Positions 1 through 64,000 of a stretch of 64,000 nucleotides of DNA are shown piece by piece. The notes below the pieces were generated by a model, which was not told the origin of the DNA, made no database searches, and saw only the letters and a program-made list of their open reading frames with translations. How positions within the stretch are numbered: position 1 is the first letter of the stretch; every line of letters starts with the position of its first letter. The DNA comes from Rufibacter psychrotolerans. Lineage in GTDB: Bacteria > Bacteroidota > Bacteroidia > Cytophagales > Hymenobacteraceae. A program made the position numbers and the translations under genes. Location of the stretch: assembly GCF_016924645.1 (NCBI RefSeq), contig NZ_JAFFJV010000015.1, positions 186,001 through 250,000 of the forward strand. Direction: 5' to 3'.

Positions 1-417
1 GCGAAGGCTCCGGTGGTAAGCGCCCCGTACGTTCCCAAGGAGGAGGTGCCCACCTATAAGGCTGAGCGGAGTCAACCGCATCACTTCGTAATTGTGCACA
101 CCGGCGACAGTACGGCCCTTCGCCAGCTCATCACCGCCTATGGCACGTACAACAACCGTTTCCACCCCAAGAAGCAGCTTACCATAGAACCCCAGCCGTT
201 TGGCGACAGCACCACGCTGCTCCTCATCAAGTCGCTGCCCGATTATAAGGCCGCCGAACAGTACGCCAGACTGCAGACCGCCCGCAGTTCACCATTGGCC
301 ACCTTAAAAGGCCCGAAATTTGCTACCTTTGTAATTACTGAAGCCAACCTGACCTTGTTAAGGAAGTTAGGGGATATCGCGCAGTACGTAGCTTTCTTTG
401 AAAAAAATTACCAATAG
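1..417 (+). CDS. C-terminal end of a PorW/SprE-like T9SS-associated protein (partial)
   Basis: The frame is open at the left edge, so this is only the last 138 residues of a longer protein. The visible part has two short alpha/beta units and ends in a pattern like FVITEANL...YVAFFEKNYQ. I associate that ending with the C-terminus of the TPR lipoprotein SprE/PorW, which connects the PorKN ring to the rest of the type IX secretion system. The family call comes from this tail and from the gldKLMN locus nearby; the TPR region lies outside the window. The stop codon is one base before the ATG of the penicillin-binding protein, so the two are probably co-transcribed. A generic unknown C-terminal domain is the alternative. 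Confidence 0.5.
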   Translation, partial: AKAPVVSAPYVPKEEVPTYKAERSQPHHFVIVHTGDSTALRQLITAYGTYNNRFHPKKQLTIEPQPFGDSTTLLLIKSLPDYKAAEQYARLQTARSSPLATLKGPKFATFVITEANLTLLRKLGDIAQYVAFFEKNYQ

Positions 418-418
418 C

Positions 419-2713
419 ATGTCGCCATTGCCTACTGATAAGTACCGGAAGATCATTTCGGCACTTTGGCTCTTTTTTGCGGGAGGATTTGTGTTCTTCC
501 TGTTGTACGTTTTTGCCGTTAGCATCAATTTCCTGAACCTGTTTGGAGACCTTCCGGACCTGAAGACCCTGGAGAACCCCAAGAGCGAGCTGGCCTCTGA
601 GGTGTATTCAGAGGACGGCCAGCTCCTGGGCAAGTACTTCCGGGAGAACCGCAGCCCCGTTACCTATGAGCAGCTTCCCAAGCACCTGGTAGACGCCCTC
701 ATTGCCACCGAAGACATCCGGTTTGAGGAGCACTCGGGCATTGACTTCAAGGGTACCCTGGCTGTACCGTACTACAAACTGACCGGTAAGCAGGACCGCG
801 GCTCCAGCACGCTTACTCAGCAGCTGGCCCGTAACCTGTTCCGCACCCGCGACGACCTGAACAACGGCTTGCTGAGCGACGTGCCCGGCCTGCGCATGCT
901 CATCATCAAAACCAAGGAGTGGATCATGTCGGTGAAGCTGGAGCGCTCTTACACCAAGAAAGAGATCCTGCTCATGTACCTGAACACCGTGGATTTTGGC
1001 AGCAACGCGTACGGCATCAAGGTGGCCGCCAAGACGTTCTTCAACAAAGCCCCTGAGCAACTCACCCTGGAGGAAGCCGCCACCCTGGTGGGCGTTCTGA
1101 AAGGTCCGTCTTACTACAGCCCCGTGAGCCGCGAAGAGCGCTCAAAGAACCGGCGCAACACGGTGCTGAACCAGATGCTCAAGTACGGCTACATTGATGA
1201 GCCTACCTATGAGGTGGCCAGCCTAAAGCCCATCAAGCTGAACTTCAACGTAGAGAACCAGAACAAAGGCCTGGCGCCGTACTTCCGCACCGAGATTGGC
1301 AAGACGCTGGTGCAGTGGTGCCGCGACAACGGGTTTGACCTGTACGCCGACGGACTTAAGATCTACACCACTATTGACTCCCGCATGCAACAGCACGCCG
1401 AGGCCGCCGTGGAGCAGCACATGAAAGTGATGCAGCAGGAGTTCTTTAAGCAGTGGAAAGGCCGAAACCCGTGGGTAGACGAGAACGGCCGCGAAATCAG
1501 GGGATTTTTGGCAGACCGGATGAAAAACACGGCCCGCTACCGCAGCCTGGTAGAGCAGTACGGCGACAACCAGGACTCCATCAAGTACCACCTGAACCAG
1601 AAGGTGCCCATGCGCATCTTTACCTGGAAAGGCGAGAAAGACACGCTCATGAGCCCCATGGACTCGCTCAAGTACTACAAGCACTACCTGCACGCCGGTT
1701 TCATGGCCATGGACCCCTTGAGCGGCAGGGTGAAAGCCTGGGTAGGCGGCACCAACTACAAATACTTTAAGTACGACCACGTGAAGCAAGGCGCCCGGCA
1801 GCCCGGTTCCGTGTTTAAACCATTTGTGTACACCACCGCCATTGAGAACGGCTATTCGCCCTGCTACTCGGTAACGGATGCCCCGGTGACCATCATCAAC
1901 CCCGATGGCAAACCCTGGACGCCTAAGAACAGCGATGGCCGGTACTCGGGCCGCCGGATGACCCTGCGCGAGGCGCTGGCCCTCTCGGTGAACAGCATTA
2001 CCACGTTCCTCATGAAGAAACTGGGCCCTGAGGCGGTGGTATCCACGGCCAAGCGCCTGGGCATCACCACGCCGCTGGACCCGGTGCCGGCTCTGGCGCT
2101 GGGTTCCAGCGATGTCACCCTGTATGACATGGTGGGCGCGTACGGTACGTTTGTGAACAAAGGCGTCTGGAACCAGCCGCAGTACCTGCTGCGCATTGAA
2201 GACAAAAACGGCAATCTGCTGCACGAGTTCGTGCCCAAGTCGCTGGAAGCCCTGAGCGAGGAAACCGCTTACCTGATGGTGCACATGCTGCAAGGCTCCG
2301 CCGATACCCGCGGTGGTACTGCCTATTACGGCCTGCGCCACCGCTACGGCCTCAAAAATGAGATTGGCGCCAAAACCGGTACCACCTCTAACTACTCAGA
2401 CGCCTGGTTCATGGGCATTACGCCAGACCTGGCCGCCGGTGTGTGGGTAGGGGGCGAAGACCGCAGCATTCACTTCCGCAGTGCGGCGTATGGCCAGGGC
2501 AACAAGCTGGCCATGCCCATCTATGCCATCTTCATGAAGAAGGTGTACGCCGATAAGTCGTTGAACGTGTCCAAGGCGCCGTTCCCTAAACCATCGCAGC
2601 CGCTGTCTATGCAGATCAACTGCGGCTACAGCGCTCCGCCCACGGTGGTAGACTCGGTAAAAAAAGAGCAAACTCTTACGTTACCTCAGAACGTAGAAGA
2701 AGGGACGTTCTAA
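419..2713 (+). CDS. mrcA: Penicillin-binding protein 1A (transglycosylase/transpeptidase)
   Basis: Bifunctional class A PBP that polymerises glycan strands and cross-links peptides on the outer face of the inner membrane. I chose the ATG at 419; a TTG at 398 in the same frame would overlap the upstream gene. The protein has 764 residues. One membrane helix lies at about 15-38. The GT51 transglycosylase domain follows, with catalytic Glu98 in ATEDIRFEEH and GSSTLTQQ at 128-135. The transpeptidase domain has all three motifs: S464-V-F-K467, S523-V-N525 and K652-T-G654. Length and domain order are normal for the family. It follows the PorW-like gene by one base and is followed by uvrC 15 bases later, which suggests one transcript. 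Confidence 0.95.
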   Translation: MSPLPTDKYRKIISALWLFFAGGFVFFLLYVFAVSINFLNLFGDLPDLKTLENPKSELASEVYSEDGQLLGKYFRENRSPVTYEQLPKHLVDALIATEDIRFEEHSGIDFKGTLAVPYYKLTGKQDRGSSTLTQQLARNLFRTRDDLNNGLLSDVPGLRMLIIKTKEWIMSVKLERSYTKKEILLMYLNTVDFGSNAYGIKVAAKTFFNKAPEQLTLEEAATLVGVLKGPSYYSPVSREERSKNRRNTVLNQMLKYGYIDEPTYEVASLKPIKLNFNVENQNKGLAPYFRTEIGKTLVQWCRDNGFDLYADGLKIYTTIDSRMQQHAEAAVEQHMKVMQQEFFKQWKGRNPWVDENGREIRGFLADRMKNTARYRSLVEQYGDNQDSIKYHLNQKVPMRIFTWKGEKDTLMSPMDSLKYYKHYLHAGFMAMDPLSGRVKAWVGGTNYKYFKYDHVKQGARQPGSVFKPFVYTTAIENGYSPCYSVTDAPVTIINPDGKPWTPKNSDGRYSGRRMTLREALALSVNSITTFLMKKLGPEAVVSTAKRLGITTPLDPVPALALGSSDVTLYDMVGAYGTFVNKGVWNQPQYLLRIEDKNGNLLHEFVPKSLEALSEETAYLMVHMLQGSADTRGGTAYYGLRHRYGLKNEIGAKTGTTSNYSDAWFMGITPDLAAGVWVGGEDRSIHFRSAAYGQGNKLAMPIYAIFMKKVYADKSLNVSKAPFPKPSQPLSMQINCGYSAPPTVVDSVKKEQTLTLPQNVEEGTF

Positions 2714-2728
2714 GAGAAAGCATTGACT

Positions 2729-4540
2729 ATGGCTGTTGAGGAGTTATTGAAGGAGCAGATCAGGCATTTACCGCACAGGCCCGGCATCTACAAGTTCTAT
2801 GATGACAAGGGCATTATCTATGTGGGCAAAGCCATTGACATCCGCAAGCGGGTGAGCAGCTACTTTAACCGCTCCACGCAGCACAACAAGAAAACACTTA
2901 AGCTCATTTCGCAGATCAAGCGGATTGAGTTCACCATTGTAGACAGTGAGGCTGATGCTTTTTTGCTGGAGAACAACCTCATCAAACAGCATCAGCCCAA
3001 ATACAACATCCTGCTGAAAGACGGGAAAACGTACCCGTACATCTGCATCACCAATGAGCGGTTCCCCCGGGTGCTGAGTACCCGCAACAAGCTGAACGAT
3101 GGCTCACGGTACTTTGGGCCTTACCCCACCGGCACCAGCATGTACGTGCTCCTGGAGCTTATCCGGACGCTGTACCCGCTGCGCACCTGTAGCTATAACT
3201 TAAGCCAGGCCAACATTGAGGCTGGCAAATTCAAGGTCTGCCTGGAGTACCACATTGGCAACTGCAAAGGTCCCTGCGAAGGCCTGTATGATGAAGCCGA
3301 GTACAACCAGCACATTCAGCAGATCCGGAACATCCTGTCGGGGAACCTGTCCATCGCCAAGAACTATTTCAAAGAGGCCATGTCCAAGGCGGCGGCCGAG
3401 CTTCAGTTTGAGCAGGCGCATCAATTTAAACGGAAGCTGGACCTCCTGGATGATTTTCAAGCCAAGTCAACGGTGGTGAGCCATACGCTGACCAACATTG
3501 ATGTGTTCACTATTTCCTCCAATGAGAAATGCGCCTTCATCAACTACTTAAAGGTGATGAACGGCTCCATTATTGGGACCCAATCGCTGGAACTGCACAA
3601 GAAACTGGAGGAAACCGACCAAGACATTCTGGCCTCAATGATCATGCAACTGCGGCAGGACTTTGAAAGTACCGCCAGGGAAATCTTGGTGAACATTGAT
3701 AACCTGGAGGTGCCGCTGGATGGCGTCACCATCACGGTTCCGCAGATTGGCGACAAACGCAAACTGCTCAACCTTTCCCTCAAGAATGCGCTGTACCTGC
3801 GCAAAGAGAAGGAAAGCATGCAGGACAAGTCTAAAGACACCAATGAAGTGCGCATTATGGAAACCATGAAGCGCGACCTGCGGCTCAAAGAGCTGCCCCG
3901 GCACATTGAATGCTTTGACAACTCCAACTTTCAGGGAGATAACCCGGTGGCCTCCATGGTTTGCTTCCGCAATGCAAAGCCCTCTAAAAAAGACTACCGC
4001 CACTTCCACATCAAAACCGTGGTGGGGCCCGATGACTTTGCTTCTATGTATGAAGTAGTCACCCGCCGCTACCGTCGCCTGCTGGACGAAGGCGCCTCCC
4101 TGCCCCAGTTGATCATCATTGACGGGGGCAAAGGGCAGTTAGGCATGGCTGTGAAAGCCTTGAAAGACCTTGGCATTTACGGGCAGGTGGCTATTGTGAG
4201 TATTGCCAAACGCCTGGAGGAGATCTTTTACCCCGGCGATTCACTTCCCCTCTACATTGATAAGAAATCTGAGACCCTGAAGCTGATTCAGCGCCTCCGG
4301 AACGAGGCCCACCGGTTCGGGATCACGTTCCACCGATCCCTGCGCGATGCGGGTACCCTCCAGACGGAGCTGACCAAGGTAAAAGGCTTAGGACCGGTAA
4401 CGGCAGAAAAGCTGCTCAGCAAATTCAAATCGGTGAAAAAGATTGCCGAACTATCCCTGCAGGAATTGGAGGCAGAAGTGGGCAAGAGCAAAGCAAAACT
4501 CCTGCTAGACTATTTCTCGCAGCCAAAGGCCAAGGCCTGA
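2729..4540 (+). CDS. uvrC: UvrABC excinuclease subunit C
   Basis: UvrC makes both incisions around a lesion in nucleotide excision repair. The ATG at 2729 is preceded by an AGAGAAAG purine stretch and is preferred to the TTG at 2723. The protein has 603 residues, a normal length. The N-terminal GIY-YIG nuclease domain is clear (GIYKFYDDKGIIYVGKA, about 18-34). A UVR UvrB-binding segment lies near 205-235, then the RNase H-like C-terminal nuclease domain (ECFDNSNFQG and IIIDGGKGQL carry acidic residues), and a helix-hairpin-helix end (VKGLGPVTAEKLL). It is last in the + strand run and is followed by a strong bidirectional terminator before the convergent gldN. Confidence 0.97.
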   Translation: MAVEELLKEQIRHLPHRPGIYKFYDDKGIIYVGKAIDIRKRVSSYFNRSTQHNKKTLKLISQIKRIEFTIVDSEADAFLLENNLIKQHQPKYNILLKDGKTYPYICITNERFPRVLSTRNKLNDGSRYFGPYPTGTSMYVLLELIRTLYPLRTCSYNLSQANIEAGKFKVCLEYHIGNCKGPCEGLYDEAEYNQHIQQIRNILSGNLSIAKNYFKEAMSKAAAELQFEQAHQFKRKLDLLDDFQAKSTVVSHTLTNIDVFTISSNEKCAFINYLKVMNGSIIGTQSLELHKKLEETDQDILASMIMQLRQDFESTAREILVNIDNLEVPLDGVTITVPQIGDKRKLLNLSLKNALYLRKEKESMQDKSKDTNEVRIMETMKRDLRLKELPRHIECFDNSNFQGDNPVASMVCFRNAKPSKKDYRHFHIKTVVGPDDFASMYEVVTRRYRRLLDEGASLPQLIIIDGGKGQLGMAVKALKDLGIYGQVAIVSIAKRLEEIFYPGDSLPLYIDKKSETLKLIQRLRNEAHRFGITFHRSLRDAGTLQTELTKVKGLGPVTAEKLLSKFKSVKKIAELSLQELEAEVGKSKAKLLLDYFSQPKAKA

Positions 4541-4745
4541 GCTTTCCCCGTTTTGGAGCTGATTTCCTGAAATTAGGTCTAAAACAGCCTTTGGGCCCTC
4601 AAGTCTTTTCCCAAAAGCCATGGTTTCTCGTTCCACATCATATAGTCTAAGGGGCTAGACTTCCCTTTGCTTGAACTCTCTGTTGGGCAATCATCCTCTA
4701 ATGCCTGTTGGGATATGGACTACGATTTATTCATGTAGGGGCAAT

Positions 4746-4777
4746 AAAAAAGGAGACCGTTTCTGGCCTCCTTTTTT
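4746..4777. terminator. Bidirectional rho-independent terminator between uvrC and gldN
   Basis: AAAAAAGGAG (4746-4755) and CTCCTTTTTT (4768-4777) form a perfect 10-bp stem around a 12-base loop. The A-tract and T-tract make it work in both directions, as expected between convergent genes. A very similar hairpin, with the same CCGTTTC in the loop, lies at 62877-62902. Confidence 0.85.
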
Positions 4778-4796
4778 GATTTTATGCTTCAACTAG

Positions 4797-5849
4797 TTAG
4801 TAGCTCCACAGGCTGTACTCAAACTCAATCAACTCTTCCATTGCTTGCTGAGCAGCCAGCAGACCTTTCTTACCGGCGCCGTACACCTCTTCTAAACGCT
4901 CATCATTCACGTTAGAAACTTTGGTGATGTAAGAGCTGAACAGCCATAGGTCAAACGCATCGGCCAGGTTCTTGTGCTGGGCATCGTTCTGCTGATTGAA
5001 CCAGATTGCCTCGTCTGGGTGCGCTCTGAACACTTTCTCCAGGTCGCTGTACTTGAAAGAGGCAATTGGCTTCTCAAAGCCCAGGTTGTTGTACCGCGCA
5101 GGCATGATCAACGTGATGGCCTGAATGTCATGGTACAGTCTTGAACGCTTCTTGTCAAACACCACGTCTTCCTTAATCTCCAGCTTATACAGCTCGTTAG
5201 GAAGTAACTCATTACCGGTAGCTACGGCGGCAGCAGGAGCGGCCGTTGACTTAGTGTTGGTCTTAGTGGTGTTCTTCTTAGGCGCAGGAGTTCCCCAGCC
5301 ATCGTCATTGCCCCATCCGTCATCGGCAGCGGCAGGCTGGTCAAAACCGGCAGCTTTCTCGGCCTCGGTCAAACCACCAGAACCGGTGTTGGTAGGGCTC
5401 AGGTTCGTTAAGAATTCCTGGGCAGAAATGGGCGTGTTCAACGTATCAGAACGGTAAGCCTGCAGTTCTCCGCGCTTAACGGCATCGGTAATCAACTTTG
5501 TGATCTGCTTGCCGGGCGAGAACATAGGTTTGTTCTGCTTTTCGCGCAAATCTACCGCTCTCCAGACTGTCTTCTTGAACATCACATCTGATGGTGGAAT
5601 TGGTCTGGCCGATGGGTTGGCTGCCGCCGAGGTAGTCATTAATTGCTGTGCCTGCTCTGATTGCTTTTGTAGCGCCTGCTGCCGCTCTAGCTCTTCCTGA
5701 CGTGCTTTCTCCGCCGCCGCCTGAGCCGCCGCATTTTGCTGCGCCCTCTGCGTAGACGTAGTTGACTTTTTAGTAGTGCGCTTTTGCGCCGTACTAACCA
5801 CCGGAATGCTCAGCAAACCAGCTAAACCCAACACAATTAACTTCTTCAT
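4797..5849 (-). CDS. gldN: GldN/PorN, type IX secretion ring component
   Basis: Periplasmic protein that forms the large ring beneath the outer membrane with the lipoprotein GldK (PorN-PorK) in type IX secretion and gliding. The signal peptide is MKKLIVLGLAGLLSIPVVSTA. An Ala/Gln-rich linker follows (about 35-80), then the conserved domain beginning near MFKKTVWRAVDLREKQNK, where the family is most alike. A second low-complexity insert lies at about 175-210 (Trp/Gly/Asp then Thr/Ala). The length of 350 residues is somewhat long, which the inserts explain. It is last in the gldK-L-M-N order, 15 bases after gldM. The position in the cluster makes the call firm. Confidence 0.93.
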   Translation of the reverse strand: MKKLIVLGLAGLLSIPVVSTAQKRTTKKSTTSTQRAQQNAAAQAAAEKARQEELERQQALQKQSEQAQQLMTTSAAANPSARPIPPSDVMFKKTVWRAVDLREKQNKPMFSPGKQITKLITDAVKRGELQAYRSDTLNTPISAQEFLTNLSPTNTGSGGLTEAEKAAGFDQPAAADDGWGNDDGWGTPAPKKNTTKTNTKSTAAPAAAVATGNELLPNELYKLEIKEDVVFDKKRSRLYHDIQAITLIMPARYNNLGFEKPIASFKYSDLEKVFRAHPDEAIWFNQQNDAQHKNLADAFDLWLFSSYITKVSNVNDERLEEVYGAGKKGLLAAQQAMEELIEFEYSLWSY

Positions 5850-5864
5850 GATACTAAAAACTTA

Positions 5865-7460
5865 CTAGTTAAGCTGGAATGTGATACTTGAATTGTCAGA
5901 AGGCACAACTTCTGTCTGATCACGATAGTTCATTCTACGGATCTCTCTTACGTCAATCGCAATTCGATCGCCAGGACGGGCCTGCGCCGCCAGGTTACCT
6001 AAGCTCACGTTAGGTCCGGTTCCTTGCACCTGACCCACCGGACGAGCACCGCGTACTAAGTATACGGTATACTGCGTAACTCTGTAACGGGCATCTTTAG
6101 GCAATTGGTTTTTGAAGCTTTCGTCTGGGATAGCTTGTACCGTTAACGTACGAGGACCAGGAGAAGGCATTCCTTTCACCACATCTACCGGACGGCCATT
6201 GGCTAACGCTACCACCCTAGGTCTTGGCACCAGTTTCACCGTGAAATCCTGTGATCCAATTGGGTTTCCGCCGCTGCTCACGTTCAATTTCACTTGTCTT
6301 GACGTTGGAATGATGGTCAGGAAGCCCTTCTTAGCCCCTTTTACCACGGTAGCACCGCTGGCAGAGAAAGAAGGATCATACGTGGCCCCCAAGGCAGGAA
6401 CCTGGATGTTCAGTTCATTGCCGCAGTTGAAGTACAGGGAGTTGATAGAGGCAGACTGGATCTGCATTACCGGCTTGGCAACTACGTACTCCTGGGTAAC
6501 TGTGAAAGTGGTATCACGTCCGTTTGCCTGACGGAAACGAACCTGTCCTTTCCAGGTTTTCTTGGCATTGCCTTCGGCATCATAGTTACCAGCAGTGGCG
6601 GTGAATTCTATCTGGCCTTTGCCGTTCTTCACGCTGATTGGTCTGCCGTCTACCGTCATGGTAGGGGTAACCGCATCTGAGGAAGCAGCCAGGAACATTT
6701 CGGCTTTGTATTTGGTACCAGCCGCTACTGTCTTAGACTCAGCACTGGCCATGGCGAAGATGTTCTCAAACTTGATGATATCAGCTCCCACTTTCTGCGC
6801 CAACTGCGACAGGGTTTCGGCTTCGTACTTCAGAACTTCAGATTCCATCTGGGCCAACGTAGCCAAGGCTGCTACAATTGGGGTCTCCTCAAAGTTGATC
6901 TCGGCGAAGTCTTTTTTACGCTGGGTCTTGTTTTTCTGCACCCTAACGTCTTCTTCGCCGCTCAAGGCAAGTTTAGCCGGGGCATTGGGGTTGTACTGGC
7001 GCAGGAAAGCAGCATAGCTGTTCAGCTTTTTCTCCAGTTCATAGGCCTTACCGCCTTTGCCAGGTCCACCAATCATGAGCATGTTTACCCGCTCATTGTT
7101 CTCAGGGTTCTTGTATCCGCCGGTTTCCGGGTCTTGTCCGCCCGCTTCTTTCACCAACGCCTCGCGCAATCCGCGGATATACGCTACCATCTGGTTGGTT
7201 TGGTTTCTGACTGCTTCAGCGTTTTCCACCACCCGTACGTCTTGCGGGCGATTGCCAGACTCATCTACCGTTGCTTTGATCCCCGACAGTACTCCGCTGT
7301 TGTCCTTGTTCGTTTTAGTGTTAACAGTGGTTAAGCTGTCATCAATAAACTGAAATTTAAGGAGTATTGCGGAACTAACATTCAATGCCAACATAGCAGT
7401 AAGCACGAGATACATCATCCCGATCATCTTCTGCCGTGGCGTTTCTCTTCCTCCAGCCAT
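5865..7460 (-). CDS. gldM: GldM/PorM, type IX secretion motor component
   Basis: GldM spans the periplasm from an inner-membrane helix shared with GldL to the GldK/N ring, and passes proton-motive energy to the translocon. The N-terminus (MAGGRETPRQKMIGMMYLV, then TAMLALNVSSAILL) is the family's conserved cytoplasmic edge plus single membrane helix. The rest is the large periplasmic part with four folded domains, ending in beta-rich segments. Length is 531 residues, typical for GldM. It lies between gldL (68 bases upstream) and gldN (15 bases downstream). Confidence 0.96.
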   Translation of the reverse strand: MAGGRETPRQKMIGMMYLVLTAMLALNVSSAILLKFQFIDDSLTTVNTKTNKDNSGVLSGIKATVDESGNRPQDVRVVENAEAVRNQTNQMVAYIRGLREALVKEAGGQDPETGGYKNPENNERVNMLMIGGPGKGGKAYELEKKLNSYAAFLRQYNPNAPAKLALSGEEDVRVQKNKTQRKKDFAEINFEETPIVAALATLAQMESEVLKYEAETLSQLAQKVGADIIKFENIFAMASAESKTVAAGTKYKAEMFLAASSDAVTPTMTVDGRPISVKNGKGQIEFTATAGNYDAEGNAKKTWKGQVRFRQANGRDTTFTVTQEYVVAKPVMQIQSASINSLYFNCGNELNIQVPALGATYDPSFSASGATVVKGAKKGFLTIIPTSRQVKLNVSSGGNPIGSQDFTVKLVPRPRVVALANGRPVDVVKGMPSPGPRTLTVQAIPDESFKNQLPKDARYRVTQYTVYLVRGARPVGQVQGTGPNVSLGNLAAQARPGDRIAIDVREIRRMNYRDQTEVVPSDNSSITFQLN

Positions 7461-7528
7461 ATTTCCTGGTCTAGCTTTTTAAATTAAAGTTAAACGATTG
7501 GGTTAGTATATAATAGGAATGGCAGGGA

Positions 7529-8326
7529 TTAACCTCTCATGGCATTTAACATGTTGCCATACACGTTGTTCAAAGAATGCAGGTTCTTGGTCAGGTTGGT
7601 TACCTCTTCTTTGAATTGCTCAGTTTCACGGCTCGCCTGCGTAAGGTTCTCCATGGCGTTAGTGATGCTGCCGTAGAACTTGTTGATAGACTTCAGGTGG
7701 TTGTTGGCATCCTGCAGCTCCATCTCATATACCGCGTTCAAAGCGCCCAAGTTCTTGGTTACCTGCTGTACCTGCGCGTTATAGGCTTGAGTATCGGCAG
7801 TGGCGTTGGCCATTTGCGTCACGGCCTGTAACGTAGCACCGTATGCTTCGTTGATTTTGTCCAGAGAGCCAGTGGCAGTTCTTACCCGGGCAGCATACTC
7901 TTTGGTAGCTACGGTGGCATCTGTCAGGTCAGCAATCTGGGAAGTTGTCTCGCTCAGTCTGGTCAAGCCCTGTCCTAAAGAACTGATAGTGGCAGGAGTT
8001 ACATTGGCATCGCGCAGCATTTTGTCCAGGTCACCGGTGATGGATGGACCAGCTGGGTTGGCCGCTGCTACCGTTGGAAGCGGGCCATCATAATCATCGC
8101 GCAACTGCGGATATACACGCTCCCACTCTGGCTCATGCGGCTGTGGCTGGAATGCACTCAGGAAGAAGATGAACGCCTCAGTACCAAGACCCACCATCAA
8201 CATAATATCTGCCGGGCCTATGTGCAAGATTTTGAATAAAGCTCCAAGAATTACAATTGCGGCACCAATACCATAGATTTTGGGCATTAATACATCCCAA
8301 AGAAAGTTGCCTTTAGCCTTGCTCAT
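7529..8326 (-). CDS. gldL: GldL/PorL, type IX secretion motor inner-membrane subunit
   Basis: Inner-membrane protein that forms the proton-driven T9SS motor with GldM. Two membrane helices are visible: about 14-30 (IYGIGAAIVILGALFKI) and 36-56. The second carries a glutamate (GLGTEAFIFFLSAF), the position implicated in proton coupling in this family. A long cytoplasmic tail of repeated helical heptads follows (four similar blocks with LxxLNxxYxxxL), predicted as coiled coil. Length is 265 residues. It is 75 bases downstream of gldK. Confidence 0.95.
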   Translation of the reverse strand: MSKAKGNFLWDVLMPKIYGIGAAIVILGALFKILHIGPADIMLMVGLGTEAFIFFLSAFQPQPHEPEWERVYPQLRDDYDGPLPTVAAANPAGPSITGDLDKMLRDANVTPATISSLGQGLTRLSETTSQIADLTDATVATKEYAARVRTATGSLDKINEAYGATLQAVTQMANATADTQAYNAQVQQVTKNLGALNAVYEMELQDANNHLKSINKFYGSITNAMENLTQASRETEQFKEEVTNLTKNLHSLNNVYGNMLNAMRG

Positions 8327-8401
8327 TGTTAAACTGATTTAGATTGTAAGAGTTATTAGTTAGTAAATTGCTTAGTTAGTGCTTATTATGTGTAGTAAGG
8401 C

Positions 8402-9421
8402 TTAATTTAAATTGAAGTCTGAGGAACGTCCAATGTAAATCATTGCGCTGCGGAAGCCAATGTATGAGCGGGCAGAATCTTGGTATTCAAAGTTACGAAC
8501 GCCGGTTTCCAGGAAGTGGGCGATGTCTTTCCAGGAACCGCCACGCACAATCTTCCGGGGCTCATTGTCATTGTAGTAGGTAGGGTTCAAATCCCACACA
8601 ATTGGAACAGTAGCCTCTGAATAAGCATCTTCACACCATTCAGCCACATTTCCTGACATATCATATAAACCGAAATCGTTAGGGTAATATTGCCCAACGG
8701 GAGCAGTATATGTAAACCCATCGCTGTAATAATCGCCACGGCCTGGTTTAAAGTTCGCGAGCATACACCCTTTTGCATTGCGCAGGTAAGGTCCACCCCA
8801 CGGGTACGTGGCCAGGTCACGTCCACCGCGAGCGGCGTACTCCCACTCTGCCTCAGATGGGAGACGGAAGCTTGGCATAGGCGCCATTCCGTTCTCAACG
8901 TTATACGTGTTTTTGTGCTTGGTTCTCCAGCTGTTGAAGTATTTGGCCGCAAACCAATCTACTCCCACCACCGGGTAGTCATCAAACGCCGGGTGAGAAT
9001 AGTAATACTCCATCAAAGGGTCACCCATGTGGTAGGTGAAGTCTTTCACCCAAACAGTGGTATCTGGGTATAGCTGCGTCATCACAAACTCTTCGCCCAG
9101 GATATCCAATGAGTCTTGCCGGATGGCATCCATGAACTGGCGGTACTCGTTGTTGGTGATCTCGGTCTCATCCATGTAGAAACCACCAATGGTTACCTGC
9201 TTGTTCATGTTAGACATACTAGCCGCTATGTCCTGGTCTGTCTGTCCCATATGAAAAGTACCACCCGGACAAGCCACCATTCCATAGGGAACCTCCTGCG
9301 GATTGAACTCCGGGCGATCTTCAGCCCCGATCACATCTCCCTGAGAATCTCTTCCCATACCACAACCTGCCATTAAGACTGCGCTTAAAGCAATGGCAGA
9401 AAACTGTAAAAACTTAATCAT
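8402..9421 (-). CDS. gldK: GldK/PorK, type IX secretion ring lipoprotein
   Basis: Outer-membrane lipoprotein of the GldK/GldN ring. The signal peptide ends in the lipobox LMAGC with Cys20. The rest is a formylglycine-generating-enzyme-like (FGE-sulfatase) fold with family motifs: GGTFHMGQTDQD, FYMDETEITNNEYRQF, RLPSEAEWEYAARGG, MSGNVAEWCEDAY and KIVRGGSWKD. In GldK this fold is structural rather than catalytic. Length is 339 residues. It is the first gene of gldKLMN, with its own good promoter match upstream (9476-9505), and follows porP across a gap of about 200 bases. Confidence 0.95.
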   Translation of the reverse strand: MIKFLQFSAIALSAVLMAGCGMGRDSQGDVIGAEDRPEFNPQEVPYGMVACPGGTFHMGQTDQDIAASMSNMNKQVTIGGFYMDETEITNNEYRQFMDAIRQDSLDILGEEFVMTQLYPDTTVWVKDFTYHMGDPLMEYYYSHPAFDDYPVVGVDWFAAKYFNSWRTKHKNTYNVENGMAPMPSFRLPSEAEWEYAARGGRDLATYPWGGPYLRNAKGCMLANFKPGRGDYYSDGFTYTAPVGQYYPNDFGLYDMSGNVAEWCEDAYSEATVPIVWDLNPTYYNDNEPRKIVRGGSWKDIAHFLETGVRNFEYQDSARSYIGFRSAMIYIGRSSDFNLN

Positions 9422-9475
9422 ATTCTTGGACTTGAAAATAGCGTTCCCGCTTAGCTTGTATGACTTTGACTATAG

Positions 9476-9505
9476 CAAATATATACCCCAACTTCAAAAA
9501 ACAAA
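9476..9505 (-). promoter_or_regulatory. Bacteroidota-type promoter in front of gldKLMN
   Basis: On the minus strand the -7 box reads TATATTTG (9476-9483), a full match to TAnnTTTG. A TTTG box lies 18 bases upstream (9502-9505) at the -33 position. Transcription would start about 48 bases before the gldK ATG. This suggests gldKLMN can be transcribed apart from porP. Confidence 0.55.
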
Positions 9506-9618
9506 ACTAGTGTTTTTTCTTGTACATCAATACGCTAACGCCGCAAAGAAAAAATTATTTTATCTAATAATTAAATCCCTAATCATTAGCAGCATGCAGA
9601 ATACTTAAAAGTTGGTAG

Positions 9619-10596
9619 TTAGAAGAAGTAACGAGGGGTTCTGATTGGGGGTTTTGTATTATTTCTAGGCTTTGGCAGCCTGTAGCCAAGCATCACTTCA
9701 TGTGACGTTGCGCTTTTGGCGTTAGTTCCTACGGCGGTATAATCAAAAGCGTATCCAAAGCTCAATGCATTATCTTTTAACAGATACACACCTAACATAC
9801 CAGTGATCGCCTCCCCGAACCTGTAGCCGGCCCCGCCCCAGAACTTGTCATTGAACGTGGCCCGACCACCGGCTTCAAATGAGGTTACCCCGGCATTGAT
9901 ATCCTGCTTTAGCAGTACCGTAGGAGTTACGGCTATAACGTCAGAAAGTTCTATTTCATACCCTCCGGTCACCATCAGGTGCTTCTCGCCGGTTACCGTG
10001 CCATAGTTCCCGTTTCTGCTCTCATTCTCAAATTCATAGGTGGCCCCCAGGAGGTTCGTGATTCCGGCTCCGGCGTACCAGTTATCGTGCTGGTACCAAA
10101 GGCCAGCCCCCAGGTCAAACTTACGGTCTGAGCTGTTGTTGGGCACCCGCACATCCCCCGCGTCATTAGGACGGTACCCGCCCTTGCTCATGTTGGTGAG
10201 CCCTCCCTGGAGGCCAACCCCCAGGATTCCTCCGCCTACGGAGAGATGGTAAGAATAGGCCAGTTGCGTATAGAAGACATCCACCGCCCCAATCTCATCT
10301 TTCATCACCACTAAGCCTATGCCGCTTTTAAGCGCTGAGATAGGAGCCGACACCGTGAACAAAGCCGTTCTGGGAGAGCCGCCTGCGTCAAACGTGCCGT
10401 CATACCCCAGCCACTGGTACCTGTAAAGCACATTCAGTTCCGTTTGCCCCTTTATGCCGGCGTATCCCGGGCTTATAAACTGGCCGTTAAAACCATAATG
10501 GCTAAACTGCGGCAACTGCTGTGCCTTGGCCAGCAGGGGGAACAAAAGCAATAGGAAGAGGACCAGGTTGCGATAATTGTGCATCATTGACAGCAT
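9619..10596 (-). CDS. porP: PorP/SprF-family T9SS outer-membrane protein
   Basis: PorP/SprF-family beta-barrels sit in the outer membrane and interact with the T9SS ring and cargo attachment. A signal peptide (NLVLFLLLLFPLLAKAQ) is followed at once by LPQFSHYGFNGQFISPGYAG, a typical family start. The remainder alternates in short beta-strands with many Gly/Tyr, and ends in aromatic Phe, as outer-membrane barrels do. I prefer ATG at 10596 (325 residues); ATGs at 10587 and 10584 are possible, and the TTG at 10617 is unlikely. A weaker promoter match (TTTG, 20 bases, TAGCTTTT) lies at 10630-10661. The order porP-gldK-gldL-gldM-gldN matches the porPKLMN order of Porphyromonas. Confidence 0.88.
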   Translation of the reverse strand: MLSMMHNYRNLVLFLLLLFPLLAKAQQLPQFSHYGFNGQFISPGYAGIKGQTELNVLYRYQWLGYDGTFDAGGSPRTALFTVSAPISALKSGIGLVVMKDEIGAVDVFYTQLAYSYHLSVGGGILGVGLQGGLTNMSKGGYRPNDAGDVRVPNNSSDRKFDLGAGLWYQHDNWYAGAGITNLLGATYEFENESRNGNYGTVTGEKHLMVTGGYEIELSDVIAVTPTVLLKQDINAGVTSFEAGGRATFNDKFWGGAGYRFGEAITGMLGVYLLKDNALSFGYAFDYTAVGTNAKSATSHEVMLGYRLPKPRNNTKPPIRTPRYFF

Positions 10597-10724
10597 GTAT
10601 TGCCCTTGCTTACCCAAGGGCGATTTGGCAAAAGCTAGTAAATTGTCTATTAACCTCCAAAGGCAACCTCAATATACAAGCCTTAGCCATGCTACGCACA
10701 AATAAAAGAAAGGTAGTTTATCTT

Positions 10725-11516
10725 TTACTTTTTCTTGGAATGTTGTTGGATATATACCTCAATTGCCCCCGTCATGGAAGGAGCATTTGGCATAGGAGCC
10801 TCAATATCCAGCTCTAGTCCAGCATCGCGCACAGCCTGGGCTGTAGTTGGCCCAAAAGCAGCTATCCGGGTATCGTTCTGTTTGAAATCAGGGAAATTCA
10901 CAAACAGAGAATGCACGCCAGAGGGACTGAAGAAGGCAATGCAGTCGTACTTCACCTCCGCCAGATCAGACAAATCTGACGCAACGGTTTTGTACATGGT
11001 TGCTTCCGTGAAGTTAAACCCATTGGCCCGCATAAATTCCGGAATGTCTTCCTTTCTGATGTTAGAGCAAGGGTACAGGAACTTCTCGCTCTTGTGCTTC
11101 TTGAGCACATCAAAAAGGTCAGAAGCTGTTTTTCCGCCAATAAATAGTTTCCGTTTTCTGAGAACGATGTATTTCTGCAGATAGTACGCGGTCTGGTCTG
11201 AAATACAGAAATACTTCATCTCGGCGGGCACTTCTATTTTTCCTTCGGCGCAGATGCGGAAGAAATGGTCAACGGCGTTGCGGCTGGTAAAGATCACGGC
11301 GGTGTGATCCAGGATGTTGATTTTCTCCTTCCTGAAATCTTTGTAGGAAACAGGCTCAATCTCTATAAAGGCCCTGAAATCTACTTTAATGCCGTACTTC
11401 TCAGCAATGCTCAGGTACGGTGAATTATCATTTGCCGGCTTTGGCTGCGTGACTAGAATACTAGAGATTTTCTTTGAATGTCTATCCGCACCCAACACTT
11501 CTTTACCGTCAGCCAT
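10725..11516 (-). CDS. hemD: Uroporphyrinogen-III synthase
   Basis: HemD closes hydroxymethylbilane into uroporphyrinogen III in haem synthesis. The 263-residue protein has the bilobed pattern of the family: SILVTQPKP near the N-terminus, the conserved VIFTSRNAVDHFF (about 75-87), YPCSNIRKEDIPE in the hinge, and FFSPSGVHSLF plus AAFGPTTAQAVRDAGL in the second lobe. The sequence is divergent from enteric HemD but typical for Bacteroidota, where it sits beside DUF4271 and T9SS genes. It is 64 bases downstream of the DUF4271 gene. Confidence 0.85.
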   Translation of the reverse strand: MADGKEVLGADRHSKKISSILVTQPKPANDNSPYLSIAEKYGIKVDFRAFIEIEPVSYKDFRKEKINILDHTAVIFTSRNAVDHFFRICAEGKIEVPAEMKYFCISDQTAYYLQKYIVLRKRKLFIGGKTASDLFDVLKKHKSEKFLYPCSNIRKEDIPEFMRANGFNFTEATMYKTVASDLSDLAEVKYDCIAFFSPSGVHSLFVNFPDFKQNDTRIAAFGPTTAQAVRDAGLELDIEAPMPNAPSMTGAIEVYIQQHSKKK

Positions 11517-11580
11517 GTTTAGAAGGTAGTTTTAACAACTTATAGTCTAAGATCTGTTAGAATTCCGGTCTGAGGACAAG

Positions 11581-12708
11581 CTATACAAAAACAATAAGTT
11601 TTAGTAGAATCATCAGCGGAATCACTTCTGTGGCGCAAAGGTATGAAAATAAATGTAGATTTTTAAGGGAATATTTTTTGTTAACGGTATGGAAAGTCCT
11701 GAACATGGTAAACACCAGCAAGCCCGTAATACTAACGTTGGCGATCCAGTAAATGACCCCCGGAATTGAATTCCATAACCCCAAGTACAGCAGCAATATA
11801 AGCGGCAAAAACACCCCTAAACTCAACAGCGTACGCAGAAACTCACGATACTGCGGCAACACCATTTCGCCCACGCCAAAGATGAATCCCATCAGTTGCA
11901 GGAAGAGGTATTTAAAAATCACAAACAGGAAGATAATCAAGGTATAAAGCAAAATCTTGGAGACAAGATCTGCCTGCGTGGCGGCAAACAACTGGCTCAG
12001 CAGCGCAAGGTCTTCCAGGTTGGTGTGAATGGCGACAATCAGCAGGGCAAAGGACAGGGAAAAAGCCAGCACAAACAGCACGCTAGACCAGTTGCCAATG
12101 GGTTTTGCCAATAATCCTCCCTCCAGGGTAGAGAGCTTGGTGAAGTTGCTCCACCTGAAAATACTGGCGTAATCTGAGTAAAATGTCATGCGGAGGGCTC
12201 CATAGATCAGGCCCACCACTACCATAAAAAAAACCAAAGCGCTCCGGTGCACATCGGGTTGCTTAGGAATGGGCCGGTACGCCGCGTTTGCCTGGGCGTT
12301 TATTGGCACCAAAGATTCCTGCGGCACCCTAAAAGAAGGATAATTGGGCTGCTGGTCAGGGTGCCAAATAGAAAGCAGATGCCGCTTGCCCGGCTTGAGG
12401 TGCGCAGCCAAATCCAACGTGTAGCGGGCGGTGGAATCAGCCACAAAAATGAGCCGGTTGTCTATGAAAAGGCAAAGTTTCTCGCGGGCGGCAAACTCAA
12501 TGCGTGGGTTTGTGAACTTATCTAAGGTCACCCATTGGTACAAGGCCTGGTGTTCTTCATGGTACTCAGGCAAATACGGCACCAACTGGTTCTGTGGGGC
12601 ATGGTAAATCATCCAGTCTGCGGAGAGCAATGGCTTTAACGGCACCGGTTGCCCTACAGCGCCCCCGCACCAAAGCCAGAATCCTATTACCAGCCCCCAG
12701 AAACGCAT
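11581..12708 (-). CDS. DUF4271 membrane protein
   Basis: The function is unknown. The 375-residue protein starts with a signal peptide (MRFWGLVIGFWLWCGGAVG), continues with a soluble segment of about 150 residues, then has six or more membrane helices from about residue 155 to the end (for example VFFMVVVGLIYGALRMTF and ILLYTLIIFLFVIFKYLFL). This arrangement is that of DUF4271, a Bacteroidota family nearly always next to hemD, as here. A role in the envelope or T9SS is only suggested by that neighbourhood. It starts three bases after the end of the glycosyltransferase gene, implying one transcript. Confidence 0.8.
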   Translation of the reverse strand: MRFWGLVIGFWLWCGGAVGQPVPLKPLLSADWMIYHAPQNQLVPYLPEYHEEHQALYQWVTLDKFTNPRIEFAAREKLCLFIDNRLIFVADSTARYTLDLAAHLKPGKRHLLSIWHPDQQPNYPSFRVPQESLVPINAQANAAYRPIPKQPDVHRSALVFFMVVVGLIYGALRMTFYSDYASIFRWSNFTKLSTLEGGLLAKPIGNWSSVLFVLAFSLSFALLIVAIHTNLEDLALLSQLFAATQADLVSKILLYTLIIFLFVIFKYLFLQLMGFIFGVGEMVLPQYREFLRTLLSLGVFLPLILLLYLGLWNSIPGVIYWIANVSITGLLVFTMFRTFHTVNKKYSLKNLHLFSYLCATEVIPLMILLKLIVFV

Positions 12709-12711
12709 GCC

Positions 12712-13752
12712 CTAGCTACTTACCGTAGATTTAGACTTGGTAGAATACTGCCCTAAGACCGCGCTTAACACCACTGAGAAGCCCAGCAGGCACAGCAACA
12801 GGTTAAGGTTACCCCAATGGGAGAAGTTAAATACAAATAAGATCACCAGCACATTGAGTAGCCCCAGAATCACCACCGTAGATACCTGGCTGAACCCCAT
12901 GGCCAGCACCCGGTGGTGGATGTGGTTCTTATCCGGCGCAAAAGGAGACACACCATTCAACACCCGTATGAGGGAAACCCTGATGGTGTCAAAAAGCGGC
13001 ACGAACAACACCCCCAGCGCCACCGCCGGCGATGAAGGCACAAAGCGCATCTCTATAAACTGAATAGCCATAATGGAGACCACAAACCCGCAGAGCAGCG
13101 AACCGGTATCGCCCATAAAGATTCTTGCCTTATAGAAGTTATACCGCAGGAAGCCCAGCAAGCCCCCAATCAGGCAAACTGCCACGCCTGCGTAATTAGA
13201 GTACTGGTCCAGGTGCGCATACCAGAAAAAGAACCCGAAGGTAGATACCACTATGGTGACAATGGTTCCGGCCAGGCCATCTAGCCCGTCAATAAGGTTA
13301 ATGGCGTTGGTAATGCCCACAATGGTGAAAAACGTAAACCCATAGCTCAGCCCATCGGGTAGTTCATTAATCCCGAAAATGCCCTGGAAGCTCGTCACCC
13401 GGATGTCGGCGATAAACATGACCACCCCGGTGGCCAGCACCTGCATGAAGAATTTCTTGAAAGCCGAGATAGACACCAAGTCATCTTTGAGCCCCCCGAA
13501 GAAAAGGATAACGCAACCGGCCAGCACCTGCTGCACCCCGTTAGACAAATCGCCGAAGATGGTGAGCGCCGACATAAACCCCGCAAACACGCCCAAGCCC
13601 CCCAGGCGCGGCGTGAGCGAAACGTGCACCGTTCGCTTGTTGGGTTGATCCAGAATATTCTTCAGATGCGCCACGTACACAATGGACGGGATGGCAAACA
13701 GTGCAATAAAGAAGGACCAGCTAAATGAGAGTAGATAAGTAAAGAATTTCAT
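12712..13752 (-). CDS. WecA/TagO-like undecaprenyl-phosphate sugar-1-phosphate transferase
   Basis: MraY-superfamily membrane enzyme that moves a HexNAc-1-phosphate from a UDP-sugar to undecaprenyl phosphate, the first step for O-antigen-like or wall polysaccharide. The start is ATG 13752 (346 residues); the TTG at 13788 adds twelve unlikely residues. About ten membrane helices are visible. Key motifs are present: RLGGLGVF early, GLKDDL in the second catalytic loop, NAINLIDGLDGLAG (about 150-163), FMGDTGSLLCGF, and HIHHRV near residue 282. The HIHH motif favours the WecA/TagO branch over MraY. It is followed by DUF4271 after three bases. Confidence 0.88.
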   Translation of the reverse strand: MKFFTYLLSFSWSFFIALFAIPSIVYVAHLKNILDQPNKRTVHVSLTPRLGGLGVFAGFMSALTIFGDLSNGVQQVLAGCVILFFGGLKDDLVSISAFKKFFMQVLATGVVMFIADIRVTSFQGIFGINELPDGLSYGFTFFTIVGITNAINLIDGLDGLAGTIVTIVVSTFGFFFWYAHLDQYSNYAGVAVCLIGGLLGFLRYNFYKARIFMGDTGSLLCGFVVSIMAIQFIEMRFVPSSPAVALGVLFVPLFDTIRVSLIRVLNGVSPFAPDKNHIHHRVLAMGFSQVSTVVILGLLNVLVILFVFNFSHWGNLNLLLCLLGFSVVLSAVLGQYSTKSKSTVSS

Positions 13753-13826
13753 GCCATGTCTTATGTTTAAAAGGCTGACAGGAAGCAACTGCCGCCTGTA
13801 TTTCGCTGAGCAAAGCCCAGTGCCAC

Positions 13827-14231
13827 CTAGGAGTGCAGCACCCCTTCTTTTTCCAGGATAGAAATATGGATCAGGTTCTCTTCCACCACGCTGCCGGGCA
13901 CAAACAGGAACCGCTTGTCATGGATGTTACGACCCACGTAATAACTAACCCAGAACTCATTGGTGATATGGAACAAACTTGGGTCAATAGGCTCCACCTG
14001 CATGGCCGTTTTAGGCCCTACCTGTTCAAACATGTGCCGCAACACAGAGGTCTTCACCTCCTGGCCCTCGTACTCGCCGTATCCTTTGGAGGAGATGAGC
14101 ACGTTGTCCAGGTAAAAATCATTGTTGTTGATAAAGTACACATTCCATTCTTCCTGCGCAAGCGCATTCACTTCTCTTGCAATAGCAATGGACACCCCCT
14201 CTACCTGATGGAAATCTATGTCTTTCTTCAT
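13827..14231 (-). CDS. Conserved protein of unknown function
   Basis: I do not recognise a characterised domain. The 134 residues form a compact soluble protein with no signal peptide or membrane helix. Near its middle are LISSKGYGEYEGQEVKT and later VSYYVGRNIHDKRFLFVPGS, which look like paired beta-strands. A similar protein is, as far as I recall, widespread in Bacteroidota with no assigned job. It begins two bases after the end of lipB and is probably translated from the same message. Confidence 0.7.
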   Translation of the reverse strand: MKKDIDFHQVEGVSIAIAREVNALAQEEWNVYFINNNDFYLDNVLISSKGYGEYEGQEVKTSVLRHMFEQVGPKTAMQVEPIDPSLFHITNEFWVSYYVGRNIHDKRFLFVPGSVVEENLIHISILEKEGVLHS

Positions 14232-14233
14232 GT

Positions 14234-14983
14234 TTAGTGTTGCTGCACCAGCATCTTTGCGTCAAACAGTTCTTCAAAATGACGGAGGAGTTTCTCCTCC
14301 ACTTCGGGCAAGGGCACGGCGCGGCCCAGTTCCTTCTCCAGCGAAGTTACCGCCTTGTCTGAGATCCCGCAGGGGACAATGTTGCCAAAATAGCCCAGGT
14401 CTGTGTTCACATTGAGGGCAAGCCCGTGCATGGTCACCCACCGGCTGCATTTCACGCCCATGGCGCAGATCTTCCTAGGGTTGCGCTGCTCCTCAAAGTC
14501 CAGCCACACTCCGGTTAGTCCTACTATACGACCGGCCTGCAAGCCATAGTCTGCCAGGGTTTTAATCACCGCCTCCTCCAGAAGCCGCAGGTACTGGTGA
14601 ATGTCGGTAAAGAAATTCTCCAAATCCAGGATGGGGTAGGCCACCAACTGGCCAGGACCATGATACGTAATGTCGCCCCCTCTGTTTATCTTATAGAAGG
14701 AGGCCTGCTTTGCCTCCAAGCCTTGTTCATCTAACAGCAGATGCTCTTCATGCCCGCTCTTGCCCAGTGTGTAGACATGCGGATGCTCACAAAGCAGCAA
14801 ATAATTAGGAGTGGACAGCTTAGCATCATCTGGCAAGGCTCGGTTGCGGGTTTTCAGGTCCACAATGTCTTTCAAGAGCTTCTCCTGGTAATCCCAGGCC
14901 TGCTGATAGTCTACCAGACCCATTCTCTCAAAAACGATTTCCCTGTTCTGTTTCATGGTCTTGTCGCGTCCCTCCTCTATCAT
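14234..14983 (-). CDS. lipB: Lipoyl(octanoyl) transferase LipB
   Basis: LipB moves octanoyl from acyl carrier protein to the E2 and H-protein lipoyl domains, the first step of lipoate assembly. Diagnostic motifs: GGDITYHGPGQLVAYPI (about 103-119), the lysine in CAMGVKCSRWVTMHGLALNV, and the catalytic cysteine in IVPCGISDKAVTSL. Length is 249 residues from ATG 14983; an ATG at 14956 is also possible, with a GAGGAGGGA purine run about 18 bases upstream of it. It opens the run lipB, unknown protein, glycosyltransferase, DUF4271, hemD. Confidence 0.95.
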   Translation of the reverse strand: MIEEGRDKTMKQNREIVFERMGLVDYQQAWDYQEKLLKDIVDLKTRNRALPDDAKLSTPNYLLLCEHPHVYTLGKSGHEEHLLLDEQGLEAKQASFYKINRGGDITYHGPGQLVAYPILDLENFFTDIHQYLRLLEEAVIKTLADYGLQAGRIVGLTGVWLDFEEQRNPRKICAMGVKCSRWVTMHGLALNVNTDLGYFGNIVPCGISDKAVTSLEKELGRAVPLPEVEEKLLRHFEELFDAKMLVQQH

Positions 14984-15109
14984 TAATCATATTTTCCCTT
15001 TCAGCGCTGTATCCTATTTGCCCTATACAAGAAACCTACTCTTCACGTATAGAATGATTTGCAAAAAGAATTCTGTGCAAATTACTCATTAAACCAGCAC
15101 CTACCAAAA

Positions 15110-15463
15110 ATGGCGTACAATACTCACTTAGGTCAACTGGGCGAAAGGGCGGCGGAGGCTTACCTCACGGCCAAGGGTTTTACGGTGCTAGAAAGAAATT
15201 ATCGCCATAAGCGCGCCGAAGTAGACCTGATAGTGGCCAAGGAAAAACTGCTGGTGCTGGTAGAAGTAAAGACCCGGAGCACCTATGCGTACGGCTTCCC
15301 GGAGGAGGCCGTCTCGGCCCGCAAGGAAGCCCTGCTGCAGCTGGCGGCCGACCATTATGTAGAGCAGCACCAGTGGCGGCACGAGGTGCGATTTGACGTG
15401 ATCTCCATTCTCTGGAAGAACGGGCAGCCCGATCTTGTGCACATTGAGGACGCTTTCCATTGA
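15110..15463 (+). CDS. YraN/UPF0102-family endonuclease-like protein
   Basis: The 117-residue protein from ATG 15110 matches the YraN (UPF0102) family, which has a restriction-endonuclease-like fold. The conserved core is present: GERAAEAYLTAKGF, LERNYRH, the acidic pair in AEVDLIV and the EVKTRS motif (D-(E/V)xK type). The residues fit a PD-(D/E)xK nuclease site, though activity is not established for most members. An upstream in-frame start at 15059 would add 17 residues that the family lacks. The gene stands alone, divergent from lipB. Confidence 0.88.
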   Translation: MAYNTHLGQLGERAAEAYLTAKGFTVLERNYRHKRAEVDLIVAKEKLLVLVEVKTRSTYAYGFPEEAVSARKEALLQLAADHYVEQHQWRHEVRFDVISILWKNGQPDLVHIEDAFH

Positions 15464-15522
15464 AGACCACCCAACGCTCCCACAGAAACCTCCCGCCTTA
15501 GCCTGGCAGCGCACCAAAAGCA

Positions 15523-15570
15523 AAACCCGTTTGGGGGCTGTTTTCTGGGAAACAGCCCCCAAACGGGTTT
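15523..15570. terminator. Perfect 21-bp palindrome, terminator-like, of the dispersed repeat family
   Basis: Bases 15523-15543 and 15550-15570 are exact reverse complements (AAACCCGTTTGGGGGCTGTTT on the left) around the loop TCTGGG. It lies between the convergent yraN and the MORN-like gene and would act in both directions. It is the most perfect copy of the GTTTTAGG/CCTAAAAC-type palindrome seen throughout the window. Confidence 0.8.
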
Positions 15571-15602
15571 ATCATCAAAAATAACCTTTTAAGGAGGGAG
15601 GA

Positions 15603-16517
15603 TCAGTCCTTTTTCTCAAACACCAGACTCCCATGCCGGTCATACTGCTTCACCAGCACCGGCTCCATCTTGGGGTCAAAGGCCGACTCAGGGTACTGGA
15701 ACTCAAACTGCCGGCGGCCCCTGAAGTCATAGAAATTGATCCAGGTGCCCACTTTCCGGCCTTTGTCGTACATGCCTTGCCACTCCAACTGGCCGTTCTC
15801 ATAGAATTTGTAGTACTCGCCCTGCACCTGACCGTACTGATACGGAATCACTTCCTTAATCTTGGTTTTGGCGGCGTCATAGTACGTGATCACGGCGTCG
15901 CGCAGGAAGCCTTTCTCATAGTGCACCTTCTGGGTGAGCGTACTGTCTGGCCTGAACGTTTCCCAGCGCAGGTGTTTGGCTCCTACGTAAAAGTAGCCTT
16001 GCTCTATGACCACATCACCCCGCTTTTTGGTGTAGGGACCGTGCAGGATGAGCATTTGCGTCTTAGAGGGATCAAGGGTGGGCGACCTGAAGATTCGGCG
16101 CTTCTTTACGTCAAAGAAGTGCTTGTCGCGCACGTACGGGTTGGGGTCTTTGTACTCGCGCAGGTAATAGAACGTCTCCACAATCTGGTTTTTGCCTTTT
16201 CCCTGACGGGCAAACCCCTTCTTCACCCGATAACCGAAGTAGGTCTTCTTCTTTTTGGGCTCCTTTTTCTTGTCTTTCTTCTCTTTCTTGGCCGCCTGGA
16301 CACTGTCTGTGGCAGCGGTGGCCAAAGAAGGCGCAGAAAGCGAATCAGTGAGGGCAACCGAGTCAACCGGGTTTACATCCAAGCCCTGGTCTTTTTGCCA
16401 GAAGAAAAGCTTCTTTTTCTCCTTCCCGATGACTTGGGCCTGTGCTTTCTGGTGCGCCCCCCAAAGCATGGCGGAGCAAAGGAACAGCACCTTCATCAAA
16501 GTTCTCATTTCACCCAT
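15603..16517 (-). CDS. Secreted MORN/YwqK-like repeat protein
   Basis: A signal peptide (LMKVLFLCSAMLWGAHQKAQA) precedes a low-complexity Lys/Asp/Ser linker (about 50-100), then a domain with MORN-like strands such as GEYYKFYENGQLEWQG and GKVGTWINFYDFRGRR. These are seen in the so-called YwqK family. It ends in KQYDRHGSLVFEKKD. The precise function is unknown; repeats of this type often mediate binding at membranes or between proteins. Starts at 16517, 16508 or 16496 are all plausible. It ends 33 bases from the palindromic terminator at 15523-15570. Confidence 0.65.
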   Translation of the reverse strand: MGEMRTLMKVLFLCSAMLWGAHQKAQAQVIGKEKKKLFFWQKDQGLDVNPVDSVALTDSLSAPSLATAATDSVQAAKKEKKDKKKEPKKKKTYFGYRVKKGFARQGKGKNQIVETFYYLREYKDPNPYVRDKHFFDVKKRRIFRSPTLDPSKTQMLILHGPYTKKRGDVVIEQGYFYVGAKHLRWETFRPDSTLTQKVHYEKGFLRDAVITYYDAAKTKIKEVIPYQYGQVQGEYYKFYENGQLEWQGMYDKGRKVGTWINFYDFRGRRQFEFQYPESAFDPKMEPVLVKQYDRHGSLVFEKKD

Positions 16518-16747
16518 AGCAGATGTCTACTTTCTGAATCTTGCTTATAACGTTTTTACCCGTTCAATTGGTATACCGCACCCTGTACGCACAGCCATGC
16601 GCCAGGAGTTGCCGTACGTGAAGAACAAATCACGCTAAATAAAATTCAGATTCGGCGGTTTTTCACCTGTTTTTCTGAAATCAAGCAAAAAACCACTATC
16701 AGGCCCGGTTGTAAGGCTTGGAGCGGGAAGAGACAAAACAGAACGGC

Positions 16748-17581
16748 TTACAGCGAGCTGGCTAGCGGGGCAGGCTCAACGGCCACCCGCACCAATCCCT
16801 GGAAACCTTTCTTCCCCAGATCCTGACGGGCCTGCTCGGCGGTGGTCTTGGAGACAAAGCGGCCGGCTAAGATGCGGTGCACCTTCTGCCCGTTCACGGT
16901 CTCTTCAACCAAGACAATGGGCATCTTCTGGTACAGCTTGCGCAGCTTCTCCACCTGAGCCGTAGCGTAGGCCAGATTCCCGAAGGCTCCGGCCTGCACC
17001 ACATACACCTGGGTTTGCGCCAGGGAAGGAGTAATAGGCGTTGGGTTGGTAGCAGTTGCGGTTGCCGGAGTTGGGGGGGCAGTAGCTTTAGGGGTCTCCG
17101 CAGCTTCTTTGATGGCTTCTGCCTTGGCCAGGGCCAGTGCTTCTTCCTTGGCAGCCTGCTCTGCTCTGGCTTTCGCTCTGCTGGCCAGGAACGCCTCGGG
17201 CAATTCCACCACTTCCACGGTCACATCGGCCAGGCCGTCTTTGCGGTAGTGGATTTTGCGGGCGGCGGCCTCAGATAGGTCTATGATGCGGGCTCCCCTG
17301 AAAGGACCGCGGTCGTTGATACGCACTACCACGCTCTCGCCGGTAGCCAGGTTGGTAACTTTTACTTTGCTGCCTAAAGGAAGTTCATTATGCGCGGCCG
17401 TAAGCTTGTGGCGGTTGTAGATTTCCCCGCTGCTGGTGGGTCGGCCATGGTATTTGGCCCCGTACCAAGAGGCCAGTCCGTTTTGCTTATCGCCTACTTC
17501 CTGCCCAAAGGCGGCTGGCGCAAAGCTGATGAAAAAGATAAAAAGAACGGTAAGCGCATTGTAAATTTTCAGTTTCCCCAT
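16748..17581 (-). CDS. rlpA: RlpA-family septal-ring lytic transglycosylase with SPOR domain
   Basis: RlpA cleaves denuded glycan strands at the septum. The signal peptide (ALTVLFIFFISFAPAAFG) is followed by a double-psi beta-barrel: GLASWYGAKYHGRPTSSGE, LTAAHNELPLGSKVKVTNL and VRINDRGPFRGARIIDLS (about 35-115), including the Asp-Arg-Gly-Pro motif. A Lys/Ala/Glu-rich helix and a Pro/Thr linker lead to a C-terminal SPOR domain (YVVQAGAFGNLAYA and VHRILAGRFVSKTTA), which binds denuded peptidoglycan. Length is 277 residues. A shorter RlpA-like protein lies at 48034-48444. Confidence 0.9.
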   Translation of the reverse strand: MGKLKIYNALTVLFIFFISFAPAAFGQEVGDKQNGLASWYGAKYHGRPTSSGEIYNRHKLTAAHNELPLGSKVKVTNLATGESVVVRINDRGPFRGARIIDLSEAAARKIHYRKDGLADVTVEVVELPEAFLASRAKARAEQAAKEEALALAKAEAIKEAAETPKATAPPTPATATATNPTPITPSLAQTQVYVVQAGAFGNLAYATAQVEKLRKLYQKMPIVLVEETVNGQKVHRILAGRFVSKTTAEQARQDLGKKGFQGLVRVAVEPAPLASSL

Positions 17582-18003
17582 TTTAGGTTTTGTTGGTGGA
17601 ACATCAATTTCAAGGCGACAAAATTAGGGCTAAATTCCCTCATGTCAAGCCGCCCGCCGTTGAGCACATGGTTTACACTCTACTAAAACTCATTAAAACA
17701 ACATTATTTTTATTAAATATCCAAATTTGCAAACCTGCAGTATAACTTAATTTACAATTCATGGTATGCCAGATTTCCTATTCATCAAGAAGAAATTTTC
17801 TACCAATACAGGCAATAAAAGCCGATTTTCTTCCCTAAATTGGATTAAAATGACATACCTGCTTTATCGCCAAATCCTTAGAAAAATAGAAACCGAAAAA
17901 TAAAAATCTATTTTTTCTGAAAAATTTAGCTGAAGGCCTAAAAACAGAGGCAATTGCCTACGAATTTAGCAGTTATATATAAAAAACAAAATATTTATAC
18001 ACC
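17582..18003. other. AT-rich divergent intergenic region
   Basis: About 420 bases between the divergent rlpA and DUF72 genes. From about 17690 to 18000 it is strongly AT-rich. It must hold the promoters of both genes, but I could not single out a clear TAnnTTTG/-33 pair. I see no open reading frame of note and no strong hairpin. Confidence 0.4.
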
Positions 18004-18912
18004 ATGGATTTCGGACGCCTGCCAGACATCAGCAAAGTAGACTTCAGCCTGCCCGTAGACCACCCGGGTACCGCCCACGTCTTGGCCCGTGCCCAACGGC
18101 CTACCCGCCCAAATCTGTACCTGGGTTGCCCTACCTGGACCAACAAACCCTGGATAGGCACGTACTATCCGGCCGGAGCCCAGGATGCCCAACTACTCTA
18201 TTGGTATGCCCGGCAATTCAACACGCTGGAAATGAACACCACCCACTACCGCATTCCAGATGCCACCGCTATTCATAGATGGAAACAGGCAGTGCCTCCG
18301 GGGTTCGTGTTCTGCCCCAAGCTGCCCCAGGTCATCAGCCATGATCAACTCCTTCAGAATGCCGGGGAACCCACCAAGCTTTTCTGCGATGCCATCTTAG
18401 GGTTAGGTGAAAGCCTGGGCATGGCCTTTCTGCAGTTGCCGCCTTTCTTTGGGCCTGAAGATTGGCCTATTCTGGAGCAGTACCTTATGAACTTTCCGCC
18501 AGAAGTACCTTTAGCGGTGGAGTTCCGGCACGAGAACTGGTTCAAGGAATCGGCCGTGACGCAACGGGCCTTCCAGACACTAGAGGAACGGCAGATTACT
18601 ACGGTGATCACCGATGTAGCCGGAAGAAGAGATGTGCTACACATGCGCCTCACCACGCCCGTAGCCATGGTACGGTTCAACGGCCACGCCCTGCACCCCA
18701 CCGATTACACCCGCCTGGATGCCTGGGCCGACCGGTTGCACCAATGGCTGGAGCAGGGGCTGCACACCGTGTACTTTTTTATGCACCAGAAAGAGATCAT
18801 GGATGCCCCACCCGCCTTGGTGCACCTGATGGATAGACTGGAGAAACACACCGGTTTGGCTTTACAGCGGCCCAAAAAGGTGCAGCAATACATTCAGGGG
18901 CAACTTTTTTAG
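18004..18912 (+). CDS. DUF72 (YecE-like) TIM-barrel protein
   Basis: The 302-residue protein has the DUF72 pattern: LYLGCPTWTNKPWIGTYYP near 40, YARQFNTLEMNTTHYRIP, WKQAVPPGFVFCPKLPQ, AFLQLPPFFG, PLAVEFRHENWF and VMVRFNGH. The fold is a TIM-barrel; the biochemical role is not known, although some relatives have been linked to Fe-S or nucleic-acid functions. There is no signal peptide, so it is cytoplasmic. The ATG at 18004 follows an A-rich leader typical of Bacteroidota starts. Confidence 0.85.
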   Translation: MDFGRLPDISKVDFSLPVDHPGTAHVLARAQRPTRPNLYLGCPTWTNKPWIGTYYPAGAQDAQLLYWYARQFNTLEMNTTHYRIPDATAIHRWKQAVPPGFVFCPKLPQVISHDQLLQNAGEPTKLFCDAILGLGESLGMAFLQLPPFFGPEDWPILEQYLMNFPPEVPLAVEFRHENWFKESAVTQRAFQTLEERQITTVITDVAGRRDVLHMRLTTPVAMVRFNGHALHPTDYTRLDAWADRLHQWLEQGLHTVYFFMHQKEIMDAPPALVHLMDRLEKHTGLALQRPKKVQQYIQGQLF

Positions 18913-19024
18913 ACTGGCACTCAGAGCCTTCGGCTTACTCGTGAAAAAAATAAGAGGAGAAATGCAACCATGGGCAGTCTGCCTGAATCTTTCAGAGAAA
19001 CACGCCACTAAACCCCTGTTTACT

Positions 19025-20575
19025 ATGAAACCAGCGTTACCCTTCAGGAATCTGTTCGCCAAAACTGGCCTTCTTCTTGGGTTCCTTGCCCCCGCCCCCC
19101 TCTTTGCCCAGACCACCGTGCCTTTGCTGCACGCCCCCAAAGACACCGTAGTACTCACTATAAAAGAAACCAGGTTCAAGCATACTTTTAAGGTAAGCGA
19201 AGCGGGCCGGGAGAAACTGGTGCGCATCAGCCCTAACAACCGGCCTAACTTCATGCACGTGAATACCGGCAAAGACAGTTTGGCGGTGAAATACCAGAAC
19301 AATCAGCGGGAGCGCTTCAGAGTCACCAACGGCAAAGACACCATTAGCCTGGTGTTTTCTTATTTCACGCCGCCCGCCTATTCAGAACTGAACAAGAAAG
19401 CCACGGAGCAATACCACAAGAAGAATTACCAGGAGTCTATCAACCTGTACCAACAGGCTTTGGCGGCGGAGCCGAAAGGTGCTCACGTACGCAACACCTA
19501 CTACAACATTGCCTGTGATTACGCCCTTATGGGCCAGAAAGAGCAAGCTCTGCAGAACCTGGAGAAAGCGGTGGCAGCCGGTTACAAGAACCTGTCTAAC
19601 ATGCGGCGCGATTCTGACCTGGAAATCCTTAAAAAAGACAAACGGTACCTAAAGCTGGAAAAGCAGCTGGAGAAACAGCAAGCCCACTTAGGCAACCCAG
19701 ACAATGTGCAGCTGGTGACCACTGACGTGCACAACTTCTGGAAAGCCTATGACCTGGCCGCCAAAGACCCGGCGCGTCAACAGGAGGTATTTGAAAAGGA
19801 ATATTTTGCGAAAGCATCCGTTGGGCTGCAGGACTACTTTGAGTTTAAGATTGGCTCTCTGGAGCTGTTCCTGAATAACCTCAACAACAAGACGGCCTTT
19901 TTCCCGGCCATAAGAAAGAACACGCTGCAGGTAGACGCCATGAAAGCCGATATCTACAAGAGTTTGCATAAGATGAAGGAGCTGTATCCGGCCTCTACGT
20001 TTCCCAACGTGTACTTTGTGATCGGACGCTACAATTCGGCGGGCACCGCATCAGACAACGGGCTGCTGATTGGCATTGACCAGTTCTCAAAATCTGATGA
20101 TGTGCCGCTGCATGAGCTGAACCTTTGGGAGCGCAACAACTACAACTCCGTGCAAAACGTGCCACCACTCATTGCGCATGAGCTCATTCACTTCATTCAG
20201 ACAAACAAATCTGATACTACGCTGCTGGCTGGCGCTCTGACCGAGGGAATGGCCGATTTCATTGGGGAACTGATTTCCGGCGTGAACATCAACAAGCGCC
20301 TCCATACCTTCGGCAATCCTCGCGAGAAAGAAATCTGGGAGAAGTTCAAAGCCGAGATGTACCTGAACCGCTCCAAAAACTGGATTGCCAACGGCGGCCA
20401 GGAACGCCCCGACTGGCCCGCTGACCTGGGTTACTACATGGGCTACAAAATCTGCGAAGCCTACTACAACAAGGCCACGGACAAGAAACAGGCCGTGAAA
20501 GACATTCTGGAGATCAAAGACCCTAAAGCTTTTTTTGAGCAAAGCGGCTACGCCGATAAGTTCACGAAGATTTAG
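19025..20575 (+). CDS. Secreted TPR and HExxH zinc-protease-like protein (DUF2268/GldB-like)
   Basis: From ATG 19025 (516 residues) there is a signal peptide (KTGLLLGFLAPAPLFAQ). A beta-rich N-terminal segment comes first, then two or three TPR-type helix pairs (about 125-215; YNIACDYALMGQKEQALQNL). The C-terminal domain carries H385-E-L-I-H389, followed by LTEGMADFIGEL, where the glutamate could be the third zinc ligand. This layout fits the DUF2268/GldB-like group of predicted zinc peptidases. The substrate is unknown. The in-frame ATG upstream at 18941 would hide the signal peptide and is rejected. It is 112 bases past the DUF72 gene. Confidence 0.65.
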   Translation: MKPALPFRNLFAKTGLLLGFLAPAPLFAQTTVPLLHAPKDTVVLTIKETRFKHTFKVSEAGREKLVRISPNNRPNFMHVNTGKDSLAVKYQNNQRERFRVTNGKDTISLVFSYFTPPAYSELNKKATEQYHKKNYQESINLYQQALAAEPKGAHVRNTYYNIACDYALMGQKEQALQNLEKAVAAGYKNLSNMRRDSDLEILKKDKRYLKLEKQLEKQQAHLGNPDNVQLVTTDVHNFWKAYDLAAKDPARQQEVFEKEYFAKASVGLQDYFEFKIGSLELFLNNLNNKTAFFPAIRKNTLQVDAMKADIYKSLHKMKELYPASTFPNVYFVIGRYNSAGTASDNGLLIGIDQFSKSDDVPLHELNLWERNNYNSVQNVPPLIAHELIHFIQTNKSDTTLLAGALTEGMADFIGELISGVNINKRLHTFGNPREKEIWEKFKAEMYLNRSKNWIANGGQERPDWPADLGYYMGYKICEAYYNKATDKKQAVKDILEIKDPKAFFEQSGYADKFTKI

Positions 20576-21009
20576 TTCTGGTTCCTCCAGAAAATACAAA
20601 CTGCTGTTTTGGGCCGGCTCTCCTGAAAACAAGCTTAAAACAGAAGCCACCGTTGAGACCTCACAGGTTTTGAAAACCTGTGAGGTCTTTTCACTGAGCA
20701 GGATTCTCAGGATGGATATAATTTTCAGGATTGGGCAGGAGCGGAAGTTGGCACAGACACTCGTAGGTCCGCTGGACACTACGAGGTCTTTTGAGCAGGC
20801 GCTTTTGGCTTCTTTCCTGTAAAACAGGCTAAAATCACACTATGGCGCGGGGGTTGAGTTCGGGTGGAAAAGTTTAAATGAACGGAAGGTAACAAAACCG
20901 CTGTAAAAAACCAAACTCGGCCGCGTATTTTACTTCCGTGACTAAAGATTAAAAGTCACGGAAGTAACTTCCGCGCCATGGCAAGTATTGGAGGAACTGA
21001 GGGCAATCC
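20576..21009. repeat. Repeat-rich gap between convergent genes
   Basis: It holds, in order, a degenerate copy of the dispersed palindrome (20605-20641), a 16-bp palindrome AGACCTCACAGGTTTT/g/AAAACCTGTGAGGTCT (20656-20688), a CAGGATT-type dispersed repeat (about 20698-20730), and a CTCGTAG...CTACGAG hairpin (20760-20785). A perfect 14-bp hairpin TTACTTCCGTGACT/AGTCACGGAAGTAA follows (20930-20943, 20954-20967). The 20656-20793 block recurs, rearranged, at 23741-23832. No gene is visible. Confidence 0.75.
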
Positions 21010-22308
21010 TTAAAACTGAATGTGAAACGTAGTTACCCCATCAGGGCCGGTTTGCAGGGTGAACCTGAAGCCGTGGTGCAGTAAGATCTCGCGCACCATG
21101 GTGAGCCCGATGCCCTGCCCGTTGGCTTTGGTGCTGAAGAATGGCGAAAACAGCTTCTCCTGCACCTCGGGGGAGATGGCTTGCCCGTTGTCTTGGATCA
21201 ACAATTGAGGGGGCGAAGCGATGGTCTGCACTTTCACCCATCCTTCCGGCTCCGTGGCTTCCAAGGCATTCTTCACCACGTTGATGAGCACTTGCTCCAT
21301 CTGCTGTACATCCATAGCGATAGGCGGCACGGCTTCGGCCAAGTCCCACTGCCAACAGACTTGTTTCCGCTCAAAGCTGGGCAGCATGAGCCGGTGGATG
21401 CTTTGCAATAGTTGGTGCAGATCAGTTTCGTGCTTGGTGGGCGGCGGGATTCGGACTACATTGGCGAAATTGGCCATAAAACCCGCCAGGTTCTGGTTAC
21501 GGGTGATGCAGACCTGCAGCGCCTCGTCAAAATCAGGGCGGGTGTCTTCGTTTAGCTGCGGCGCAAAGTAGGAGAAGGAGTTAAGGATAGAATTGACCGC
21601 CCCAATAGAATTGTTGATCTCGTGCGACATCATCCTAATCAGCTTTTCGTAGGCATTGCGCTCTTTCTCCAGCAGCTCCTGCGTGAGTTCTTCCACCAAG
21701 ATGAAGTAGCGGTGATAGCCTCGGTCCAGGAAACGAATTTTGCGGCAGCGGTACGTCTGGATGCCATTGGGCCGAATGATGCGCTGCTCGTCTTTGGGCA
21801 GTTTGGGCAAGGAGTTTCCCCAGTGGTGCGGCAGTTCTGTCAAGGGTTTGCCTACCATATTCTTCCCTGAGGTCTGCAGCAGCGTGGCGGCCGCGGGGTT
21901 CAGTCCGGCTACGCGGTCGTGCGTGTCCAGCAGGATGATGCCGGAAGGAGAGGCCTCAATCAGGCGTTCCAGCAGGAAATGCTTTTCAGTTTGCACCACG
22001 CGTTCCTGGCGCAGCTCGTCCATCATCTGGTTGTAAACACTAATGAGCTGGTCTACTTCTTTTTGGCCCGTTTCCATGAATTTGATGGAAAAATCGCGAT
22101 CCTTAATGGACTCAATGCCCGCCGCGATGAGGTTGAGCGGCCGCACAAAAGAAGTGTACAGCTTAGACGTGAGAAAAATGCTGGAAGCAATGAGCACCTC
22201 GGCGGCCACAAACAGCCATTTGTTGTAGTCCAGCAGTTGCCAGGCCAGCACCACCAGCGCCACGTGCAACAAGACCGCCGCCAGAATAAACTTATTCCGC
22301 AGCGTCAT
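21010..22308 (-). CDS. Membrane sensor histidine kinase, NtrY-like
   Basis: 432-residue sensor kinase. Two membrane helices lie at about 7-25 and 32-50 with almost no periplasmic loop, so it probably senses signals in the membrane or cytoplasm. A HAMP-like linker (55-105) and a PAS domain (about 112-215; SPSGIILLDTHDRVAGLNPA) follow. The dimerisation box is MMSHEINNSIG with His229, the type found in NtrB/NtrY kinases that pair with sigma-54 activators. The ATPase domain has VLINVVKNALEA (N box), IQDNGQAI (G1) and GQGIGLTMV (G2). It overlaps the upstream regulator gene by 17 bases, so the two are translationally coupled. Confidence 0.93.
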   Translation of the reverse strand: MTLRNKFILAAVLLHVALVVLAWQLLDYNKWLFVAAEVLIASSIFLTSKLYTSFVRPLNLIAAGIESIKDRDFSIKFMETGQKEVDQLISVYNQMMDELRQERVVQTEKHFLLERLIEASPSGIILLDTHDRVAGLNPAAATLLQTSGKNMVGKPLTELPHHWGNSLPKLPKDEQRIIRPNGIQTYRCRKIRFLDRGYHRYFILVEELTQELLEKERNAYEKLIRMMSHEINNSIGAVNSILNSFSYFAPQLNEDTRPDFDEALQVCITRNQNLAGFMANFANVVRIPPPTKHETDLHQLLQSIHRLMLPSFERKQVCWQWDLAEAVPPIAMDVQQMEQVLINVVKNALEATEPEGWVKVQTIASPPQLLIQDNGQAISPEVQEKLFSPFFSTKANGQGIGLTMVREILLHHGFRFTLQTGPDGVTTFHIQF

Positions 22309-23674
22309 ACGGGATGTTGAACTTCTCCAGACGGCGGTACAAAGAACCCCGACTAACGCCCAGGGCCTTGGCCACTTTACTCACATTGTTGTTGTAATAG
22401 GCCATGGATTTTTTGATCATGCCGGCCTCCAGTTCATCCAGGGTCATGGCACCCACCGAGGGCAGCAGTTTCTCGTCCAGTTTTTTGGAACCGCCCTGTA
22501 ACTGATTCTGGAAATCCTCCACGTCCAGCAGGCTCTTGCCGCTCACCAGCACCGTTCGCTCCACCAGATTCTTCAGCTCCCGGATGTTGCCCGGCAGCGG
22601 CTGTTCGCGCAGCCATTTCAGGGCTTTGTTGCTCACCTGCAGTGCCTGTTTGTGGTAGGTGTGCTTGAGGTTGTTCACGAAATGCTGCACCAGCAGCGGA
22701 ATGTCTTGGGGGCGCTCGCGCAAAGCGGGCAGCTTCACCGTAATCAGGTTGATGCGGTAATACAGATCTTCCCGAAACTTGCCCTCGGCTACCATTTCCT
22801 GCAGATTGCGGTTGGTGGCGCAGATCACCCGTATGTCCAGGTTCTTGGAACGGCTGTCACCGAGGACTTCGTAGGTGCGGTCCTGTAGCACGCGCAACAG
22901 TTTCACCTGGCTGCTCAGATCCAGCTCGCCGATCTCGTCCAGGAAGATGGTGCCTTTGTTCGCCATCTCAAAACGGCCTACGCGGTCGGTCTTGGCATCG
23001 GTGAACGCGCCGCGGCGGTGCCCGAACATCTCGCTCTCAAACAAGCTCGCCGAAATTCCGCCCAGGTTCACCTTCACAAACGGCGCTTTCTTGCGGTGGC
23101 TGTTCCGGTGAATGGCCTCGGCGATGAGTTCTTTGCCCGTCCCGCTGTCGCCTTCAATAAGCACCGAAGCATCCGTAGCACTAATCTGCCCGATGTTGCG
23201 GAGCACCTGTAACAACCCCGGGTCTTCGCCCACAATCATGGAAAAATCGTACTGCTCGTCCAGCTGTTTGCGAGTCAGTTTGCCGTTAAAACCTTCTGTC
23301 AAGGGCTTGGCTAGTTCCAGCGCCGTTTTAATGGATTGCAGCAGCGCCTCGTTGTTCCAGGGTTTGGTGATGAAATCGGCGGCACCGCCTTTAAGGCCTT
23401 CCACCGCCAGGTTAATGGAACCCCAGCCCGTAATCAAGATCACCGGCACGGCCGGGTACAGCTGCTTCAATTGGCTTAACAGACGCAGGCCATCCTCGCC
23501 GGTGGTTTCCATGGAGAAGTTCATGTCCATTAGGGCTAGTTGCGGCATTTGTTTGGCCGCAACTAGCAGCGCCTCCTCGGGTCCGGCGGCCTGGGCCGTA
23601 GCGTAGCCGGCTTGTTTGAGCAACAAACTTAAAGAAGCCCGTACGGCTACATCATCGTCAATAATCAGGATCAT
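22292..23674 (-). CDS. Sigma-54-dependent response regulator (NtrC/AtoC type)
   Basis: 460 residues in three parts. The receiver domain has the acidic pocket (LIIDDD) and phospho-acceptor Asp50 in LALMDMNFS. The AAA+ domain has Walker A (GDSGTGKE), a sigma-54 contact loop reading GAFTDA, Walker B (GTIFLDEIGEL), and the arginine-finger region. The C-terminal Fis-type helix-turn-helix is NNNVSKVAKALGVSRGSLYRRL. The usual loop motif is GAFTGA; I know the GAFTDA form from Bacteroidota regulators. It directs RNA polymerase with sigma-54 to open promoters, probably including the one at 30076-30090. It overlaps the kinase gene. Confidence 0.95.
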   Translation of the reverse strand: MILIIDDDVAVRASLSLLLKQAGYATAQAAGPEEALLVAAKQMPQLALMDMNFSMETTGEDGLRLLSQLKQLYPAVPVILITGWGSINLAVEGLKGGAADFITKPWNNEALLQSIKTALELAKPLTEGFNGKLTRKQLDEQYDFSMIVGEDPGLLQVLRNIGQISATDASVLIEGDSGTGKELIAEAIHRNSHRKKAPFVKVNLGGISASLFESEMFGHRRGAFTDAKTDRVGRFEMANKGTIFLDEIGELDLSSQVKLLRVLQDRTYEVLGDSRSKNLDIRVICATNRNLQEMVAEGKFREDLYYRINLITVKLPALRERPQDIPLLVQHFVNNLKHTYHKQALQVSNKALKWLREQPLPGNIRELKNLVERTVLVSGKSLLDVEDFQNQLQGGSKKLDEKLLPSVGAMTLDELEAGMIKKSMAYYNNNVSKVAKALGVSRGSLYRRLEKFNIPYDAAE

Positions 23675-23740
23675 GGGGTCTTAGAGCGGGTAAGTGAAGG
23701 TAACGTTTTTAGGCCGTTTTTGAAATAGTAAGCGAGAAAT

Positions 23741-23833
23741 GGATTGGGCAGAGATACTCGTAGGAGCGGCGCACACTACGAGGTCTTTTTCTGTAGGAAA
23801 ACCTGTGAGGTCTTGAAGACCTCACAGGTTTTT
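23741..23833. repeat. Second copy of the repeat module flanking the kinase/regulator genes
   Basis: GGATTGGGCAG (from 23741) leads to ACTCGTAGG...CACTACGAGGTCTTTTT (CTCGTAG 23757-23763, CTACGAG 23776-23782). The palindrome AAAACCTGTGAGGTCT/tga/AGACCTCACAGGTTTT follows (23798-23832). The same pieces occur at 20656-20793 in the opposite order of halves. The palindrome may also serve as terminator for the permease operon. Confidence 0.75.
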
Positions 23834-23865
23834 GCGTTTAGCGCCTGATTTCTGAAATACAAGCG

Positions 23866-25047
23866 TTATTCCTCATGCAAGGCCACGGCCGGGAAGATCT
23901 TGGAAGCCTGATAGCTAGGATACACCGCGCAGATAGTGGCCAGCAGGAAGATCAGGAAGGCGGCGGCTCCTATGCTTTCCCAGTAAATGGAGGCCGAAAG
24001 CTGAAACACCTGCAGCAGCGGGAATTGCACCGCCAGCACCAAACCCAACAGCAACCCGAAGGTGGCAATCACCAGCACTTCGCCCACAAACTGGTTCCGA
24101 ATCTGTTTAGATGAGGCGCCAATGGCTCTGCGCAAGCCGATCTCGGCGTAGCGGCGGTTGATGTTGTACCACAGTACCCCAAACAAGCCCAGCGCCACGT
24201 TGAAGACCAGGAACCCGCACACCAAGCCCAGAGCCACCATAGGCACGGTGGTTATTTTGGCTTTGCTTTGGCGCATTTTCTCCTGCGTGGTCACCTCAAT
24301 GGTCCAGTCTTTGGCAATGCGCGACAGTTCCCGCACCATTTTCTCCTCAAAGGCTACGCCCGCGCCGGGCTTCACTTTGATGACCAACCCGTTCCAGATA
24401 GAGTTTGTGTTTTTGCCCAGATTGATCCGGTGGAAATACGCGGCTTCCTCGGGGTCAAACTCGCTGTAAGAACGGTAATGGTCTACCACCCCAATGACGG
24501 CATACTGGGTAGAATCATTGATGGGGATGAGTTTACCAATAGGATTCTCCTCGCCAAACAGTTCTTCCTGTAGCTTTCTGTTAATCACAATGGGAACATG
24601 TAAGCTGGCATTGTCTTGTGGCCCGAACCATCGGCCCTGACTCACCTCCATGCTCATTACATTTTTATAATCATCCTGCACATCAAAGACGCCGGCTTCT
24701 ACATCCTTTTTACCACCGTAAGACAAGACATTGTTCATCTGGCTAAACGCAAACGGGGTATTGGAATTGGAGAGCGAGGCATATTCCACCTCGGGGAAGC
24801 TGCGCACCCGCTGAATCAACTGCTGCTGCACGGCCAGGTTATGCGCCGATGAATCAGTATTGGGATTCAGCCACAGTTGCCACACGTTGTCATATTTGAA
24901 GCCCAGCGGCTTGGTGTAGTTATGGTAATTGTAAAAGATGAAACTAAGCACCGCGAAGAGCACCAGGAAGGAAAAGAAGATTTCGGTGATCAAGAGGAAG
25001 TTGCTTTTCTTCTGATTCCAGATCAGTTTAAACAGATGGCGTATCAT
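23866..25047 (-). CDS. FtsX/MacB-type ABC permease
   Basis: 393-residue permease with an N-terminal membrane helix (about 17-40), a periplasmic MacB_PCD-like domain (about 45-265), and three C-terminal helices (about 275-300, 325-345, 360-380). The C-terminal block has YAEIGLRRAIGASSKQIRNQ, typical of FtsX-like permeases of mechanotransmission exporters, which do not move substrate through the membrane but drive a periplasmic adaptor. Its start overlaps the previous permease's stop by four bases (ATGA-type coupling). Confidence 0.9.
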   Translation of the reverse strand: MIRHLFKLIWNQKKSNFLLITEIFFSFLVLFAVLSFIFYNYHNYTKPLGFKYDNVWQLWLNPNTDSSAHNLAVQQQLIQRVRSFPEVEYASLSNSNTPFAFSQMNNVLSYGGKKDVEAGVFDVQDDYKNVMSMEVSQGRWFGPQDNASLHVPIVINRKLQEELFGEENPIGKLIPINDSTQYAVIGVVDHYRSYSEFDPEEAAYFHRINLGKNTNSIWNGLVIKVKPGAGVAFEEKMVRELSRIAKDWTIEVTTQEKMRQSKAKITTVPMVALGLVCGFLVFNVALGLFGVLWYNINRRYAEIGLRRAIGASSKQIRNQFVGEVLVIATFGLLLGLVLAVQFPLLQVFQLSASIYWESIGAAAFLIFLLATICAVYPSYQASKIFPAVALHEE

Positions 25048-26288
25048 TTGGAGCCTCCTTTCAGTGCCTCAACGGCGTTTAAGCGTGACATTTTAAAAGC
25101 GGGGTACACCCCGGAGACCAACCCGAACACAAGGCAGAGCAGCAAGCCCCAGGCAAATACCCGCAGGTTCAGCCCCAAAGAGGCGTAGGCAATGATGCCG
25201 CTGTCGTTGATCATCTCCAGCACGGCCGCCGAAATCAGGAAGCCTAACATACCGCCCAATAGCGTGAGGAAGATATTCTCCACCACAAACTGCCCGATGA
25301 TGGTTTTGGAAGAAGCCCCAAACGCTTTGCGCACTCCAATCTCAGAAGACCGTTCCATGATGCGGCTGATGTTAATGTTCACCAGGTTGATGGTGGGCAG
25401 CAGCATGAACAGAAAGGCCGCAAAGGCAAAAATACCATATAGCATAGCTGATTTATCCGTTTTTCCGCCACCCATGAGGCTGCGGGCAAAGGTCCCGAAG
25501 ATATCATCGGCGAAAGAAAACACTTCCTGCACTCCCTCCGGCTTGCTGTTCTTGTTCACCTGTAGCATCATGGAAGCGAATTCCTCCTTGATCTTGGGCA
25601 CATCGCTGGCCTGCTTGGCTTTGATGGTGGCAAAGTAGGTTCCTTTCAGACCGGTACGTTTGAAATCCTGGCTCTTGAGGGTGATCGGCACCCAGACATC
25701 GGCGTAGGAATGCAGGCGCAGCACCGGCACGTCTTCCACCACGCCCACCACTTTGTATTTCACCTGGTCTACCTCAATGGTTTGACCCACGGCCTCTTTG
25801 TCCCCGAAGTAGTTCTTGCGGGTGTTTTGGTTAATCACGGCCACGCGGGTGGCATTGTCCACTTCCTGCGTACTGAACGGCCGGCCTTCTATGAAATTGA
25901 AATCCAAGATGTCCCAAAAGGCGGCATCGGTGTGTTTCTGGTCTAGGGTCAGCTTTTTGTTGTTCACGTAGCTGTTCACCGAGGTAAAGACGGAGTTGAT
26001 GGAAACGTTCTCCGGCGTTTTCAGAGGCCGCACGAAGCGGTTCAAGAAATAGTAACTGGGCGGACTGCTGTTGGTATAGCCTTCTTTGAACTGCTCCCGC
26101 ATGTTGTTCACAAAAAGCAGTTTGTCAGATTCCCGCTCCGGCATTTGCGGCCCGAAAGCATGGTCGTAAAGCGAGGTCACCACCATGAGCACCATCAACG
26201 TGAAACTGATCCCGAAGAGGCTGATGAAGGTGAAGAACTTGCGGCGTTGCAGCACCGCCCAGGCAATTTTCAGATAATTTCTTAACAT
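25044..26288 (-). CDS. FtsX/MacB-type ABC permease
   Basis: 414-residue paralogue of the next permease, with the same plan: N-terminal helix (about 18-38), periplasmic MacB_PCD-like domain, then three C-terminal helices. The signature SEIGVRKAFGASSKTIIGQF is the FtsX core. It contains YFGDKEAVGQTIEV in the periplasmic part, as in MacB-like proteins. Two unequal half-permeases probably form a heterodimer with the ATPase encoded 11 bases upstream. Confidence 0.9.
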   Translation of the reverse strand: MLRNYLKIAWAVLQRRKFFTFISLFGISFTLMVLMVVTSLYDHAFGPQMPERESDKLLFVNNMREQFKEGYTNSSPPSYYFLNRFVRPLKTPENVSINSVFTSVNSYVNNKKLTLDQKHTDAAFWDILDFNFIEGRPFSTQEVDNATRVAVINQNTRKNYFGDKEAVGQTIEVDQVKYKVVGVVEDVPVLRLHSYADVWVPITLKSQDFKRTGLKGTYFATIKAKQASDVPKIKEEFASMMLQVNKNSKPEGVQEVFSFADDIFGTFARSLMGGGKTDKSAMLYGIFAFAAFLFMLLPTINLVNINISRIMERSSEIGVRKAFGASSKTIIGQFVVENIFLTLLGGMLGFLISAAVLEMINDSGIIAYASLGLNLRVFAWGLLLCLVFGLVSGVYPAFKMSRLNAVEALKGGSK

Positions 26289-26299
26289 GGCCGTACAAG

Positions 26300-26992
26300 T
26301 TAAATCTGGGCTTCTAGTACTCTGGAATCTGCCACTTGCTGCCCGTCAAAGAACCTGATGAGGCGGTTGGTTTTGAGGGCCATGTTCTCGTCGTGGGTCA
26401 CCATCACAATGGTGGTGCCTTCTTCCTGGTTCAGGCGCAGCAGAATGTCCATGATCTCGTCACCCATCACGCTGTCCAAGTTCCCGGTAGGCTCATCGGC
26501 TAAAATAATCTCCGGGTTTCCGGCTAGGGCCCGGGCAATCGCCACCCGTTGCCGCTGCCCACCCGAAAGCTGATTTGGAAAGTGTTTGGTGCGGGCGCTC
26601 AAGCCTACTTTCTCCAGTGCTTCCAAAGCCCGCTTCCGCCGCTCACCACCCGATACCTTGCGGTACAGCAGCGGCAACTCCACGTTATCCACCACACTTA
26701 AGTCATGAATCAAATGGTAGCTCTGGAACACGAACCCAATCTTCTCGTTGCGCAGCTTGGCCAGCTTGCTATCTGAATGCGTTTTCACCGGCTGACCGTC
26801 AATGGCCACGTACCCGCTGGTAGGTTCATCCAGCAAGCCCATGATGTTGAGCAGCGTGGATTTTCCGCAACCCGATGGCCCCATGATGGAGACAAATTCC
26901 CCGCGCTCCACCTGCAGGTTTACGCGATTGAGAGCTACCGTTTCAATGGTCTTGGTGCGGTAGACTTTTTCGATGTCAATTAACTGTATCAT
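26300..26992 (-). CDS. ABC transporter ATP-binding protein (LolD/MacB family)
   Basis: 230-residue stand-alone ATPase. Walker A is GPSGCGKST (about 39-47), the Q-loop VFQSYHLI, the signature LSGGQRQRVAIARAL, Walker B IILADEPTGNLD, and the switch histidine VTHDENMAL. The closeness to LolD, MacB and FtsE fits its FtsX-type partners. It couples ATP hydrolysis to the two permeases downstream. The 311-base gap before it contains repeats and may hold a second promoter. Confidence 0.95.
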   Translation of the reverse strand: MIQLIDIEKVYRTKTIETVALNRVNLQVERGEFVSIMGPSGCGKSTLLNIMGLLDEPTSGYVAIDGQPVKTHSDSKLAKLRNEKIGFVFQSYHLIHDLSVVDNVELPLLYRKVSGGERRKRALEALEKVGLSARTKHFPNQLSGGQRQRVAIARALAGNPEIILADEPTGNLDSVMGDEIMDILLRLNQEEGTTIVMVTHDENMALKTNRLIRFFDGQQVADSRVLEAQI

Positions 26993-27303
26993 AGTTATAA
27001 TGTGCTAATGCGTTAATGTGCTGATGTGCTATTCTTCAAGTTGATGCCACTTCTTCTTTGGACCTATTTTCCGGAAAACAGGCTTTAAACGGTTAGTTTC
27101 TTTTTCGTCCCCCTTTGAAGGGGGTAGGGGGATGATGTACTCGTGCTGATTGATCTTTCCCGAGATTCGTTTTGAATTACTTGGTGGTTATTGTTCATGG
27201 TTCTTCTTCCGTCTTTGTCATCCCCCTACCCCTTCAAAGGGGGACGCAATGCGTGTTTCCTGATTTTGATTCACTTTTATGAACCCAGCCCTAAAACAGC
27301 TTG
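26993..27303. repeat. Gap with a 28-29-bp inverted repeat
   Basis: The arms at 27107-27135 and 27218-27245 (GTCCCCCTTTGAAGGGG...) are reverse complements apart from one extra G in the left arm. They are separated by about 80 bases that have no coding potential. A degenerate half of the dispersed palindrome lies at 27069-27092. No transposase is present, so I treat the arms as a dispersed repeat pair. Confidence 0.75.
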
Positions 27304-28782
27304 CTACTTCTCGGCGAGGAGCGGTTGGCCGCGTTCGAAATCATATAAAGTAAGCGCCCGAAGTCTATAGTAGGCAACCCAGAAGTCTTGGAGGGCGGTG
27401 ATGTAGGCCCGGCGTGCCTGGTCTTTTTCCTGCAGGGCAATATTCAGATCGGTGATGCTGATGCGGCCCACCAGGAACGTGGCTTTGGTGATGTCGTAGC
27501 GTTCCTGCGCGATGGAGTCTGCCGAGGCGGTGATCTTGAGGCGTTCCTTCAGGAGCTCGATCTGGTTCACCTGTGTGTAGACATTTTGCTCAAAGTTGGT
27601 CTGCTCCTGCTCCACGGTGTACTGGGTGAGTTGCAGCTTGGCCTCAGCGGTTTTCACGTTAGCCTTCTGCCGACCCCAATCCACAATAGGAACGCTAAAC
27701 CCGAGGGTCACTTGCTGCTGGTTCTCAGGTTGGGCATAACTCTCGGCGAACTTATTAGCGCTTTTGGTCAACCCGAAGGTGGCGTACAGATCGGCGTTGA
27801 AACCGCCCTTGCCACGGGCCTCGGCTACTTGCTGCTGTGCTTGCAACACCCGGCGCTCAAATTGGAAGCGTTCCTTGCGGTTTAACCGGGCTTGGTCCAG
27901 CGCAAGTTGCTCTTCTACCTGCAGCTCCGGAACTACGTTGGGAGCTTCCACCGCTACTTTCTCGCCTAGCAGCAAGCCCACATAGGCCGAGAACTGCATG
28001 GCTACGGTTTTCAACTCGGTGGCGGCTTGGGCTTGGGCCAGTTGCGCATTCATCAGACTAAGTTTCAGTTGCAGCAGCTCGTTTCTGGACAAGCGGCCCA
28101 GCCGATGCTTTTCCTCCGCCACTTTGAACAGCGCCTGGTTGTTTTCCACGTTCTTGGTGGCTATTTCGTAGTTCACCTGTTGCAGCAGTACCTCAAAGAA
28201 GCGCTGGGTAGCGGTAGTGGCCACGGTCTCGCGGTCTTCAATGAATTGGCGCTCAGACTCGCGGTAGCGCAGCGGCTCGATCTTCTTGTCCCAGGCCAGT
28301 CGGTTGTACCCGAAGATGGGCTGCCTGAACCCGATGATGGCCGGAAAGGTGTTGTAGCGCCGCAAACCTTGGTTGAAGTCATCAAAGCGCTGGCTCTGCG
28401 AGGACACAAAGAACTGCCCGCCCGTTAACCCCACCGATTGACTCAAGGACAGAGACAAATCTGAATTGCTGATGGAAACGGCCCGGAAATCAGTGGTTCC
28501 ATCGGGCTGAATTACGGGGATGATGCTGCGGGAGAAATCGGGCAGCGTGCCGCTTAAGGTCAAGTGCGGACGATAATCTGCTCTAAAGGTGCGGTACTCC
28601 CAGTAGCTGCTGGTCTTGTTGGTGGCCGCCTGCTTGCTGGCGATGGAAGAGCCGAGGGCCAGGTCAATGGTTTCTTGCAGGGTCAATCTGCGGGCGGGTT
28701 CTAGAGCAGCTGAAGTCTGGGCCTGCGCTACCGTTCCCAGCAGAATATTCAGGAACACTATATATAATAGAGTGGTTTTCAT
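27304..28782 (-). CDS. TolC-family outer-membrane efflux protein
   Basis: 492-residue outer-membrane channel. A signal peptide (LLYIVFLNILLGTVAQAQ) is followed by two similar alpha-helical hairpin halves, each with long coiled-coil helices and a beta-segment. The repeats show LTLQETIDLALGSSIA near the start and QVTLGFSVPIVDWGRQKANV in the second half. It would link to the adaptor upstream and the ABC complex downstream to form a tripartite MacAB-TolC-like exporter. It starts 12 bases after the adaptor gene ends. Confidence 0.92.
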   Translation of the reverse strand: MKTTLLYIVFLNILLGTVAQAQTSAALEPARRLTLQETIDLALGSSIASKQAATNKTSSYWEYRTFRADYRPHLTLSGTLPDFSRSIIPVIQPDGTTDFRAVSISNSDLSLSLSQSVGLTGGQFFVSSQSQRFDDFNQGLRRYNTFPAIIGFRQPIFGYNRLAWDKKIEPLRYRESERQFIEDRETVATTATQRFFEVLLQQVNYEIATKNVENNQALFKVAEEKHRLGRLSRNELLQLKLSLMNAQLAQAQAATELKTVAMQFSAYVGLLLGEKVAVEAPNVVPELQVEEQLALDQARLNRKERFQFERRVLQAQQQVAEARGKGGFNADLYATFGLTKSANKFAESYAQPENQQQVTLGFSVPIVDWGRQKANVKTAEAKLQLTQYTVEQEQTNFEQNVYTQVNQIELLKERLKITASADSIAQERYDITKATFLVGRISITDLNIALQEKDQARRAYITALQDFWVAYYRLRALTLYDFERGQPLLAEK

Positions 28783-28794
28783 GATCGGCGGCCG

Positions 28795-30045
28795 TTAATC
28801 ATTGGTGAGGTGCAGTTCTTCCAGGTGCGCGTACTCCTTGGTGTTGGAGATGATGACCTTTTCGCCGGCGGCAATGTCACCCTGCAGTTCCACAAAGTCC
28901 AGGTTATTGGCCCCGGTGCGCAGCATCCGGCGGACGGCTTTATCGCCCTGCATCACAAACACGGCCTGCTCTGGGGTTCCGGTGAAGAAAGGACCGTTTT
29001 TCACGCGCAGCACATTGGGCCGGAAATCAGTGAGGACAAACACTTCTACCCGTAGGTTGGAGCGCAGTGCCTGGTGGTTTTTCTCCTGCAGCCGCACGTA
29101 GAAGGTGATGATGCCGTTCTCCACTTTAGGCTGCACGTTCGCAATCTCGCCGCGCAGATCGGTCTCATTGATGCGCACGGTCACAGGGCCGCCTACTTTC
29201 ACTTGCTCGGCATAGGTGTCAGGAATGGTGGCTTTGATTTTGAAGCTGCTCAGGTCGGCCACCCGGGCCACGGGCTCACCGGCATTCACGGTGGCACCTA
29301 CTTCTTCATTTACCCAGGTCACCACGCCGGAACGGGGCGCTTTGATATCAGCTTGGGCCAGTTGGCGCTGCAGTTGGCCAATGTCGCGGCTCTGCATTTC
29401 CAGTTCAAACCCCACGGCTTTCATACCTATTTTAGCGGTTGCCTGTTCGTCCTGGATCTGGCGCTGCAGCTGGGTTAGTTCCAAAGTGGCAACTTTCAGG
29501 TCCAGCTCGGCTTTCTTCACATTCTCCTGGGTGCCGCCGCCAATGGAGAGCAGGTACTTTTCATCATCCAGGGCAGCTTGCAGGCTTTTCACTTTCACTT
29601 CCTGCACCGCGTAGCGGGAGCGCAGTTGGTTTACATTCTTCTGCAGCGTGTTCTCCAGCTCGGCGGTTTTGTTCTGTTTCAGTTGGCGCTCATCGCTGAG
29701 TTTGTCAAAGGCAGTTTGGGAGGTTTGCTTGTCCAGCTGCAACAGCGGCTCGTTGGCCGATACGCGATCGCCGGGGGTGTGCAGCACGCGCTCAATCTTG
29801 GCCAGGATAGGACTGGCAATGACTTCTTCGTTCTCGGGCACCACCACGCCGGTAGCGGTGAGGGAGGCTTCTACGGCGCCTACTTCTACCGTAGCCACGC
29901 GCAGCTCAGATTTAGCGACTCTGGTTTGAAGCACTGACCGGAACGCCAGCACCCCCAACAGCACGGCCACCACCAGGGCACCCACCTGCCAAAAGCGGCG
30001 GCGCTTGGATTTTTGTACTAGGGCTTGGGGTATTTCTCTATCCAT
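28795..30045 (-). CDS. HlyD/MacA-type periplasmic adaptor
   Basis: The ATG at 30045 (416 residues) is preferred to the GTG at 30054. One membrane helix lies at about 18-37 (FWQVGALVVAVLLGVLAF). The barrel-sandwich/lipoyl parts (VEASLTATGVVVPE and IKAPRSGVVTWVNEEVGATV) flank a long coiled-coil hairpin (about 100-205). A beta-barrel and a membrane-proximal domain follow. This is the plan of MacA-like adaptors that bridge an inner-membrane exporter and TolC. It is the first gene of the operon under the candidate sigma-54 promoter. Confidence 0.92.
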   Translation of the reverse strand: MDREIPQALVQKSKRRRFWQVGALVVAVLLGVLAFRSVLQTRVAKSELRVATVEVGAVEASLTATGVVVPENEEVIASPILAKIERVLHTPGDRVSANEPLLQLDKQTSQTAFDKLSDERQLKQNKTAELENTLQKNVNQLRSRYAVQEVKVKSLQAALDDEKYLLSIGGGTQENVKKAELDLKVATLELTQLQRQIQDEQATAKIGMKAVGFELEMQSRDIGQLQRQLAQADIKAPRSGVVTWVNEEVGATVNAGEPVARVADLSSFKIKATIPDTYAEQVKVGGPVTVRINETDLRGEIANVQPKVENGIITFYVRLQEKNHQALRSNLRVEVFVLTDFRPNVLRVKNGPFFTGTPEQAVFVMQGDKAVRRMLRTGANNLDFVELQGDIAAGEKVIISNTKEYAHLEELHLTND

Positions 30046-30075
30046 GATTGACACAGGTTTGGTATCATCCCTTAT

Positions 30076-30090
30076 CCAAGCGTTGTGCCA
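30076..30090 (-). promoter_or_regulatory. Candidate sigma-54 (-24/-12) promoter of the exporter operon
   Basis: The minus strand reads TTGGCACAACGCTTGGA. Against the consensus TTGGCACGnnnnTTGCA the -24 box (TTGGCAC) is perfect and the spacing exact. The -12 box reads TTGG instead of TTGC, one mismatch at a usually conserved base. The start point would be near 30064, about 19 bases before the adaptor ATG. The sigma-54 activator encoded downstream in the same locus supports the call. Confidence 0.6.
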
Positions 30091-30143
30091 ACTTATATAT
30101 CATTGATTATCAATAATTTAAATCATACTACTCAATACAAAAG

Positions 30144-30159
30144 TGTCCAGTTCTGGACA
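30144..30159. promoter_or_regulatory. Candidate upstream activator site (16-bp palindrome)
   Basis: TGTCCAG-TT-CTGGACA is a perfect palindrome with 7-base halves. Its centre is about 87 bases upstream of the predicted sigma-54 start point, a usual distance for NtrC-type enhancer sites. It could bind the Fis-type helix-turn-helix of the response regulator encoded at 22292-23674. Confidence 0.5.
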
Positions 30160-30179
30160 GTGATTCCGGTTGTGGTCAG

Positions 30180-30634
30180 GTTTTTAACCCTTTTTAGAAG
30201 CAGGATTTTCAGGATGGATGAGATGAACAGGATTATGAAAGATAAATAATTAAAAATTTAAGAGATGGTGCTAAAGGCGCTGGCGCGAGTCTCCAGACTC
30301 GTGCCTACGGGTGGCGGGTAGTCTCCTGACTACCCTCGCTGCAACGCAGCGAAACCGGGACGGCTTTTCTTTCCTGCTAACAGCCTGCAAAATGTTCAGC
30401 TATACAAGCAAAGGGTCAAGCCGTTGGCTTGAAGCAAGTCAGAGACTTGCTCTCATCTTTAGGCACGAGTCTGGAGACTCGCGCCAGAATCTTTTTACTT
30501 CCAATATCTTTTTACTTTTTAATCATGTCCATCTCACTACCCCTGAAAATCCTGCTCAAAGGAACCGCCCCGTTTCGGGCCTGTTTTCTGGAAAGCAGGC
30601 CCGAAACGGGGCGGGTTAAGAAAGCGAAAAGAGA
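30180..30634. repeat. Composite repeat region with a 26-bp perfect inverted repeat
   Basis: A CAGGATT-type repeat (about 30196-30230) is followed by the arms 30281-30306 and 30461-30486, which are exact reverse complements over 26 bases (TGGCGCGAGTCTCCAGACTC...). Nested inside are small hairpins: GGGTAGTC/GACTACCC (30316-30335), CGCTGC/GCAGCG (30337-30351), CAAGCC/GGCTTG (30417-30431) and CAAGTC/GACTTG (30455-30469 region, halves 30435-30440 and 30444-30449). A near-perfect 24-bp palindrome of the dispersed family (30563-30617) ends the region and probably terminates the M16 operon. Confidence 0.75.
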
Positions 30635-32710
30635 TTACTTCAACTTGAAGATATCGTCTTTCAGGTTTTTGTTGATTTCCACGCTGTTCACGGTAGAAGA
30701 AATCACCTGGTTGCCGATGTGCAAGTCAATCTGGTGCGGGAACTTGATGCCGTTTACTTCGCGGTAGTCTTTGATGTCGGTGGTTTGGCTGGCGGTTCCT
30801 ACGGCAGTTTGCTCAGTGGCTACCTCGCGGATTTTCAGGCCGGTTTCCTTGTCAAAGTAGTGGTAAGACTTTTTACCGCTGGGTAAGGTCAGTTCCAGTT
30901 TGTACGCCTCACGACCCTCTACTTTCTCCATCTGGTTAAGCGCTAGTTTCACACCTAGTTGGTCGTAGTTCAGGAAGCTGAACATCCAGTTTTCCAGTTT
31001 CTGGTCCTGCAGTTCAGCGCCGGTCAACTCTTTGATCTGTCCCTGGCTGTTGATGCTACCTTTAGGACCGTTGATGGTTACGCGGTTGATTTCATTCGCA
31101 CCAAACGTAATGGTCAGCAAAGACTTGTCTACGCCTTTCTGCTGCTGCAATACGGCCAACTGAGCACCCGGCACGTTCATGGTCCGCTTGATGGTGAGGT
31201 CTTTCACCTTCTCCAGATTGGCTTTTCCGCCCAGCGCGTTCATGTACGCGGCCAATACGGTCTGCACGTTCACGCCGGCAGGCAAGGACATCAGCGGCGC
31301 ATCGGTTTTCTCCCCAAAGGCGTTGTAATAGCCAATCGGCTGATTTGAGTTGAAGCGCTTCAGCTTATCGGCAATCTCGCGGGCGTTACCCACGGCAATC
31401 AGGTACGCTTTGGCTGGCTGCAGGTACTGCTGGGCCACACGTTGGATGTCGGCGGGCGTTACAGCGGCTACGTTCTTCAGGTAGTTGGCGTAGTAATCTT
31501 TGGGCAGGTTGTAACGCGCGGTGTTCACGGCGAACATGGCCACGGTCAAGGGATTCTCCAGAGAACGGGCGAAGGAACCGGTTACCATGTTCTTCACTTT
31601 CTGCAGTTCCTCAGCGGGTACCGGCTCTTTGCGCAAACGGTCCATCTCGTAGATGATCTGGGTGAAGGCGCTGTCAGTTACGTTGTTCCGCACGCTGGCA
31701 TACGCGGCAAACCGACCAGATAAACGATCCGTTGAAAGCGAAGAGTTAGAGCCGTAGGTATAGGCATGCTTCTCGCGCAGGTTAGCATCCAGGCGGGCAA
31801 AAGAACCGCCCAGGATGTTGTTCATCAAGCTGGCAGCAATAGCGTCTGGGCTGCCGGGCTTCAGGTCCACGGCGTACGTCACAGAGATGTTAGACTGCAC
31901 TGAGTTTGGCCGGTCTACGATGGCCACCTGCGTACCGGCCAAAGGAGCCGGAGCCGGATAAGTAGCCTGTTTCACCTCGGCTTTCTTCCACTTCCCAAAG
32001 TACTCTTTCACCAGTTTTTTGGCTTCTTTTGGCGTAATGTCGCCCACAATGGCCAGATACCCAATGTTTGGTTTATAGTACGTGTTATAGTATTGCTGCA
32101 CATCGGGCAGGGTGATGTTCTCAATGGTTTTCTCAGTGAGCACCTCTCCGTACGGATGATTCTTGCCATACAGCAAGGCCTGCTGCACGTTAGCTTCAAT
32201 AGTAGCCGGATCGTCTTTGGAAGACGCCAGGTTAGACGCCATCTGCTTCTTGAACTTATCCAGCTCTTCCTGCTTGAACTGCGGATTTAATACTACATCA
32301 GAAGCCAATTCCAACAGCTTAGGGAAATGCTTCTTCAAGCCGGAGGCCGAGAACCCAGAAGAAGAAGTGTTCAGGGAAGCACCAATAAAGTCAATCTGCT
32401 CGTCTAATTGATCTTTGCTGCGGGTCTTGGTGCCGGTGCGCATCATGTACCCGGCGGCCCCGGTTAAACCGGCTTTCTCGCCTTCCAACACGGGGGTTCG
32501 GTCCAGCACCAGGCTCATGGCTACGGTAGGCAGTTTGTGGTTCTCCACCACGTACACCTTCAGGCCATTAGACAGCTCAAAGAACTCATACTTACCCAGT
32601 TCAATGGTAGGCGCCGGGCCCGCAGGCGGAGGCGTTTGTTTGGTGGTCTGCGCCGCACTGCCAAATGAGACAGCCAGCGACAAGAAGAAAATTGAAATAT
32701 ATTTTTTCAT
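30635..32710 (-). CDS. Inactive M16 protease subunit with C-terminal LolA-like domain
   Basis: 691 residues with signal peptide (IFFLSLAVSFGSAAQ). The region at about 40-460 is a pair of M16 (pitrilysin) domains. Where active members have HxxEH this protein reads GAAGYMMRTG, so the zinc site is missing. In M16B pairs such a partner typically shapes the substrate chamber. The glycine-rich loop and arginine/tyrosine region typical of non-catalytic subunits appear in the second half. The last 200 or so residues are beta-rich (ending FKLK) and resemble LolA/outer-membrane-sorting folds. The active partner is encoded 33 bases upstream, so the two are co-transcribed and likely form a heterodimer. 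Confidence 0.85.
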   Translation of the reverse strand: MKKYISIFFLSLAVSFGSAAQTTKQTPPPAGPAPTIELGKYEFFELSNGLKVYVVENHKLPTVAMSLVLDRTPVLEGEKAGLTGAAGYMMRTGTKTRSKDQLDEQIDFIGASLNTSSSGFSASGLKKHFPKLLELASDVVLNPQFKQEELDKFKKQMASNLASSKDDPATIEANVQQALLYGKNHPYGEVLTEKTIENITLPDVQQYYNTYYKPNIGYLAIVGDITPKEAKKLVKEYFGKWKKAEVKQATYPAPAPLAGTQVAIVDRPNSVQSNISVTYAVDLKPGSPDAIAASLMNNILGGSFARLDANLREKHAYTYGSNSSLSTDRLSGRFAAYASVRNNVTDSAFTQIIYEMDRLRKEPVPAEELQKVKNMVTGSFARSLENPLTVAMFAVNTARYNLPKDYYANYLKNVAAVTPADIQRVAQQYLQPAKAYLIAVGNAREIADKLKRFNSNQPIGYYNAFGEKTDAPLMSLPAGVNVQTVLAAYMNALGGKANLEKVKDLTIKRTMNVPGAQLAVLQQQKGVDKSLLTITFGANEINRVTINGPKGSINSQGQIKELTGAELQDQKLENWMFSFLNYDQLGVKLALNQMEKVEGREAYKLELTLPSGKKSYHYFDKETGLKIREVATEQTAVGTASQTTDIKDYREVNGIKFPHQIDLHIGNQVISSTVNSVEINKNLKDDIFKLK

Positions 32711-32743
32711 GGAATTCAGTCAATAAGAAAAAGGAACCAAGGC

Positions 32744-34069
32744 TTATCTGGCTTGCGCGGCTTTAGGCAAATAGTGCAACACGGCGCGGTTCTCTTTGGT
32801 TAGGTACTTTTTGGCTACCCGCATCAGGTCATCTTTGGTCACGGCCAGGATCTTGTCCAGCTCGGTGTTGATGAGGTTGGTATTGCCGTACAGCGCGTGG
32901 TAAGAAGCCAGTTTTTCGGTGCGGCCTTCCAGCGTGGCCAGACCGTTGATGTAATCAGTCTCCATCTGGTTGCGCAGTTTCTGGAACTCCTGATCGGTGA
33001 TGGTCTCGTTTTTCACGCGCTCAATCTCGGCATCCATGGCCCGCTCCAGGTCATGCACATCCACGCCCATGTTGGCAATAGCCAGGTTGATGAACAAGCC
33101 AGGATCTTCCATGGACAACGGAATAGAAGCCACGGTTACGGCTTTCTGCTGCTTGTCTACCAAAGCTTTGTTCAGGCGGGAGCTCTGCCCACCGGCCAGC
33201 AAGGTAGTAAGCATGTTGATGGCGTAAGAATCCTCGGTGCCTTGCGCCGGAATGTGGTAGGCCTGAATCACGGCCGGTAACTGAATGTTGTCAAATACCA
33301 CTTTACGGGCTTCTTCTACCTGTGCAGGCTCTTCCACGGTTGGACGCGGAATAGCACCGGTTCCCTTCGGGATATTGGCAAAATACTGCTCCACCCATTG
33401 CTTGGTCTGGTTAACATCCAGGTCCCCGGCAATGGTCAAGGTAGCGTTGTTGGGCACATAGAAGGTCTTGTAGAACTGCATGAACTCAGGCAGAGACGCT
33501 TTGTCTATGTACTGTGCCGAGCCAATGGGCACCCAACGGTACGGATGCACTGAGTACGCCGTAGCAAAGGTATTCTCCAGCAACGAGCCGTAGGGCTGGT
33601 TATCAATGCGCTGCTTTTTCTCTTCCTTTACCACCTGGCGCTGCGTTTCTACACCCTGCTGGTCAATCTTGGCGGCCCGCATGCGGTCGGCTTCCATCCA
33701 GAGGCCCAGGGCCAGTTGGTTTGACGGCAGAATCTGGTAGTAGTAAGTGCGGTCAAAAGAGGTGTTGGCGTTTACGGCCCCGCCGGCACTCTGGATCATG
33801 TTAATGTACTTGCCGCGCTGTACGTTCTCTGAGCCTTCAAACATTAAATGCTCAAAAAAATGCGCGAAACCCGTACGGTCTGCGTTCTCGTTCTTGGAGC
33901 CCACGTGGTACATCATGGTCACGGCCACGGTAGGCGTGGTTTTGTCCTGGTGCAGAATCACGTGCAACCCGTTGGGCAGGTCGTACTCCGTGAACTCAAT
34001 TTTATTGCTTTGCGCGTTCGCCAACAGGCTGGCACCCAGCAATAGGATACTTAACAATTTTCGTTTCAT
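32744..34069 (-). CDS. Active M16 zinc metalloprotease subunit
   Basis: 441-residue periplasmic M16B protease. The signal peptide ends LLANAQ. The zinc-binding inverted motif is H70-F-F-E-H74, with the downstream glutamate in SLLENTFATAYSVHPY. The two homologous halves have normal length. Such proteases degrade peptides inside a closed chamber formed with a second subunit, here the product of the next gene. It is first in the two-gene operon, divergent from the Spy-like gene. Confidence 0.93.
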   Translation of the reverse strand: MKRKLLSILLLGASLLANAQSNKIEFTEYDLPNGLHVILHQDKTTPTVAVTMMYHVGSKNENADRTGFAHFFEHLMFEGSENVQRGKYINMIQSAGGAVNANTSFDRTYYYQILPSNQLALGLWMEADRMRAAKIDQQGVETQRQVVKEEKKQRIDNQPYGSLLENTFATAYSVHPYRWVPIGSAQYIDKASLPEFMQFYKTFYVPNNATLTIAGDLDVNQTKQWVEQYFANIPKGTGAIPRPTVEEPAQVEEARKVVFDNIQLPAVIQAYHIPAQGTEDSYAINMLTTLLAGGQSSRLNKALVDKQQKAVTVASIPLSMEDPGLFINLAIANMGVDVHDLERAMDAEIERVKNETITDQEFQKLRNQMETDYINGLATLEGRTEKLASYHALYGNTNLINTELDKILAVTKDDLMRVAKKYLTKENRAVLHYLPKAAQAR

Positions 34070-34282
34070 TCAAAAAGCGTTAAAAATAAAAAGGGTCGTT
34101 TGTTAGGTCTGGAGCGTTTTTTGGTTGTTTTCCGTAAAACGTCCTTAAAATTAAGTCAATTTTTCTTAATACTGTTCCATCCGGTTGACAGCCTTGCAGA
34201 TAGTCTATATTTTTTCTTGCTGATTAAACCTCAGGCAGCCAAAAAGCTCTAATCCATAAACCCCATAAGTAAACCTATTAGT

Positions 34283-34714
34283 ATGAGAATCCTGAAAAAC
34301 CTTACCAAAGTAGCCTTCCTGTTTGTGGCCTTGTTGGCAGGCACCTCTACCTTCGCTCAGCAAACCCAAAGACCGCAAGGAGCCAGGCTCACCACCGAAG
34401 AACGTGCCCTGAGACAACTGGAGCGCTACCAAAGCCAACTGAATTTAACCCCAGACCAAGCTACTAAAATCAAAGCCATTGTGCTGGTGTCTGCGCAGGA
34501 GATGGACAAACAGCGGGCTGCCGGCAGTCGCCCTGACCGTGCCGCTATGCAAGCTGAGGCGCAGAAACGTGCCCAGGAAATCAACGCTCTCCTGACTCCT
34601 GCCCAGCAAGAGAAATTCGCCCAGATTCTGGCCGAACAACTGGAGGGAAGACAAAGCCAAGGCCAGCGGGGCCCTCGTCAAAGTGGTCAGCGCCGTACTC
34701 CCGGTGATTTATAA
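34283..34714 (+). CDS. Secreted Spy/CpxP-like helical protein
   Basis: 143 residues with a signal peptide (VAFLFVALLAGTSTFAQ). The mature part is helical, with YQSQLNLTPDQATKIKAI and NALLTPAQQEKFAQILAEQL, the LTxxQ-type helix pairs of Spy/CpxP-like periplasmic chaperones and of small Bacteroidota families such as DUF4890. It ends in a Gly/Gln/Arg-rich tail. A periplasmic chaperone or stress role is an inference from the motif. It is monocistronic, with a strong terminator after it. Confidence 0.6.
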   Translation: MRILKNLTKVAFLFVALLAGTSTFAQQTQRPQGARLTTEERALRQLERYQSQLNLTPDQATKIKAIVLVSAQEMDKQRAAGSRPDRAAMQAEAQKRAQEINALLTPAQQEKFAQILAEQLEGRQSQGQRGPRQSGQRRTPGDL

Positions 34715-34736
34715 TATTTGCGCTATTAAGAACAGG

Positions 34737-34765
34737 AAAGCCGGAGAAGTACTCCGGCTTTTTTT
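34737..34765 (+). terminator. Rho-independent terminator after the Spy-like gene
   Basis: AAAGCCGGAG (34737-34746) and CTCCGGCTTT (34752-34761) form a perfect 10-bp stem with a 5-base loop, and a T-run continues after it. Confidence 0.9.
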
Positions 34766-34911
34766 GTGCCTTTTATAGAATGTTCTGTAGAAACAAGGCA
34801 CTGACTTGCCCCCACGCCTGCAGATAGACACATTCCCTCCATCCTGCCCCTTGCCATTGCCTGGAGAAGAAACTATCTTTCAAACAGTTTCCACACCTTG
34901 CCTGCTCCTCT

Positions 34912-37320
34912 ATGAAATGGGTCCGCGCCATTCTTGCCACACTGCTGACGCTTGCACTGGTTTATGCTTTGAACCGAACCTTCGGGATTGTACCGGCCCT
35001 AGGCCCATTCCTGAGCCCCTACGAAGGCTTCTGGCGCAGCGGCTCTGATGATGATTTCACTTCTGAGGAATTAACCTTAGCCGGTCTGAAGGCTCCGGTG
35101 CAGGTCCGGTTCGATTCTTTGCGGGTGCCGCACATCTTCGCGCAGAACGACCATGACCTGTACTTCGCCCAAGGATACTTAACCGCCAAAGACCGGCTGT
35201 GGCAGATGGAGTTCATGACCCACGCGGCCGCGGGCCGATTGTCTGAGCTCATTGGAGAACAAACCCTGGAGATGGACCGCTACCAGCGCCGGATAGGCAT
35301 GGTGGCTTCGGCCAGAAAATCGCTGGAGAAGATGCAGGCCGACCCGCAGAGTAAAGCCGTGATGGACGCCTATACCGCCGGGGTGAATGCCTACATAGAT
35401 CAACTCTCGCCACGCGACTACCCCTTTGAATACAAGCTGTTGCATTACGCCCCGGAGCCCTGGACTACCTTAAAGATTGCGCTGCTGCTTAAGATGCTGG
35501 CCCAGGACATGACCGGCTACTCAGATGACCTGCGCATGACCAATACCCTGCGCAAGTACGGTCCCGCCGTGGTGAAAGACCTTTTCCCCAATTACCCCTT
35601 CCGCGAAGAGCCTATTGTACCGGCGGGCACGCCCACCAACTTTACCCCGCTGCCCATTCCGCCTTCGCCCGCTGAGTTTATGGCCGGGATGGCTTCCCAT
35701 ACCCTGGAGCGTCAGAAGCCCGAGAACCTGGGCAGCAACAACTGGGCTATTACGGGTGCCCGCACTGCCAACGGTTATCCGCTGCTGGCCTCAGATCCGC
35801 ACCTGAACCTCAGTCTGCCTTCCATCTGGCACGTGGTGCAGTTGCATGCGCCGGGCATCAACACGTACGGCGTCATTATTCCGGGCGCGCCGGGCGTGGG
35901 CATCGGGTTCAATGAGCGTATTGCCTGGGGCATGACCAACGTGGGCGCCGATGTTCTGGATTGGTACGAAATCAGATTTAAAGACCAGAAACGGCAGGAG
36001 TACTGGCATGACAACCAATGGAAGCCCGTTCGCCGCGTGGTAGAGAAAATCAACGTAAAAGGCGGCGAAACCCTTCTTGACACGGTGCTGTACACGCACC
36101 ACGGACCGGTAGCCTATCTGCCCAACGAAGAACCTTTACGTAGCGGCAACACGCCTACCGGCCATGCCCTGCGCTGGACCGCTCATGATACCCAAAACGA
36201 GTTAAAAACCCTTATTCTGGTAAACCGGGCCGCCAATTACCAGGATTTCAGGAAAGCGCTCACCACCTGGGCGGCCCCTGCCTTTAACTTCGTCTTCGCC
36301 GATGCCCGGAACATTGCCATTGTCTCCAACGGACTGTTCCCGCTGAAATGGCAGGAGCAAGGCAAGTTCCTGCTGGACGGCTCCAACCCCGCCCACGACT
36401 GGCACGGCTGGATTCCCATGGACCAGGTGCCGCAGGTGCTCAATCCGCAACGTGGTTTTGTGAGTTCTGCCAACCAGACGCCGGTCAGCCCCAAAGATTA
36501 CCCGTATTACCTGGGCTCCAGTTTTGCCGGGTATGAGCGCAGTGCCCGCATTAACCAGCGGCTAGCTGCCATGACCCAGGCTACGCCAGATTCTTTCAGG
36601 CTGATGCAGATGGACAACTACAGCTTTGTGCCCAGGAATGTGCTGCCCACCATGCTGAAGTTACTAGACCAGCCGGCACTCTCAGAGAAGCAGCAGAAAG
36701 TCTATCAAACTTTGGCTTCCTGGAACTACCAGTTTGATGCCGATAAAATACCGCCTTCGCTCTTTGAGGAATGGTGGCAACGGCTGGCCCACGCCATCTG
36801 GGTAGATGATTTCCCGCAGGACAAATTCAAAGCTCCCACCCGTGACCGACTGGTGCAGATGATTCTGGCAGAACCCAATGCCCGCTGGTACGATGATGTG
36901 ACCACCCCGCAGAAAGAAACGCTGCCCCAGCTGGTCAATCGCACCTTCAAACAGATAGCCGACAGTCTGGGCACCGAGGGCGATCAACTGAAATGGGGCA
37001 CCGCCAAGAACTCCAACATCCGGCACATGGCGCAGCTTCCGGGCTTCGGGGAGAAGCTGTTCTCCGGCGGAAGCGCTAACTCCATCAATGCCCTTAACGG
37101 CAGCCACGGACCTTCCTGGCGCATGGTAGTACAGATGGGTCCGCAGGTACAGGCCTGGGGCGTGTACCCCGGCGGCCAAAGCGGCAACCCCGGCAGCCGG
37201 TTCTATGACAACCTGCTCAACGACTGGCAAAGCGGGAAACTGCACCAGTTGCTGTTCCTGCGCTCGGCCGCGGACAGGCCAGCTACTACTTCGGTTCAAT
37301 GGACTTTAAAGCAACACTAA
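34912..37320 (+). CDS. Penicillin-acylase-family N-terminal nucleophile hydrolase (S45)
   Basis: 802 residues. An N-terminal hydrophobic segment (ILATLLTLALVYAL) exports or anchors it. The alpha-chain region includes YFAQGYLTAKDRLWQME. Self-cleavage would occur before Ser275 in LGSNNWAI, the nucleophile that becomes the N-terminus of the beta chain. Downstream are PLLASDPHL, PGVGIGFNERIAWGMTN and SGGSANSINALNGSHGPSW. Family members cleave amide bonds in beta-lactams, acyl-homoserine lactones or lipopeptides; the substrate here cannot be told. The next gene starts four bases after its stop. Confidence 0.9.
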   Translation: MKWVRAILATLLTLALVYALNRTFGIVPALGPFLSPYEGFWRSGSDDDFTSEELTLAGLKAPVQVRFDSLRVPHIFAQNDHDLYFAQGYLTAKDRLWQMEFMTHAAAGRLSELIGEQTLEMDRYQRRIGMVASARKSLEKMQADPQSKAVMDAYTAGVNAYIDQLSPRDYPFEYKLLHYAPEPWTTLKIALLLKMLAQDMTGYSDDLRMTNTLRKYGPAVVKDLFPNYPFREEPIVPAGTPTNFTPLPIPPSPAEFMAGMASHTLERQKPENLGSNNWAITGARTANGYPLLASDPHLNLSLPSIWHVVQLHAPGINTYGVIIPGAPGVGIGFNERIAWGMTNVGADVLDWYEIRFKDQKRQEYWHDNQWKPVRRVVEKINVKGGETLLDTVLYTHHGPVAYLPNEEPLRSGNTPTGHALRWTAHDTQNELKTLILVNRAANYQDFRKALTTWAAPAFNFVFADARNIAIVSNGLFPLKWQEQGKFLLDGSNPAHDWHGWIPMDQVPQVLNPQRGFVSSANQTPVSPKDYPYYLGSSFAGYERSARINQRLAAMTQATPDSFRLMQMDNYSFVPRNVLPTMLKLLDQPALSEKQQKVYQTLASWNYQFDADKIPPSLFEEWWQRLAHAIWVDDFPQDKFKAPTRDRLVQMILAEPNARWYDDVTTPQKETLPQLVNRTFKQIADSLGTEGDQLKWGTAKNSNIRHMAQLPGFGEKLFSGGSANSINALNGSHGPSWRMVVQMGPQVQAWGVYPGGQSGNPGSRFYDNLLNDWQSGKLHQLLFLRSAADRPATTSVQWTLKQH

Positions 37321-37324
37321 GCCT

Positions 37325-37657
37325 ATGCTCTTCCTCTTTATTCTTCTCCTCAGTTTGTTGGCGCAATTTTTCCTGCCGTGGTGGAGCATTGCGGTAGTCT
37401 GTTTTGGGGCAGCTTTCTTGAAAGCCCGCTACGGTGGGCAGGCGTTCCTGGCGGGCTTCGGGGCCATAGCCGTGACTTGGCTGGGAGCAGCGCTGTTCTG
37501 GCACGTGGTCACCGATGGTCTTTTAAGCACCCGCGTAGCGGCTATGCTTACCATCAACTCGCCGTGGTTGTTGATGGCGGCCACGGCTTTGGTGGGCGGC
37601 GTGGTGGGTGGGCTAAGTGCCTTATCCGGTTTCTATGTGCGCCGGGCCGTCGTATAG
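37325..37657 (+). CDS. Small membrane protein of unknown function
   Basis: 110 residues with three or four hydrophobic helices (about 1-25, 35-55, 72-90). It ends in a short basic tail (RRAVV). No family is recognised. The start is four bases after the acylase stop, so it is probably made from the same message, and could be a membrane partner of the acylase. A degenerate dispersed palindrome follows directly (37658-37693). Confidence 0.6.
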   Translation: MLFLFILLLSLLAQFFLPWWSIAVVCFGAAFLKARYGGQAFLAGFGAIAVTWLGAALFWHVVTDGLLSTRVAAMLTINSPWLLMAATALVGGVVGGLSALSGFYVRRAVV

Positions 37658-37712
37658 TTTAACCCTTTTTTCCTGAAAACGGCCTTTAAACCGTTTCTTG
37701 ACACACCAGCCC

Positions 37713-38576
37713 ATGGAAATTCAGCCACATACTTTTACGCCGCAGCACCCGCTCCTGAAAAAGCATGTGTCTTACTTCTATTTTCTAAAGACTGATTCCC
37801 CCACTTTTGAGACGCAGTACTATGCTTTCCCCAGCACCAACACGGTATTGAACATCCACCGGCAGGTGGCCTGTGACATTCAACGTTACTATACCAGGGT
37901 GTATGAAGACCCCAGCAATCCATATCTGGCCATCTTGCAGGGCATGCGGGAATTACCGCTACGGGCGCACCTGCAGGGCAGGCTAGACAAGGTCACCATT
38001 ATCTTCTCGCCCTTGGGCCTCAATCAGTTTCTGGGGGTGCCGTTTCTGCAAGTTGGTCCCAAAGACTCACAAATCTTCACCGCCTGGAACCACCTGCCGC
38101 ACTACCATGCCTTTCTGCAAAACTTCTACGCTACCCAGGACAATCACACCCGGGCGCAGTTGCTGGAAGATTTCCTGCTGAGTCTCTACACCCCACTACC
38201 CGAGCAGGAACTGCTGGAAAAAACCCTTGCGCTCTTAGCTGATTTTGAGCTGGAGCGCTCCATAGAGGAAATCTCCCGACACGTAGGTGTAACTACCCGC
38301 ACCTTGCACCGAACGTTCAAGAAGCACGTGGGCATCTCGCCGGTAGGGTACCGCAAGATTGCCCGTTTCCGGCATTCCCTGCACAACAAACTGGTGGTCT
38401 CTCACTTTAAGAAACTCACCGAGGTAGGCTACGCGAGTAATTTCTACGACCAGGCGTATTTCAACAAAATCTACAAGCAGCTCACCGGCTCCAACCCTAC
38501 GGCCTTCTTTAACGCCATTGCCCCGCTGGCCAATGACCGCCTGATTTTCCAGTTTCTGAAAGACGAGGCTGTCTGA
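37713..38576 (+). CDS. AraC-family transcriptional regulator
   Basis: The ATG at 37713 (287 residues) is preferred to the TTG at 37698. The N-terminal sensing domain (about 1-150) resembles DUF6597, with LKKHVSYFYFLKT near the start and IIFSPLGLNQFLG. The C-terminal double helix-turn-helix of AraC is clear: IEEISRHVGVTTRTLHRTF and LTEVGYASNFYDQAYFNKIY, then LTGSNPTAFF. The target genes and ligand are unknown. Confidence 0.88.
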   Translation: MEIQPHTFTPQHPLLKKHVSYFYFLKTDSPTFETQYYAFPSTNTVLNIHRQVACDIQRYYTRVYEDPSNPYLAILQGMRELPLRAHLQGRLDKVTIIFSPLGLNQFLGVPFLQVGPKDSQIFTAWNHLPHYHAFLQNFYATQDNHTRAQLLEDFLLSLYTPLPEQELLEKTLALLADFELERSIEEISRHVGVTTRTLHRTFKKHVGISPVGYRKIARFRHSLHNKLVVSHFKKLTEVGYASNFYDQAYFNKIYKQLTGSNPTAFFNAIAPLANDRLIFQFLKDEAV

Positions 38577-38636
38577 AAAATACAAGCATTCCTGGCTTGT
38601 TCTAATTTGCTTTGTGGCATTTTTTACCGGCTTCCT

Positions 38637-39815
38637 ATGAAACAGCTTAGAATCCTCCTCCTTTTCCTGCTGCCTCTCATCTCCTGGGCACAAGACAACC
38701 CGCAGCCTTACCGGTTATCCTCCCAGTTGCAGACACAACTGGCCCAGGACACGCTTCCCTGGAAACACCAGAAAGCCGCCTGGGACTTTTCTTTCATGGG
38801 CGATTACTTCAAGGCCCTAGCAACCTGGGATGCCCAATATCCCACCAAGAACCGCAAAGTCACTGCTCAGGACAGCGCCACCTTAGCCGCCTACGCTCCT
38901 AAAAGCGCTAAGGAATATCTTCTTGCCCAGGCGGCAAAAGAGCAGTTCCTCATCCTCAATGAAGCGCACCACAACCCACGGCACCGGGTGTTCACGCAAT
39001 CCCTGCTGGCAGACTTGTACCGGCAGGGCTACCGTTATCTGGCCCTGGAAGCGCTGGACCAGGCAGATAGCCTGATCAACCAACGCGGGTACCCTATCCT
39101 CAAGAGCGGGTATTACACCAGGGAACCGCAGTTCGGGAATCTGCTCAGGGAAGCCATCCGGCTTGGTTATACCGTTTTTGGGTATGACACCACGAGCAAC
39201 GGGAAAGCGCGCGAAATTGCCCAGGCCCGCCACATCCAACGGGTGCTTCAGAAGGACCCTCAAGCCAAAATGATCATCCACTGCGGCTTTGACCACCTCA
39301 ACGAAGGCCCGTCTGAGTCCTGGGGAAAAGCCATGGCGGGTAGATTGAAGGAACTCACCGGAATTGATCCGTTTACCGTTGATCAGGAAGCCTACACCGA
39401 GGCCAGCGCCGCCCGCTTTGATGCCCCATTCTTTCAGCTGGCCCACCAACCGTACGCAGCCGTGTACCTGAGAAAAGACAACGGCCAGGTGTTTACCGGC
39501 GAGCGGAAACACCGTCAGGTAGATGTGGTAGTGGTGCACCCCAGAACCAAGCTGGTGAATGGCCGACCGGATTGGCTCTGGATGGACGGCCAAAGAAAGC
39601 CGTACAAAGTAGCCGCCCAGAAGATTACCGTTGCGTACCCCTGCCTGGCCCTGGCGTATAAAGCCGGTGAAAACGAGCAAGCCGTACCCGTAGATGTAGT
39701 AGAGTTCAAAAACGCCAAAGAAATCCTCCCCTTGGCTCTTCCCAAAGGAGCGTACCGCCTGGTACTCCGCGACGGTTCAGACAAAACGCAGGAACTGCAA
39801 ATCAACCTGAAGTAG
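38637..39815 (+). CDS. Secreted EreA/ChaN-like protein
   Basis: From ATG 38637 (392 residues) there is a signal peptide (LRILLLFLLPLISWAQ). The core has LNEAHHNPRHRVFTQSLLA, YRYLALEAL, YTVFGYDTT and MIIHCGFDHLNEGP. These conserved acidic and histidine motifs are those of the erythromycin-esterase/ChaN/TIKI-type superfamily, where they form a metal or catalytic site. The specific activity is not known; a resistance role should not be assumed. The last 120 residues are beta-rich and unassigned. The gene stands alone downstream of the AraC regulator. Confidence 0.55.
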   Translation: MKQLRILLLFLLPLISWAQDNPQPYRLSSQLQTQLAQDTLPWKHQKAAWDFSFMGDYFKALATWDAQYPTKNRKVTAQDSATLAAYAPKSAKEYLLAQAAKEQFLILNEAHHNPRHRVFTQSLLADLYRQGYRYLALEALDQADSLINQRGYPILKSGYYTREPQFGNLLREAIRLGYTVFGYDTTSNGKAREIAQARHIQRVLQKDPQAKMIIHCGFDHLNEGPSESWGKAMAGRLKELTGIDPFTVDQEAYTEASAARFDAPFFQLAHQPYAAVYLRKDNGQVFTGERKHRQVDVVVVHPRTKLVNGRPDWLWMDGQRKPYKVAAQKITVAYPCLALAYKAGENEQAVPVDVVEFKNAKEILPLALPKGAYRLVLRDGSDKTQELQINLK

Positions 39816-39974
39816 ACTACCCGGTTTCTGTTTCAGGCTTGTTTCACAGGAAACGGGCTTAAAACAGGCCACCGGCACGCATGAAAGCAGAAAGAACCAG
39901 TTCTGGTCTTTGAATTCCCTCACAGACCCCTAACTTGCCGAGGCACCAACCGGCTTTCTTCGTCTTTTCTTGTT

Positions 39975-40841
39975 TTGGTTTTTCTTGCCGTTTTTCTCAG
40001 AATCCTTTCAAACCCGCTGGCCAATGTTTTCCAGAAGCAGCTCACGGGCGCAGGAAGCCATCCGCTGCTGGTTAATTTCAACTCCTACCTGCTGCTAAGT
40101 TTCTTCTGCCTGATTCCGGCGGTTGGCATCAATTGGCAAGAATTGACGGTGGAGTTCTGGCTTTACTCGGTAGCGGTGGGTATGCTGGGTGCTTTGGGGA
40201 ACGGCTTTCTGGTGCGGGCGCTGCAGTCAGGTGATCTGTCGGTGCTGGGGCCTATTAATGCCTATAAATCGGTGATTGGGGTATTGGCGGGCATGGTGCT
40301 GCTGCGGGAGTTTCCCCCTGCCTGGGGCGTGGCCGGTATTGGGCTCATTGTGGCGGGCAGCTACTTCGTGCTGGATACCAATCAGGAGAAATTCTCGTGG
40401 GGTATGCTGAAGCAATCGGGAATTCAGTTCCGTCTCTGGGCCATGGTGTTGGCCGCTATTGAAGCGGTCTTCATCAAGAAAACCATTTTATTCTCTTCGC
40501 CGGGCATCTCGTTCATCAGCTGGTGCTGGTTTGGGGCACTTTTTTCGGCGTGCATTACCTTTGTGTACCCAGCAAACCGACAGCTTTTTCGCGGAGAGCT
40601 GGTGCCCGTCAAAATCAGGAAGTACCTGTTCCTGGTGCTCTGCATTGGCGTGATGCAGTTCACCACCAATTTCGCCTTTGAGCACATGCCGGTGGGCTAC
40701 GCGCTGTCGCTGTTCCAACTCTCCACCTTGATAAGCATTCTGCTGGGCTACCGTTTCTTCCAGGAGACCAACATTCTCAAGAAAACCGTGGGCGCCTTGA
40801 TCATGGTGGCCGGTTCGGTGCTCATTATACTGTTCAAGTAA
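39975..40841 (+). CDS. EamA/DMT-family transporter
   Basis: 288 residues and about ten membrane helices in two halves, the drug/metabolite transporter plan. The first half has PINAYKSVIGVLAGMVLLRE and the second ALSLFQLSTLISILLGYRFF, the conserved ends of EamA repeats. The start appears to be TTG at 39975, because no in-frame ATG or GTG lies between it and the upstream stop and the resulting N-terminus (FLAVFLRILSNPLANVFQKQ) looks complete. The substrate is unknown. Confidence 0.82.
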   Translation: MVFLAVFLRILSNPLANVFQKQLTGAGSHPLLVNFNSYLLLSFFCLIPAVGINWQELTVEFWLYSVAVGMLGALGNGFLVRALQSGDLSVLGPINAYKSVIGVLAGMVLLREFPPAWGVAGIGLIVAGSYFVLDTNQEKFSWGMLKQSGIQFRLWAMVLAAIEAVFIKKTILFSSPGISFISWCWFGALFSACITFVYPANRQLFRGELVPVKIRKYLFLVLCIGVMQFTTNFAFEHMPVGYALSLFQLSTLISILLGYRFFQETNILKKTVGALIMVAGSVLIILFK

Positions 40842-40850
40842 ACTTGAACA

Positions 40851-41002
40851 AGTCCTGAGTTCTGAGTCTTGAGTTCTGAGTTGTTTTTTGATAGATTCAC
40901 TTACTCCTCGTCCTGCTTGCTGTTTCTGTCCTGTTTCCCTAAAACCAGCCCCAAAACACCTGTTCCCACCAACTCAGGACTCAGAACTCAAGACTCAGAA
41001 CT
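40851..41002. repeat. Inverted pair of GAGTTCTGAGTCTTGAG-type repeats
   Basis: The 23-base core at 40858-40880 is the exact reverse complement of 40980-41002. Each arm also contains internally repeated CTGAGT(T/C) words. The arms are about 100 bases apart; a degenerate dispersed palindrome (about 40926-40960) lies between them. Confidence 0.75.
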
Positions 41003-41072
41003 ATTTCAGATTTTTGAAAAAAATCTGAAATCCGCTGTAATGATCTTTCACCTCGGTCGTCTCTGTTATTGA

Positions 41073-41582
41073 ATGGACTTACAAGAGTTTAAAATCAAGG
41101 TACTCCCGGCCAAGCAGAAGCTGTACAGAATGGCGCTTTTCCTGTTGCAGAACAAGGAGGAGGCCGAGGATATCTTGCAGGATGTTTTCCTGAAACTCTG
41201 GTCTAACAAACACAAGTTGCACGCTTACGCCAGTGTAGAGGCGTTTGCCATGAGCATCACCAAGAACCTGTGCCTGGACAAGCTGAAAGGCCGCAAAAAC
41301 AAGCACATGGTAGACGTGGTGGACCTGGAACTAGGTTCCGGAGAGGTGAACCCCTACCAGCGCTACGAGCTTTCTGACCAGGTGAACAAGGTACAGGAAC
41401 TCCTTAAACTCTTACCCGAACAGCAGCGCCTGATTCTACACCTGCGCGATGTGGAAGGCTATGACTACCCCGAGATTGAGCAGATCACGGGCATCAACGT
41501 CAACGCCATTAGGGTGGCGCTGTCCCGGGCCCGCAAAAGTGTACGCGACGGACTTTTAAAGATGGAAAACTATGCAGTTTGA
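41073..41582 (+). CDS. ECF sigma factor
   Basis: 169-residue sigma-70 factor of the ECF type. Region 2 is at about 20-85 (RMALFLLQNKEEAEDILQDV, VFLKLWSNKHKL, FAMSITKNLCLDKL). Region 4 is at about 115-165 (LLPEQQRLILHLRDVEGYDY and INVNAIRVALSRARKSV). The last eleven bases overlap the next gene, so sigma and anti-sigma are translationally coupled. It probably directs its own operon and the two DUF4097 genes. Confidence 0.93.
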   Translation: MDLQEFKIKVLPAKQKLYRMALFLLQNKEEAEDILQDVFLKLWSNKHKLHAYASVEAFAMSITKNLCLDKLKGRKNKHMVDVVDLELGSGEVNPYQRYELSDQVNKVQELLKLLPEQQRLILHLRDVEGYDYPEIEQITGINVNAIRVALSRARKSVRDGLLKMENYAV

Positions 41583-42522
41583 GCAGATAGAAACCTTACT
41601 GGAGAAGTACTACAACGGCGAGACGTCTTTGGAAGAAGAAACCCAACTACAGGCGTTCTTCCGGCACACCAAGCTTCTGCCCGACAGCCTGAAGCCCCAC
41701 GCCGTGCAGTTTCAGTTCTACGCCCAGGAACAGGACGTGCAGGTAGACAAATTCCTGTCGGATGACTGGCTGTTTGAGAAGATCGAGAACCCAACGCTTT
41801 CAGCGGACCGGGTAGCCGAGAAGCCGAAGAGCACTAGTTTCTTCCAGACGTACTCCTGGCAGATCGCCGCCAGCATTAGTTTGCTCATCATCGCGTTTTG
41901 GGCGGGCAATTACTTCAGGCAATCAACAGAGATACCTACCGGAAGCCCTGAGGTGGTAGCCCTGAAACAGGACCAAATTCCGGAAAACAGGCCAGAAACG
42001 GAAACTGCTGCGCCGGCAGAAAACAGCGCCTCGGTCCCCCTGGAATCTGTTGCGGCAACTGAACCAGCGCCATCAGAGCATAGAACAGCGCGCTTTACCT
42101 CCTCCAAACCCAGACAAGTGAAGCAGGTGCTGGCCTCCAGCGCATCAGGGGCAAGAGCCTCGGCGAGCGACCGGCTCCAGCTGGTCACCCAAGGCCTCCA
42201 GACCGAAGGACTCACAGAGGCTGAGAGCAAGAAGATCATCAAACTGCTGGTGAAAACCATGAACCAGGACGGCAACCTGAACGTGCGCCTGGCCGCCTGT
42301 GAGGCCCTCTATCAGTTCAAAGACCACAAAGAAGTCAGGAAAGCGTTTATCCATGCCCTGGGCACCCAAACAGATCCGCTCATGCAGCTTACGCTGATTG
42401 AGATTGTGGTGAAACTAAAAGAGGCCACCGCGGTGCCAAAGCTGCAGCAACTAATGCACAATGAAGACTTACTACCTATTGTAAAGTACAAAGCACAAGA
42501 GGGCCTAGGAACCCTAATCTAG
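41572..42522 (+). CDS. Membrane anti-sigma factor with HEAT-like C-terminal repeats
   Basis: 316 residues. The cytoplasmic N-terminus (about 1-90) begins FEQIETLLEKYYNGETSLEEE, a pattern common in Bacteroidota anti-sigma factors. One membrane helix lies at about 98-118. A Pro/Glu/Ala-rich linker follows, then a periplasmic part of alpha-helical HEAT-like repeats (NLNVRLAACEALYQFKDHKEV and EIVVKLKEATAVPKLQQLM). The repeats could sense a protein partner. The start overlaps the sigma-factor stop by 11 bases. Within the linker, 41975-42005 resembles one half of the dispersed palindrome. Confidence 0.8.
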   Translation: MQFEQIETLLEKYYNGETSLEEETQLQAFFRHTKLLPDSLKPHAVQFQFYAQEQDVQVDKFLSDDWLFEKIENPTLSADRVAEKPKSTSFFQTYSWQIAASISLLIIAFWAGNYFRQSTEIPTGSPEVVALKQDQIPENRPETETAAPAENSASVPLESVAATEPAPSEHRTARFTSSKPRQVKQVLASSASGARASASDRLQLVTQGLQTEGLTEAESKKIIKLLVKTMNQDGNLNVRLAACEALYQFKDHKEVRKAFIHALGTQTDPLMQLTLIEIVVKLKEATAVPKLQQLMHNEDLLPIVKYKAQEGLGTLI

Positions 42523-42544
42523 TCACGCATAACCTTCTATTTCC

Positions 42545-43423
42545 ATGAAAACATCATTTATACTGGCATGGGCCACCCTCATGCTTACCGGAAACTGCCT
42601 TGCCATAGAACCCGCAACTGCCGCCCCGGGCCAACAGGTCCGCGCCAGGCAGCAGCCTGCCCCTTCCTTGCCGCAAGACTCCGCCAGGCAGGGCGCACTG
42701 CGCACCTATAAAACCAAGCTGGGCAACGGCAAAGACAAGCAAGTGCAGCTAAGGCTGTCAAACAGCAACGTGCAGATTGTGGGGCACAACGGTGACGAGG
42801 TAATCATTGAGAACCGGGACTACACGGCTCCGCCCAAACGCGCCGAAGGCCTGAAGCCGCTCTACCACCAGGCCGAAGATAACACCAGCCTGGGCTTAGC
42901 GGTTAGCAAGAACAACAACACGCTGTCTATCACCCAGGCGGCGCGCAATGGGGGAAGGTACGTGATCAAGGTGCCCAGAAACGTATCGGTGGTGTTCAGA
43001 GAAACGAGCTGGGAAGGCGGAAGCCTGTCCATCTCAGACGTAAACGGCGAGATAGAATTAAAGCTGAACAACACAGAGGCCACCTTAACCAACGTGTCGG
43101 GGCCCGTGGTGGCCAACAACACCAACGGCTCCATTAAGGTGATTTTCTCCTCGCTGGAACAGAGTAAACCCAGCGCCATCTCTACCGTGAGCGGTGACAT
43201 TGACATTACCCTGCCGGCCAAAGACAAAGCCAACTTCAAACTCCGGTCCATGCAGGGAGAAATCTACACCGACTTTGACATGGCCGTGAAACGGGACAAT
43301 CAGAACGAGGAGTTGGCCCTGCTGGGCGGCGGCGGCGACATTGCCGGCAAAGTGAACGGCGGGGGCGTGGAAATAAGCGTGCAGTCCATCACCAGCGACA
43401 TATTTATCCGGAAAAAGAAATAA
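42545..43423 (+). CDS. Secreted DUF4097-type beta-solenoid-like protein
   Basis: 292 residues with a signal peptide (FILAWATLMLTGNCLA). The mature part is beta-rich, with short repeated strands of the DUF4097 kind: GGSLSISDVNGEIELKLNN, TLTNVSGPVVANNTNGSIKV and ISTVSGDIDITLP. It ends in ITSDIFIRKKK. The family is common beside ECF sigma/anti-sigma pairs, where it is probably an envelope target of the regulon; the exact role is unknown. It is 22 bases after the anti-sigma gene. Confidence 0.8.
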   Translation: MKTSFILAWATLMLTGNCLAIEPATAAPGQQVRARQQPAPSLPQDSARQGALRTYKTKLGNGKDKQVQLRLSNSNVQIVGHNGDEVIIENRDYTAPPKRAEGLKPLYHQAEDNTSLGLAVSKNNNTLSITQAARNGGRYVIKVPRNVSVVFRETSWEGGSLSISDVNGEIELKLNNTEATLTNVSGPVVANNTNGSIKVIFSSLEQSKPSAISTVSGDIDITLPAKDKANFKLRSMQGEIYTDFDMAVKRDNQNEELALLGGGGDIAGKVNGGGVEISVQSITSDIFIRKKK

Positions 43424-43452
43424 TCGCCCACCTCTTTTAAAGCACTCATCTT

Positions 43453-44163
43453 ATGAAAAAGTTATTAGTGGTAGCCCTGCTGCTGTGGGGTATAGGGAAC
43501 CTCCATGCCCAGAAAAAAACGGTAGAGAAAACGCTGGCCGTGCCCGCCTCCAAAAAAGTGAGCCTGAACCTGAAGTTCGGGAACGAGGTAAAGGTAACCG
43601 CCTGGGACAAAAAAGACGCCTACGTGAAGGTGACGTATGAGATCAACGGCGGCAAGCTCAACCAGGCGCTCCTGCTCCACTTCGCGCCGGGCAAAGACCA
43701 ATTAAAGGTCACCGCCGACCTGGACCATGCGCTGCTCAAGAACAGCAACGTGGAAGGCGACTGCCCCGATGGCCAGGGCCGCACCTTCGCCAATTACAAG
43801 AACGGCAAAGTGAGCAATGGCGCCTGCACCCGCATTGACTACGAGGTCTTCCTGCCCCGCAACACCCATCTCACCCTGGAAACCATCAACGGCGACGTGG
43901 AACTGCGCGGCTTCACCGGCCCCATCCATGCCAAATCCATCAGCGGCTTTGTAGACATGGACTGGCCCAGCCAGCAAGGCGCCGCCGTTTCCCTCAAAAC
44001 CATTACCGGCGAAATTTTCTCAGACGTGGCCATCCACTACCCCGAAAAACCGCGGGAATCGCCCATGATTGGTTCTGCCGTCAGCGGCAAAGTGAAAGAA
44101 GGCGGCTCGGCCATCAACCTGGAATCCATCAGCAACAACATCTACTTCCGCAAGAAGAAATAG
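43453..44163 (+). CDS. Secreted DUF4097-type protein, paralogue
   Basis: 236 residues with a signal peptide (LLVVALLLWGIGNLHAQ). The strand repeats LTLETINGDVELRGFTGPI and HAKSISGFVDMDWP are of the DUF4097 type, and the end SNNIYFRKKK is nearly the same as in the previous gene. The two are therefore a tandem pair. Two cysteines (about 105 and 125) could form a disulfide. A palindrome of the dispersed family begins two bases after the stop and probably ends the operon. Confidence 0.8.
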   Translation: MKKLLVVALLLWGIGNLHAQKKTVEKTLAVPASKKVSLNLKFGNEVKVTAWDKKDAYVKVTYEINGGKLNQALLLHFAPGKDQLKVTADLDHALLKNSNVEGDCPDGQGRTFANYKNGKVSNGACTRIDYEVFLPRNTHLTLETINGDVELRGFTGPIHAKSISGFVDMDWPSQQGAAVSLKTITGEIFSDVAIHYPEKPRESPMIGSAVSGKVKEGGSAINLESISNNIYFRKKK

Positions 44164-45023
44164 CGTTTAGGGGCTGCTTCCCGGAAAACGGCCCCTAAAC
44201 ACAAGCCCCCCTCCAGGTTCGCATGATTCATTTTTGCTGATTACTCCTGCGTCAATCTTCTGTGGTTGCCCCTGGCGCTGGTGGGACGCAGTTGGGGTTG
44301 TTGGTGACAACACCAACAACGGCGCTGTAGTAGCTGAACTATAAGAGACCAGACTGTTCCCCATTTGAAGTAGGGTAAGGGCATGACACCACCGCGGAGT
44401 AATCAGCCTAACGTCCAAGAAATAGGTCTACCACATCAGGTAGAGGCATGACACTGCTGCTAACTATCCGGCCTACATGAACAAGCAATAGATCTGCCAC
44501 ATCAGGCAAGGACGTGCTACAAAGTAACCAGACGGGGGCATCAATGGCAACGGCCCAAACAACCCTCGCTCGCCTCTGGCGAGTGTGCGTCATCGGGCGG
44601 CGTCTCGCCGCTGGGAGCGTTGCCCCGAAACTTCGCCTGGCGCTACACCAATTTCTTAACGAAAAAGTAGCTCTGTGAGAAGAAAGTCAGCGGGACACTA
44701 GACCTGAACAACCCGCACTCAGGATTAGACTTGACTATACATTTGGACAACTGGATGCGCGCAAAACACCCGCCAGAAAAAAGCCATCCAGAACGATACT
44801 GCCAGGCAGGACGAAGGCACCTAAGACCAGGTTTGTTTGTGAATGGACAGCGCACGGTTCCGCTCTAGGGCCGTGCGTTTGTTTTTAAGCCGATTTCCAG
44901 AAAACAGGCCCAAAACGGCCGCGATGCCTGCACCATCTGCCGCTTTTCAACTCTGTCCTCTCCTGAGTAGCGATTTCCGTCTGTTTTCTGGAAATTCGCC
45001 CCGAAACGAACTCCACATCCCTC
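44164..45023. repeat. Long non-coding, repeat-rich gap
   Basis: It opens with a dispersed palindrome (44165-44200). A GTTGTTGGTG/CACCAACAAC hairpin follows (44297-44320). From about 44355 to 44530 there are three degenerate direct repeats with a period near 66 bases, sharing GGCATGACAC and CACATCAGG words. Short GC-rich hairpins come next: CTCGCC-TCT-GGCGAG (44569-44583) and GCGGCG-TCT-CGCCGC (44597-44611). Two more degenerate dispersed palindromes (44881-44917, about 44978-45010) precede nagA. No convincing gene is present. Confidence 0.65.
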
Positions 45024-46175
45024 ATGCGCTACGCTCTCACCAACGGCACCATCTATTCTGGCTACACCACCGCCCAAGGCTACGCGGTCTTGTTTGAAAA
45101 CGGGAAGATCCTGGACCTGGTCCAAACCGATGAAATTCCCGAAGGCACTACCGTGCTGGACGCCAACGGCGGCATCATCTGCCCCGGCTTTGTGGATTTG
45201 CAGGTGAACGGCGGCGGCGGCGTGTACTTCACCCAATATCCCACGCTGGAAAGCCTGAACACCATTAGGGATGCGCACTTGCAGTTCGGGACCACCAGCT
45301 TTCTGCCCACGGTGATCTCGGCATTTCAAGACAAGATTCTGGAAACCATCTCCGCCGTTCGGGAAGCCATGCAGCAATCGCCTAGCACTTTCTTGGGCAT
45401 GCACCTGGAGGGACCGTATTTCAACCCGGGGAAAGCTGGGGCCCATGACCCGGCCTGCATCCGGGAAGCCACGCACCAGGAACTGGACGTGCTGCTGGAG
45501 GCAGGCAAAGACGTGATTACCTATCTCACCCTGGCGCCCGAGTGCGTAGAAGAAAGCAACCTGAAACGGCTGGCCGAAACCGGCATCGTGCTCTCCGCCG
45601 GACACAGCCTGGCCACCTATGACCAAGCCCTGCACTTTTTCCAGAACGGCATCACGGCCATCACGCACCTCTACAACGCCATGAGCGGATTGGACACCAA
45701 ACAGCCCGGCCTGGCCGCCGCCGCGCTGGATTACGGCCAGGCCTGGACCGGCATCATTGTAGACGGCGAACACTGCCACCCTTACGCTGTGCGCCTGGCC
45801 AAAAAGATGCTGGGCCAAAAACTGCTGCTCATCTCAGACTGCGCCGCCTGCGTGGGCTCAGACATCCCGTTCACTGATTTTGGCAACTTCAAAGCCTACT
45901 ACCGCAACGGCCGCTGCGAAACCGAAGATGGTCGCCTGGCGGGTTCTGCCCTGACCATGCTGCAAGCCGTACAAAACACCGTGCACCTGGTAGGCCTGGA
46001 ACTGGACGAAGCCATCCGGATGGCGACGCTGTACCCGGCGCAGGTCCTCAAACGGGAAGACAAAGTAGGCCAATTGGTTCCCGGGGCCGCGGCCAATCTG
46101 GTGGTGCTGGACCAGGAGTTGCAACTGCAACAGGTGTGGGTAGACGGGGCCGAGGTGCCCCTGACGCAGAAATAA
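45024..46175 (+). CDS. nagA: N-acetylglucosamine-6-phosphate deacetylase
   Basis: NagA removes acetate from GlcNAc-6-phosphate in amino-sugar catabolism and cell-wall recycling. The 383 residues form an amidohydrolase TIM-barrel: ICPGFVDLQVNGGGG (about 53-67), FLGMHLEGPYFNPGKAGAH with the metal-binding Glu, VLSAGHSLATYDQA and TAITHLYNAMSG with histidines, VDGEHCHPYAVRL, and the catalytic Asp in LISDCAACVGSD. The C-terminal beta part closes the barrel (VPGAAANLVVLDQEL). A dispersed palindrome follows at 46189-46214. Confidence 0.93.
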   Translation: MRYALTNGTIYSGYTTAQGYAVLFENGKILDLVQTDEIPEGTTVLDANGGIICPGFVDLQVNGGGGVYFTQYPTLESLNTIRDAHLQFGTTSFLPTVISAFQDKILETISAVREAMQQSPSTFLGMHLEGPYFNPGKAGAHDPACIREATHQELDVLLEAGKDVITYLTLAPECVEESNLKRLAETGIVLSAGHSLATYDQALHFFQNGITAITHLYNAMSGLDTKQPGLAAAALDYGQAWTGIIVDGEHCHPYAVRLAKKMLGQKLLLISDCAACVGSDIPFTDFGNFKAYYRNGRCETEDGRLAGSALTMLQAVQNTVHLVGLELDEAIRMATLYPAQVLKREDKVGQLVPGAAANLVVLDQELQLQQVWVDGAEVPLTQK

Positions 46176-46268
46176 GCAACAGCGAATCGGGCCCGTTTTC
46201 CAGAAAACAGGCCCCATTCACTGTTCTAGCCAACGAGTTCTTTGGCGCGCGTGGCTACAGGCCACTGG

Positions 46269-46305
46269 CAGCGGGTTTGGCCCCCGCTGCGGCCCAAACC
46301 CGCTG
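46269..46305. terminator. Hairpin after nagA
   Basis: CAGCGGGTTTGG (46269-46280) and CCAAACCCGCTG (46294-46305) form a perfect 12-bp stem with a 13-base GC-rich loop. No long T-run follows, so it may end transcription weakly or stabilise the 3' end of the nagA message. Confidence 0.5.
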
Positions 46306-46467
46306 TCGCTAGAAACTTTCCAACTTTTTCCTGAAGATCAGCGAATACCCTCGTAAAGAGGTTTGCGCCTGTTTTCCCGAATGCGGCCCAGAAACCGGTC
46401 ATCTGTTTTGGGTTGGTACGCATAAAACCGCAGGCTCTTGCTTCGTTTCCAACTACTACCTTACACC

Positions 46468-47400
46468 ATGAAGATCATCACCATTACCGTTAACCCTGCC
46501 ATTGACAAGAGCACCCGGGTAGAAGCTGTGGCCCCAGAAAAGAAGCTGCGCTGCGCAAAACCGGTGTTTGAGCCCGGCGGCGGAGGCATCAACGTGTCAA
46601 GAGCCATCAAAAAGCTGGGCGGCGAGTCCTGCGCCTGGTTCCTGTCGGGCGGGCCCACTGGGGAGAAACTGGGCGAGTTGCTGAAGGCCGAAGGCGTGTC
46701 GTTCAGGCAGTTCAGGTGCCAGGAGCCCACCCGCGAGAACCTGGTGGTGTTTGAGGAATCTTCCCGGCAGGAATACCGCTTCGGCATGCCCGGCCCCCAG
46801 ATCACCGAACCCGAGTGGCGGCAATTGTTGCAGGCCCTGGAGGAGTTGGAGGAAACCCCTGAGTTTGTGATTGCCAGCGGCAGCAACCCGCCGGGTGTAC
46901 CCAGCGACTTTTACGCCCAGATTGCCGAAATTGCCCTGAAAAAAGGGTTCAAGCTGATTGTAGACACCTCGGGCGAGGCCCTGCTCAAAGCTGCTGGCAA
47001 AGGCATTTACCTGCTCAAGCCCAACCTGAACGAGCTAACCGCGCTGGCCAACAAGGAAGTTATCTCGGCCCAGGAGCAGGAAGACCTGGCCACCCAGGTG
47101 CTGCGAGAGGGCAAAAGCCAGGTGTTGGTAGTTTCCCTGGGGCCCAGGGGCGCCATGCTGGCCTCCCCGGAGGGCTTTGACTACGTAGTGCCGCCCACGG
47201 TGAAACAGGAAAGCGCCGTAGGAGCCGGCGACAGCATGGTAGGGGCCATGGTCCTGAAACTGCAGGAAGGCTGGCCGCTCCCAGACGTGGTACGCTACGG
47301 CGTAGCCGCCGGCACCGCCGCCACCATGACACCTGGCTCAGAACTCTGCCGCAAACCCGATGTAGAAAGCATATACCAGTGGCTCAAAGCTCGTAGCTAA
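46468..47400 (+). CDS. PfkB-family phosphofructokinase-type sugar kinase
   Basis: From ATG 46468 (310 residues, the usual length) the protein matches the 1-phosphofructokinase/PfkB/LacC branch. Signs are TITVNPAIDKSTRV at the start, EPGGGGINVSRAIKKLGG, KPNLNELTALA and the catalytic-loop GAGDSMVGAM with Asp near 255. It probably phosphorylates fructose-6-phosphate, fructose-1-phosphate or tagatose-6-phosphate. Following nagA, a step toward fructose-1,6-bisphosphate is reasonable but not proven. A dispersed palindrome lies 20 bases after the stop. Confidence 0.88.
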   Translation: MKIITITVNPAIDKSTRVEAVAPEKKLRCAKPVFEPGGGGINVSRAIKKLGGESCAWFLSGGPTGEKLGELLKAEGVSFRQFRCQEPTRENLVVFEESSRQEYRFGMPGPQITEPEWRQLLQALEELEETPEFVIASGSNPPGVPSDFYAQIAEIALKKGFKLIVDTSGEALLKAAGKGIYLLKPNLNELTALANKEVISAQEQEDLATQVLREGKSQVLVVSLGPRGAMLASPEGFDYVVPPTVKQESAVGAGDSMVGAMVLKLQEGWPLPDVVRYGVAAGTAATMTPGSELCRKPDVESIYQWLKARS

Positions 47401-48033
47401 CCACTGGCTCCGCAGCCGTGTTTTAGGGCTGGTTTCCTCAAAACAGCCCTAAAACGTGGTTCCTTGGGAATTAGACAAAACCATATTCAGAATACGTGCG
47501 GACACGAGCGGGACGCTCGCGCCAGCGGATCGGCATTTTTATATTTTCCCTAAGGAATTAGTGGTTCACGGCAGTTACAAACTGCCCCCCATGGTAGGTC
47601 CAAGTCACAGACTTGAACCATGTATACCTATTTTGAAAGGCTGGCATGAGGAAGTGAGTACGCTTGCTAAGCAGACCTATTCCAGTCTTTCGCTTGAGCG
47701 CCTAGCGCTCGACCCGGTGCCGCGCATGCGGCAGGCCTGAGGGCCAGGCGAGAGAGCACAGCGCGAAGGCGGAAGACGGGGCCTCGCGGCCGTGAGCGCA
47801 CGGAGGGAAACTATGTAAAGAGCCGCCCACAAATCCATAGACAAGCGGAAACTACGCCAGCGAAAGCAAACAAATCTATTATTCCATAGAAAAGTAGTTC
47901 TTTGCCAGCAGCAGCTAAACTATAACGACCGATCAAAACTTAGACAAACGGCTCAACCGCCAGCATCACCAACCATTGGCTGCCACTACGTCATAATCCA
48001 CAAGAAGCTACGCCAGCAACAACAAGAAAGAAC
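47401..48033. repeat. Repeat- and hairpin-rich gap
   Basis: A dispersed palindrome (47417-47458; GTTTTAGGGCT/AGCCCTAAAAC) is followed by small hairpins: CGAGCG-GGA-CGCTCG (47505-47519) and CAAGTC-ACA-GACTTG (47601-47615). A GC-rich block at about 47690-47805 holds GAGCGC-CTA-GCGCTC (47696-47710), TGCCGC-GCAT-GCGGCA (47718-47733) and CCGTG-AGCG-CACGG (47790-47803). The final 200 bases are AT-richer, with CTACGCCAGC twice (near 47855 and 48007). The reading frame at 47456-47740 runs through the hairpins and is not credible. Confidence 0.65.
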
Positions 48034-48444
48034 TTACCTCTTTCCTTCCTTCACCACCTCCATTTGCACGGGCACTACCCCGCTGCTTACCATGTCCAGC
48101 TTGCGGGCCGCCGATTTAGACAGGTCCAGGATACGACCGCCGGTGAAGGGACCTCTATCGGTAATGCGCACCTTCACAGAGCGGCCATTCCGGGGGTTGG
48201 TGACTTTCACTTTGGTGCCGAAGGCCAGCTTTTTGTGGGCTGCGGTGCGCTTACCAGGGCGGTAAGGCTGTCCGTTGGCCATTTTGCGGCCCCGGAGTTT
48301 GTCTGAGTAGTAAGAGGCCTTGCCCTTTTCGGCGTAGCCGCGCTCCCCAAAAGACGGTGCGCTGGAGGTACACTGGGTATGCGCGAATGAGAGTACTACA
48401 AGGCAAAGAAGTTCCCAGCGGAACAGAACAAAACGTTTACGCAT
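48034..48444 (-). CDS. Short RlpA-like double-psi beta-barrel protein
   Basis: 136 residues with an N-terminal hydrophobic segment (LLCLVVLSFAHTQC), possibly a lipoprotein signal with Cys at 26 although the lipobox is poor. The double-psi barrel matches RlpA: GKASYYSDKLRGRKMANGQ, RTAAHKKLAFGTKVKVTN and VRITDRGPFTGGRILDLS. Unlike the rlpA product at 16748-17581 it has no SPOR domain. It probably acts on peptidoglycan. Its start overlaps the end of the alpha/beta-hydrolase gene by eight bases. Confidence 0.85.
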   Translation of the reverse strand: MRKRFVLFRWELLCLVVLSFAHTQCTSSAPSFGERGYAEKGKASYYSDKLRGRKMANGQPYRPGKRTAAHKKLAFGTKVKVTNPRNGRSVKVRITDRGPFTGGRILDLSKSAARKLDMVSSGVVPVQMEVVKEGKR

Positions 48445-49129
48445 AACTAAAAAAGTGAAGCAGGGCCTGGGCCAAAAGCGGCCATTCTACCTGCTCCAGA
48501 GGGTGTTTGATACTGGGTAATACTTGGAATTGCCCGTGGGGCAGGTGCCGGTAGGCCGCCAGTGATTCTTCTACGGAAACCATCTGGTCTTTGTCGCCCA
48601 CGGCGATGCGCACGGGTACCGCAATCTGCTTTAGTTCCTGGGCGCCCAGCACCGGCTGCTCGCCTAACTGGCGCATGAGGTCTGCCGTGCGGCGCACCAC
48701 CTCGGTCCAGTCTTGCGGCGCGTGGCGCTCCTGCAGCATTTGCGCAAAAGCGGGCACTTTCTGAGCAATGACCTGGGGCTGGAGCCGGGCGGCCTCGGCC
48801 TGGGCGGTAGCGGGCGTCCAGTCAAACTTGGTGGCCAGGGTAAACACTTTTGAAAACTTACCCGGTTGCTGGCGGGCCGCCTCCAGGGCAATGTAGCCGC
48901 CCATGCTGTACCCGAAGACCTGCACCGAGGGGAGCTTTCGTTCCGCCAACCATTCCAGAAGCTGGGCAACATACCCCTGGATAGAGAACGGACCCGCTGG
49001 CAGGGCCGCACCGCCGTGTCCGGCCAGGTTGAACGAGTACACTGGCCAGTCGGCCGGAAGCAGGGGCAACAGCGGCTCAAACTGGTTTTTGGCGCCTAGC
49101 GCCCCGTGTAACAGCAGCAATGGTTCCAT
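48437..49129 (-). CDS. Alpha/beta hydrolase
   Basis: 230 residues of the alpha/beta-hydrolase fold. The oxyanion region is LLLLHGALGA. The nucleophile is Ser75 in GYSMGG. The acid and histidine are probably in VGDKDQMVS and IKHPLEQ. The length and motifs fit small esterases of the MenH/BioH kind, but the substrate is not predictable. The next gene (RlpA-like) overlaps its end by eight bases, so they are coupled. Confidence 0.88.
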   Translation of the reverse strand: MEPLLLLHGALGAKNQFEPLLPLLPADWPVYSFNLAGHGGAALPAGPFSIQGYVAQLLEWLAERKLPSVQVFGYSMGGYIALEAARQQPGKFSKVFTLATKFDWTPATAQAEAARLQPQVIAQKVPAFAQMLQERHAPQDWTEVVRRTADLMRQLGEQPVLGAQELKQIAVPVRIAVGDKDQMVSVEESLAAYRHLPHGQFQVLPSIKHPLEQVEWPLLAQALLHFFSYA

Positions 49130-49297
49130 ACGGTAAGGTAGGTTTCTTTTGCTTTCTTCCCAAATACACCGTTTTAGGCCCGTTCTCTGGAAAACAGCCC
49201 CAAAACAGCCTGCTCAGGTTACCAGCGGGCCTTGTCGTGCGTGCGTCTGGTTTTCTCAACCTGCTGGCAAGCGCCACGCCCGCCTGGGCAAGGGTAC

Positions 49298-49732
49298 TTA
49301 CGCTAGCCTCTTCAGGAAATGGAAGCCTTTGATGACAAATCCTTCGCGCAGGTAAAACTTATGGGCGGCATGGTTCACCACGTAGGCATCCAGCATCATG
49401 GTCTCACACTGATGCTTCTGGGCTTCCTGGGTGAGCCAGTCCAGCAGGAGTTTCCCGATGCCTCTGGACCGGCACTGCTCGTCTACCACAAAATTGTCTA
49501 CCTCCAGGTACTTGCCGCTGTACAGCTTGGTGGCCACCCAGTACCCCGACAGCCCCAGGCAAGTGGCTCCGTCAAACACGCCCACCATTTTATAGTTAAG
49601 GGGCAGCATCTGCCGGATGAGGGTCTCATAGCGCGCCACTTCCATGGTAGGGTTCAGGTACTGAATGAGGGGAAACTGCTGCAGCATCTCCGCCTCCTCT
49701 GTGATCTCTCTAATTTGGAGTGAGTTGTTCAT
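49298..49732 (-). CDS. GNAT-family N-acetyltransferase
   Basis: From ATG 49732 (144 residues) the protein is a small GNAT enzyme. The acetyl-CoA loop is in VDEQCRSRGIGKLLLDWL (about 88-105; R-x-x-G-I-G). The beta-bulge is LEVDNFVV, and NHAAHKFYLREGFVIKG forms the C-terminal motif. It would use acetyl-CoA on an amine or a protein; the target is unknown. A dispersed palindrome lies at 49171-49206, upstream of the neighbouring hydrolase. Confidence 0.88.
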   Translation of the reverse strand: MNNSLQIREITEEAEMLQQFPLIQYLNPTMEVARYETLIRQMLPLNYKMVGVFDGATCLGLSGYWVATKLYSGKYLEVDNFVVDEQCRSRGIGKLLLDWLTQEAQKHQCETMMLDAYVVNHAAHKFYLREGFVIKGFHFLKRLA

Positions 49733-49744
49733 GGGTTCTTCCAA

Positions 49745-50500
49745 TCTGCCACAAAGGTAGCCACTTCACCAGGGTTCTGAAATAATTACTAAGGAAATGT
49801 TAAATAATCAGGGCTTTTAAGGCACAACGTTAATTATCTGTTAATTAACATTTCACATCTAGTTTTCAGGCTATTAGCATTTTATATTTGATTCAAATAA
49901 CAACAATTAACGCTTGCAATTACAACCGCAAAACCCATAAACACCACCACGCACTAGTACAAGTACCAACATATAAATAACATCATCTAACACCTTCAGT
50001 CCACCAACCACACCTTACATCTTAAAAAAACATGAAAGCGTTCTACCAAAAACTTATTTTTTTATTAAGTACCATGGGGGAATACAGCCTTTTAGGTGTC
50101 CGGTTTTATGAATTAAGTGTGCGACAATGAACATCACACAGAAGGCAAAACCTTATATACAGCCTAAAATCAACGATTTTCAAAAGTGGCACATGGCTTG
50201 CAATCTATAAACCAGAACAATTGACACCCCAAAAACAACTGAAACCAACCGGCCTGTGAGTCATGACAAGCACCTTTTAAAAAGATTTAAAAAAAATTTT
50301 CACCCTCAAGCAACCTTCATTTAAATTCTGCATCTATTAAAATGAAAGCACTTCAGAAAAGAATAACAATTTAAAAATAGCAGGCAACTTGTCTGACACG
50401 GACCTCCTTTTGCCTCATTTAATTAGAGGTGTTTACAGCCAATTACTCTTAATAAATAAAGATTATTTCTCCATTTGAAAACATTTAAAATAACAAAATC
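49745..50500. other. Long AT-rich gap before the SH3 protein gene
   Basis: About 750 bases, markedly AT-rich. A TATATTTG box (49883-49890) is a full match to the TAnnTTTG promoter element pointing right, but the -33 box is weak. A possible 32-codon gene lies at 50032-50130. If transcription starts near 49895, the SH3 protein gene has a leader of about 600 bases, unless another promoter exists closer to it. I see no strong hairpin. Confidence 0.4.
50032..50130 (+). CDS. Possible 32-residue small protein
   Basis: ATG at 50032 follows an A-rich leader (CTTAAAAAAAC), as many Bacteroidota starts do. The peptide begins MKAFYQKLIFLLSTMGEY and ends in ELSVRQ. It has a basic start and a hydrophobic stretch, so it could be a small membrane peptide. 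The frame is short enough to occur by chance. Confidence 0.25.
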   Translation: MKAFYQKLIFLLSTMGEYSLLGVRFYELSVRQ

Positions 50501-50815
50501 ATGAAAAGAGCATTATTAATTTTCGCCTTAGTTTGTGTTCAAGTATTAACCGCTTTTGCCCAAGGCCCAACCAGCCGGGTAAATTCTGAGAAGGTAAAAA
50601 TGTATCGTCAGCCAGGTTTGGGCGGTGAGGTAATGCGCCTCCTTAACCCTGAAGATGAAATTATTGTCATGCGCAAGCAGAACCATGAGTGGACCCTGGT
50701 ACAAATTGACGGAGAGGCCGGCTATGTGCTTACGTCTTACCTAAAAGCCAAAAAGGCCAAAAAAGCCACTGCTGCCAAAAACATTGACGCTACCAGCAAA
50801 AGCGCAAAACTGTAA
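50501..50815 (+). CDS. Secreted bacterial SH3-domain protein
   Basis: 104 residues with a signal peptide (ALLIFALVCVQVLTAFAQ). The mature part is one SH3-like domain: VNSEKVKMYRQPGLGGEVMR, then HEWTLVQIDGEAGYVLTSYL. It ends in a Lys/Ala-rich tail. Bacterial SH3 domains often bind peptidoglycan. It is monocistronic and followed by a perfect 21-bp terminator hairpin. Confidence 0.82.
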   Translation: MKRALLIFALVCVQVLTAFAQGPTSRVNSEKVKMYRQPGLGGEVMRLLNPEDEIIVMRKQNHEWTLVQIDGEAGYVLTSYLKAKKAKKATAAKNIDATSKSAKL

Positions 50816-50845
50816 CCGGCCAACAGTATAACACTGGCCGCGTAC

Positions 50846-50891
50846 AAAAGCAGAGGGCCCGCTCTTTCACAAGAGCGGGCCCTCTGCTTTT
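50846..50891. terminator. Bidirectional 21-bp terminator hairpin
   Basis: AAAAGCAGAGGGCCCGCTCTT (50846-50866) pairs perfectly with 50871-50891 around the loop TCAC, with A- and T-tracts at the ends. It lies between convergent genes. Confidence 0.88.
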
Positions 50892-50903
50892 CAGCCTGCC
50901 TGG

Positions 50904-51665
50904 TTATTGCTTAGGCGTGTAGTTGTACAGCTCAATTGCCTCAGAAAGCTTGTCTTTTTTCACCAGCCGTATGATCTGGGGAATTAACGCAATACCGGCC
51001 CCCACCAACAGCAAAGGCGACACGCTGGGGCTGGAAGTCCCGCCCTTGAACTGCTGCTGAATACCGGCCAACATGAGACCCGCACCGGCAATGTACATCC
51101 CCGTCTGGATGTTCTGCCCGCGCTTGTAATCCTGCAGGCTTTCCAGGCTGCCCGGGTTATCTGACAGGGCGGCACGAAGGTTTTTGTAGGTTAAGGGCTC
51201 CAAGGGGCCGTTCTCCTTAGAGAAGTAGTAGACCCGGCGCTGGGTGGGGTACCCATACCCATAGCCGCCCATGCCGTAGCCGTAGCCACCGTACCCGCCC
51301 ATGCCAATGCCAATTCCTGGCGCGTAGGAGCTGTAGTCGGTGCGGTACACAAAGTAGGTAGACACGCGCCCCACGCTCTCGCGCTGGGCAAAATCACTGA
51401 ACCGGCGACCGGCATTTACGCGGGCAAAGTACCCCTCCTGGCTCTGGAAGCTCTTCACCGCCTCAGGAGCGTACCGCAAGGAATCATCCAACAGGAAGAA
51501 GTTCTGTTTGAAAACGGGGCTCTTGAACTGCAGCTTGCTCGCGTACACGCGCTCGCCGTTGTGCAGCTCTATAAAGTATGGCTGGCCCGAGGAGACATTT
51601 TGCTGGCCCCAGGCACCTTCTACCGCCATCCAGCAGAAGAAAGCCAGAAAGTATAACTTTTTCAT
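50904..51665 (-). CDS. Secreted Gly/Tyr-rich protein of unknown function
   Basis: From ATG 51665 (253 residues; ATG 51668 adds one Met) there is a signal peptide (LYFLAFFCWMAVEGAWG). A beta-rich N-terminal part (YFIELHNGERVYASKLQFKS) is followed by a striking Gly/Tyr stretch near residues 125-145 (GIGMGGYGGYGYGMGGYGYG). One or two hydrophobic segments lie near 190-235, then a charged tail. No family is recognised. The long in-frame upstream extension to 51767 has no signal-like start and is rejected. Confidence 0.65.
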   Translation of the reverse strand: MKKLYFLAFFCWMAVEGAWGQQNVSSGQPYFIELHNGERVYASKLQFKSPVFKQNFFLLDDSLRYAPEAVKSFQSQEGYFARVNAGRRFSDFAQRESVGRVSTYFVYRTDYSSYAPGIGIGMGGYGGYGYGMGGYGYGYPTQRRVYYFSKENGPLEPLTYKNLRAALSDNPGSLESLQDYKRGQNIQTGMYIAGAGLMLAGIQQQFKGGTSSPSVSPLLLVGAGIALIPQIIRLVKKDKLSEAIELYNYTPKQ

Positions 51666-51835
51666 CATAGCATCAAGAAAACGAAAAAACAGGATTTGTA
51701 TGATAAAACTACCTAAAAAAAGCAGCGGCTTGTTCTGTAATTTTGAAAATGCACCACATAGGCGCAACAGCGGCCCGTAAACAAGAGTAAAAGAAAAGGA
51801 GAGAGGTCCTTTTTACCACTTAACTTGTTTTGACT

Positions 51836-52081
51836 ATGGTAGTTGCAATTGTTATTTTATTAGTTGTCGCTTTTTTTGTGGGTATGTATTTCTACAGATC
51901 CCATAACCCCGGTTCTGTGGGAACGGGTAACGCTTCCCGGGTTTCGGGCGGCGGGCCGGGCGCGCCCCTTGTGCCCGGGCAAAGCGCTAAACCTTCGCAC
52001 AACCCCGGCAGCATTCCAGACGGTACCGGGAACAACATGGGGAACGGTAATTCTGCCATGAGCACCGGCATGCAGGGCTAA
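51836..52081 (+). CDS. Small single-span membrane protein
   Basis: From ATG 51836 (81 residues; a TTG at 51830 is less likely) the protein has one N-terminal membrane helix (VVAIVILLVVAFFVGMYFY). It is followed by a Gly/Asn/Pro/Ser-rich tail in which SHNPGS occurs twice. The tail looks unstructured. The function is unknown. A perfect bidirectional terminator follows. Confidence 0.55.
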   Translation: MVVAIVILLVVAFFVGMYFYRSHNPGSVGTGNASRVSGGGPGAPLVPGQSAKPSHNPGSIPDGTGNNMGNGNSAMSTGMQG

Positions 52082-52119
52082 CCCGGCAGGGCATAACGCC
52101 ACAGGTTTAGCCATAATAA

Positions 52120-52167
52120 CCCCAAAAAGAGAGGGCACCCTGTTTGGGGTGCCCTCTCTTTTTGGGG
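52120..52167. terminator. Bidirectional 21-bp terminator hairpin
   Basis: CCCCAAAAAGAGAGGGCACCC (52120-52140) is the exact reverse complement of 52147-52167, with a 6-base loop. It separates the small membrane protein gene from the convergent small heat-shock gene. Confidence 0.85.
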
Positions 52168-52178
52168 TAGGGCTCAGA

Positions 52179-52745
52179 TTAGTGAGCGCCATTTTCATGG
52201 GCAAGGGATGCCTGTTTCTTCTTGGAGGATGAGGTACTCATTTTATTGTCTGAAGAGTTGTTCTCTTTTTCCAGCTGGATAGGCCCAGCGTTGCCTTCCC
52301 GTACCTCAATCCGGCGTTTGGCCGTTTTTTGTTCGTCTTTAGGCACCATTACCCGCAGCACGCCATTCTCAAAGACCGCCTCAATGTTATCGGCCTTCAC
52401 GGTGTCAGGGAACTGGAATGAACGCATGAACGAACCATACTGGCTTTCAATTAAATGGTAGCGCTTGTCTTTTTGCTCATTGTTAAAGCGGCGCTCGCCA
52501 GAAATGGTCAGACGCCCTTGCTGGAAGTCTAAGTGAATGTCTTCCTTCTTAAGACCAGGCAAGGCTACTTCTATTTCATACCCTTGCTCTGTCTCGCAAG
52601 TGTCTACCTGAGGGCTGAACCGGGTCATGCGCTCACGGTTGTTCACAGATTCATTGAAGAAACGATCCAGCATACTGCTGAACGTCTGCGGCATTAAGTC
52701 GTCAAAGCCGCTACCTAAACGTTGCATTGCCATAGCTTTTCTCAT
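52179..52745 (-). CDS. Hsp20/alpha-crystallin small heat-shock protein
   Basis: 188 residues. The N-terminal arm (SMLDRFFNESVNN) is followed by an alpha-crystallin domain (about 48-140): YEIEVALPGLKKEDIHLDFQ, RLTISGERRF, GSFMRSFQFPDTVKADNIEA and the conserved A-x-x-x-N-G-V-L form in VFENGVLRVMVPK. It is an ATP-independent holdase that keeps unfolding proteins soluble. The C-terminal Ser/Lys-rich tail is longer than usual. The partner gene upstream encodes a second, divergent family member. Confidence 0.92.
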   Translation of the reverse strand: MRKAMAMQRLGSGFDDLMPQTFSSMLDRFFNESVNNRERMTRFSPQVDTCETEQGYEIEVALPGLKKEDIHLDFQQGRLTISGERRFNNEQKDKRYHLIESQYGSFMRSFQFPDTVKADNIEAVFENGVLRVMVPKDEQKTAKRRIEVREGNAGPIQLEKENNSSDNKMSTSSSKKKQASLAHENGAH

Positions 52746-52877
52746 TTAAATATGTGACATGAAACATCTGGCAGAAAGCCCTGCCATTACCAAGCCAAAA
52801 GCACGGGGGCCGTTACAGGCCGGGGCAGGAAGAAGCTTTTAAGCACCCGCAGGCAAAGCTCCTCCCCGGGTATATGT

Positions 52878-53258
52878 TTAGCGTTGCTCAATGTCCAAAA
52901 GCCTGGGACCAAGCGGCAGAAAAGGCAGGAGTACCCGTAACTCATTTCCTTCATGCACCACTTTTATGGCATTCAAGTCTACGTAAGGAGGCAGCAGAAA
53001 ATTCTGGTGGAACAAAGGCATCTGCATGGCCGGGAACTGCTCATTCTGGTGCAGGGCTGCCACGGTGAGTTGGTTCTTGTCCAACACCACCTGGCACTGT
53101 TCAGGAGCAACGCCGGGGAGCGTGATCCTTAGTACCACATCCTTCTTACGCTTAACCGTACTCACCTGCGGCTGCACAACGCCACCGCCAATGGTGTTGG
53201 TTAAGTCTATGTAATGCGCTACGTTCTGTAAGAACTTTTTATCTTTAATGAGTTTCAT
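52878..53258 (-). CDS. Divergent Hsp20-like small heat-shock protein
   Basis: 126 residues with a reduced alpha-crystallin domain: DVVLRITLPGVAPEQCQVVL, LTVAALHQNEQ, FLLPPYVDLNAIKVVHEGNE and LRVLLPFLP. The A-x-x-x-NG-V-L motif of Hsp20 is altered (VVHEGNELRVLLP), and the C-terminus is short. It lies 132 bases upstream of the canonical Hsp20 on the same strand; the two may form mixed oligomers. Confidence 0.75.
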   Translation of the reverse strand: MKLIKDKKFLQNVAHYIDLTNTIGGGVVQPQVSTVKRKKDVVLRITLPGVAPEQCQVVLDKNQLTVAALHQNEQFPAMQMPLFHQNFLLPPYVDLNAIKVVHEGNELRVLLPFLPLGPRLLDIEQR

Positions 53259-53831
53259 GACTCTTCACCTCTTCCTTTCTTTGTTATTCATGAAGGGTAG
53301 TTACAAAGGGCGTACCAAGCCAAGAAAAGGCCTTTCCGCGCACCAAACAAGACAGAATGACAAGCGCAAAACAGGCAAACGTGACAATATAACAGGCTAA
53401 AAACTGCAAGAAATTCAGACTTGGCTATCCATGTTTTTACCAGGAATGTGGTTATAACAACCCCGCTGTACCATCTTCTTTCTTGCCCAAAACCGGCAAA
53501 ACAGCCCTAAAACCAAACCTCCGTACCAACCAGAGAACCGATTAGCTCAGCAAACCAAGAGCGGCTGAAAATAGGTGGGGCAGGCTAGACTAGGCTTAGC
53601 CCTTCCGGCGTTCTACTAGGGCAAATGACAAATCTGCCGCCACGCGGTACAATGGCCCTGTTGGCCAGGCAGTAATTCTGCCGTGCCGGGTGGCTGACAC
53701 CCACCACCTGCGCCCGGGCGCTGGTCCAGGAGATTGAATTATTTTTATTATTAACTTTACCGGGCAGCAAAGAACCCTCTCCCTTCTGGCACGGCTTCTT
53801 TGAGCAACTACCGGATAGTGCCATTACCCTT
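53259..53831. other. Non-coding gap
   Basis: About 570 bases. A degenerate dispersed palindrome occurs at about 53488-53515. A GC-richer block at about 53585-53730 is open on the minus strand for 79 codons, but the product looks like no protein I know and I do not call it. No terminator or promoter stood out, apart from an AT-rich stretch near 53730-53760. Confidence 0.4.
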
Positions 53832-54251
53832 ATGAAGAAAAGCTATTTTCTTTCTGGCAGCCTTGAACTCAGCTATGACGATGAACTGAGCACAGCGTAT
53901 GCGGTCTGGAACGGCTTCCTCTCAAGCGAGGAATTCAGAGAAGCAACCCAAAAGTGCATTGAGCTGATGGAGGAGCAGGGCATTACCCGCTGGCTCGCCG
54001 ACAACCGCAAAATGAGGGTAATCAGGCAGGCAGACCAACAATGGTTTGCCGAGACCATCATTCCGCGCATGCTCAACACCTCGCTGCGCCGCATTGCCAC
54101 CCTGGTGTCTGAAGATGTGTTCAACAAAATGGCGGTGGAGCAACTCATGCAGCGGGCCAACAGCAAGGAACAGATGACTATTCGTGATTTCAACCAGGAG
54201 GCCGCCGCCCTGGCCTGGTTAATGGCCCCACTTTCTCAGGCAGCGGTCTAG
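53832..54251 (+). CDS. Unknown protein, first of a tandem paralogous pair
   Basis: 139 residues, cytoplasmic, with the motif GITRWLADNRKMRVI near residues 50-64, then IIPRMLNTSLRRIATLVSED. The whole length aligns with the next gene's product (RLTRWLADDRQM... VVPAFLASPLRRMAILPSED). A beta-strand/helix start (LELSYDDELSTAYAVWNG) resembles SpoIIAA/STAS-like folds, so a STAS-like family of unknown role is my best guess. Confidence 0.6.
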   Translation: MKKSYFLSGSLELSYDDELSTAYAVWNGFLSSEEFREATQKCIELMEEQGITRWLADNRKMRVIRQADQQWFAETIIPRMLNTSLRRIATLVSEDVFNKMAVEQLMQRANSKEQMTIRDFNQEAAALAWLMAPLSQAAV

Positions 54252-54533
54252 CCCCACCCGGCAGCGGTCTACCTGCAGTGCCGTCTTCCTTTCATCCACT
54301 TTCCCTGTAAAGCACCAACGGGTGCTGGCAAAGCACTAACTGGGCAACCGTAGCCCCTTGCTGCTCATTTAGTGCAAACAAAACTGCCTGTGGCTCAGTC
54401 AGTCAGGTAGCTGTACGAGGCCGGCGCTGGTTTTGCCGGAAACCTTATATATATTAGCGAATATATTAAATACAAAATTCTATTCAGATAACCGCCTTTA
54501 GGGCAGGTTTATCATTAAATAAGTAAAAACCAC

Positions 54534-54950
54534 ATGTCTTTAGAGCTACCCTCTGTCTATTATGAGAGCTTCAATTTCACCATTACGTATGACGAGGAAA
54601 GAGCTTTAGGCAAAGCCGTCTGGCGGGGAAAATTATCCAAAGCCGATCTACAGGAAGCATTCCTTATCTGCGCCCACGTGATGGAGAAATACCGCCTTAC
54701 CCGGTGGCTCGCCGATGACCGCCAGATGAAATCTTTTCCGGAAGAAGACCGTGATTGGATCTCTGAGCACGTGGTGCCGGCGTTCCTGGCCAGCCCGTTG
54801 CGCCGCATGGCCATTCTGCCTTCAGAGGACCTGGACCAAGTGGAAGCCGTGGAACACCTCATCCAATTGGCCGGAGACCTGGGCGACCTTACCCTCCGGA
54901 ATTTCCAGGACGAGGAAGAAGCCCTGCGCTGGCTCATGCAGGCGTTTTAG
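54534..54950 (+). CDS. Unknown protein, second of a tandem paralogous pair
   Basis: 138 residues, similar over its length to the protein encoded at 53832-54251 (shared W-A-D-D/N-R core, L-R-R-M/I-A, and the end F(Q/N)(D/Q)E...AL(R/A)WLM). It begins FNFTITYDEERALGKAVWRG. The two genes lie 282 bases apart with separate A-rich leaders, so they may be regulated differently. The possible STAS-like fold is inferred only. Confidence 0.6.
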   Translation: MSLELPSVYYESFNFTITYDEERALGKAVWRGKLSKADLQEAFLICAHVMEKYRLTRWLADDRQMKSFPEEDRDWISEHVVPAFLASPLRRMAILPSEDLDQVEAVEHLIQLAGDLGDLTLRNFQDEEEALRWLMQAF

Positions 54951-55102
54951 CCCATCCAATCTTCAGACAATGCCATTTATGGGCCATTTTCGGGCTTTTG
55001 GCCTTAAACCAGAAAATCAGCCTTAAAACCCGCTACTTTCGGCAGCCACGCTTCCATATTCAAATTCCTGAAACTCTCCTCCGCCGGGCCCGTTTGGGTT
55101 TG

Positions 55103-55618
55103 ATGATGGAAACACTTGAATTTCTCTTGGGCCTTGGGGAAGAAAACCTGAACTGGTGGCAAATGTCTATCAGGGCGGTGGTGGTCTTCTTTATTTCATT
55201 GACGTACGTCCGTATTGCCAACAAACGCATCTTTGGCCGGCACAGCGCCTTTGACATTGTGCTGGGGGTCATGTACGGCTCTATCATGAGCCGCGCCATT
55301 ACGGGCACCTCGCCGTTTGGACCAACGCTTGCCGCCGGCCTGGTGCTCATTCTGCTGCACCGGCTCTTGGCAGCCGCGGCAACCAAAACCAGACACGGCG
55401 AGGCCTTCAGCAACTTCCTGAAGGGCAAGACCACTACCCTGGTGCAAGACGGCCAATACCTGAAAGAAGTCATGCGCGCCCACAGCGTCACCGAAAACGA
55501 CATCCTGGAGACCCTTCGCACCAAAGGCGGCCCGGTAGATGTCACCCAGATTGAAACCGCCTGCCTGGAGCGCAGCGGCAGCATAAGCGTGGTGTACAAA
55601 AAAGAAGGCAAATCCTGA
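55103..55618 (+). CDS. DUF421 (YetF-like) membrane protein
   Basis: The likely start is ATG 55103 or 55106 (171 residues); the 35 residues upstream to 54998 do not fit the family. Two or three membrane helices (about 17-35, 52-70, 75-90) precede a C-terminal soluble domain. DUF421 marks are YVRIANKRIFGRHSAFDIVL, GTSPFGPTLAAGLVLI, TTLVQDGQYLKEVMRAHSVT and the end SGSISVVYKKEGKS. The function is not known; Bacillus YetF-like relatives act in the envelope or spores. Confidence 0.85.
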   Translation: MMETLEFLLGLGEENLNWWQMSIRAVVVFFISLTYVRIANKRIFGRHSAFDIVLGVMYGSIMSRAITGTSPFGPTLAAGLVLILLHRLLAAAATKTRHGEAFSNFLKGKTTTLVQDGQYLKEVMRAHSVTENDILETLRTKGGPVDVTQIETACLERSGSISVVYKKEGKS

Positions 55619-55801
55619 TTTTGCTCCCTGCGCGGGGCTTCTCGCTTTCCTTGCCTCTCTTTAAGGAGCACCGGCGCGTGGGCTTGGAGCATACCGGCCT
55701 CTGGCTAAAAATCTGCGGCGGGTGCAACCTTCGCGGCCTTTTGGGGCTCTCCCTTATATACTCCCAAACCTTAAAAAAGGGAGCCCATTTGCCTAAACAC
55801 T

Positions 55802-56602
55802 ATGAAGACCTACCTACGCACCCTTGCATTTGCCTTTGTGGCGATGCTGTTCCTGACGGGCTGTTCCTTAGATAACCCGCAGCCTACCACCAACTACAAC
55901 CCCATCCTGCTCAAGAAGGTGACCACCACCCAGGGAGACCAGCGCGAATTCCTGTACTCGCCCACTGGCTGGCTGACCGGCATTGTGGGGCACGGCTTCC
56001 TGGCCCTTAACGAGAACGAAGACTCTGAGAGCGAGGTCATCTATGACAACTGGGGCCGTATCTCCTACGTGCTCACCGAAGGACCAGACCTGAACACCGA
56101 GAACGCCTATTTCTACACCGCCGACAACAAGCTCTACAAGATTGACGAGCTCATCAACGACCAGCTGGAAAGCTACCACACCTTTGAATACAACACCGCC
56201 GGCAAGCTGGCCACGCGCTACAGTTATTTCAAGACCCCTGCCTCTGATGAGCCTACGGCGGCCAACAAAAGCACCTTCACCTATGACGCCAACGGCAACC
56301 TGAGCGAGCATGCCATGTACCACAGGGCGGCCAATGGGCAAGCCTGGGAACTGGCCCAGACCATGAAGTACGAGGGCTATGACGGCAAGATCTCGGTAGA
56401 CCACCTCACCGGCTTTTTGTTTACCCCCAGCATTGTCCTGCACAAAAACAACCCGGGCAAGGTAACCATCACGCTGGCCAGCGGAGAACAACGCGTTACC
56501 ACCTTCACGTACCAGTACAATGAGCAGAATTTACCCGTGAAGAAGACCACCACGCCCTCTACCGGCAACGCGTTTGACACGGTGTACACGTACCAGATGT
56601 AG
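55802..56602 (+). CDS. Lipoprotein with YD/RHS-like strands
   Basis: 266 residues with lipobox FLTGC and Cys21. The mature part has many short beta-strand repeats resembling YD/RHS blocks, such as YDNWGRISYVL, EYNTAGKLATRYSY, FTYDANGNLSEH and FTYQYNEQNLPVKK. It is similar to DUF4595-like Bacteroidota lipoproteins. The function is unknown. A 24-bp terminator ends its transcript. Confidence 0.65.
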   Translation: MKTYLRTLAFAFVAMLFLTGCSLDNPQPTTNYNPILLKKVTTTQGDQREFLYSPTGWLTGIVGHGFLALNENEDSESEVIYDNWGRISYVLTEGPDLNTENAYFYTADNKLYKIDELINDQLESYHTFEYNTAGKLATRYSYFKTPASDEPTAANKSTFTYDANGNLSEHAMYHRAANGQAWELAQTMKYEGYDGKISVDHLTGFLFTPSIVLHKNNPGKVTITLASGEQRVTTFTYQYNEQNLPVKKTTTPSTGNAFDTVYTYQM

Positions 56603-56680
56603 GCCCTTTCAAGAACCGCCCTCCCTGGCCAGTTTCATATTTCTGGCCAGATTTTCTGAAACAACGCCTAAAACGGGCCG

Positions 56681-56734
56681 CTGAAAAAAGGAAAGGCTGT
56701 CTGCAGTGTAGCAGACAGCCTTTCCTTTTTTCAG
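56681..56734. terminator. Bidirectional 24-bp terminator hairpin
   Basis: Bases 56681-56704 and 56711-56734 are perfect reverse complements (CTGAAAAAAGGAAAGGCTGT... on the left) around AGTGTA. The A/T-tracts allow termination both ways between the convergent lipoprotein and T9SS cargo genes. Confidence 0.88.
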
Positions 56735-56750
56735 GGCACCAACCGGCTGG

Positions 56751-59162
56751 TTACCTTAACACTACTTTCCGCTTTGTTACGGCACCCTTCTCTATTAGCT
56801 GTAGCATGTACAGGCCCTTGGGCAGGTGCCCCACTGACAAGGTATGGCGTTGCTCCGGCAAGAGTTGGTCAAGTACCAGCTGGCCGCTCACGTTGTAGAG
56901 CAGCACGCGGGCTCCTTTGGCCAGCGTACTCCCCACTACGGTGATCTCAGAAGTGGCCGGGTTGGGGTAAACCACCAGGCTGCTCTCCCCCATCTGGTCT
57001 GGGCTACTGGTTAACGTGGTGGCCAGGGAGCCGGAGAACTTGAAGGCTTTGTTAAAGCCGCCCGACCACCCCGAGGTGGGGCTGGTGAACGTCACTTCCA
57101 GGTGCTGTACGTTCTGGTCAATGACCACCCAGGTTAGGCCGGCGTCTGTGCTGTAGGCAGAACCAACCCAGGGGCCGCTAGACCCTGTAATCACAAAAGT
57201 AGCAGGGGTGCCTGGCACATGGGCAATGCCGCTGACCCGTAAGCCCGCCGGTGCTTCGGTTACCGGGGTGGTCCAGGTGGTGCCTCCGTCTGTGGTGTGC
57301 GCCAACTGCAAATTACTGGTGCCACTTTCAAAACCAACCACTATACCGGTCCCATTGGGGCTGAAAGCCATGTCGGTCACCTGCACGTTGGTGCCAAACG
57401 GGGCCGATGCGGTCCAGGTTAGCCCGTGGTCGGTGCTTTTGTACACCCGGCCCGCGGTGGTTCCAAACCAAACCGTGTTCCCCTGTTTGGTAAAGTCATT
57501 GGTGAGGCCAAACTCACCAGACAAGGTTGCCGGCATGTTGGTCTGGGGCACCCGCACCCAATTCTGCCCGCCATTACTGGTGGTATAGATCTCAAAATAA
57601 CCGTCTATGGGGTCGCCGGCTGTTACCCCGTGGGTGGCATCGGTGAACGTGATCCAGTTAGGGAACGAAGCTGGGTTAGCGTATTGGGCGGTGGCTTGCT
57701 TGGTCCAGGTTACGCCGCCATTGGTGGTATGGTAAACTCCAGTGCCATTGGCATCGTCGTGTTTCTTGACGGTGGCATACGCCTCCGTGGCACTGATAGC
57801 CTCAATATTCCCCGCATCAGAATTGGTTAGTCCTGCCAGTTGCCCCACCGTCCAGGTGGCGCCCCCATCGGTAGTTTTTACAAATTCTGGCACTGTCTGC
57901 GGGCTTGCTCCGGTAGCTCCGTAGCGCAAAGCCCACACCACCTGGTCGTTTACGGCATCCAGGGAGCTAAAGCCTTTGGTTTCACCGCCCAAGCCATTGG
58001 TCTGCTCTACCCACCCCACCGGCACGCCCGAAGGAGTAGTCGCCAGCGATGCGTTGAAGGTGAACATGCCGCCTTCTGTACTGCTGCGCGAGTACCCCCC
58101 CGACCAGCCGGCGGTAGGGCTGGCGAAGTCTACCTCCAGGTGCTGCACGTCATTGTCAAGCACGGTCCAGCTGGCGCCACCGTCTCTGCTGTACGCTGAA
58201 CCCATGGCGCCGGAGCGCACCCCGGTGATCACAAACGTGCTGGGGGTACCTGGCACATAGGCCACATCATTGGCATAGATACCCGCCGGGTTCTGACTTT
58301 TTGCGGGAGCCCAGCTGGCGCCTCCGTTTCCGGTGCGGGCGTACACCAAGTTGCCGGTTCCTTGCTCCAGGCCAATGGCAATGCCGGTGCCGTTGGGGCT
58401 AAAGGCAAGCGAGGAAACATGAACGCTGGTCGTAAACGGGGTTGACACCCTCCAGGTAAGGCCCTGGTCTGTGCTTCTGAACACCCTGCCCTGGCTCGTG
58501 CCAAACCAGGTGGCATTGCCCGTGGTGGTAAACACATTGGTTAGTCCGTACTCATCGGGCAAGGCCGCCGGCAGGTTGGCCTGCGGTACGCGCACCCAGT
58601 TCTGCCCGCCGTTATTGGTGGTATAGAGCTCAAAATAGCCATCTACCGGATCTCCGCCGGTAACCCCGTTGGTGGCATCTGAGAACGTGACCCAGTTGAT
58701 GAACGAAGTGGGGGAGTTGAAAAACGCGGAGGCTTGCTTTACCCAGGTCTGCCCTCCGTTGGTAGTATGGAAGACCCCCTTGTTCCCGTTTGCCTTGGAA
58801 GATTGCAGCGCCGCCCAGGCCTCCGTGGCACTGGCCCCATGAATGTTGCCGATGTATGCGGTTTCATCGCCGGGAATCACTCCCGGAACCCAGGTGTTGC
58901 CCCCGTCTACGGTACGGGTAAATTCCTGTGTGGGCCGATTGGCACTACTGGCATCGTACCCCGAGGCCCAGGCCACCTTCTCATCCACCGCATCCAGGGT
59001 CCTGATTCCCCTTGCCGGCGTAGTGAAGCCTGAGGCCCGCTCCAGCCAGGTGGCCTGCCCCTGCGCCATGGCCACACTACTAGTGCTGATCTGAACGGAG
59101 AGGGCCAGCCCAAGGGCTAAGGATAGTTTTCGCGAGAAAGAACTCAAGTAGCTGTGTTTCAT
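56751..59162 (-). CDS. T9SS-secreted protein with two BNR-repeat modules
   Basis: 803 residues. The signal peptide ends VAMAQG. Two similar modules follow (about 36-370 and 385-710), each with six BNR/sialidase-like Asp-box motifs of the kind T-x-(N/D)-G-G-x-T-W (TTNGGQTW, STDQGLTW, TTDGGATW, STDHGLTW). The modules share long stretches such as NGTGI(A/V)...GTG and VQHLEV, so the gene arose by internal duplication. The last 75 residues are a type A T9SS C-terminal domain: VVYPNPATSEITVVG, GARVLLYNVSGQLV and GLYMLQLIEKGAVTKRKVVL. It should be exported by the GldKLMN machinery. The ligand or enzymatic activity of the BNR propellers is not known. Confidence 0.88.
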   Translation of the reverse strand: MKHSYLSSFSRKLSLALGLALSVQISTSSVAMAQGQATWLERASGFTTPARGIRTLDAVDEKVAWASGYDASSANRPTQEFTRTVDGGNTWVPGVIPGDETAYIGNIHGASATEAWAALQSSKANGNKGVFHTTNGGQTWVKQASAFFNSPTSFINWVTFSDATNGVTGGDPVDGYFELYTTNNGGQNWVRVPQANLPAALPDEYGLTNVFTTTGNATWFGTSQGRVFRSTDQGLTWRVSTPFTTSVHVSSLAFSPNGTGIAIGLEQGTGNLVYARTGNGGASWAPAKSQNPAGIYANDVAYVPGTPSTFVITGVRSGAMGSAYSRDGGASWTVLDNDVQHLEVDFASPTAGWSGGYSRSSTEGGMFTFNASLATTPSGVPVGWVEQTNGLGGETKGFSSLDAVNDQVVWALRYGATGASPQTVPEFVKTTDGGATWTVGQLAGLTNSDAGNIEAISATEAYATVKKHDDANGTGVYHTTNGGVTWTKQATAQYANPASFPNWITFTDATHGVTAGDPIDGYFEIYTTSNGGQNWVRVPQTNMPATLSGEFGLTNDFTKQGNTVWFGTTAGRVYKSTDHGLTWTASAPFGTNVQVTDMAFSPNGTGIVVGFESGTSNLQLAHTTDGGTTWTTPVTEAPAGLRVSGIAHVPGTPATFVITGSSGPWVGSAYSTDAGLTWVVIDQNVQHLEVTFTSPTSGWSGGFNKAFKFSGSLATTLTSSPDQMGESSLVVYPNPATSEITVVGSTLAKGARVLLYNVSGQLVLDQLLPEQRHTLSVGHLPKGLYMLQLIEKGAVTKRKVVLR

Positions 59163-59360
59163 GCGGTGGCAGTTTTAAAGGGTTCTATGCCCCACAAATA
59201 ACGACCGAATTACACAGGATGGGAATACCTATCTTTTGGTATAATCCAGGAGGGGCACCACTGCCAGCTACGAAGGAATATGCCCAGCAAGCCTTTAACC
59301 GATCTGCCAGGAACAACCGGGCCAGCTAAAAGCGGCGCCAGTTCTTTTGCCGATCCTTGA

Positions 59361-60203
59361 TCAGTCAGACTTAGGCCGGTATCTCTGTTTTAAAAGAGTC
59401 TTCAACTGCGCATACGGCAGCAGCAGTTCGGTGGGCCCGAAGGCGTAGGCATTCACTTCGTACGCGTTGTAGTACAGCAGCAGGCCCTCAGGCGTGAGCG
59501 TCAGGTTCTGCGGAAAAGGCAGCTTGCCCGCCTGGGTGTAGAACCCCTGCTGTTCAAATGAGCCAGCCCCTAGTTTCCGTACTTTTCTGAACTCCTGCTC
59601 CACCAGTTTCCTGAGTTCTACCGTGTCTGTGACCATGTCTGTTAGCCGGAGGGCATGTCCCGTACTGTCAAAGCTTTGCAGGGTGGTCACGTCATAGCCG
59701 TGCGCCCCGCCGCTATAGCCCACCGCGTTCATCTTCAAAGAAACCCGCGCGGGCGTTTGGTAGAGCACGTCAGACGAAATGGTCAGTTGCCAGCCAATAT
59801 TGGTAGCTGCCTCGGGGAATGCCTTTCTGCTCTGGGCATACTGCTTCAGAAATTCTTCGGCCGTAATCTCTGCGGCGTTGCCTTGTTTGGTAAGGTCTGC
59901 GTCTGGATTATTGGTGAGTTGCTGCCGCAGCAGGTACCGCCGGATGTACTGGTTCAAAGAATCGCGCAGGGGTGCGGGACCGCCCTGGGCCATGAAATAC
60001 TGGAATTCCACTTTGGCACAGGTATCTGCTTTGCAAAAATCAGACTGCCGCTGCAAGCGCTGCGAACGAAGTGTTAGCGCCTGCTCCCTGCCCGCTGAAG
60101 TCTCCTCTGCTTTAGCGGTTGGCTTAGTGGTTTCTGGCGAAGATTGGCAGGAGAACAGAATGCTGCTCACCAGCGCCAGCAGCGCTATAGAATACTTGTG
60201 CAT
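59361..60203 (-). CDS. DUF3298/RsiV-like lipoprotein
   Basis: 280 residues with a lipobox-like LFSC (Cys19). After a Lys/Glu/Ala linker the mature part shows KVEFQYFMAQGG, LKMNAVGYSGGAHGYDVTTL and LRLTDMVTDTVELRKLVEQE, then the DUF3298 ending FPQNLTLTPEGLLLYYNAYE with YAFGPTELLLPYAQLKTLL. DUF3298 (often with DUF4163) occurs in the anti-sigma RsiV, where it binds lysozyme. Whether this lipoprotein binds a ligand is unknown. Confidence 0.8.
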   Translation of the reverse strand: MHKYSIALLALVSSILFSCQSSPETTKPTAKAEETSAGREQALTLRSQRLQRQSDFCKADTCAKVEFQYFMAQGGPAPLRDSLNQYIRRYLLRQQLTNNPDADLTKQGNAAEITAEEFLKQYAQSRKAFPEAATNIGWQLTISSDVLYQTPARVSLKMNAVGYSGGAHGYDVTTLQSFDSTGHALRLTDMVTDTVELRKLVEQEFRKVRKLGAGSFEQQGFYTQAGKLPFPQNLTLTPEGLLLYYNAYEVNAYAFGPTELLLPYAQLKTLLKQRYRPKSD

Positions 60204-60292
60204 GGAAAGCTGAATTGGGTAACACCGTAGTTATACGGATGCTCACTTATTTTGAGCCTGTTTTTGTGAAAACAGGTTAAATAGGAAAGTCC

Positions 60293-60343
60293 TTAGCGTG
60301 TAAGGCGAATGAATTCTCCAATGCGCCGTTCGGCTTTTTCTGC
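60293..60343 (-). pseudogene. Relic of a DUF2199 gene's 3' end
   Basis: On the minus strand this stretch reads AEKAERRIGEFIRLTR followed by a stop. It aligns with EEAERRIEEMIRITS-stop, the end of the DUF2199 gene at 60482-60985, and the DNA around it (AATGCGCCGTTCGGCTT) is nearly identical. Upstream the frame is stopped at 60359-60361, so only the C-terminal tail of a second copy survives. Confidence 0.6.
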
Positions 60344-60382
60344 ACTTGACAGTGCAATTCATCGTTGATCCGTTTTTTCACC

Positions 60383-60464
60383 CTTGTTGGTGTTATCACC
60401 AACAAGCGGATTTAGGTTCTGCGGAGGGGCCGCTGTTTAGAATGTTGGTGATAACACCAACATT
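60383..60464. repeat. Two TTGGTG-N4-CACCAA hairpins
   Basis: CTTGTTGGTG-TTAT-CACCAACAAG (60383-60406) and AATGTTGGTG-ATAA-CACCAACATT (60441-60464) are each perfect 10-bp hairpins. A third, GTTGTTGGTG-ACAA-CACCAACAAC, lies at 44297-44320. The shared 7-8-base core marks a dispersed palindrome. Confidence 0.75.
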
Positions 60465-60481
60465 GGCGAAAAACAAAGCCT

Positions 60482-60985
60482 TTAACTTGTAATACGAATC
60501 ATCTCTTCAATGCGCCGTTCGGCTTCTTCTTTGCTGATGCCATGGTAGAAGTCCTGCACCAGCGGATGCTCAAAATCATCAAAAGGAAAAACCATTGGCC
60601 TTCTGTTGTCTGGTTGGGTGACTACTGTTGACGGAACGCTTAAGGTATCCTCATACCCTAGCAGATTGTTGCACACATACCCAAAGTAAGAAGCCTCATG
60701 TTCTTCCTTATGAAAGTTCTCCTGGTAATCACGGAAGGTCTTCTCACTCACCGATACCCAAAGCCCGTAATTCAAATCGTCGCAGTGATTATTCACTGGA
60801 ATGGTCATCACTACTCTGATAAACCGATCTGTCTGGTCTTCATGCGTAATGGTGCAGAAGTCACCCTCAAGACAGCCAATGGTTTCTTCTTCGGATAAGT
60901 CATTGTAATGCGTGGGCGACGAATAGGTCAGGGCGGGCCAGCTTTCATGAGTTTGGCCGCAGTCTGCGCAAGTGTAGGAATGGAT
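60482..60985 (-). CDS. DUF2199 protein lacking an ordinary start codon
   Basis: The frame is open from 61000 to the stop at 60482. Its product begins HSYTCADCGQTHESW (Cys-x-x-Cys-Gly), then LTYSSPTHYNDLSEEE, FIRVVMTIPV, FGYVCNNLLGYEDTL and VVTQPDNRRPMV, matching DUF2199 from end to end with about 167 residues. There is no ATG, GTG or TTG ahead of the Cys pair. The codon where a start is expected is ATC (60983-60985), one base from ATG. An in-frame GTG at 60811 would lose the first third. Options are an ATC start, a lost start (pseudogene), or a sequence error. The function of DUF2199 is unknown. The frame touches the end of the PIN gene. Confidence 0.6.
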   Translation of the reverse strand: MHSYTCADCGQTHESWPALTYSSPTHYNDLSEEETIGCLEGDFCTITHEDQTDRFIRVVMTIPVNNHCDDLNYGLWVSVSEKTFRDYQENFHKEEHEASYFGYVCNNLLGYEDTLSVPSTVVTQPDNRRPMVFPFDDFEHPLVQDFYHGISKEEAERRIEEMIRITS

Positions 60986-60996
60986 AGAGCCTATAA

Positions 60997-61596
60997 CTAT
61001 TTATTAATTTGGAATTCTAAGAGGCTTCTATTACAAGTAAGTATAGGAATATCTGGGAAAGCAAAGTCGCCATCATGTGTAACTATTGCATATTGATTGA
61101 TAACACAAAAGTTATAGTAAATGGTATCATTAAAATCAGAATCAGGAGTCGTGTTCATTAGAGTTTGCATAGAGTCAATCTGCTCTAGCCCACTATCATC
61201 AAACTCTATGTAGGAAGCATATGCAGCTAAGTCATCTTTAAAGCTTTCTAGTGAATTTTGATAGTCTTGGGTAATTCGGTAATCTTTTTTAAAATCTAGT
61301 TTGTTAATCCCCTTTTCGTCAAGTTTTCTACTCTCCAAAAGTTCGTCTTTATAAACTGCGAATCTTATTCTGAGATACCTATTGAGAATCTCAGAAAGTA
61401 ACAATGTATTAACTACTGCCACCTTCTTGTCTGTATTCTTCTCAATTAGTATCCTCCAAAAGTTAAGGTATGCTTCTTCGTAGTACTTTGGTTGGAGTGG
61501 AGGGTTTAATATCCATAGCCACACATTCGCATCAAAAAAATAAAGCCGGTTGCCCGGCTTAGATTTTCTTATGTCAAAAATTTTAAACTTACTCAT
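60997..61596 (-). CDS. PIN-domain ribonuclease-like protein
   Basis: 199 residues in an AT-rich gene. The PIN acidic residues are in place: Asp22 in YFFDANVWLWIL, Glu69 in LLSEILNRYL, Asp154/Asp157 in DSDFNDTIYY, and Asp175/Asp177 in IVTHDGDF. PIN proteins are metal-dependent single-strand nucleases, often toxins. At 199 residues it is longer than VapC-type toxins (about 130), with an inserted charged region (about 80-125). Its start overlaps the STAS-like gene by eight bases, so the two are coupled. No VapB-like antitoxin is present; the STAS-like protein takes that place in the operon. Confidence 0.8.
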   Translation of the reverse strand: MSKFKIFDIRKSKPGNRLYFFDANVWLWILNPPLQPKYYEEAYLNFWRILIEKNTDKKVAVVNTLLLSEILNRYLRIRFAVYKDELLESRKLDEKGINKLDFKKDYRITQDYQNSLESFKDDLAAYASYIEFDDSGLEQIDSMQTLMNTTPDSDFNDTIYYNFCVINQYAIVTHDGDFAFPDIPILTCNRSLLEFQINK

Positions 61597-61936
61597 GTAT
61601 TCCTAACTCTTGATTGCGAGCATTTTCTCTAATTTCTCTTGCTTTTGGGTCTAAAGCAAGTTTATAAATTTCATTTACTTTATTTAGAATAGCTCTATTA
61701 TCAATACCATTTAATTCGATAGCGGACTTTGCCTCCTCTGGTTGAGGAGTAGATAACAAAAATCTACCAAGTGCAGCATTCAAGAAAGCAGATGTCACGT
61801 GACGCAATCCTTCAAATGAAAGCACAATCTTCTCATGTGGCTTATAGGATTCTTGAAGCTTTTCATAAACTTTCAAGCCGTCTACATCCAGTACAGCAAT
61901 TTGTTTGCCTATGATTTGAGCAATGCTTAACTGCAT
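61589..61936 (-). CDS. DUF4325 STAS-like protein
   Basis: 115 residues with the DUF4325 pattern: a strand-helix start and KIVLSFEGLRHVTSAFLNAA (about 36-55), like the phospho-acceptor strand/helix of SpoIIAA (Ser49 would be the matching serine). It ends in a charged helix (LDPKAREIRENARNQELG). STAS proteins are switched by phosphorylation by GHKL kinases, and such an ATPase is encoded next to it. A role as switch or antitoxin of the PIN protein is my inference. It starts 76 bases after the ATPase gene ends and has its own candidate promoter. Confidence 0.75.
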   Translation of the reverse strand: MQLSIAQIIGKQIAVLDVDGLKVYEKLQESYKPHEKIVLSFEGLRHVTSAFLNAALGRFLLSTPQPEEAKSAIELNGIDNRAILNKVNEIYKLALDPKAREIRENARNQELGIHE

Positions 61937-61972
61937 AACTTTCTTAATAAATGGTGGTTGGGGGTTGTGAGA

Positions 61973-62011
61973 AGGTTTGCAAACCTAATCAAATTTGATA
62001 TACGAAGCAAT
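61973..62011 (-). promoter_or_regulatory. Candidate promoter with two palindromic operators
   Basis: On the minus strand a -33-like ATTG (62008-62011) and a -7 box TAGGTTTG (61980-61987, full match to TAnnTTTG) are 20 bases apart. The palindrome AGGTTTGCAAACCT (61973-61986) covers the -7 box, and ATCAAATTTGAT (61988-61999) sits between the boxes. Both are perfect. A dimeric repressor bound there would block transcription of the STAS-like and PIN genes. Confidence 0.5.
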
Positions 62012-62012
62012 A

Positions 62013-62846
62013 CTACCCACAGTTGTATATAAGATGTATCGCAGTTCCAACAAATTCAGGAACATCTCTTGTTCCCATTTCTCCTAAGTTGTTCCCCCAG
62101 TACGCGCCTCCAGTTATTATGTTGAAAGCACCTCCTGCGTTTTTGCAATGCTCAAACAAATGGTATAGTCCCAATCCTCCTGTTTGAACTTCACCTTTCG
62201 TTGTATGCCCATACGCTAGAGACCATTCAATGGCATCTTTTGCATTGGAGATGGCTCCATTAGTAAATTTATGAATTGGAGGTAAGAATCCTTGGCCTAA
62301 ATCTACTATAGTAAAATTAAGCTTTGATTGACTTTGATAAAATTGCCCACATACAAAGACAGGATCGGTTGTGGCAGCGTGTTTTTGTATGTTCGAGAAT
62401 AGCTCAAGATACTGCTCATCTAAACCCTCGCACTTTAGATGAGTCATTTGAGGATGATTCAACAAATCCTTTTCAATGTATTCACAAAACTTGACATCAT
62501 CGTTTGGATAAAACAACTCAGATCTTACAGTAGAACGTGCATTATCAGCTAAGGTCAGAAGATTAGCTAAAAAGCCATTCCTAAAAAGAATTGGATATTT
62601 AGCTTTCACAAGCTCAACATCAAGACTAAATGTTAGGTTATTTTCAGTATTGAGCTTATAGAGGATAGCTTGAAGGAGTGCGCTCAAGTTTGCATCGAAC
62701 CAATATAATGGCTTAAAGTCAATGAAGATTACAGTGTTGTAATAGCAAGAGCATCTCTTATAAAAATTGACTAAGCTTCTATACCCGGAAGGACAAGTTG
62801 TGATCTTTCCTTCAAGTGCAATTGAAACTGTATCGGTGACTTCCAC
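62013..62846 (-). CDS. STAS-like/GHKL-ATPase fusion protein
   Basis: 277 residues from a GTG at 62846; an in-frame stop lies just upstream. The N-terminal 100 residues look STAS-like (VIFIDFKPLYWFDANLSALL, like the core of DUF4325 but without the phospho-serine). The C-terminal part is a GHKL ATPase: N box E148-L-F-S-N152, G1 box D182-L-G-Q-G186, and G2 box G223-G-L-G-L227. There is no histidine-kinase dimerisation helix, so it is closer to SpoIIAB/RsbW serine kinases or stand-alone ATPases. It is the first gene of the AT-rich island and presumably senses a signal and acts on the STAS-like protein. Confidence 0.75.
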   Translation of the reverse strand: MEVTDTVSIALEGKITTCPSGYRSLVNFYKRCSCYYNTVIFIDFKPLYWFDANLSALLQAILYKLNTENNLTFSLDVELVKAKYPILFRNGFLANLLTLADNARSTVRSELFYPNDDVKFCEYIEKDLLNHPQMTHLKCEGLDEQYLELFSNIQKHAATTDPVFVCGQFYQSQSKLNFTIVDLGQGFLPPIHKFTNGAISNAKDAIEWSLAYGHTTKGEVQTGGLGLYHLFEHCKNAGGAFNIITGGAYWGNNLGEMGTRDVPEFVGTAIHLIYNCG

Positions 62847-62876
62847 GACTTATGGATATGATATTGTATATATATG

Positions 62877-62902
62877 AAAGGAGGCCGTTTCAGACCTCCT
62901 TT
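62877..62902. terminator. Terminator-like hairpin between nrdA and the island
   Basis: AAAGGAGG (62877-62884) pairs with CCTCCTTT (62895-62902) around CCGTTTCAGA. Its stem and loop closely match the hairpin at 4746-4777. The T-run is good in the + direction and short on the minus strand, so nrdA transcripts may partly read through into the island. Confidence 0.65.
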
Positions 62903-62927
62903 TTCTATATCTAAGCAAAACTAATTC

Positions 62928-64000
62928 TTAGCTACCGCAAGCCTCGCAAGCGTCTGGGTTATCCAGGGAGCAGGCCATGTCGCTTTGGTTCTGCTCAACG
63001 CTGCTGTACATAGGGGCCAGGGTTTCGGCGGCCTGTTTCTCTACGGTGAACTTGATGGCGTCAGCGGCGGCCTTGGTGCGCAGGTAGTACATACCGGTTT
63101 TCAAGCCTTTCTTCCAGGAGTGGAAGTGCATTGACGTCAGTTTCCCGAAGTTCACGTTAGACACGTGCAGGTTCAGGCTTTGGCTCTGGCAGATATACGC
63201 ACCGCGGTCGGCAGACATATCAATGATGGTCCGCTGGCTGATCTCCCACACGGTCTTGTACAGGTCTTTGATGTGCTGCGGAATGTTAGGAATACCCTGT
63301 ACCGAGCCGTTGGCGGCAATAATGGCATTCTTCATCTGGTCGTTCCACAGGTTAAGGTCAATCAGATCCTGCAACAAGTGCTTGTTCACCACCATGAACT
63401 CCCCGCTCAACACGCGGCGCACGTAGATGTTAGACGTGTAAGGCTCAAACCCTTCGTTGTTCCCCAAGATCTGCGAGGTAGAAGCGGTTGGCATGGGCGC
63501 TACCAACAGAGAGTTACGCACCCCGTGCTCTACCACTTCCTGACGAAGCGCTTCCCAGTCCCAACGGCCGCTCTCTGGCTTCACGCCCCACATGTCAAAC
63601 TGGAAGATACCCCGGCTGATAGGCGAACCTTCAAACGTCTCGTATGGTCCGTTCTTTTTCGCCAGGTCCTTAGAGGCCGTCATGGCCGCGAAGTAAATGG
63701 TCTCAAAGATGTCTTTGTTCAGGCGGGCAGCTTCTTCGCTGTCAAACGGCATACGCAGTTTCAGGAAAGCATCGGCCAAGCCTTGCACGCCTAAGCCTAT
63801 TGGGCGGTGACGCAGATTAGACTTCTTAGCCTCTGGTACCGGGTAGTAGTTGATGTCAATGACCTTGTTCAGGTTCTTGGTAACGGTGTAGGTTACCTCG
63901 TACAGCTTCTGGTGGTCAAAGAACTTACGGCCGCCTTCTTCCTTGATAAAGCGTGGCAAGGCCAGAGAGGCCAGGTTACACACGGCAATCTCATCGGCAT
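62928..64000 (-). CDS. nrdA: Ribonucleoside-diphosphate reductase alpha subunit, C-terminal part (partial)
   Basis: The frame runs off the right edge, so this is the last 357 codons of the class I large subunit, which reduces ribonucleotides to deoxyribonucleotides. Marks are [11 protein letters not shown] at the start of the visible part, [59 protein letters not shown] and the C-terminal redox pair CEACGS. The sequence resembles the eukaryote-like (NrdA type Ia) branch. The active-site NLCxE loop and the N-terminal ATP cone lie outside the window. Codon composition is typical of the chromosome, unlike the neighbouring island. Confidence 0.95.

Follow-up and report, generated by a model that had tools for sequence, protein, structure and literature searches.

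A vapKSC operon of Rufibacter psychrotolerans with a conserved terminator-like hairpin in its toxin gene

The 64,000-nucleotide stretch of Rufibacter psychrotolerans DNA analyzed here (the window) contains three neighbouring genes on the minus strand whose base composition sets them apart from their surroundings. The question raised by this locus is what the three proteins do together and whether they belong to a system that has already been described. Gene 1 (62013-62846) begins with a GTG codon and encodes 277 amino acids, gene 2 (61589-61936) encodes 115 and gene 3 (60997-61596) encodes 199; genes 2 and 3 overlap by 8 bases (61589-61596). Their G+C contents are 0.381, 0.359 and 0.340, respectively, whereas the window as a whole has 0.524 and most neighbouring genes have 0.54-0.59. 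The open reading frames, coordinates and composition (34-38% G+C versus 52%) confirm the first-pass annotation, which had described three adjacent minus-strand genes, two of them overlapping by eight bases, in unusually A+T-rich DNA. A promoter scan gave matches that were not commoner than in shuffled sequence. Two further stretches of the window (49750-50750 and 17500-18000) are also A+T-rich, at 34-38% G+C, and are mostly intergenic non-coding DNA. A further SpoIIAA-like STAS-fold protein, unrelated to the operon, is encoded at 53832-54251 (PF11964, E=1.5e-6).

When 395 Bacteroidota genomes were searched with the gene 1 protein, relatives were found in 28. Among 29 distinct Bacteroidota kinase loci sampled, 21 have the three genes directly adjoining, on one strand and in the order found here, and eight do not. 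The same-order trio occurs on plasmid P5 of Deinococcus gobiensis and in Rufibacter ruber, where it lies at the equivalent chromosomal place. Searched across the class (395 genomes), the gene 3 protein gave seven strong matches (E<1e-30), all of them in operons of this type; the weaker matches were mostly ordinary VapC-type proteins of 135-142 residues. The recurrence of order and strand at the 21 loci and on the Deinococcus plasmid argues against a chance neighbourhood. Viral contigs scanned with three queries of the gene 1 family yielded nothing, in a scan that reaches close relatives only.

The identity of the trio emerged from comparison with known structures. The gene 2 protein matches DUF4325 (PF14213, E=4.9e-9) and the gene 3 protein the PIN domain (PF01850, E=3.9e-4, slightly below the gathering score). 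Against the PDB, the gene 2 family profile found chain A of entry 9Z7O, an Escherichia VapS (E=2.2e-29; next match 0.08), and the gene 3 family profile found chain C, the VapC of the same entry (E=1.5e-29; next match 0.23), with no other significant chain in either case; the single gene 2 protein of the window already has 9Z7O as its top match (E=0.0034). This entry is the crystal structure of Escherichia VapS2-VapC2, from the description of VapKSC published by Chambers et al. on 9 June 2026 in the same work as CapK/CapS (EMBO J; PMC13373217). VapKSC consists of a CapK-like kinase, a STAS antitoxin and a VapC-like nuclease, and 36% of the 289 published instances lie near other defence genes (PMC13373217). 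It was named in no other paper found in our literature search. Since the two family profiles match only the 9Z7O chains significantly, we regard the trio as a member of this described system and refer to the genes as vapK, vapS and vapC. The first-pass annotation knew of no described system with the three families; VapKSC has exactly these, so that this part of it was wrong on grounds that it had itself named.

In VapS, pairwise alignment to 9Z7O chain A places Ser49 (codon 61790-61792, minus strand) opposite Ser48 of the Escherichia protein, the phospho-acceptor; Ser48 corresponds to residue 66 in the tagged chain, with the offset of 18 residues deduced from the chain length of 134 against 116 for the native protein. 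All 22 homologous operons compared have S (16) or T (6) at this position. Beyond the STAS core, VapS carries a C-terminal tail of 23 residues (93-115; 61589-61660 with the stop codon, minus strand), the equivalent of the toxin-inhibiting residues 94-116 in Escherichia. The tail is 21-27 residues long in every one of the 22 operons that include a PIN gene and only 6-14 in five of five sampled kinase-STAS pairs without one, in a comparison of related rather than independent rows to which we therefore attach no probability. The tail published as the inhibitor of VapC thus occurs in just those sampled loci that have the PIN toxin. A tblastn search with the aligned stretch of Escherichia VapS matched nothing in plasmids and, among phages, one unannotated faecal contig. 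In VapC, residues D22, N24, D154, D157, D175 and D177 are invariant in the 22 operons, and profile alignment to 9Z7O equates Asp22 (codon 61531-61533, minus strand) with the catalytic Asp28 of the Escherichia toxin.

The VapK protein alone has no Pfam match, but within its family alignment HATPase_c is matched by 11 of 16 members and STAS by two of 16. The residues of the N box (E148, N152, H156), G1 box (D182-x-G184) and G2 box (G224-x-G226) are invariant or nearly so across homologues. VapK and its homologues start at once with the STAS part and have no N-terminal HTH of the CapK type. Comparison of the VapK N-terminus with the VapS profile gave a probability of only 10.6%, so the STAS assignment is carried by the Pfam matches of the homologues; the AlphaFold model, built from an alignment of only two sequences, is poor (pLDDT 42). 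Trp49 (codon 62700-62702, minus strand) falls in a column that is W or F in 18 of 21 homologues and T or H in the other three, and is most likely the equivalent of Escherichia F54 and CapK W68, the aromatic residue of the putative ssDNA-binding site. In a phylogenetic tree, the kinases of PIN-bearing operons (28 rows, together with one long-branched row without PIN) group apart from other kinases with support of 98/95. The family comparisons therefore bear out what had been read from the single sequences: a GHKL ATPase with N, G1 and G2 boxes and a STAS-like N-terminus, a DUF4325 protein with Ser49 as possible phospho-serine, and a PIN protein with its acidic residues, of which D22, D154, D157, D175 and D177 do not vary.

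Several loci depart from the common arrangement. At L005:1281-2097 and L008:1474-2235, vapK lies in two frames or has an internal stop, so that these may be broken kinases beside an intact vapS-vapC. Genome G592 has a vapC followed by a vapS-like gene (L145:1216-2313), the reverse order, with Ile in place of the phospho-acceptor; the pair is flanked by a PDC-S18-like gene and a type II methyltransferase, and a search of this one genome, which is 95% complete, found VapK nowhere. Some GHKL-DUF4325 pairs without a PIN gene adjoin a gene for a small protein, located before the kinase (L123:2531-2995, L124:5258-5722, L130:5239-5763) or after the STAS gene (L132:3411-3917, L133:3357-3890). These small proteins resemble a membrane segment plus coil, with no confident Pfam family, and the pairs may represent a variant whose effector acts at the membrane. 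Elsewhere, vapKSC adjoins a type I restriction methylase (HsdM; L134, genome G498) and a resolvase (L121, genome G488).

In the Escherichia homologue, toxicity of VapC and antitoxin activity of VapS were demonstrated, the VapS C-terminal tail was found to be required and to inhibit VapC, and the S48E substitution abolished binding and neutralisation; the operon gave about 2-log protection against phage Bas42, dependent on D28, S48 and F54 (PMC13373217). Even in Escherichia, it was by inference that VapK was taken to be triggered by ssDNA and to phosphorylate VapS, and the RNA target was likewise inferred (PMC13373217). By the same scheme, VapS in Rufibacter would at rest bind a dimer of the RNase VapC, with its C-terminal tail blocking the active site. 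A build-up of ssDNA, during phage infection or after DNA damage, would activate VapK, a STAS-GHKL serine kinase, which would phosphorylate VapS on Ser49 and thus cause it to release VapC; the free toxin would cleave cellular RNA, and growth would stop before the phage could spread. For the window copy this scheme is suggested by gene order, by the match of the VapS and VapC families to the solved Escherichia complex and by residue conservation, and within it we infer the ssDNA site. Toxicity, rescue by the antitoxin, protection against phage and the response to ssDNA are predicted from the Escherichia homologue. On this evidence we hold it very probable that the trio is an anti-phage vapKSC operon whose tail-blocked VapC is freed through VapK-triggered phosphorylation of VapS Ser49. 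The first-pass annotation had guessed a similar logic, in which the kinase controls a STAS-like protein that restrains the PIN nuclease, as a toxin-antitoxin or defence system; this mechanism agrees with the Escherichia homologue, and only the supposed lack of a description fell.

The operon is located 3' to nrdA, which encodes the large chain of ribonucleotide reductase; the 3' part of this gene (62928-63998, minus strand) forms the left border of a variable site and is found in each of the 16 genomes available for the genus. Among these genomes (L103-L117), vapKSC occupies the site twice, in the window genome and in R. ruber. In the others the site holds an Old-like nuclease, AbiD, a ParE toxin, a KAP ATPase, MORN proteins, genes of no known function or almost nothing. 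In genome G425, which belongs to a different genus within the same family, vapKSC likewise lies directly behind nrdA. The place is thus a small site of gene turnover whose contents include defence and toxin genes. In the window genome, a scan of ten proteins encoded within about 10 kb of the operon found no PADLOC family. The right border is a DUF2199 gene (60482-60979, minus strand), an open frame of 172 amino acids with no ATG, GTG or TTG where its relatives start.

Within this site, DNA identity to R. ruber is 96-97% between about 62,110 and about 60,990, compared with about 80% in the flanks; the second of these edges coincides with the DUF2199 frame that lacks a usual start codon. The values of dS tell the same story: 0.59 for nrdA, 1.21 for vapK codons 1-245, 0.16 for vapS, 0.125 for vapC and 1.85 for DUF2199. 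Thus vapS, vapC and the 3' end of vapK (60990-62110) were exchanged recently, as one piece, between Rufibacter species. The VapS proteins of the two species are 100% identical at a dS of 0.16, and VapC has a dN of 0.016 at a dS of 0.125, which indicates purifying selection on both genes. This bears on whether the window copy might be a decayed remnant, a once-working vapKSC kept without function. The high A+T content and the neighbouring DUF2199 frame would suit such a remnant, but all frames of the operon are open, the catalytic residues are intact and the two proteins are under constraint, and we consider decay most improbable.

Two other readings would keep the kinase and STAS protein but give them a different output. 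By architecture, the nearest relatives of VapK and VapS are CapK and CapS, which also use a GHKL-STAS pair, and the trio could be a transcriptional controller of that kind with a DNA-binding STAS protein and the PIN gene as no more than its regulated target. However, VapK lacks an HTH, VapS carries only its 23-residue tail with no wHTH, and VapS matches an Escherichia protein that was solved in complex with VapC; we consider such a controller very unlikely, if marginally less so than decay. No more credible than decay is a general-stress partner switch of the SpoIIAA/SpoIIAB or RsbW type whose final target is a sigma factor and which has the PIN gene beside it only by chance. The STAS and GHKL folds are those of such a switch, and the VapK profile has weak matches to the anti-sigma antagonist TM1442 (E=0.026) and to RsbS (0.059), but the PIN gene keeps its place at 21 of 29 loci and across phyla, the VapS tail accompanies it, and no sigma factor gene adjoins the operon.

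The toxin gene itself contains an element that is not part of the published VapKSC description. On the coding strand of vapC, the hairpin AAGCCGG-GCAA-CCGGCTT (61,560-61,543) is followed by TATTTTTTT, and this terminator-like element (61534-61560, minus strand) spans codons 13-21, immediately 5' of the catalytic Asp22 codon. Such an element was found at the same place in seven of the seven Hymenobacteraceae vapC genes identified, although the residues encoded there vary (KPGNRL, KPDNRL, PAPSRL, PALGRL and others). When codons were shuffled synonymously, none of 300 shuffles matched the hairpin in any of the six Hymenobacteraceae genes tested. Pairing is kept in 96% of the pair cells of the alignment, and two pairs have changed on both sides, a modest covariation in few sequences. 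In a second VapC clade, distant from the first, six of the seven members also have a terminator-like hairpin there, unrelated in sequence and with other stems, four of the six being related members of one family; at most two of 300 shuffles reach them. No hairpin was found at this position in thirteen other vapKSC operons or in ordinary VapC controls. Other terminator-like sites in the operons lie mostly at 3' ends, as expected of real terminators, apart from two weak ones in vapK.

The vapC hairpin may terminate transcription. Most transcripts would then stop there and yield full-length kinase and antitoxin with no active toxin, and VapC would come only from those whose hairpin is prevented from folding, as a ribosome close behind might do. 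We give even chances to the proposal that two Bacteroidota vapKSC lineages carry an intrinsic terminator in the toxin gene, just before the catalytic Asp codon, as a safety catch. A target site for VapC, or an effect on translation, would also fit the hairpin. Neither "terminator" nor "hairpin" is mentioned in the VapKSC paper (PMC13373217), and our literature search found no comparable element in a toxin gene. Among the comparative additions made here (the VapS tail, the nrdA site, the exchange and the hairpin), only the hairpin is a new lead. It suggests a further, unreported layer holding the toxin below the antitoxin; the terminator reading, if true, would amount to a transcriptional safety catch written into the toxin's own reading frame. 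Beyond this, the range of the VapKSC family is extended to the Hymenobacteraceae and, through one plasmid, to the Deinococcota, and the co-occurrence of VapS tail and PIN toxin, together with an S or T phospho-acceptor in every operon sampled, provides independent support for the published mechanism.

Among known systems, DISARM was rejected: the PADLOC match to DrmA covers only residues 148-272, the GHKL part, of a profile of 1750 positions, and there is no DrmA helicase. SpoIIAA/SpoIIAB and RsbV/RsbW share with the trio a GHKL kinase that phosphorylates a serine of a STAS protein and so changes its binding partners; their output is a sigma factor rather than an RNase, and a sigma-factor partner switch was rejected since its defining domains are missing. 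As in classical VapBC, a PIN-domain toxin adjoins its antitoxin. However, VapB of classical VapBC is a DNA-binding protein, and we rejected this assignment on finding a DUF4325/STAS antitoxin and no small protein of the VapB type; classical VapBC has neither kinase nor STAS protein, and ordinary VapC proteins in the genomes searched have 135-142 amino acids against 199 here. CapK and CapS likewise combine a GHKL-STAS kinase with a STAS protein on whose serine it acts, and a response to ssDNA was shown for CapK (PMC13373217). They differ in the HTH of CapK and the wHTH of CapS, both absent from the window proteins, on which ground they were rejected; moreover, they act as transcriptional repressors of an adjacent immune operon and bind no toxin (PMC13373217). 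The VapKSC of Escherichia sp. E4736 agrees with the Rufibacter operon in families, gene order, the VapC Asp, the VapS Ser/Thr, the VapS C-terminal tail and the HTH-less VapK. The Rufibacter copy differs in its Bacteroidota host, in its low sequence identity, such that VapC is reached by profile only, and in the internal hairpin of Hymenobacteraceae vapC. Save for this conserved hairpin in the toxin gene, the operon in the window is an ordinary member of the VapKSC family.
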